In this document: positions 1-24,668 of the stretch, piece after piece
Position numbering within the stretch: position 1 is the first letter of the stretch
Layout: each line of letters starts with the position of its first letter
Assembly: GCA_001799195.1 (NCBI GenBank)
Contig: MGSU01000336.1
Span: forward strand, 1-24,668
From: Deltaproteobacteria bacterium RIFOXYA12_FULL_61_11
Lineage (GTDB): Bacteria; Bdellovibrionota_F; JAHFAK01; YA12-FULL-61-11
Reading direction: 5' to 3'
DNA: 24,668 nucleotides
The notes under the pieces: generated by a model
What the model saw: only the letters and a program-made list of their open reading frames with translations
Told to the model about the DNA's origin: nothing
The model's database searches: none
Position numbers and translations under genes: made by a program

Positions 1-972
1 TTCGGCTGCTCGGTCCGAACGCCACAAGCGGAGCAGGTCGAAATCGTGCTCGGCGAGCCGGCCTACCGGACTGGCGAACCCCGTGCAGGGAAAGACGGTT
101 CCTCCCGCGTCAATGAAGCAAGACGACGTCAGGGCTCGGCAGGGCAAGGGGGTGCTGCCGGTGTGGAGATAGGGTTCGACGCCGCGCAGGTAGGAGCGTT
201 CCAAGACCTCCCCGGCGCTCCACCGGGCGGCTCGCCGCTTCAGGTGACGGTGAACCGCGGCGACGGTATCGGCGTAAGGAGGGGTGAAGGCTGTCGAACC
301 GGTATGGCGATAGAGGACCTCGGAGCGGTGGGCCAGGTTGAGATGCAGATCGTTGGGACCGAACCAGGGACACCGGGCAGCGACCGCGGCGCAGAGGTCG
401 TCGAGGTGTCGGACGTTGAACCGGGACAGGGTGGTGCCGAGCACCACCTCGACCCCGGGCAGCGCGTGGAGTCGGCGGTAGGTCTCGAGTTGGAGGCGGA
501 AGGCCCCGCGACGGCCGCGGAGCCGGTCGTTAAGGGCTTCGTCGCCGTCCAGGCTGACCGTGAGCGACAAGCGGGGAGGACCGAGGGCCAGGATACCCTG
601 GACCGCGGAAAGGATCCTCGGTGGGTCCGTGCCGTTGGTCGGGAGGTGCAGGAAGGCCAGGTCGCGGTTGGTACTGAGGATGACCCGCACGACCTCGACC
701 AGATCTTCGCGCAGGAAGGGTTCGCCACCGGTGAGGTCGATCCAGTTGAAGCGTCTCGCCCGGGTGAACAGGCGTTCGAGTTCCTCGAAGCTACACGCTC
801 TGCGCGGGGCCTGTCGCCAGATAGCACATGTGGCACAACGCATGGTGCAGTGTTCGGTGACGGCCAGGGTCAGTTTGTAGGGGTGGGGAAGCGGTCCGAG
901 GTTGGAGCGCAGCGCGTTGGCGGCGAGAGCGCCCGTGCGGCGGAACCTGTCAAGACGTAGCGGCCAGTGCAT
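1..972 (-). CDS. Radical SAM protein with SPASM-like C-terminal region, 3' end beyond the window
   Basis: An open frame of 324 codons runs off the left edge, so the C-terminus is missing. The radical SAM cluster motif CxxxCxxC is C42, C46 and C49 (HCTMRCATC), followed by a TGGEP glycine-rich SAM-binding motif about 30 residues on. Near the visible end are three further cysteines in a PLPC...SSC...GTVFPC pattern, typical of the first part of a SPASM/twitch auxiliary-cluster domain. Members of this class bind one SAM-cleaving [4Fe-4S] cluster plus auxiliary clusters and modify peptides, sugars or other small substrates; the substrate here cannot be named. The ATG at 972 is the first start after an in-frame stop upstream; its ribosome-binding site is weak. 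It lies 48 bases downstream of phaR on the same strand, so the two may be co-transcribed, but a functional link to PHA is unproven. Confidence 0.85.
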   Translation of the reverse strand, partial: MHWPLRLDRFRRTGALAANALRSNLGPLPHPYKLTLAVTEHCTMRCATCAIWRQAPRRACSFEELERLFTRARRFNWIDLTGGEPFLREDLVEVVRVILSTNRDLAFLHLPTNGTDPPRILSAVQGILALGPPRLSLTVSLDGDEALNDRLRGRRGAFRLQLETYRRLHALPGVEVVLGTTLSRFNVRHLDDLCAAVAARCPWFGPNDLHLNLAHRSEVLYRHTGSTAFTPPYADTVAAVHRHLKRRAARWSAGEVLERSYLRGVEPYLHTGSTPLPCRALTSSCFIDAGGTVFPCTGFASPVGRLAEHDFDLLRLWRSDRAAE

Positions 973-1020
973 AGGGAGCCAATCCGATGACCTCGGCCCA
1001 GTCTAATCGAGGGTTGGTGC

Positions 1021-1575
1021 TCAGCCCAGTTTTTTCTCGAGTTGCTCGGCGGCCGAGGCAAGGCGGTCCAGGCGTTCTTGGAGTCGATCCAGGCCGGGGG
1101 AACGGGAAATACGCCCCTCGACGACGCCGCCGATCTGACGTTCGAGCTCGTCGGCCGCGGCTTTCTCGCTTTGTTGGAGCTCGCGTAGGAGACTCTTCCC
1201 CTCGGTCGGGGTCAAGACGGTGCGATCGATGAGGGATTCGATATAGCGTTGGGCTTCGAGGTTGCGGTCGCCGTCCTCGCCCAAGCTGATCACGATGAAG
1301 CGCTTCATGAACTCGTACGCGGTGCTACCCTTGGCGCGGATGAGGTTGTTCAGGGTTCCGAGCGATACAATGCTCTGGTGGTTCTTCTCCTGATCGCAGA
1401 GGATCTCGGAAAGCACCGTGCCGGTGAGATCCTCCTCGCTCTGGTGGTCCAATACTTTGATATCAATACCCTGCTTGAGCAGTAGGGCAATTTCGCCCAG
1501 GGTCACGTACCTGCTGTTCGTGGTGTCGTACAGCTTCCTGTTCTTGTATTTTCGGATGATGCGGGCTTGCTGCAT
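1021..1575 (-). CDS. phaR: Polyhydroxyalkanoate synthesis repressor PhaR-type regulator
   Basis: The 184-residue product begins with the characteristic PHB/PHA accumulation regulator DNA-binding domain (about residues 5-64, with KYKNRKLYDT, RYVTL and a DLTG motif), followed by the short PHB_acc region (about 68-107) and a charged, heptad-like C-terminal helix (about 130-184) suited to oligomerisation or granule binding. PhaR proteins repress phasin and PHA genes and are titrated off DNA by binding PHA granules. An AGGAGT ribosome-binding site at 1581-1586 lies five bases before the ATG. It is about normal length for the family. It follows an uncharacterised 94-residue gene by 80 bases and precedes a radical SAM gene. 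No PHA synthase or phasin is visible in the window, so its target genes must lie elsewhere. The family call is firm; the local regulatory target is unknown. Confidence 0.93.
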   Translation of the reverse strand: MQQARIIRKYKNRKLYDTTNSRYVTLGEIALLLKQGIDIKVLDHQSEEDLTGTVLSEILCDQEKNHQSIVSLGTLNNLIRAKGSTAYEFMKRFIVISLGEDGDRNLEAQRYIESLIDRTVLTPTEGKSLLRELQQSEKAAADELERQIGGVVEGRISRSPGLDRLQERLDRLASAAEQLEKKLG

Positions 1576-1655
1576 GGGCCACTCCTGGAGCGTGGTTGCC
1601 GCTGATGTAACGGTCTACCACCCAGTCCGCGACCCTGTCAACCGAGGGCTCCCGG

Positions 1656-1940
1656 CTATGAGGACCTGGTTCGTGACCTGTTGGGGTCGAGCAGGCGCAG
1701 GGTCTCGTCCTCGAGTTCGAGCGCCGCGGCAAGAGCGGCGAGGTTGGCCTCGACTCCGACCTTGGAGATGGTCACGCGGACCGCTGCCTCGGCCAGGTCC
1801 GTTTCGCCTCCTCGAGGGACGTCCGAAGGCGTAGCACTGGAAAAACGGCCCGCGGCCCGCACGAGCGTGCCGACAGCTTCTGCAAAGAGGTCCTTCCCAT
1901 GAAGTACCCCATGGAGACTCGTCCCGATTGCATCGCTCAT
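1656..1940 (-). CDS. Small protein of unknown function upstream of phaR
   Basis: The 94-residue product has no motif I recognise. It is largely amphipathic and alanine/leucine rich, with a mid-protein segment AAVRVTISKVGVEANLAALA and an arginine-serine C-terminal tail. It has no signal peptide or membrane segment. Support for it being real comes from a strong purine-rich ribosome-binding stretch (GGAAGGGAGAGA, 1945-1956) close to the ATG, from its position as the first gene of the leftward group with phaR, and from a -10-like hexamer upstream. By position it could be a granule-associated or phasin-like helper, but nothing in the sequence shows this and I assign no function. Confidence 0.6.
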   Translation of the reverse strand: MSDAIGTSLHGVLHGKDLFAEAVGTLVRAAGRFSSATPSDVPRGGETDLAEAAVRVTISKVGVEANLAALAAALELEDETLRLLDPNRSRTRSS

Positions 1941-1944
1941 GGTG

Positions 1945-1956
1945 TCTCTCCCTTCC
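1945..1956 (-). promoter_or_regulatory. Ribosome-binding site of the 94-residue gene
   Basis: Read leftward the stretch is GGAAGGGAGAGA, ending four bases before the ATG at 1940. It is among the most purine-rich Shine-Dalgarno regions in the window and is the main evidence that the small gene is translated. Confidence 0.6.
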
Positions 1957-1978
1957 TATGCCCGAAGATCCCCACCTT

Positions 1979-1984
1979 CTTATA
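1979..1984 (-). promoter_or_regulatory. Possible -10 element in the 214-base divergent intergenic region
   Basis: On the minus strand the hexamer is TATAAG, five of six matches to TATAAT, placed so that a transcript would have a leader of about 30 bases before the ATG at 1940. No good TTGACA-like element lies 16-18 bases upstream. The rest of 1941-2154, between this gene group and the divergent HD-GYP gene, shows no other recognisable element. Confidence 0.3.
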
Positions 1985-2154
1985 TCGGCACCTCGGTGCA
2001 GCAGCTCCAGGAGTTTCTGCATCGCTGCTCGTAGGACTGCTGGCCGCTGCCGGGCCCGGCCTCGCTGCAATATTCCTGTACAACCCCCCGTCCCTGGGCT
2101 ACCCTCTCGAGGTGCGAGGAGGGCCTCCCCTGCCGACACCTGAGATGATGATCC

Positions 2155-3696
2155 ATGCAACGAGACCGCATCCTAGTCATTGACGACGAACAATCCATAC
2201 GTGACATCCTCGTCGATTTCCTCAGCCTCGAGGGCTTCGAGGTCGAAGCGGTCGGCGATGCCCCCACCGCCTTGGCCCTTCTGGCCGAACGTTCCTTCGA
2301 CCTCGTCCTGACCGACATGAAGCTGCCTCACATGGATGGTCTCGAGTTGCTCAAGCGGGTTCGCGAAGCCTATCCCGAGATGATCATGCTGCTCATGACC
2401 GGGTACGGTACCATCGAGACCGCCATCGAGGCCATGAAACGCGGGGCTTATGACTATGTCCTCAAGCCCTTCAAAGTGCCGGAGTTGGTCTTCACCATCC
2501 GCCGGGGCTTGGAACGGCAACGCCTCCAGCAACAGAACGAACAGCTCAACGAGTTGGTCGCCCTGTACCATGTCAACGAACGCATCAACACCTCGACCAG
2601 CACCGCGGCCATCTTGGACATCTTTCTCGGCTCCGCCCTCGAACACCTCCAGGCCGAACAAGCAGCCCTCTACCTGCGGGGTGTTGATGGGAGGTTCGCC
2701 TTGCAGGGGAGCCGACAGCGGGAGGAGGAGGCCCAACCTTGGCCCGAACTCTGTCTGGAGGTCCTGCTCGACGATTTCAACCATCGGCGCTGCATTCTCG
2801 TTTCGCCCCCACCGACGGAACGTCTCGACCGTTACCTCCGCGTGCCGGAGGGAGAGGGCTTGAGTTCTTTCGTAGCAGTCCCGATGCTGACCAAGAACCA
2901 GGTCGTCGGCTTTATCGCCGGGCTGAACCGCGCCGCGGAACGTCGGTTTACCGAGCGGCAGCGCAAGGCTTTGTACATCTTGGCGAGCAAGGTCGCTCAC
3001 GCCCTGGAGAACGCCAGGCTGAACGAAAACCTCGAACGCTCCTTCAACGAGACCATGCAGAGTTTTGCCGTGGCCATGGAACAGAAGGACAAATACACGC
3101 AGGGTCATTCCGAACGGGTGGCAACCTATGCGACGTTGATCTGCGGACGGCTCGGGTTGAGCGAGGAAGATACCGCTAGGATCCATCGCGCGGCGTTGCT
3201 CCATGACATCGGCAAACTCGGCATCGACACGAAGAAGATCAACAAGACAGGGAAGTTGAGCCGCGAAGAAACCGAGATGTTCAAACTCCATCCCGAGTAT
3301 GGGAGGAAAATCCTCGAACCCATCTCTTCGTTGGCCGAGCTGAGCTTGGTGATCTACTATCATCACGAGCATTTCGATGGCACGGGCTATCCGGAAGGGC
3401 TCGCCGGGGAGGCCATTCCGCTCGGCTCCCGCATCCTGGCCGTGGCCGATTCCTTCGATGCCATGACCTCGGATCGCTCCTACCGCAAGGCCCTCTCGCA
3501 CGACGATGCCGTCCTCGAGTTGAGGAAGAACCGCGGTAAACAATTCGACGCGACGATCGTCGAGGCCTTCTTCTCCCTTCTGACCGAAGTGGGGACGGAA
3601 CGATTGGTCGAGCACCTCGCCAAGCACGGGACGACCATGCCGACCTCCGAGCTCGCTCCCTGGATAGAGGGTACTCCTCCGAACCGGAGGTCCTGA
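2155..3696 (+). CDS. Response regulator with GAF and HD-GYP domains, probable c-di-GMP phosphodiesterase
   Basis: The 513-residue protein has three parts. Residues 1-120 form a receiver domain with acidic pair D10/D11, phospho-acceptor D54, T82 and K104, all expected for a phosphorylatable regulator. Residues about 135-290 look like a GAF sensory domain. Residues about 300-495 form an HD-GYP domain with H350-D351 in LLHDIGK and the signature HHEHFDGTGYP at 403-413, so the metal-binding and GYP residues are intact. HD-GYP proteins hydrolyse c-di-GMP to pGpG or GMP. Phosphorylation by a histidine kinase, plus an unknown GAF ligand, presumably controls activity; no kinase gene is present here. 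It is monocistronic as far as the window shows, divergent from the phaR group and convergent with the MBL-fold gene 11 bases away. The ATG at 2155 has only a weak ribosome-binding site. Confidence 0.93.
   Translation: MQRDRILVIDDEQSIRDILVDFLSLEGFEVEAVGDAPTALALLAERSFDLVLTDMKLPHMDGLELLKRVREAYPEMIMLLMTGYGTIETAIEAMKRGAYDYVLKPFKVPELVFTIRRGLERQRLQQQNEQLNELVALYHVNERINTSTSTAAILDIFLGSALEHLQAEQAALYLRGVDGRFALQGSRQREEEAQPWPELCLEVLLDDFNHRRCILVSPPPTERLDRYLRVPEGEGLSSFVAVPMLTKNQVVGFIAGLNRAAERRFTERQRKALYILASKVAHALENARLNENLERSFNETMQSFAVAMEQKDKYTQGHSERVATYATLICGRLGLSEEDTARIHRAALLHDIGKLGIDTKKINKTGKLSREETEMFKLHPEYGRKILEPISSLAELSLVIYYHHEHFDGTGYPEGLAGEAIPLGSRILAVADSFDAMTSDRSYRKALSHDDAVLELRKNRGKQFDATIVEAFFSLLTEVGTERLVEHLAKHGTTMPTSELAPWIEGTPPNRRS
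3676..3690. other. Small perfect hairpin at the 3' end of the HD-GYP gene
   Basis: CCTCCG (3676-3681) pairs with CGGAGG (3685-3690) across a three-base AAC loop, inside the last codons of the HD-GYP gene and just before a convergent gene end. There is no following T-run on either strand, so it is not a canonical intrinsic terminator; it may only slow polymerase or be incidental. Confidence 0.3.
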
Positions 3697-3707
3697 CCCG
3701 CCCGCGT

Positions 3708-4499
3708 TTACAGCCGCAGAACTTGACCTTCCTCGAGGAGCAGGGGTCTCGGTGGGCCCGGATCCGTGAACTGTCGCAAGAAGTCCTCGGGGAAGGTCGT
3801 GCGCTGCCGCGCCCAGCTCACGTAACCGAAAGGAGCAACCCGGGCTGGAGCGAGCCGTTTGGCAAACTTGCCTGCCTCGAAGAAGTCCATGGTGCGATGC
3901 TGCCCGGTGATGGGGACCAGGAGCAGGTCCACGTCCTGCGTCAGTTCGAGGACGAACGGGTCGAAATAGCGGGTCGGTCCGGTGTAGTACACCGCGGTCT
4001 GGCCGGCGATGAGCAGCAGACCTGCGGCTCCGACCACCAAGTTCTCGGCTTCGACCTGGGCCGGGGTGAAGCGGAGCTGTAGGCCGCCGAGCTCGAGGTT
4101 CTTACCATTCAAGGCGACCTCGGCATAGATCCGCTCTCGTTCGAGCCTGGCCTGGACCTCGGCACTGGTGACCACCCTCGAGGCGGGATTGAGCTTGCGC
4201 AAGCGCTTCAGCATCGAGGGATCGTAGTGGCCGCTCAGACTACAGGAGATGAAGATCAGGTCGACCGATGCGAGTACCTCGTCGCTGACCTTGTGCCTCT
4301 GGAGCGCCTCACTCCAGGGATCGAGGAGCAAGGAGACCTCGGCATGAGGGTCCTCGATCAGGAAGGAAGCATAGCCAAAATACGTGACTTCGAGTGCAGC
4401 CTCGGCGAAGGTGAGCCGGAGACAACCTCCTAGACCGGTGAGGACCAGGAGGAGTGGACCTACGGTGAGGAGGAGGGGACGTGGCCCAAGGGCGCCCAC
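3708..4499 (-). CDS. Probable exported metallo-beta-lactamase-fold protein with metal ligands lost
   Basis: The fold is recognisable as the UlaG-like/Lactamase_B_3 branch: EVTYFGYASFLIE at the start, a LLLDPW strand, a HYDP segment, a YYTGPT segment and a DLLLVPITG strand. The positions that normally hold metals are altered. The expected SHxHxDHYDP reads SCSLSGHYDP (85-94), the usual GDT reads GPT (174-176), and the usual PxHY near the end reads PFGY (223-226). The chosen GTG at 4499 lies one base after the pdxJ-like stop and gives 263 residues, opening with a hydrophobic stretch that ends LTGLGGC (20-26), compatible with a signal peptide or lipoprotein. An ATG further upstream would force an unlikely extension through pdxJ. 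It is the last gene of a three-gene operon. A catalytic role is doubtful; a binding or structural role is an inference. Confidence 0.75.
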   Translation of the reverse strand: MGALGPRPLLLTVGPLLLVLTGLGGCLRLTFAEAALEVTYFGYASFLIEDPHAEVSLLLDPWSEALQRHKVSDEVLASVDLIFISCSLSGHYDPSMLKRLRKLNPASRVVTSAEVQARLERERIYAEVALNGKNLELGGLQLRFTPAQVEAENLVVGAAGLLLIAGQTAVYYTGPTRYFDPFVLELTQDVDLLLVPITGQHRTMDFFEAGKFAKRLAPARVAPFGYVSWARQRTTFPEDFLRQFTDPGPPRPLLLEEGQVLRL

Positions 4500-4500
4500 G

Positions 4501-5238
4501 TCAATGAGCCCGAAGGAGGTCGACCACGTCGCGACAGGCTCGTTCCAGACCGAGGAAGAGCGCCCGGGCGACCAGGGAGTGACCAAGCCAGAACTCCCGT
4601 GCACCGATGGTCAAGAGTTCGCGGACTTCGCCGAGACCGAGGTCATGCCCTAGGGCGGCGTCCAGCTCAATCTTCTCGCACAGGCGTAGACATTCTTCTA
4701 TCTGCCGGAACTCGGCTCGCCGCTCCTCGCCATCCACTTCGAGCAGCCGTCCGGTGTGCAGTTCAACCACTTCCAACCCGAGTTTTCGCGCGGCTCGAAC
4801 CTGTTCCACCCTTGCAGGTATCAGAGCCCCGGTATGGAGTCCCGCTTCTACAGCTTTACGGCAGTATACGCCGAGCAGATCAAGATCGAGCTCTGCGGCA
4901 CGTCCCTCGAGGGCTCGTTCCCCCTCGACCTCGGGCACGAACAGGAGCAAGTCGGGTTTGATCTCCATGGCCACGGAGAGCATTTCTGCCGTAGGAGCCA
5001 CTTGCAAGATGAGGTCAACGCCGCTGACCTTGCGCAACAGCCGGACATCCCGGTCCTGGATGTGTCGCCGGTCCACCCTGAGGTGACAGACGAAGGCGTC
5101 GACCCCGGCCAACTCTGCCAGCGTCGCGGCCTGCACCGGGTCAGGCTGCGCGGTGCGTCCCTGCTCGCGAAGTTGAGCTATGGCATCGAGACGTAGTCCT
5201 AGGCGGCAGCGCTCGCGTTTGTCGGAGTACTGCCGCAT
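4501..5238 (-). CDS. pdxJ: Divergent PdxJ (pyridoxine 5'-phosphate synthase) homologue with altered active site
   Basis: The 245-residue product matches PdxJ along its whole length: PDPVQAA, CHLRVDRRHIQDRDVR, TAEML, VPE, VELHTG and WLGHSLVARAL are all in family order. PdxJ condenses 1-deoxyxylulose 5-phosphate with 3-amino-2-oxopropyl phosphate to make pyridoxine 5'-phosphate. Aligned from memory with the E. coli enzyme, H45 (here H52) and H193 (here H198) are kept, but catalytic E72 is Q79, the N-terminal NIDH motif is RLDA, and the TTEGGLDV phosphate-loop motif is largely gone. It may be a paralogue with changed chemistry or no activity. The ATG at 5238 overlaps the upstream FYDLN stop as TGATG, indicating translational coupling; a GTG one codon earlier is possible. 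Family membership is clear; retention of the canonical reaction is uncertain. Confidence 0.85.
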   Translation of the reverse strand: MRQYSDKRERCRLGLRLDAIAQLREQGRTAQPDPVQAATLAELAGVDAFVCHLRVDRRHIQDRDVRLLRKVSGVDLILQVAPTAEMLSVAMEIKPDLLLFVPEVEGERALEGRAAELDLDLLGVYCRKAVEAGLHTGALIPARVEQVRAARKLGLEVVELHTGRLLEVDGEERRAEFRQIEECLRLCEKIELDAALGHDLGLGEVRELLTIGAREFWLGHSLVARALFLGLERACRDVVDLLRAH

Positions 5239-5528
5239 CACTCTTCCTCTTCGGCCTCGAAGTCGCCATCGACCTCAGCGTCCGGAGCGTCCAGCTCGAC
5301 CTCGTCGAGGTAGTCCCCGAATTCGCCCATATGAGGCTCTTCCTCTTCCTCGATGTCTTTCCGTTTACTGCTGACCTGGGCCATGGTGGTAACGGTCTTC
5401 TTGGTATGCACCGGAGCGAGGTTCTGATCTGCTCCGCACTTCGGACACAAGGGCAAAGGTTTGCCCAAGTCGTAGAAGACACAATTGCACTGGAAGCAGA
5501 TGTATTTTTTCCCGTAGTCCTTCTTCAT
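5238..5528 (-). CDS. FYDLN-acid family zinc-ribbon protein
   Basis: The 96-residue protein starts with GKKYICFQCNCVFYDLGKP and a second CPKC, making a CxxC...CxxC zinc ribbon that contains the FYDLG variant of the family's FYDLN signature, followed by a linker and a strongly acidic tail rich in Glu and Asp. This matches the TIGR02300/PF09538 FYDLN-acid family, known mainly from Alpha- and deltaproteobacterial lineages; its function is not established. The ATG at 5528 begins MKKDYGKKY and follows a GGGAGG-containing leader. A longer upstream frame exists but is low-complexity and lies over the divergent promoter region, so I reject it. It is the first gene of the operon with pdxJ-like and the MBL-fold gene, overlapping the former. 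Confidence 0.88.
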   Translation of the reverse strand: MKKDYGKKYICFQCNCVFYDLGKPLPLCPKCGADQNLAPVHTKKTVTTMAQVSSKRKDIEEEEEPHMGEFGDYLDEVELDAPDAEVDGDFEAEEEE

Positions 5529-5725
5529 CCTCGCCCGACCTCCCTTGGCGTCACGTTCTTCCTCCCGCCCCCGATCGTCAGTGCGATCGATCGACTGGTC
5601 CGAAGCTGCACTCCAGTCCGGTACAGCAAGCCTCGGAAGAGCGGCGAGAGTGTACAGGTGCCGACTTCGCCGTGTAAACAGAAAAAACCATCCTCTTCCC
5701 ACCGAGCTTGAGGTATGAGTCCGAC
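5529..5725. promoter_or_regulatory. Divergent intergenic region between the FYDLN operon and tilS
   Basis: These 197 bases separate two operons that point away from each other, so promoters for both should lie here. I see a GATCGATCGA-type palindromic patch near 5585-5595 and an A-rich tract near 5684-5692, but no convincing -35/-10 pair and no hairpin followed by T residues. Confidence 0.35.
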
Positions 5726-7330
5726 ATGACGACTGCAGGTCCCTCCCCACGCTCGCGCACGCGGAAAGAACCCATCCTCGAACGGGTCGCCCGCTGTCTG
5801 CGTGCTCACGCCTGCACCCCCGAGCGGAGTCGACCTCTGTTGGCCCTCTCCGGGGGCAAGGATTCCACGGTCCTGGCGCACCTCCTCCACCGACTCGGCT
5901 ATCGCCACCTGGCCGTCGTCTACGTGAACCACGGGCTGCGTCCAGAGGTAGCGTCGGACGAGACCTTCGCGGCGACGCTGTGCGCTTCCTTCGGCTGGCC
6001 CCTGTATCTCGAACGCGTCGAGGTGAGGACTCTGGCAAAAACCGAGGGACTCTCCCTCGAGGAGGCCGGCCGTACGCTGCGGTACCGTTGTTTCGAACAG
6101 CTCGCCGAGCGGCACGGTCTTGCTCCGGTCCTGACCGCCCACACCTTGGATGACCAGGTCGAGACGATCCTGATGAGGTTGTGCAAGGGCAGTCTCCTCG
6201 CGGGTCTGGCCGGTATTCCCGAACATCGCGCCCCGGATCTATTGCGCCCGTTGCTCGGCACATCCTCGGCCGAGGTCCTCGCGTATGCCCGGCAACACGG
6301 GCTCGAATACCGGGAAGATCGCACCAACGCCGATCCGAGCATTCCCCGCAATGCCTTGCGACTTACGGTAATCCCTCTGCTGACCTCGATCCTCAATCCC
6401 TCTCTTGGAGCGACGCTGAGCAGGACCTCGCGCTTCTTCGCCGAGCTCGACCGGCATCTCGTCTCGGAGGCCGGCCGGCTACTCGGCCCGAGGAACACTC
6501 TGCTCCGGAGCGAGTATCTGAACCAGGATCGCGTGGGGCGGTACTATGCCCTCAAGGAGCTGCTCAACCGAACCGACCGGGGAGGGCAGCTCGGACTCAA
6601 GACCTTCGAGGAAGCGGATAGGATCCTCTCCGGGTCGTGCCCGACCTTCACCCTCGCGTTGAACAGGAAATGGTTGCTCGTACTGGAGCATCGGGAGCTG
6701 CTCCTTCGCGCAGTGGAGGCGCCGACGAGGGAACCGCCCCGGCCTGCGTGGCTCTTGCCGGGTGGAAGCCTTCGGTACGAACTGCTCGGTCTGACTCTCT
6801 CGGCCTCTGTGGAAACGGGCCCTGCCGTGCTGCCTCCGCCCTCGGATACGCTGTTGCTCGCCCTCGATCGTTGCCAAGACTCGGGGGACGAGGCCTCGGC
6901 GCCTGCCGTGCTCATCCGTCCGCCCAAACCCGGCGACCGGTTGCACCCGCTCGGTGGACCCGGCCACCGTACCATTGCGGACATCCTCTCGGAGCGGCGG
7001 GTTCCGAGAGCCCTGAGGCCATTCCAATTGGTCGTGGTGCTCGACGATCGACCGGCAGCCTTGATCGGGTACACCCTTGACGAGCGCTACCGCGTCGGAC
7101 CGAACTCCAGGATTCGCCTGAAAATCATTGCCAAGCGCGACCCTGCTGTGCTACACGGAGCACGGATTATTGCCTCTACCCGCGGAGAAGAGCGGCTTGA
7201 AACCCAGTCACAAAACCCTGGCCCTCTGGCTAATTCTCGTCCTGATGGTCCTCAGCGTCTATCGCCTGATCAATCAGCAACCCCAGACCATCAAGAAACT
7301 CACCTATACCCAGTTCCACGCCGAGACTGA
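5726..7330 (+). CDS. tilS: tRNA(Ile)-lysidine synthetase
   Basis: The PP-loop ATP-binding motif SGGKDS is at residues 42-47, followed by [11 protein letters not shown] and [11 protein letters not shown], the hallmark motifs of TilS, and a C-terminal substrate-binding region (about 400-475, ending [10 protein letters not shown]). TilS attaches lysine to C34 of the CAU anticodon of tRNA-Ile, changing it to lysidine so it reads AUA; it is essential in most bacteria and cytoplasmic. From the ATG at 5726 it has 534 residues, long for the family, because about 60 residues rich in Ser, Pro, Gln and Arg follow the conserved domain. Most of this tail is encoded in another frame of the ftsH 5' end. A TTG at 5708 is an alternative start. 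It leads the ftsH-cdaA-cdaR-glmM operon. Confidence 0.94.
7184..7192 (+). promoter_or_regulatory. Ribosome-binding site deciding the ftsH start
   Basis: GGAGAAGAG lies four bases before the TTG at 7197 and inside the tilS coding region. It supports the TTG at 7197 over the earlier in-frame TTG at 7128, which has no such site, and it gives FtsH a normal short N-terminus before the first membrane segment. Confidence 0.65.
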
Positions 7331-9095
7331 ACGGGGCTCGATCGAACGCCTGCATATCAAGGGCCGGGATATCCAGGGCACGCTCAAGGACGGCACGACC
7401 TTCCACACCATCGGGGTCGAGCCGGATTCGGCCCTGACCAGTTTCCTGGTCGAGAAGAAGGTGGATTTCGAGTTCGTCGAAGAAGAACAAACCCCCTGGT
7501 GGCAGAGTGCGCTGTTCTCCTGGTTCCCGATGATCTTCTTGATCTTGGTCTTCTTCTTCTTCATGCGGCAGCTCCAGTCCGGCGGAGGTAAGGCCATGGC
7601 CTTCGGCAAGAGCAAGGCCAAGCTCCTGACCGAGAACAAGAACGTGGTCACCTTCAAGAACGTGGCCGGGGTCGACGAGGCCAAGGACGAACTCGAGGAA
7701 ATCATCAATTTCCTGAAGGAGCCCAAGAAGTTCACGAGGCTCGGCGGCCATATCCCCAAAGGGGTGCTACTCATGGGACCCCCGGGAACGGGGAAGACCC
7801 TCCTCGCGAGGGCCATTGCCGGAGAAGCCGATGTCCCCTTCTTCAGCATCTCCGGCTCCGACTTCGTGGAGATGTTCGTCGGGGTAGGCGCTTCGCGGGT
7901 GCGGGACCTGTTTGAACAGGGGAAGAAGAATGCCCCTTGCATCATTTTCATCGACGAGATCGATGCCGTGGGCCGGCATCGCGGGGCCGGTCTGGGGGGC
8001 GGGCACGACGAGCGCGAACAGACCCTCAACCAGCTCTTGGTGGAGATGGACGGTTTCGAGTCCAACGACGGCGTGATCCTGATCGCGGCCACCAACCGCC
8101 CCGACGTCCTCGATCCCGCCCTGCTTCGGCCCGGACGCTTCGATCGACGGGTGATCGTGCCCCGACCCGACGTCAAGGGACGCGAGGGTATCCTCGATGT
8201 CCACACCCGCAAGACCCCTCTCGCCGACGATGTCGAACTCACGGTCATCGCGAGGGGCACTCCGGGTTTTTCGGGCGCTGACCTGGAAAACCTGGTCAAC
8301 GAAGCGGCTTTGCTCGCGGCCAGGGCCGACAAGGACCGCATCGACCGGATCGATTTCGAGCGGGCCAAGGACAAGGTCCTCATGGGTTCTGAGCGCAAGA
8401 GCATGTTCATCAGCGAACAGGAGAAGAAGACCACGGCCTATCACGAGGCGGGCCACGCCCTGATCGCCAAGTTGCTGCCCGAAGCCGATCCGGTCCACAA
8501 GGTCACCATCATTCCTCGCGGCATGGCCCTAGGTTTGACCCAGCAGCTCCCGGTAGAGGACAAGCACACCATGTCCAAGACCGCAGCCCAGGCCGACATC
8601 GCCATTCTGATGGGGGGCCGATTGGCCGAGGAATTGGCCCTGAGCCAGCGCACCACCGGTGCGGGTAATGATCTGGAACGCGCCACTGAACTTGCTCGGA
8701 AAATGGTCTGCGAATGGGGCATGAGCGACCGGCTCGGTCCGCTCACCTTCGGGAAACGCGAGGAGCAAATCTTCCTCGGCCGCGAGATTTCCCGCAACCT
8801 CGATTTCAGCGAACGCACCGCCCAGATCATCGATGAAGAGATCGGCACCCTGGTCAACGAGCAGTACAGCCGCGCGCGCGAACTGCTCAAGGCAAATCTC
8901 GACAAGCTGAACATCCTGGCCGCGGCCTTGCTCGAATACGAAGTTCTCGACGGCGCGGAAATCGACTTGGTCCTCGCCGGCAGCAAACTGCAGCGGCCTC
9001 AGGACACAACCCGCAAGGTGGAACCGTCCGGCGGCGGTACCGAAGACCGTGAGGCGCAGAGCGACGCAGAGGATACCGCCACGCCCGAACCATGA
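7197..9095 (+). CDS. ftsH: ATP-dependent zinc metalloprotease FtsH
   Basis: Starting at TTG 7197 the protein has 632 residues, close to E. coli FtsH. Two membrane segments (about residues 7-23 and 100-122) flank a periplasmic stretch. The AAA+ module has Walker A GPPGTGKT (194-201), Walker B IIFIDEID and the second region of homology [21 protein letters not shown]-like. The peptidase has HEAGH (416-420) with a third zinc ligand D492, matching the spacing of E. coli H414/H418/D495. FtsH forms a membrane-anchored hexamer that degrades misassembled membrane proteins and regulators such as LpxC. The C-terminal 30 residues are acidic and low-complexity. It overlaps tilS by 134 bases at its 5' end and cdaA by four bases (ATGA) at its 3' end. 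Confidence 0.97.
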
Positions 9096-9904
9096 CCAAC
9101 CTCATTTCTTCCCTCATCTCCAGCTTTCGCGCCGCCGACGCCGTCGATGTCCTGCTCCTCTCGGTGCTCATCTATTGGATATTGCTCCTGACCAAGGGGA
9201 CTCGGGCTCTCTCCATGCTGATCGCCCTGGGCCTAGCCATCGCCGCCCTCTGGTTGACTTCGGTCTTCCGGCTGCACACTACCGGCTGGTTGTTGACCCA
9301 TGTCTTCTCCAATCTGCCCTTGATCATCATCGTCCTCTTCCAGCACGAGATCCGACGCGTGCTCACCCAGCTCGGGAAGAGGTCCCTCTTCACCCGCCGG
9401 GCGAGCATGAAAGCCTGGGTCCTCGATGAATTGGTCAAGACCTGCGTCTCCCTCTCCAAGAAGAAGATCGGGGCCCTGATGGTCATCGAGCACGAGGCCG
9501 ATGTCGGGGATTTCATCGAATTGGAACATGGCCATAGGGTCGACGCCAGGGTTTCCCGAGAACTCATCCTGGCCATCTTCATGCCCTCCTCTCCGATCCA
9601 CGATGGGGCAATCACCATCCGCGACGATCGCATCACGCGGGTCGGCTGTTTCCTGCCCTTGACCATGAACCCTCGGATCAACAAAGACCTCGGTACCCGC
9701 CATCGTGCCGCGATCGGGATCACCGAGATGGTCGATGTGCTGGTCCTGGTCGTGTCCGAGGAAACCGGGCATATCTCGGCGGTCAAGGCCGGAAACCGCT
9801 TAGGACCGCTCGACCAGCATGCCCTGCGGAAATTGCTCACCGAACAGTATTTGGCCAAGGTGAAGGTCGGAGACTCCGACACTGTCCTGGAGCCCGCGCC
9901 GTGA
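9092..9904 (+). CDS. cdaA: Membrane diadenylate cyclase CdaA
   Basis: The 270-residue protein has three N-terminal membrane helices (about 15-90) followed by a DisA_N-type diadenylate cyclase domain. The catalytic motifs are intact: DGA at 171-173 within [10 protein letters not shown], and RHR at 203-205 within [13 protein letters not shown]. It joins two ATP to make c-di-AMP, a messenger linked to osmotic balance, potassium transport and envelope homeostasis. It starts by ATGA overlap with the ftsH stop and overlaps cdaR by GTGA, and the cdaA-cdaR-glmM order is the classic conserved one in which CdaR and GlmM modulate cyclase activity. Confidence 0.96.
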
Positions 9905-10932
9905 GCGGAGGACCTCGTCCCATTCCAAGACCCTCGCCCCATCCTCCGGAGCAGTTCCTGCCGGCCCTGTTGCGTCGCCTCAAAGTGCTGGTCACCACCA
10001 ACTGGATCCTCAAACTGGTCGCCTTCGCCCTTGCTCTGATCTGGTGGGGGTACACGGTGAGCCAGCTCCAGCACCAGGAGACTGTTTTCTACTCCCTCGA
10101 ACTCAAACAACCCGACTATCTCGCGGTGACCACCCACTTGCCCGAACGCATCGAGGTCCAATTGCTCGGGCCGAAGATCACCCTCCAGCAATTCAACGAA
10201 GAGCCGCACACGCTCTCCTTCGATCTGCGCAACTCTCCCGAGGGGGATCTGGTCCAACACCTGTATCCGGATTCCCTGGGGTTGCCGGCAGGACTCCAGG
10301 TGATGTCCATTCGGCCTGCCACCATCACCTTGACCCTGGAAGAGATAGCCTCCAAGATCGTACCCCTGCGGCCTCGTTTTCTCGGCACTCCCCGCGGTAC
10401 CTTGATCGTGGATACCGAGAACTCGGTCGTCAAACCGGCTCAGCTCAAGATCTATGGTCCCAAGAGCAAATTGGCCGCCATCGAGGTCGTGCTCACCGAA
10501 GACCTGGACCTCAGTAATCGTTCGAGCAGCTACATCGAGAACTGCAAGCCGGTTTCTCCGGACCCCAGTATCCGACTCGAAGCCATTGCCTTCTGCCAGG
10601 TCAATGTGCGGCTCATCGAGAGCAAGCCGCGTACCTTGATCGAGAGAAACATCCTGAACGTTCCGCTCCAGCTCGTCGGGGCCGGTACGGGCTTCCGCTA
10701 CGACCTGTTGCCTCCAACCGTACTCAAGGTCACGGTACGGGGCAGTGATGAGGCAATGAAGGCACTGCGCCGCGAGCAGGTCCAGGCCCAGCTGGACCTC
10801 ACCGCTTGGGACGGTGAACCCGGGGCTCTGCCGCCGACGATCACCGCGCCCGAAGGCATCGAGATCGTCGAATACTTGCCCGAGACCATCGGTATCACGG
10901 CAACTCCAACCAGACCGCGCAAGAAGAGGTGA
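9901..10932 (+). CDS. cdaR: CdaR/YbbR-domain protein, regulator of CdaA
   Basis: The 343-residue protein has a single membrane anchor (about residues 36-54, WILKLVAFALALIWWGYTV) after a proline-rich cytoplasmic leader, then a long extracytoplasmic portion built from YbbR-type beta repeats (for example VVKPAQLKIYGPKSKL and PPTVLKVTVRGSDEAM). CdaR partners bind CdaA in the membrane and tune its activity. The GTG start at 9901 overlaps the cdaA stop as GTGA, and the stop overlaps the glmM start as TGATG. The repeat number, perhaps three, is my estimate from pattern only. Identification rests on both sequence features and its fixed place between cdaA and glmM. Confidence 0.9.
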   Translation: MSGGPRPIPRPSPHPPEQFLPALLRRLKVLVTTNWILKLVAFALALIWWGYTVSQLQHQETVFYSLELKQPDYLAVTTHLPERIEVQLLGPKITLQQFNEEPHTLSFDLRNSPEGDLVQHLYPDSLGLPAGLQVMSIRPATITLTLEEIASKIVPLRPRFLGTPRGTLIVDTENSVVKPAQLKIYGPKSKLAAIEVVLTEDLDLSNRSSSYIENCKPVSPDPSIRLEAIAFCQVNVRLIESKPRTLIERNILNVPLQLVGAGTGFRYDLLPPTVLKVTVRGSDEAMKALRREQVQAQLDLTAWDGEPGALPPTITAPEGIEIVEYLPETIGITATPTRPRKKR

Positions 10933-12293
10933 TGCAGATGGGGACCTTGTTCGGCACCGACGGCGTTCGCGGTATGGCCAACCAACCTCCGATGACCGTA
11001 GAGATCGCCCTGCAACTCGGCCGCGCGCTGTCCTACCTGCTCAAGAAACACGACCCCAAGAAGCATCACAAGGTCCTGATCGGGAAAGATACCCGCCTGT
11101 CCGGGTACATGATCGAACAAGCCCTCTCAGCCGGCATCTGCTCCATGGGGGTGGACGTGTTGCTGGTCGGACCGATCCCCACCCCGGCGGTGGCCTTCCT
11201 CACCCGGGCCATGCGCGCCGATGCGGGCATGGTCATCTCGGCCTCGCACAACCCCTTTCAGGACAATGGCATCAAGTTCTTCGACCGGAATGGATTCAAG
11301 TTGCCGGACCTCGACGAAAAGGAGATGGAGGAGCTCATCTTCTCCAACGAACTCGACTACCACCGCCCCACGGCCAAGAACGTGGGGAAGGCCTATCGGC
11401 TCGAGGATGCCCGAGGCCGCTACATCGAGTTCTCCAAGAGCACCTTCCCCAAGGGCAAGACCCTGGATGGGTTACGCATAGCCGTCGACTGCGCCAACGG
11501 CGCGGCGTACAAGATCGCACCGCGGGTCTTCGAGGAGCTGGGAGCCGCGGTGACCAGTCTCGCCACCTATCCCAACGGCACCAACATCAACGACAAATGC
11601 GGTTCGACCTTCATGGATCCCTTGTGCGCCAAAGTCCGCTCGGGATCGTATGATTGCGGTATCGCCTTCGACGGGGATGCCGACCGGGTCCTGTTCGTCG
11701 ACGGCAACGGTGAGATCGTCAACGGTGACCAGATCATGGCCATCTGCGCGAAGGAGATGCAAGCCCAAGGCCTCTTGCGCTCCAATACCTTGGTTGCCAC
11801 GATCATGAGCAATCTCGGTTTCGAGCACAGCCTCAAGAAGCTGGGCATCGATATCCTCCGCACCCAGGTCGGGGATCGCTACGTGCTCGAGGAAATGCTC
11901 AAGCACGACCTCAACCTGGGCGGGGAACAATCCGGGCACGTGATCTTCCTCGACCACAATACCTCGGGCGACGGTTTGATCACCTCCTTGAAGATCCTGG
12001 CCGTGATGATCCAGACGGGGCGTCCGCTCGCCGAGCTAGCAGCCTTCGTCGAAACCTATCCGCAGGTCTTGATCAACGTGAAGGTGCGCAAGCGCAAGCA
12101 GATCATCGATGTGCCCGAGCTGATGCAACGCATCGCCGACATCGAGAAGGAACTCGGCCGGAAAGGCAGGGTCCTGGTGCGCCATTCGGGCACCGAACCC
12201 AAGGTCCGGGTCATGCTGGAGGGCGAGAATGATGCGCTCATCCAGCGGCACGCCGAAGACCTCGCCAACCTGGTCAAACGCACCCTGGGGTAA
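10932..12293 (+). CDS. glmM: Phosphoglucosamine mutase
   Basis: The 453-residue protein begins LFGTDGVRG and has the phosphoserine loop ISASHNP with S105 as the expected phosphorylated residue, the metal-binding loop DGDADR (247-252), a GGEQSGH sugar-binding motif and the C-terminal phosphate-binding RHSGTEPKVRVM. It converts glucosamine 6-phosphate to glucosamine 1-phosphate, the step feeding UDP-GlcNAc for peptidoglycan and lipopolysaccharide. The ATG at 10932 is part of a TGATG overlap with cdaR and follows an AGAGG site; a second ATG two codons later is possible. GlmM also binds and inhibits CdaA in several bacteria. The gene ends eight bases from a convergent radical SAM gene and no intrinsic terminator is evident in that gap. 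Confidence 0.97.
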   Translation: MQMGTLFGTDGVRGMANQPPMTVEIALQLGRALSYLLKKHDPKKHHKVLIGKDTRLSGYMIEQALSAGICSMGVDVLLVGPIPTPAVAFLTRAMRADAGMVISASHNPFQDNGIKFFDRNGFKLPDLDEKEMEELIFSNELDYHRPTAKNVGKAYRLEDARGRYIEFSKSTFPKGKTLDGLRIAVDCANGAAYKIAPRVFEELGAAVTSLATYPNGTNINDKCGSTFMDPLCAKVRSGSYDCGIAFDGDADRVLFVDGNGEIVNGDQIMAICAKEMQAQGLLRSNTLVATIMSNLGFEHSLKKLGIDILRTQVGDRYVLEEMLKHDLNLGGEQSGHVIFLDHNTSGDGLITSLKILAVMIQTGRPLAELAAFVETYPQVLINVKVRKRKQIIDVPELMQRIADIEKELGRKGRVLVRHSGTEPKVRVMLEGENDALIQRHAEDLANLVKRTLG

Positions 12294-12301
12294 GGCCCTC
12301 T

Positions 12302-13375
12302 TCAGCCGACGAGCGAACCGCCAACTCCCAACAATCCACAGCATCGAGCGCAATGGGGAGGCAAGCCTTTGCGGAGGATGCGCCGGAAGGAGGAGAGAGC
12401 GTGAGAACGGAGCAGGGCAAAGAGCTCGACCCCTCTCACGTTCTCGACCAGCGGCGGCCCTTGTACGCAGAGATGGAGAGCACCGCTCGGGCGCAGTATG
12501 AGGCGGGAAGAGGCCAGCGCACAGGTGTAAGCCCCGAGTTCGAGTTCGTTCCGGAAGAACCTGCGGAGCTCCGACCTGCCGGCCAGGTCTGGGGTGAGAA
12601 ATATATACCGTTCGGAACGTCCTGCCCTGGCGAGGACGTCGCAAGCGCGGTTGAGGGTTCCTTCGTCGATCGGACGGTCGGCGCCCGGAACCGTCTCGGA
12701 CCTTCCCCCTTTTCCGAAATACCGGGCCGGGTTCTCGAGCAGGAAGTTGCCCAGGTCGAACCCCTGGCTTTCGAGCATCCTTGGTAGATACTCGACCTCG
12801 GCGAGGTTCTCGGGGGTGACGACATAGCGGAGGTTGAGGAGGGGAAACCGCAGACCGAACCGCTGTTTCCAGTACTGTAACCGCAGGAGCGCGGTCAGGG
12901 CTCGTGCATGAGCCCCGGACTGGCCCACGAGCCGATCATGCAGCTCCGGAGGGCCGTTGAGGGGGATCGAGATGATCTTCAATCCATTGCCGAGGACAGT
13001 GCGGGAGCCGAGACTGACCAAACGCCGGGCAGTCCGGTCGTCGAACAGGGTGCCGTTGGATTCGAGCGACAACCGGAACTCGTTCGCATAGTGTTCGAGC
13101 AAGGAGAAGCATTCCGGATGGAGGGCAGGTTCTCCTCCGGTGAAAGAAAGGACCGTCGAGCGCGGCACTTGGTCCAGCAAGCCGGCGAGGAGACCTCGAT
13201 CCAGGAAGACGCTCTTTTTCGGCGGACCGAGGAAACAGAAGCCGCACCGCTGATTGCACTGTTCGGTGAGAATGAGGGTGAGCTGGGAGAGGCGGAAGGG
13301 GACGAAGGGCAGGTGCCGATGAAGGCGAGCCCTGGCACTCTGGAGGGTGAAGGCTATTCGGAGCGGGAGGGACAT
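12302..13375 (-). CDS. Radical SAM protein with auxiliary-cluster-like C-terminus
   Basis: The 357-residue product has the cluster motif CxxxCxxC at C40, C44 and C47 (EQCNQRCGFC), then FTGGEPALHPE as the SAM-binding glycine-rich motif and a SLESNGTL strand. The C-terminus carries cysteines in YTC, LHLC and HCARCC contexts with a LRPSGALHLC segment resembling a SPASM or twitch domain. Such enzymes cleave SAM to a 5'-deoxyadenosyl radical; the substrate is not recognisable. The ATG at 13375 gives MSLPLRIAFTL; an upstream in-frame start exists but lacks support. It is tail-to-tail with glmM (8-base gap) and head-to-head with the glycosyltransferase gene, so it is probably its own transcription unit at the edge of the radical SAM region. 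Confidence 0.87.
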   Translation of the reverse strand: MSLPLRIAFTLQSARARLHRHLPFVPFRLSQLTLILTEQCNQRCGFCFLGPPKKSVFLDRGLLAGLLDQVPRSTVLSFTGGEPALHPECFSLLEHYANEFRLSLESNGTLFDDRTARRLVSLGSRTVLGNGLKIISIPLNGPPELHDRLVGQSGAHARALTALLRLQYWKQRFGLRFPLLNLRYVVTPENLAEVEYLPRMLESQGFDLGNFLLENPARYFGKGGRSETVPGADRPIDEGTLNRACDVLARAGRSERYIFLTPDLAGRSELRRFFRNELELGAYTCALASSRLILRPSGALHLCVQGPPLVENVRGVELFALLRSHALSSFRRILRKGLPPHCARCCGLLGVGGSLVG

Positions 13376-13639
13376 GATCCGGATCCATCGGGAACAACTC
13401 GCCTCCGACCGTAGCACGCCCAGGGGGAGCGGCCTAGTGAATCAGCTCACGCCACTCGGGGAGCGTCGGCGGCGGTCACCCCTAGAGGCAGTCGATCGGA
13501 GGCCGAGCCGATCATTGACAACGAGGGCCCGATCGACGAGCCTTGCAGCACCTCGTCGAGGCCTGAGCTCCTTGCCAAGGTCCTCGGCCTCCGTGGGGTC
13601 CGGTGCGGTCACCGGAAGGAACTCGCTCGTGGGCGTACG
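13376..13639. other. Intergenic region between divergent radical SAM and glycosyltransferase genes
   Basis: These 264 bases hold no gene I can support. A TTGACA hexamer occurs at 13515-13520 but no TATAAT-like sequence follows at 16-18 bases. The region must contain the promoters for both flanking genes, but I cannot place them. Confidence 0.4.
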
Positions 13640-15220
13640 ATGAACCCGCCGACCGGAACAAGCATGTCCCTGCATGGCTCGATCACCAGGAACGCGAACC
13701 TTGGGGTCTTCTTCGGCTACACGGCCATCCTCGTGCTCGCTCTGGCAATCAGGTTGCCGCTGTTGCGAGAGATGGGCGTTTGGTACGACGAGGTCTTCAG
13801 TCTGGTCATGTCCACGATGGACGGCGGGGAGGAGTACTTCAGGCTCCAGGCGGTCTACCATCTCTTCATGCGGGGCTGGGTCGCACTGTTCGGCTATTCA
13901 CCGATCGCGCTCAAGACCCCTTCGCTGTTGTTCGCGCTCCTGTCCTTCCCCTGCTTCATCGCGCTGACCCTGCAACTCACCGGCAGTCACCGTCACGCCG
14001 GCGTGGCCGCTCTCCTGTTGGCCTTGGCCTCCTTCCATATCTATCACAGTCAGGAGGCCCGTCCTTATACGCTGTTGATGCTGCTCTTCATCCTCTCCGC
14101 ATCCCTCACCGCGGTGCTCTTGAAGCGGCGCGAAACCCCGGTCGCCTTGACCGCGCTGGTCCTCGTCGATCTTCTCGCCCTGTTCACCCATCCCTACGGC
14201 CTCTTCCTCTTCGGCTTGCACGTACCGCTGCTTGTCCGTGCCGGACTACGGCCGAAATGGCCGTTCGGACTTATGATCCTGATCGTGGGCCTGTATTTCC
14301 TCATGGCTTTCGGGACCGAGCCTATCGAGCTCCAGGCGCAGGCCCGCTATCTCCGCCGCCCCCAACTCCTGGGTGATGTGTACAACCTCTGGGCCACGTT
14401 GAGCTATGGCGGCGATAGACCCTATAACAGCGGTCTGGGCTTCGAGTTGGACGAGCCCCTGCTGTTGCGCTGCAGGATCAGCGCCGGCATCCTCGGGACG
14501 ATGTTTCTGCTCGGCCTGGGGTTGACGCTCCTCGAAGCGCGGCGCTCTCGCTCACTGCTACCGCTGATCGCGCCTCTCTGGTGCATTGTTCCTCCGCTGG
14601 GCGCTCTGGTCTTCTCGACCCTCGTCTTCCCGGTATTCCTCCCCAGGTACTTCCTGGTCGTGCTGCCGCCGTTCCTCCTCTTGACGGTCACCGGGACACT
14701 CTTTCTCGCCGATCGCCTGCGTCTCCCGCTTCCGCTCATCGTCCTGGTGCTCGCCGGGCTGGCTTCGCCAGCTCTGTCCGCCGTCTTCGGTCTGACCACG
14801 GTGCAAGCCTGGCAAGCCATTGATACCAAGTTGCGGCAACAGGCGGGAGACCGCGCACTCCTCTTCTCCCCCGGGGTCCAATTCCTCAATCTCATTTACT
14901 ATCGCGACGCCCGCTTCCTGGTCGAGGACTTCCCCGGAGACCTGGAGGCCTATTTCGTCATGCTCTCCACGCACCAGGAAACTATGCTCAGTCTCTATCG
15001 CCCCGCTGAGCGCTCGCTCTGTTCCGCCAAAGACCTCGAGGCTTTCTCGACGAGCTGCGAGCTGAGAGGGGAAACGCTCTGGCTGGTGTTGCAGAAGGAA
15101 TGGCCCGGGAATGACACCTGGGCGGCGCTCATGCAGAACTTGGCCTGCGATCCTGAAGAGAAAGAGATATTCTTCCCCGATCCGGGGGTTACCTTGGTGC
15201 GCTGCCAAGCCGATTTCTAG
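13640..15220 (+). CDS. GT39/ArnT-like integral membrane glycosyltransferase
   Basis: The 526-residue protein has roughly ten or more hydrophobic helices. The first extracytoplasmic loop contains GVWYDE (D50, E51), the acidic pair expected in GT-C enzymes of the PMT/ArnT type, and HSQEARPYTL at 136-145 is a widely conserved PMT_2 motif, followed by FTHPYGLFLF. Enzymes of this type move a sugar from a polyprenyl-phosphate donor onto a lipid, protein or glycan on the outer face of the cytoplasmic membrane. The C-terminal 130 residues are a soluble domain of unknown role. The ATG at 13640 is chosen for length; an ATG at 13664 is preceded by a slightly better GGAACA site. Lying upstream of two radical SAM genes on the same strand, it suggests that the modified product is lipid-linked or glycosylated, which is an inference. 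Confidence 0.85.
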   Translation: MNPPTGTSMSLHGSITRNANLGVFFGYTAILVLALAIRLPLLREMGVWYDEVFSLVMSTMDGGEEYFRLQAVYHLFMRGWVALFGYSPIALKTPSLLFALLSFPCFIALTLQLTGSHRHAGVAALLLALASFHIYHSQEARPYTLLMLLFILSASLTAVLLKRRETPVALTALVLVDLLALFTHPYGLFLFGLHVPLLVRAGLRPKWPFGLMILIVGLYFLMAFGTEPIELQAQARYLRRPQLLGDVYNLWATLSYGGDRPYNSGLGFELDEPLLLRCRISAGILGTMFLLGLGLTLLEARRSRSLLPLIAPLWCIVPPLGALVFSTLVFPVFLPRYFLVVLPPFLLLTVTGTLFLADRLRLPLPLIVLVLAGLASPALSAVFGLTTVQAWQAIDTKLRQQAGDRALLFSPGVQFLNLIYYRDARFLVEDFPGDLEAYFVMLSTHQETMLSLYRPAERSLCSAKDLEAFSTSCELRGETLWLVLQKEWPGNDTWAALMQNLACDPEEKEIFFPDPGVTLVRCQADF

Positions 15221-15287
15221 CGAACGCCGAAGACGGCCCCATTTACCTCCACCCACCGTGGCTCTACCGTCAGCCCGCGCTTTCTGG

Positions 15288-15293
15288 TATCCT
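15288..15293 (+). promoter_or_regulatory. Possible extended -10 element before the B12-type radical SAM pair
   Basis: CTGGTATCCT contains TG, one base, then TATCCT, an extended -10 arrangement. It is placed about 28 bases before the ATG at 15322 within the 101-base gap after the glycosyltransferase gene. No clear -35 is visible, so it could be chance and the genes may simply be co-transcribed. Confidence 0.25.
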
Positions 15294-15321
15294 GGCCGCC
15301 GGCCCATGAACGGTCGGTTGC

Positions 15322-16839
15322 ATGACTCGCGTTGCCTTGATCGCTCTCTACGGTCCTGAAAACATTGGACTGCGGACGCTCGCAGCTCACCTGCGCGGCC
15401 AGGGGCACGAGACCTCCCTGATCTTCTTCAAGCGTTGGGTGAACAACAATCTCCAGCCTCCGTCCCCCCGGGAGCTCGCCTTGCTCCGGGGAGTCTTGGC
15501 CGACCTCCGGCCCGGGCTGGTGGGCCTCTCCTTCACCTCACCGTTGCTCGAGTTGGCGAGAACGGTGACCCGGACGATCCGCACGTCGGTTACGGCCCCG
15601 ATCGTGTGGGGAGGGCTCCACGCCATTGCGCGGCCGAGGCAATGTCTCGCTTCCTGTGACTTTGTCTGCCGAGGAGAAGGAGAACGAACCCTCCTCGCCC
15701 TGGCCGACCATCTCGACGGGCACGGCTCGCTCGAGGATGTCCCCGGACTCGCGGCGCTACTCCACGGCCAACCGTTCGAAACCCCGCTCGCACCGCTCTG
15801 GCCCGACCTCGATACTCTCCCGTTCCCCCTCTATGCCCAGACAGAGATGTATTTCCTCGAGCACGATCGCCTCCGCGTGGGCGATCCGCTCCTCGCAACG
15901 CGGGAACTCCGGGTCCTGGCCTCTCGGGGATGCCCAGGAACCTGCGCCTATTGTTACAACAGCATGATGAAGCGCCTGTATCCAGCCAAGAGCTGGTTCA
16001 GGCACAAGAGTGTCCCGCGCTTGATCGCAGAGCTGGAGCACACCCTCGCCCAGCTACCGCGGGTTCGTCTCCTCAAATTCGACGACGACACGTTTGTCTT
16101 TCCCAAACCCTGGATCGAGGAGTTCTGTACCGCGTACCGTTCGGCCATCGGTCTACCCTTCGAGATCCTCTTCGATCCGAACAAGCACGTATTGCCTCGT
16201 ATGGCCGAGCTGCGGCAGGCTGGTTTGCGCCGGGTGCAGGTCGGGCTCCAGACCGGTTCCCCTCGGCGGGCCGAGCAGGAGTACGGCAGGATCTTGCGAC
16301 GGTCCAAGGTAGTAGCCTTCGCCGCGATGGCGAAGAAAGCGAAGCTGGAGGTGGTGTATGATCTCATCGTCGACGATCCCACGGCCGTCGCCGCGGACGG
16401 TCGAGCTCTGGTCGAGTTGTTATTGGACGTGCCCCGCCCCTTCGATCTGTTTGTATACTCCTTGAACTACTTTCCCGGCACGGCGCTGACGGAACGTTTG
16501 CTGGCCGAGGGTCTTTTAGAAGAGAGCCAGGTCGAGGGCAAGGCCCAGAAGGCCCTGCGCCAATTCCGCGTGACCTTCGATTGGCCGAGGCCCCCGGACC
16601 AGCAGGCGTTGGTCGCCTTGGTGTCCCTGACCTCCAAACGCTTCATACCCCGTGCTCTGTTGCGCGCCCTGGTGCACACCTCGTGGCCGTGTCGGCACCC
16701 CTTGTTGCTGCTGCGCTGCGCGGAAGTATCCAATAGTTTGAAACTGTGCTACATCGGCTTCAAAATGGCTCGGCAAGGTCACCTCTCCTGGGAAAAACTG
16801 AGGGAATACGGCCTCCGGGGGAGGATCTTGATCCAATGA
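15322..16839 (+). CDS. B12-binding-type radical SAM protein
   Basis: Residues 1-140 form a Rossmann-like B12-binding domain (VALIALYGP start, LVGLSFTSP, IVWGGLHA, FVCRGEGE). No DxHxxG motif is seen, as is common in class B enzymes. The radical SAM domain follows with cluster cysteines C204, C208 and C211 (RGCPGTCAYC), a LLKFDDDTF strand and LRRVQVGLQTGS. The 505-residue length is usual for class B radical SAM proteins, which include methyltransferases acting on unactivated carbons and ring-forming enzymes of the BchE/HpnR type. About 110 C-terminal residues form a basic, helical tail. The gene overlaps the next radical SAM gene by ATGA, implying coupled production of the pair. The substrate is unknown; co-location with a membrane glycosyltransferase and an acetyltransferase suggests a lipid or glycan-linked one. 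Confidence 0.92.
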   Translation: MTRVALIALYGPENIGLRTLAAHLRGQGHETSLIFFKRWVNNNLQPPSPRELALLRGVLADLRPGLVGLSFTSPLLELARTVTRTIRTSVTAPIVWGGLHAIARPRQCLASCDFVCRGEGERTLLALADHLDGHGSLEDVPGLAALLHGQPFETPLAPLWPDLDTLPFPLYAQTEMYFLEHDRLRVGDPLLATRELRVLASRGCPGTCAYCYNSMMKRLYPAKSWFRHKSVPRLIAELEHTLAQLPRVRLLKFDDDTFVFPKPWIEEFCTAYRSAIGLPFEILFDPNKHVLPRMAELRQAGLRRVQVGLQTGSPRRAEQEYGRILRRSKVVAFAAMAKKAKLEVVYDLIVDDPTAVAADGRALVELLLDVPRPFDLFVYSLNYFPGTALTERLLAEGLLEESQVEGKAQKALRQFRVTFDWPRPPDQQALVALVSLTSKRFIPRALLRALVHTSWPCRHPLLLLRCAEVSNSLKLCYIGFKMARQGHLSWEKLREYGLRGRILIQ

Positions 16840-18266
16840 AGATCGTGCTGGTGAATCCCCCGCTCGGACCCGCGGTGCGGCGCGGCATCGGTCCCTTGGC
16901 CAGGGCGCTCTTCACCAACAGTCCGCCCTTGGGCTTGTGCTCCCTGGCCGCGGTCTTGCTCGAACAGGGTGAGGAGGTCGTCATCCTCGATGCTGCCTTG
17001 GAGGGCTGGTCGATAGCGAACACGGCCGAGGCGCTCCGCCGCACCCACCCCGACCTCGTCGGCCTCACCTCGCTCAGTGCCTCTGCCTCCTCCACCTGGG
17101 CCCTCGCCCGGAGGGTCAAAGAACTCCTGCCGGGTACCCCCCTGGTTTTGGGCGGCCCCCACCTCACCGCGAACGCGGAGGAATTCGAGTTCCACCCCGA
17201 GGCAGACTATGTCGTCCTCGGTGAAGGCGAAACCACCCTCGCCGAGCTCGTGGCCGCCCTGAGTACAGGCCTCGATCTCGAGCAGGTCGAGGGCCTTCTC
17301 TTCCGCCGTGGGGAGAGGGTGATCCGCACCTCCCCGCGCGCCTTGCTCGAAGATCTCGACGCATTGCCCCTGCCCGCACGGCACCTGTTGCTGATGGAGC
17401 GCTATCTCCCGCAACCCAACGACCAGTACCGGCTGCCCAAGCTGAGCCTGATCACCAGCCGGGGCTGCCCTTATGGTTGCATCTTCTGCGACAAAGCGGT
17501 CTTCGGAAGGCGTTACCGAGCGCAAAGTCCGGCCCGGGTGCTGCGCGAACTCGAACACCTGGTGACGCACTACGGCGCTCGGGACATCGCCTTCCTGGAT
17601 TCCACCTTCACCGTGGACAGAACCCGGGTACTCGCTCTCTGCGAAGCCCTGTCGGCCAGAGGTTGGGACCTCTCTTGGACATGCACTGCCCGGGCCAATG
17701 CGCTCGACGAAGAACTCCTGAGCCGGATGAAGGCGGCCGGATGCTGGCGGGTCCGCATCGGCATCGAATCCGGGGATGACCGGATCTTGCGACGCATCGA
17801 CAAGGGGACTACCACCGCCCAGGTGCGTCGGGCCGTGAACCTGGCTGACAAGATGGGCTTACGGCCCAAGGGCTTCTTCATGCTCGGCCATGTGGGGGAA
17901 ACCTATGCCTCCCTTGCAAAGAGCATTGCCTTTGCGCTCGAGTTACCTCTCAGCGACGTCACGGTGCAGCTCAATACCCCGCTCAAAGGGACGCCCCAGT
18001 ATCCCCTGGCCTTGCGTTCGGGTACCCTGGTGACGGACTCGGAGCGCCCTCCGACCTTCTTCAACGCGACCTATGCCCCCGAGGGCATGACTCTGCGGGA
18101 CCTCGACCTGGCCTTACGCTTGTTCTACGTGCTCTTTTATGCGCGACCCAAGGTCTGGCGCAGGCAATTCGCCACTCTGCGTTCTTGGATGGATCTCGTG
18201 AAGGCCGCGCGCGGCTTGTCGATCCTGCGCTTCTTCTCGACCTCATGGCTGCGTCCGAACTCCTGA
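16836..18266 (+). CDS. B12-binding-type radical SAM protein
   Basis: The product has 476 residues from the ATG at 16836, which overlaps the preceding stop as ATGA and begins MKIVLVNPPLGP, the normal start of this class; a longer upstream frame would run back through the previous gene. The B12-binding domain (1-140) shows PPLGLCSLAAVLLEQG, LVLGGPHLT and YVVLGEGE. The radical SAM domain carries C211, C215 and C218 (RGCPYGCIFC), a DIAFLDSTFTVD strand and WRVRIGIESGDDRILR. No DxHxxG motif is visible. The family covers P-methylases, hopanoid and bacteriochlorophyll methylases and ring-forming enzymes. The reaction cannot be assigned. The 3' end overlaps the acetyltransferase gene by 22 bases. Confidence 0.93.
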   Translation: MKIVLVNPPLGPAVRRGIGPLARALFTNSPPLGLCSLAAVLLEQGEEVVILDAALEGWSIANTAEALRRTHPDLVGLTSLSASASSTWALARRVKELLPGTPLVLGGPHLTANAEEFEFHPEADYVVLGEGETTLAELVAALSTGLDLEQVEGLLFRRGERVIRTSPRALLEDLDALPLPARHLLLMERYLPQPNDQYRLPKLSLITSRGCPYGCIFCDKAVFGRRYRAQSPARVLRELEHLVTHYGARDIAFLDSTFTVDRTRVLALCEALSARGWDLSWTCTARANALDEELLSRMKAAGCWRVRIGIESGDDRILRRIDKGTTTAQVRRAVNLADKMGLRPKGFFMLGHVGETYASLAKSIAFALELPLSDVTVQLNTPLKGTPQYPLALRSGTLVTDSERPPTFFNATYAPEGMTLRDLDLALRLFYVLFYARPKVWRRQFATLRSWMDLVKAARGLSILRFFSTSWLRPNS

Positions 18267-18841
18267 TCAGGCCGGCTCGCCCGGCCGACGCCCAGGTCCT
18301 CGGCGACCTTTACACGCAACACCTGTACGCTTCTCACTTGGCCAAGCTCGGACCGCGTTTCGTGCGAGCCCTGCTGACCCGCTTGCTGAACGTGCCTACG
18401 GTGTATGGGTTGGTTGCCGAGGACGAGCAGGTGCGGGGCTTCATCGTGGCTGCCGCGCTCGGAGCTTTCTCGCCGACAGGCCTTGCTCTCTCCACAACCG
18501 TGGGATCGGCTTGGTTCCGGGCTTTATGGCGCCGACCAGGACCTACCCTCCGCAGCCTCGAATTGCTGCTACCGCGCCGAGAAGCTCGGCCCCAGGGTGC
18601 GGGGGTGGAATTGCTGTTCATCGCCCTCGAGCCTCGCTATCGCGCCGCGGGCCTGGGCCAGCGGCTCACCGCCGAACTCCTCGGCCATTTCCAATCCGAG
18701 GGAACGAGGTGGTTCGAGGTTTCCACCCAGGCGGACAACCTCGCGGTCCATGCACTGCTGCAAGCCTTCGGCTTCAGGGTGGTTCGGGACTACCGACTCT
18801 TCGGTCGGACCATGTGGCGCTGGCGCAAGCTGGTCGGCTGA
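18245..18841 (+). CDS. GNAT-family N-acetyltransferase
   Basis: The 198-residue protein starts ELLIRPARPADAQVLGDLY and has the acetyl-CoA-binding motif A as FIALEPRYRAAGLGQRL (125-141), then VSTQADNLAVHALLQAFGFRVV, the usual end of a GNAT fold. It presumably transfers an acyl group from CoA to an amine or sugar amine; the acceptor is unknown. An inserted, basic segment (about 78-115) is longer than in minimal GNATs. The ATG at 18245 lies 22 bases inside the preceding gene and has no good ribosome-binding site, so translation is probably coupled. It ends two bases from the end of the convergent radical SAM gene. It is the last gene of the rightward arm and may decorate the product of the preceding enzymes. 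Confidence 0.85.
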   Translation: MAASELLIRPARPADAQVLGDLYTQHLYASHLAKLGPRFVRALLTRLLNVPTVYGLVAEDEQVRGFIVAAALGAFSPTGLALSTTVGSAWFRALWRRPGPTLRSLELLLPRREARPQGAGVELLFIALEPRYRAAGLGQRLTAELLGHFQSEGTRWFEVSTQADNLAVHALLQAFGFRVVRDYRLFGRTMWRWRKLVG

Positions 18842-18843
18842 GG

Positions 18844-20250
18844 TCACCCACGCACCACCAACTCTCGCAGGGCGAGTAGCCGTTGCGGCAAAGCCCGATA
18901 GTTCTCGGGACGCAGGAGCGCGGTCGCGAGGTACCCCGGGCGGAGATAGAAGCGGCGATTGGCCTGCCGGCGCATGGCCTCGAGTCGGGACCGGTCGAAC
19001 CATTCCGGCCAGTACGGAGGGAGGAAGTCCTGCCGCGGCGAGCGTGCGAAGCGCCTCCAGTGTTCGGGATCGAGCAGACCGCGTTCGACCGCCCGGTCGT
19101 GCAAGCGGGAGCCTGGGTAGAGCACGAGCACGTTGAAGAGAGCATAGTCGGGCCTGAGGGCAAGGGCAAACTTCACCGTGGCCGCGAGATCGGCTGGGGT
19201 GCGGTCCGTGGGACAGCCCAGGAGAAAATACCCGACCGTTCGCACGCGGTGCTGCCTGGCCAGGGCAAAGGTTCGGCGTATCGCGGCGAGTTCGATCCCC
19301 TTGCCGAGGCTGGCCAGCGCCTGTTTGCTCGAGGCCTCCACGCCGAAATGGATGCGAACGCAACCGGCCCTTCGCAGGAGTTCGAAGTGGCGATCCTCGA
19401 GTTGGCCCACCCGGCCCCGGAAGCTCCAGCGGAGGCGCAGGTGCTCGTCCAGCAGAGCCGTGCAGAAATCTGTTACGAAGCCGGGATCGGCATTGAAGGT
19501 GTCATCGAGGAAGTGAAACTCATCATAACCTGCATCGCGGCAGTGGCGGAGCTCGGCGAGCAGGGAGGCTATCGAGCGCCTGCGATAGGGGCCTCGCGGG
19601 GTGCTGCAGAACGTGCAGTGATAGGGACATCCCCGGCTGGCCAGGAGGGTCGTCGGTCGGCGGCCCCGAGCCAGCAGCATCGAATAGGACGCGGAGGGAA
19701 GCAGGTCACGGCTGGGGAAGGGCAGGTCATCGAGGTTCTCGACCGGCCGACCGACCAGTCTGCGCTCCCCCGGCGTACGCGGGCGCTGCCGGGGCTCATC
19801 GGCAAGGAGCATTCGTACCAAGTCGACGAGGACCTGTTCCCCCTCTCCCTCGACCACGTAGTCCACGCCGGGGAGTTGCAAGGTCTCTTCCGGGAAATGG
19901 GTGACATGGGGTCCCCCTAGACAACAAGGCAGTCTAGGGTGGAGAGTTCGTAAGGCCCGAGCAAGAGAGGCTGCGGCGACCAGGTTGGAGGTGAGCACGC
20001 TCAGCCCGACCAGATCGGCTCTCTCTCGGGTGATTGCCTCGAGAGTGCCCACTTCATCGAGTCCTTCCGCCGGCGCATCGAGCAGCCGGAGCCGGCAACC
20101 GACCTCGCGGCGGAGGGCGGCCGCCAGGTAGAGCAACCCCAGGGGGGGCATCAGGCCCTCGTGGCGGGGTACGGCAGTGGAAAGTTCGCTTTGTACCAGG
20201 CCGGTGGCCGGGGGATTGACCAGGACCACGGTGAAGTCTTCGTTCCTCAC
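18844..20250 (-). CDS. B12-binding-type radical SAM protein
   Basis: From the GTG at 20250, which overlaps the preceding stop as GTGA, the product has 468 residues and begins VRNEDFTVVLVNPPATG. The longer in-frame extension upstream reads through the previous gene and is rejected. The B12-binding domain has PPLGLLYLAAALRREVG, LGGPHVTHFP and YVVEGEGE. Cluster cysteines are C208, C212 and C215 (RGCPYHCTFC), followed by EFHFLDDTFNADP and CVRIHFGVEASSKQAL. It lacks an obvious DxHxxG. It is the last gene of the leftward arm and is convergent with the acetyltransferase. It is the third B12-type enzyme in five kilobases and resembles the two on the opposite arm in overall architecture, so all three may act on related intermediates. 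Confidence 0.93.
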   Translation of the reverse strand: MRNEDFTVVLVNPPATGLVQSELSTAVPRHEGLMPPLGLLYLAAALRREVGCRLRLLDAPAEGLDEVGTLEAITRERADLVGLSVLTSNLVAAASLARALRTLHPRLPCCLGGPHVTHFPEETLQLPGVDYVVEGEGEQVLVDLVRMLLADEPRQRPRTPGERRLVGRPVENLDDLPFPSRDLLPSASYSMLLARGRRPTTLLASRGCPYHCTFCSTPRGPYRRRSIASLLAELRHCRDAGYDEFHFLDDTFNADPGFVTDFCTALLDEHLRLRWSFRGRVGQLEDRHFELLRRAGCVRIHFGVEASSKQALASLGKGIELAAIRRTFALARQHRVRTVGYFLLGCPTDRTPADLAATVKFALALRPDYALFNVLVLYPGSRLHDRAVERGLLDPEHWRRFARSPRQDFLPPYWPEWFDRSRLEAMRRQANRRFYLRPGYLATALLRPENYRALPQRLLALRELVVRG

Positions 20251-21266
20251 GCCCGTCCCCTTGCCGTGCGGTGCTGCCGCCAGAGCAGCGCGGCTTCGAG
20301 CAGACTCCGGGGATCGCTGAAGGCCAAGGACACTTCGGTCCAACAGGGCCGGAGACAACCCGGACAGAGAGGCCGAGACGTCACGGGACGCCAGGGGGTG
20401 AACTCGTGCGTACCGGAGGAGAGCCAGCCTGCGCTGAGGGGCAAACCATGGCAGGGGGCTATTCCCCCCGAAGGATCTACCGAGACGTAGAACCTGCCAG
20501 CATGACAGGGCCAGGGGGCGTGCAGGCCGAGCAGGCGCAAACGCAGCAACCGGAGATAGGCCGAGCTGTTGAAGAGAGCGTTGCCGCGCCGGCGTTTCAG
20601 GGAAAGGAGACGGTGGAAGGTCGACTCGAGTTCTGAGCGGTTCTCGGGCCCGAAGTGCCAAGCATCCGCAAGCCTACCCTCGAGAGCAAGGAAGGAGATC
20701 CTCGCTCCGAGCGAGTGGGCATAGTCGTGCAAGGTACCGACCTCGCGCAGGTTGAGCCTGGACAGGACACAGTTGAGCACGACCAGACCACCCTCGAATC
20801 GAACGGCTCGGGCCAACCTGCTCACATTGGCGAGCACCGTGGGCAACATTCCTCGAGTACCGCAGATGCGATCGTAGAGCTCGGGCTCGAGGGTGTCGAG
20901 GGAGATGGAGAAATCGCGCACCCCGGTTCGCAACAATCCCGCGAGCCGGGCTTCGTCGAGCAGGCTACCATTGCTGAGCAGTCGGACCCGGTACCCGAGA
21001 CCGGCAAGGCCTTCCAGCACCTCGGGCAGGTCCTCTCGCACCAGGGGCTCTCCCCCTCCGACGCTGAGGAAGCGGCCCCCCAGGTCACGCAGGTGTTTGA
21101 AAAGGATGAGTATCCTGTCGAGACCGAGTTCCTCCCCAGGTGTTTGCTCGCGGATCGTGCACATGGCGCAGCGCAGGTTGCAGCGATGGGTGAGGCCATA
21201 GTGCGCGTAGATCGGACGGTCCTTCCACAGTACTTGCCGCAGCAAGGTCAGCAGCGCTCTCGGCAC
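20247..21266 (-). CDS. Radical SAM protein with SPASM-like domain
   Basis: The 339-residue product has cluster cysteines C29, C33 and C36 (HRCNLRCAMC), SVGGGEPLVREDL and LLSNGSLLD and SISLDTLEPELYD, the standard core of PqqE/MoaA-like enzymes. The C-terminus has CHAGRFYVSVDPSGGIAPC and CPGCLRPC, the pattern of a SPASM domain holding auxiliary [4Fe-4S] clusters. The GTG at 21266 is chosen because AGGAGG (21272-21277) lies five bases upstream; a GTG three bases earlier is too close. It follows the U32 pair by 11 bases and overlaps the B12-type gene by GTGA. SPASM enzymes usually modify peptides or alcohol groups; no precursor peptide gene is present in the window, so the substrate is open. Confidence 0.92.
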   Translation of the reverse strand: MPRALLTLLRQVLWKDRPIYAHYGLTHRCNLRCAMCTIREQTPGEELGLDRILILFKHLRDLGGRFLSVGGGEPLVREDLPEVLEGLAGLGYRVRLLSNGSLLDEARLAGLLRTGVRDFSISLDTLEPELYDRICGTRGMLPTVLANVSRLARAVRFEGGLVVLNCVLSRLNLREVGTLHDYAHSLGARISFLALEGRLADAWHFGPENRSELESTFHRLLSLKRRRGNALFNSSAYLRLLRLRLLGLHAPWPCHAGRFYVSVDPSGGIAPCHGLPLSAGWLSSGTHEFTPWRPVTSRPLCPGCLRPCWTEVSLAFSDPRSLLEAALLWRQHRTARGRA

Positions 21267-21271
21267 CACGT

Positions 21272-21277
21272 CCTCCT
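21272..21277 (-). promoter_or_regulatory. Strong ribosome-binding site of the SPASM radical SAM gene
   Basis: AGGAGG read leftward directly follows the stop of the second U32 gene. It decides the GTG start at 21266 and marks the only junction of the leftward arm that is not a stop/start overlap. Confidence 0.7.
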
Positions 21278-22057
21278 TCAGATCGGCGGTTCGGGTTGAT
21301 GAACCAGCCGGTCGATCCCGAGCGCCTCGAGTTCTTCCGGCAGTTCGCGATGCTCGACGAACTGGGTATTGCCCCGGAGCAGGAGTGGGCGGGGCATGGT
21401 CCTGTGGCGCAATGCGAAGAGGTGGTTCCGACAGACCTCGCCGCAGGGGCCGATGGAGCGGTAGCCTGTCGAGCGTTTCTCGCCATACAGGCTCCTGCAC
21501 AGCCGCGTGGTCGTGACATAGCAGTACGGATAGTAGAGCGAAGCGGGCAGGGCTCCGGGAGGCCGGGCAATACCCTGGAGGAGGTTATCGAGTTCGATCC
21601 TGCCCACGCCGAGCGCGTCGAGGAGGGCGCGTTGGTGAGGAGCATCGGCACCGGCCATGCGGAAGTGCCGGAACGCGGTGGGAGGAAGCACGAGGTCGAG
21701 AATGCGGGGTCCGCGCTTCTGCCGACACAACAAGCGCCCGAGCGCGAGGTGGAGGGAGCGACCGCTCAACCGATGGAGCAGTCCCCAGTCGTTGATCACG
21801 ACCTCGAAGGCTAAGCCCCGCAAAGCGAGAGCGTCGACGAGGGCTTCGGCCGCGGGCAAACCGGCATCGGTGAGGAAGGGCGTGACGAGGGTGAAGGCTA
21901 GGCCCGAGGCCTGGGCGGCGGCCGCGAGTTCCAAGACTCTGGCCGGTCTCGGCAAGAGCCGTTCGCAGAATTCGATGCCGCAATAGAGGCGATCATAACC
22001 GTCCGGAAGGGGGTCGGGAATGGCCCGGGTCGGCAGGAACAGGGCGTGTTCCATCAT
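21278..22057 (-). CDS. U32-family protein, UbiV-like
   Basis: The 259-residue product has the short U32 form: YDRLYCG near the N-terminus, a FEVVINDWGLLHRL strand-loop, then LALGRLLCRQKRGPRI. Cysteines C26 or C31, C179 or C187, C205 and C209 fall where UbiV of E. coli, as I recall it (C39, C180, C193, C197), binds its [4Fe-4S] cluster; the CxxxC pair C205/C209 matches exactly in spacing. UbiV works only with a U32 partner, UbiU, to hydroxylate ubiquinone precursors without oxygen. The partner-like gene is immediately upstream and overlaps it by four bases (ATGATG with the stop TGA), which supports a heterodimer. The ATG at 22057 or the next codon is the start. The role as oxygen-independent hydroxylase subunit is an inference; the U32 assignment is moderate because sequence similarity is remote. 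Confidence 0.7.
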   Translation of the reverse strand: MMEHALFLPTRAIPDPLPDGYDRLYCGIEFCERLLPRPARVLELAAAAQASGLAFTLVTPFLTDAGLPAAEALVDALALRGLAFEVVINDWGLLHRLSGRSLHLALGRLLCRQKRGPRILDLVLPPTAFRHFRMAGADAPHQRALLDALGVGRIELDNLLQGIARPPGALPASLYYPYCYVTTTRLCRSLYGEKRSTGYRSIGPCGEVCRNHLFALRHRTMPRPLLLRGNTQFVEHRELPEELEALGIDRLVHQPEPPI

Positions 22058-23121
22058 TTGGCCTCGTCCGAGTAGTAGCAGAGTTCGGCACAAGCGTAGC
22101 CGTAGAGGCGCCTGAATTCTTGCCGGGCCATGGCGCGAAAATCAGTGACCATGTCCGTGGAAAGCGCGTCCAGCAATCCCCGCAGGAACACGACATCCCG
22201 ATGTTTTTTTGCCGTGGGGTGGTTCCGACCCACGATCTTCACTCCGTGCAACCCACCGGCGAGGAGTTCGGGGAGTCGGCAGGCGGCGCAGGGATCCACG
22301 GCCGCGAGCAAGGAAAAGGAGTCCTTCACGTTCTTGGCAAGGCACCGCGATTGTTTGGTAGACGGCTGGGTCAGGTCGGTCACCTGGTACGAGAGATGAC
22401 AGGCGCTGTCCATCGGCAGTCGGCCGGCTCTGACCTTCCGGGCCAGGGATTTTGGCACGTACCGCAACCCATCGAGCAAGAGCCCGTCCAGGCCCAGGCG
22501 TTTGGGCACCTTCCACAGTGGACCGTGGCGCAGTTCGCTCACGCCGTGCTGGAAGGTACAAAACCCGTCGATGTTCTTGCAACCGCTGTTGAGGACAAAG
22601 GCCTCGAATTCGAGGTCGGGGTGTGCCGCGATGATCGCGGTCATCTCTTCGATGCGCAATTGCCGGGGTAACACGATGCGGGCTGCTCCGAAACTGCGGT
22701 AGAAAGCCACGGTCGCACGGTTGAAGGTGGTGCCGCCGGTGCTGATGTGCAGGCGAACAGCAGGGTAACGTTCGTGGAGGGTACGGATGAGCCCGGGGTC
22801 CGCGACGATCAAGGCGTCGACCTCGAGGGCGAGTGCTTGTTCGACTTGTTCCAGCACCAGGGGATACTGTTCCTCGGTGTAAAAGGCGTTGAGCGCGAGG
22901 TGTATCACCGCACCGTGCGCATGGGTCCGTGCGACGACCCGGCCGAGTTGTTCGACGTCGTCCAGGTTGGCTGCGCGCCATTCGCGGCGGTTGCAGGAGG
23001 CAAGGTTGGTGAAGCGGGAACGCCACGCCTGCGATAATACCCCGCAGTACAGTTCGTCGGCACCGGCCTCGAGCAGGAGGTCGACCTCGTTCGGATGATT
23101 GCATGGGGCCAGGATCTTCAT
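22054..23121 (-). CDS. U32-family protein, UbiU-like
   Basis: The 355-residue protein begins MKILAPCNHPNEVDLLLEAG and ADELYCGV, the classical N-terminus of U32 proteins, followed by LHISTGGTTFN and GAARIVLPRQLRIEE. Candidate cluster ligands are C181 and C188 in NSGCKNIDGFC, C241 in SACHLS and C278 or C281 in DPCAAC; spacing is close to UbiU (C169, C176, C193, C232, from memory), with identical spacing of the first pair. U32 proteins include tRNA and rRNA hydroxylases (TrhP, RlhA) and the UbiU/UbiV pair; the old name peptidase is probably misleading. It starts by ATGA overlap with the upstream tetraether-synthase-like gene and ends by overlap with the second U32 gene. A subunit of an oxygen-independent hydroxylase is the best guess; the substrate is unknown. 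Upstream in-frame extension is spurious. Confidence 0.88.
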   Translation of the reverse strand: MKILAPCNHPNEVDLLLEAGADELYCGVLSQAWRSRFTNLASCNRREWRAANLDDVEQLGRVVARTHAHGAVIHLALNAFYTEEQYPLVLEQVEQALALEVDALIVADPGLIRTLHERYPAVRLHISTGGTTFNRATVAFYRSFGAARIVLPRQLRIEEMTAIIAAHPDLEFEAFVLNSGCKNIDGFCTFQHGVSELRHGPLWKVPKRLGLDGLLLDGLRYVPKSLARKVRAGRLPMDSACHLSYQVTDLTQPSTKQSRCLAKNVKDSFSLLAAVDPCAACRLPELLAGGLHGVKIVGRNHPTAKKHRDVVFLRGLLDALSTDMVTDFRAMARQEFRRLYGYACAELCYYSDEAK

Positions 23122-24449
23122 CGAGGCCCCCCGCTGAGCACGACGTCGCGCACCACGTTGTCGAGGGCACCACAGCTCTGCACCCCCAGTTCCTTGGAAA
23201 TGGCCCCCTTGCCGCAGTTCTGGGCCACGGCCTCGTCGTAGATTAGACCATCGCATGCGGAGATGAAGCCGATCAGCAGTGGCCGGGCGGGTAAGCGCGC
23301 CAGATCGAACCCCCGGGCGAAGGGGAGCACGAAGGATCCCAATTCCCAGGCCAGCGAGGGGGTCACGGTCTTCCCCAGGATGCGGGCGGCCGCAAGGAGG
23401 AGGGTGGCCCGGGCTTGGGGTTTCCCGGCTTCGACGTGCGACCGGTAGCGATCCAACACCGGCTCCAGGGCTGCCAGCGGAAAAGCTTTGGCCAGGGGTA
23501 CCAGAGTCCCGCGGTCCCTCAGGAACAAGTAATGCTGTATATAGAAGCACTTGCGAATCTTGAACAAGGACAACAGGGTGAAATAGAGTTTTTGGAAGCG
23601 CCGCAGATCCGCACGCTCGAGCAGCCCGAGGGTGTGTTCCTCCACCAGGTCGATGACCTCGTCCGGAGTGAGGCAACGTTCGAGCGCTTGGGCTTTGGCG
23701 CGACCGAGGAAACGGCACCCCAGGAAAAAGACCTCTTTGACGAAGGGGTGGGTGGCGGCGAAATCCAGGATCGGAGCTATCTGGTCTTCGTTGACCCCGC
23801 GAGCCAGGGTGACGACAAGGTCGACGGAGAAACCCAAGCGCTCGAGGTTGGCCAGGGTCCGCACTTTCTCCGCCGCATAATCCCCGCCGCGCAGGCATCG
23901 GTTGACGCGGTCGTCGAAACCATCGAACTGGAGATGAACCTCGCGCAGACCTGCTCGCCGCAAGGTGCGGCAGTAAGCGGGATCGGCGAGCCGTATGCCG
24001 TTGGTATGAAGAGCTGCAAGGTTCCCGGAGCGGAGGATCCGCCGGATGAGCTCCGGGAGATCCGCTCGGGTCGTGGGTTCGGCGCCCATGAGATCGATTT
24101 TGCAACCGCGTTTCCCACGCAGGAAACCCAGCAGGTCCTCAGTCGGATAGTCCTCGGTGTGGCGCTGCCCGGCCTCGGCCAGGCAGATCGGACAAGCCAT
24201 GTTGCAGCGATCGGTCAGGTGGACGATGAAGTCTTTCTGGGGATAGGAACCCCTATTGAGGGCGAAGTAGAACCTGCGCAGCGGGAGGAAGTAGTCGGGG
24301 TGGCGGGACAGGAGGGCTGTGGTGGTCCCGTGCTCGGCGCAGTGCTTTTCCAGCAGCACGTTTCCCTCGCGTACCAGCAGGTGGGCCTCGATGCGGCGGA
24401 GGCATCGAGGGCAGAGACTGGCCGTGGAGAGATCCTTGGGGGAGTTCAT
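23118..24449 (-). CDS. COG1964-type radical SAM protein, tetraether-synthase (Tes)-like
   Basis: The 443-residue protein has an N-terminal metal-binding knuckle (C13, C16, C37 and H40 in a CPRC...KHCAEHG pattern) followed by the radical SAM cluster C82, C86 and C89 (DRCNMACPIC), a LMGAEPTTRADLPE glycine-rich motif, HTNGIRLAD and LQFDGFDD. This arrangement and these motifs are those of COG1964, the family of archaeal tetraether lipid synthase, which joins lipid tails by carbon-carbon bond formation, and its bacterial relatives. The C-terminus has cysteines in SACDG, AQNCG and QSCG contexts and differs from archaeal Tes as I know it, so the substrate may differ too. The ATG at 24449 overlaps the upstream stop as ATGA. 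It precedes the U32 pair in the operon. The family call is solid; a lipid substrate is an inference. Confidence 0.87.
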   Translation of the reverse strand: MNSPKDLSTASLCPRCLRRIEAHLLVREGNVLLEKHCAEHGTTTALLSRHPDYFLPLRRFYFALNRGSYPQKDFIVHLTDRCNMACPICLAEAGQRHTEDYPTEDLLGFLRGKRGCKIDLMGAEPTTRADLPELIRRILRSGNLAALHTNGIRLADPAYCRTLRRAGLREVHLQFDGFDDRVNRCLRGGDYAAEKVRTLANLERLGFSVDLVVTLARGVNEDQIAPILDFAATHPFVKEVFFLGCRFLGRAKAQALERCLTPDEVIDLVEEHTLGLLERADLRRFQKLYFTLLSLFKIRKCFYIQHYLFLRDRGTLVPLAKAFPLAALEPVLDRYRSHVEAGKPQARATLLLAAARILGKTVTPSLAWELGSFVLPFARGFDLARLPARPLLIGFISACDGLIYDEAVAQNCGKGAISKELGVQSCGALDNVVRDVVLSGGPR

Positions 24450-24668
24450 CGACGCCTCGTGCTGGTGAAGGCCTCCAACCATTCGAGGATGGTGCCGAGG
24501 TGCAGGGAAAACAAGAGGTTGTATTCAGTGAAACACGCGGCCAAGCAGGCTTGGCAGCCTTGGCGCGAGGTGGAACGGAGAGCCTGATCCAGACCGACCC
24601 GGCGGTAGTCGGCGGCCGGGACCTGGCCGATCAACAGGGAGCAGGGATAGACCCGTCCGTCGGTGTCG
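24446..24668 (-). CDS. C-terminal part of a SPASM-type radical SAM protein, 5' end beyond the window
   Basis: The visible 73 residues start with TDGRVYPCSLLIG and continue to GCQACLAACFTEYNLLFS. This is the end of a SPASM domain: a strand with a cysteine after GRVYP, then a CxxCxxxC cluster, followed by a hydrophobic, arginine-ending tail. The rest of the gene, including any CxxxCxxC motif, lies to the right of the window, so calling it radical SAM is by domain association. The stop overlaps the next gene's start as ATGA, showing that the leftward operon extends beyond the right edge. Confidence 0.7.
   Translation of the reverse strand, partial: DTDGRVYPCSLLIGQVPAADYRRVGLDQALRSTSRQGCQACLAACFTEYNLLFSLHLGTILEWLEAFTSTRRR

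Follow-up and report, generated by a model that had tools for sequence, protein, structure and literature searches.

The ligand motifs of the tetraether synthase Tes (GDGT-MAS, MJ0619; PDB 7tol) are a radical SAM CX3CX2C and a rubredoxin-type CX2CX20CX2H (PMC9433317). The UbiU-UbiV pair of E. coli (YhbU-YhbV), a hydroxylase that works independently of O2, is encoded by two adjacent U32-type genes; UbiU has the cysteine motif CX6CX16CX38C and UbiV the motif CXnCX12CX3C (PMC6747719), and U32 hydroxylases have been reported to require prephenate (PMC11574389). Omnitrophota MAGs with ladderane-like clusters are noted in PMC9902471, which also mentions radical SAM tailoring genes as a feature of clusters in general, and PMC11868695 reports Mss and ElbD homologues in Omnitrophota; the gene set described below was not found in the accessible parts of either paper. 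The sequence-only reading of this locus had not recognised its combination of genes as a described system and took it for a candidate undescribed one, and no description was found in the literature searched.

Gene content and extent of the locus

The window, by which we mean the entire 24,668-nucleotide stretch of DNA analysed, carries at 18844-24668 six leftward genes on the minus strand. In order of transcription these are the C-terminal part of SPASM1, a radical SAM protein (24446-24667), a COG1964 or Tes-like radical SAM enzyme (23118-24449), the UbiU-like U32 protein U32a (22054-23121), its UbiV-like partner U32b (21278-22057), the SPASM radical SAM enzyme SPASM2 (20247-21266) and the B12-binding radical SAM enzyme B12_C (18844-20250). 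The genes are joined by ATGA overlaps at 24446-24449, 23118-23121 and 22054-22057 and by a GTGA overlap at 20247-20250; U32b and SPASM2 are separated by 11 bases if the second GTG of SPASM2 is the start and by 8 if the first is used. An AGGAGG ribosome-binding site (21272-21277, minus strand) lies 5 bases before the second GTG. The arrangement first read from the letters, in which four junctions are 4-base overlaps and the fifth is an 11-base gap preceded by a strong ribosome-binding site, is thus present in full. Four-base overlaps by themselves are ordinary in bacterial operons; to find the same gene order, and several of the same overlaps, in other phyla goes beyond chance. Nothing notable was seen among repeats in the region.

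Pfam places radical SAM domains in the COG1964 protein (PF04055, with PF23545), SPASM2 (PF04055, E 3e-21) and B12_C (PF04055, with the B12-binding PF02310), Zn_ribbon_HMPTM on the COG1964 protein, and PF01136 in U32a (E 4e-33). A CX3CX2C motif is present in every radical SAM protein of the set, and the translated end of SPASM1 contains a CxACxxSCFTEYN motif common to its orthologues. The family calls made earlier proved right.

The right edge of the window is a 49-N scaffold gap, not the end of the operon, and the contig (C336) runs on to 38128. Inspection of the sequence beyond the edge, as had been suggested, revealed the remainder of SPASM1, a flavoenzyme gene and a DegT gene; genes there were called as longest open frames, so that their start sites are approximate. 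The full SPASM1 gene reaches about 25357, across the gap, and overlaps the stop of the flavoenzyme gene (about 25354-26853) via ATGA. The operon therefore includes at least flavoenzyme-SPASM1-COG1964-U32a-U32b-SPASM2-B12_C. The PDB proteins nearest to the flavoenzyme family profile are UDP-galactopyranose mutases, and the NCBIfam entries nearest to the protein itself are PRK07208-type proteins. Beyond it on the same contig lies a divergent DegT/DnrJ/EryC1 aminotransferase gene (26863-28059).

Convergent to the operon, the plus strand encodes the B12-binding radical SAM enzymes B12_A (15322-16839; PF02310 and PF04055; orthologues in other clusters at E 1e-124 to 1e-147) and B12_B (16836-18266; PF02310 and PF04055; E 1e-129 to 1e-150) and a GNAT acyltransferase (open frame 18185-18841, start probably near 18245; PF00583), which adjoins B12_B in other clusters too. 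In one genome (G497) the trio B12_A-B12_B-GNAT follows U32b and is the same trio as on the plus strand of the window. Because orthologues of these genes (15322-18841) recur in the clusters of other genomes, they are part of the same system. A GT39-like membrane protein (13640-15220, plus strand) is a probable member; it is weakly homologous to a protein of the L081 cluster (E 3e-28), and that copy matches PMT_2 (PF13231). The six-gene extent originally drawn was consequently too small: on the left the system reaches 15322 and probably 13640, on the right it passes the window edge, and it includes the flavoenzyme, DegT, B12_A, B12_B, GNAT and probably GT39-like genes in addition to the six.

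A further radical SAM gene (12302-13417, minus strand; PF04055, E 3e-14) adjoins the cluster and had no strong orthologue in the other clusters compared. It and another minus-strand radical SAM gene at 1-972, for which a moderate homologue is present in the L089 cluster, lie around a housekeeping stretch whose translations read as tilS, ftsH, cdaA, ybbR and glmM.

Recurrence of the gene set in distant phyla

A U32b profile (A1) searched over 84,980 species genomes yielded loci in which the whole set recurs, and further cluster genomes came from searches of Omnitrophota, of the phylum of the Elusimicrobia record and of the phylum of G193. The block flavoenzyme-SPASM1-COG1964-U32a-U32b, together with SPASM2, three B12 radical SAM enzymes, GNAT and DegT, recurs in at least 11 other genomes with its genes in order or close together (L081/G192, L082/G193, L089/G196, L084/G195, L083/G194, G818, G473, G419, G513, G429 and G497). 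The synteny search called for by the initial reading has accordingly produced a block common to 12 genomes, including that of the window, and ATGA overlaps recur in the clusters of other genomes. Besides the organism's own phylum, those bearing the cluster are Omnitrophota, Elusimicrobiota, Lentisphaerae and one further phylum, that of G193 and G196 (n = 6 genomes); every cluster genome that has a named record is a metagenome assembly. G193 and G196 have the order flavoenzyme-(DegT)-SPASM1-COG1964-U32a-U32b-(B12_D)-B12_B-GNAT-SPASM2-B12_C-B12_A, G513 has flavoenzyme-IorA-IorB-SPASM1-COG1964-U32a-U32b-SPASM2-B12_C-like, and the Elusimicrobiota genome G818 has flavoenzyme-SPASM1-U32a-U32b-B12_A-B12_B-GNAT-SPASM2 with COG1964 further on. 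Cluster-type U32b is on a separate contig in G473 and G429 and was not found in G419. Gene complement varies, with IorAB, PEMT-like, AKR and GT2 genes in some clusters only.

Orthologues of COG1964, B12_A and B12_B are found at E 1e-100 or better in most cluster genomes, those of B12_C at E 1e-106 to 1e-113 and those of SPASM2 at E 1e-49 to 1e-68. A COG1964 orthologue with E below 1e-178 is present in six of 384 Omnitrophota genomes, each of which has U32a directly downstream of it. The cluster is rare: in a broad sample of 386 genomes the COG1964 marker was detected in the organism's own genome and in one of the 385 others, G1050, where the close orthologue (C10:488205-489518; L242, L243; E 3e-177) is accompanied by none of the cluster partners. 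The second genome sampled from the organism's own phylum (n = 2) yielded no U32a and no U32b. A cluster present in distant phyla yet nearly absent from most of the genomes sampled is what either horizontal spread or repeated loss would leave.

In phylogenetic trees, all 12 cluster sequences of U32a lie on one side of a single branch (SH-aLRT 86), as do all 11 of U32b (SH-aLRT 91); shuffling gave means of 11.5 and 10.6 changes, respectively, and none of 500 shuffles matched. The cluster U32a and cluster U32b sequences thus each form one clade, with moderate support values. Dozens of other bacteria and archaea also have U32a and U32b side by side, next to unrelated genes in those inspected. The pair is therefore a portable module, widespread and stand-alone, that was recruited into the cluster and is not peculiar to it. 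Such pairs among L081-L160 (e.g., L087, L101, L116, L136) include those of Bathyarchaeota, Helarchaeota, Woesearchaeota and Undinarchaeales. At several Thermodesulfobacteriota and deltaproteobacterial loci (L088, L093, L096, L097, L114, L115, L118 and L119), U32b occurs with no recognisable U32a nearby, and at L077 (7782-9161), L139, L140 and L142 it has a C-terminal extension resembling a SAM methyltransferase and a B12 radical SAM gene adjoins the U32 pair.

Other arrangements of COG1964 genes were also encountered. Five Omnitrophota loci (L204-L207 and L210) are large clusters in which between one and five COG1964 paralogues accompany DegT aminotransferases and a run of several B12_A-like radical SAM genes, with no U32 gene in the stretch read; they represent a second, distinct type of radical SAM cluster. 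The organism's own genome has, within 144-4723 of contig C298 (L071), a second COG1964 gene, 34% identical to that of the window and followed by a B12 radical SAM gene; opposite it is a large open frame resembling a membrane protein. A COG1964-B12_A-B12_B triad with no U32 gene (L072; G120:C131, 6721-11012), whose COG1964 protein is 35% identical to the window's, is a more distant relative of the cluster.

The Tes-like enzyme and the U32 pair

The COG1964 protein matches Tes (7tol) over most of its length (E 3e-37 as a single sequence, 7e-62 as a profile), and 7tol and 7tom are the first Foldseek matches to its AlphaFold model, which is poor (pLDDT 67). It shares with Tes the fold, the domain order and both ligand motifs: C81-C85-C88 (CX3CX2C) and C12-C15-C36-H39 (rubredoxin-type) are invariant in five orthologues. 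It differs from Tes in being shorter (443 aa) and in lying within a cluster of U32, B12 and SPASM genes. The ligands of the N-terminal auxiliary [4Fe-4S] cluster of Tes are C73, C77 and C80; no cysteine occurs between residues 41 and 80 of the COG1964 protein. Three further cysteines, C300, C398 and C411, are invariant in the five orthologues, with an uncertain register relative to Tes and low pLDDT in that region, and a C-terminal auxiliary FeS site is likely. The COG1964 protein is a Tes relative that lacks the cysteines of the N-terminal auxiliary cluster. Its best NCBIfam score is to the TrsS radical SAM (seleno)protein model NF045646 (186.6 bits; cut-off 490). HpnJ, BchE and the ladderane model TIGR04072 have the same B12-binding plus radical SAM architecture as B12_B and B12_C and are among the best of the weak models for them, with all scores far below cut-offs.

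U32a aligns with E. coli UbiU by hhalign (99.7%, E 1e-25) and is a UbiU homologue over the U32 domain; it scores 105.9 bits against the NCBIfam UbiU model NF047963, below the 440-bit cut-off. It retains CX6C (C181, C188), followed by C278 and C281, and the full UbiU spacing is absent, the set ending in CX2C plus a terminal CYY rather than in CX16CX38C. In U32b, the invariant cysteines C30, C186, C204 and C208 form a UbiV-type arrangement with X17 instead of X12; the hhalign match to E. coli UbiV is weak (E 0.015) and aligns C30 with C39. No Pfam match was obtained for any of the 12 U32b members tested, nor an NCBIfam match for the window copy, and PDB sequence searches with U32a or the U32b profile returned no relatives. 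The U32b AlphaFold model (pLDDT 86) has 5d88 as its only PDB Foldseek match below E 1e-3; in the VIA ranking 5d88 scores Z 12.7, with CutC nearly tied at 12.1. The model is a confident TIM barrel of the U32 type, and U32b, whose cysteines follow the UbiV order C, C, CX3C, is a UbiV-like partner. The two adjacent U32-type genes resemble the UbiU-UbiV pair, but no ubiquinone context was seen around the cluster pair. Prephenate dehydratase was found in 8 of 10 cluster genomes; it was not found in the organism's own genome (87% complete) or in G193.

A proposed pathway and its alternatives

The gene-for-gene recurrence in at least 11 genomes of several distant phyla very probably reflects one unstudied pathway, and the tightly packed set of genes for oxygen-sensitive enzymes would very probably build a complex molecule without oxygen; that the genes act in one joint pathway, as the sequence-only reading surmised, is strongly supported by synteny in the 12 genomes. 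It is rather probable that the six genes lie at the heart of a conserved gene cluster for O2-independent biosynthesis; the synteny is observed, the chemistry and product we infer. Anaerobic operation we infer from the enzyme families, and each reaction is assigned by family, with sequence, synteny and folds behind the chemistry. The Tes-like enzyme would join or functionalise unactivated carbons of a hydrophobic substrate via its putative C-terminal auxiliary FeS site, B12_A, B12_B and B12_C would perform radical methylation or cyclisation of carbons, and the SPASM enzymes would catalyse additional radical oxidations. U32a and U32b may pair as a heterodimer of the UbiU-UbiV kind, in which each subunit has one [4Fe-4S] cluster, and would add hydroxyl groups without O2, probably with prephenate. 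The UGM-like flavoenzyme, DegT, GNAT and GT39/GT2 proteins may make a sugar, an amino sugar or another, and attach it. As a guess at the product, a glycosylated and lipid-like compound of the envelope, or a specialised metabolite, is most likely: kinship with Tes suggests a hydrophobic chain, and sugar enzymes are encoded nearby.

That the Tes-like enzyme instead couples fatty or isoprenoid chains into a membrane-spanning or cross-linked lipid, with B12 enzymes adding rings or methyls as in GDGT synthesis, is rather unlikely. The relation of the COG1964 protein to Tes, with rubredoxin-type and C-terminal cysteines, is consistent with such a pathway, as are the ICMT/PEMT-like methyltransferases of some clusters and the Tes and Mss homologues of many anaerobic bacterial MAGs (PMC11868695, which reports no activity for bacterial Tes). 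However, the COG1964 protein scores far under the cut-off of the NCBIfam Tes model NF045702 (147.6 versus 450 bits), it has no cysteines for the N-terminal auxiliary cluster, and the neighbouring genes that could be recognised encode sugar enzymes, not enzymes of the lipid core. A distinctly poorer prospect is an anaerobic quinone or aromatic cofactor pathway in which the UbiUV-like pair hydroxylates an aromatic ring and IorAB handles an aryl pyruvate. U32a is related to UbiU, IorA in the G473 cluster exceeds the TIGR03336 cut-off, and IorAB lies next to the block in three genomes of Omnitrophota and one of Woesearchaeota; no IorAB was seen in other clusters, however, and no prenyltransferase or UbiT-like gene was recognised among the cluster genes examined.

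Another reading is a surface-polysaccharide locus of the ordinary kind, where enzymes sensitive to oxygen have gathered but do not serve one pathway. GT39, GT2, DegT and UGM-like enzymes are typical of such loci, and variable gene content at the cluster edges agrees with this reading; the same orthologues in the same order in several phyla, and the single clade of each cluster U32 protein, make this very improbable. Peptides are common substrates of SPASM and B12 radical SAM enzymes, and RiPP maturases are among the nearest NCBIfam models, none of which comes close to its cut-off. Maturation of a precursor peptide encoded elsewhere nevertheless seems highly improbable: no gap inside the window's operon exceeds 11 bases, so no precursor peptide is encoded there, and sugar enzymes and U32 hydroxylases are atypical of RiPP pathways. 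A defence system (viperin/pVip or other) was also considered and rejected; PADLOC gave no specific match and weak generic matches of at most 51 bits.

Returning to the glycosylated, lipid-like product, we tentatively suggest that it may represent a new natural-product class or membrane glycolipid. Its synthesis would need no O2 at any step and would be encoded by a cluster that distant uncultured phyla have in common, in which Tes-type sp3 C-C coupling is combined with several steps by B12 radical SAM enzymes and with a divergent hydroxylase of the UbiUV type. For uncultured phyla, the locus provides a defined and syntenic set of genes for functionalising C-H bonds anaerobically and for hydroxylating without O2, and U32b is a U32 partner family missed by Pfam and widespread in bacteria and archaea. 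The action of UbiUV-type hydroxylases on substrates beyond quinones and RNA, and the role of bacterial Tes relatives, are now testable.
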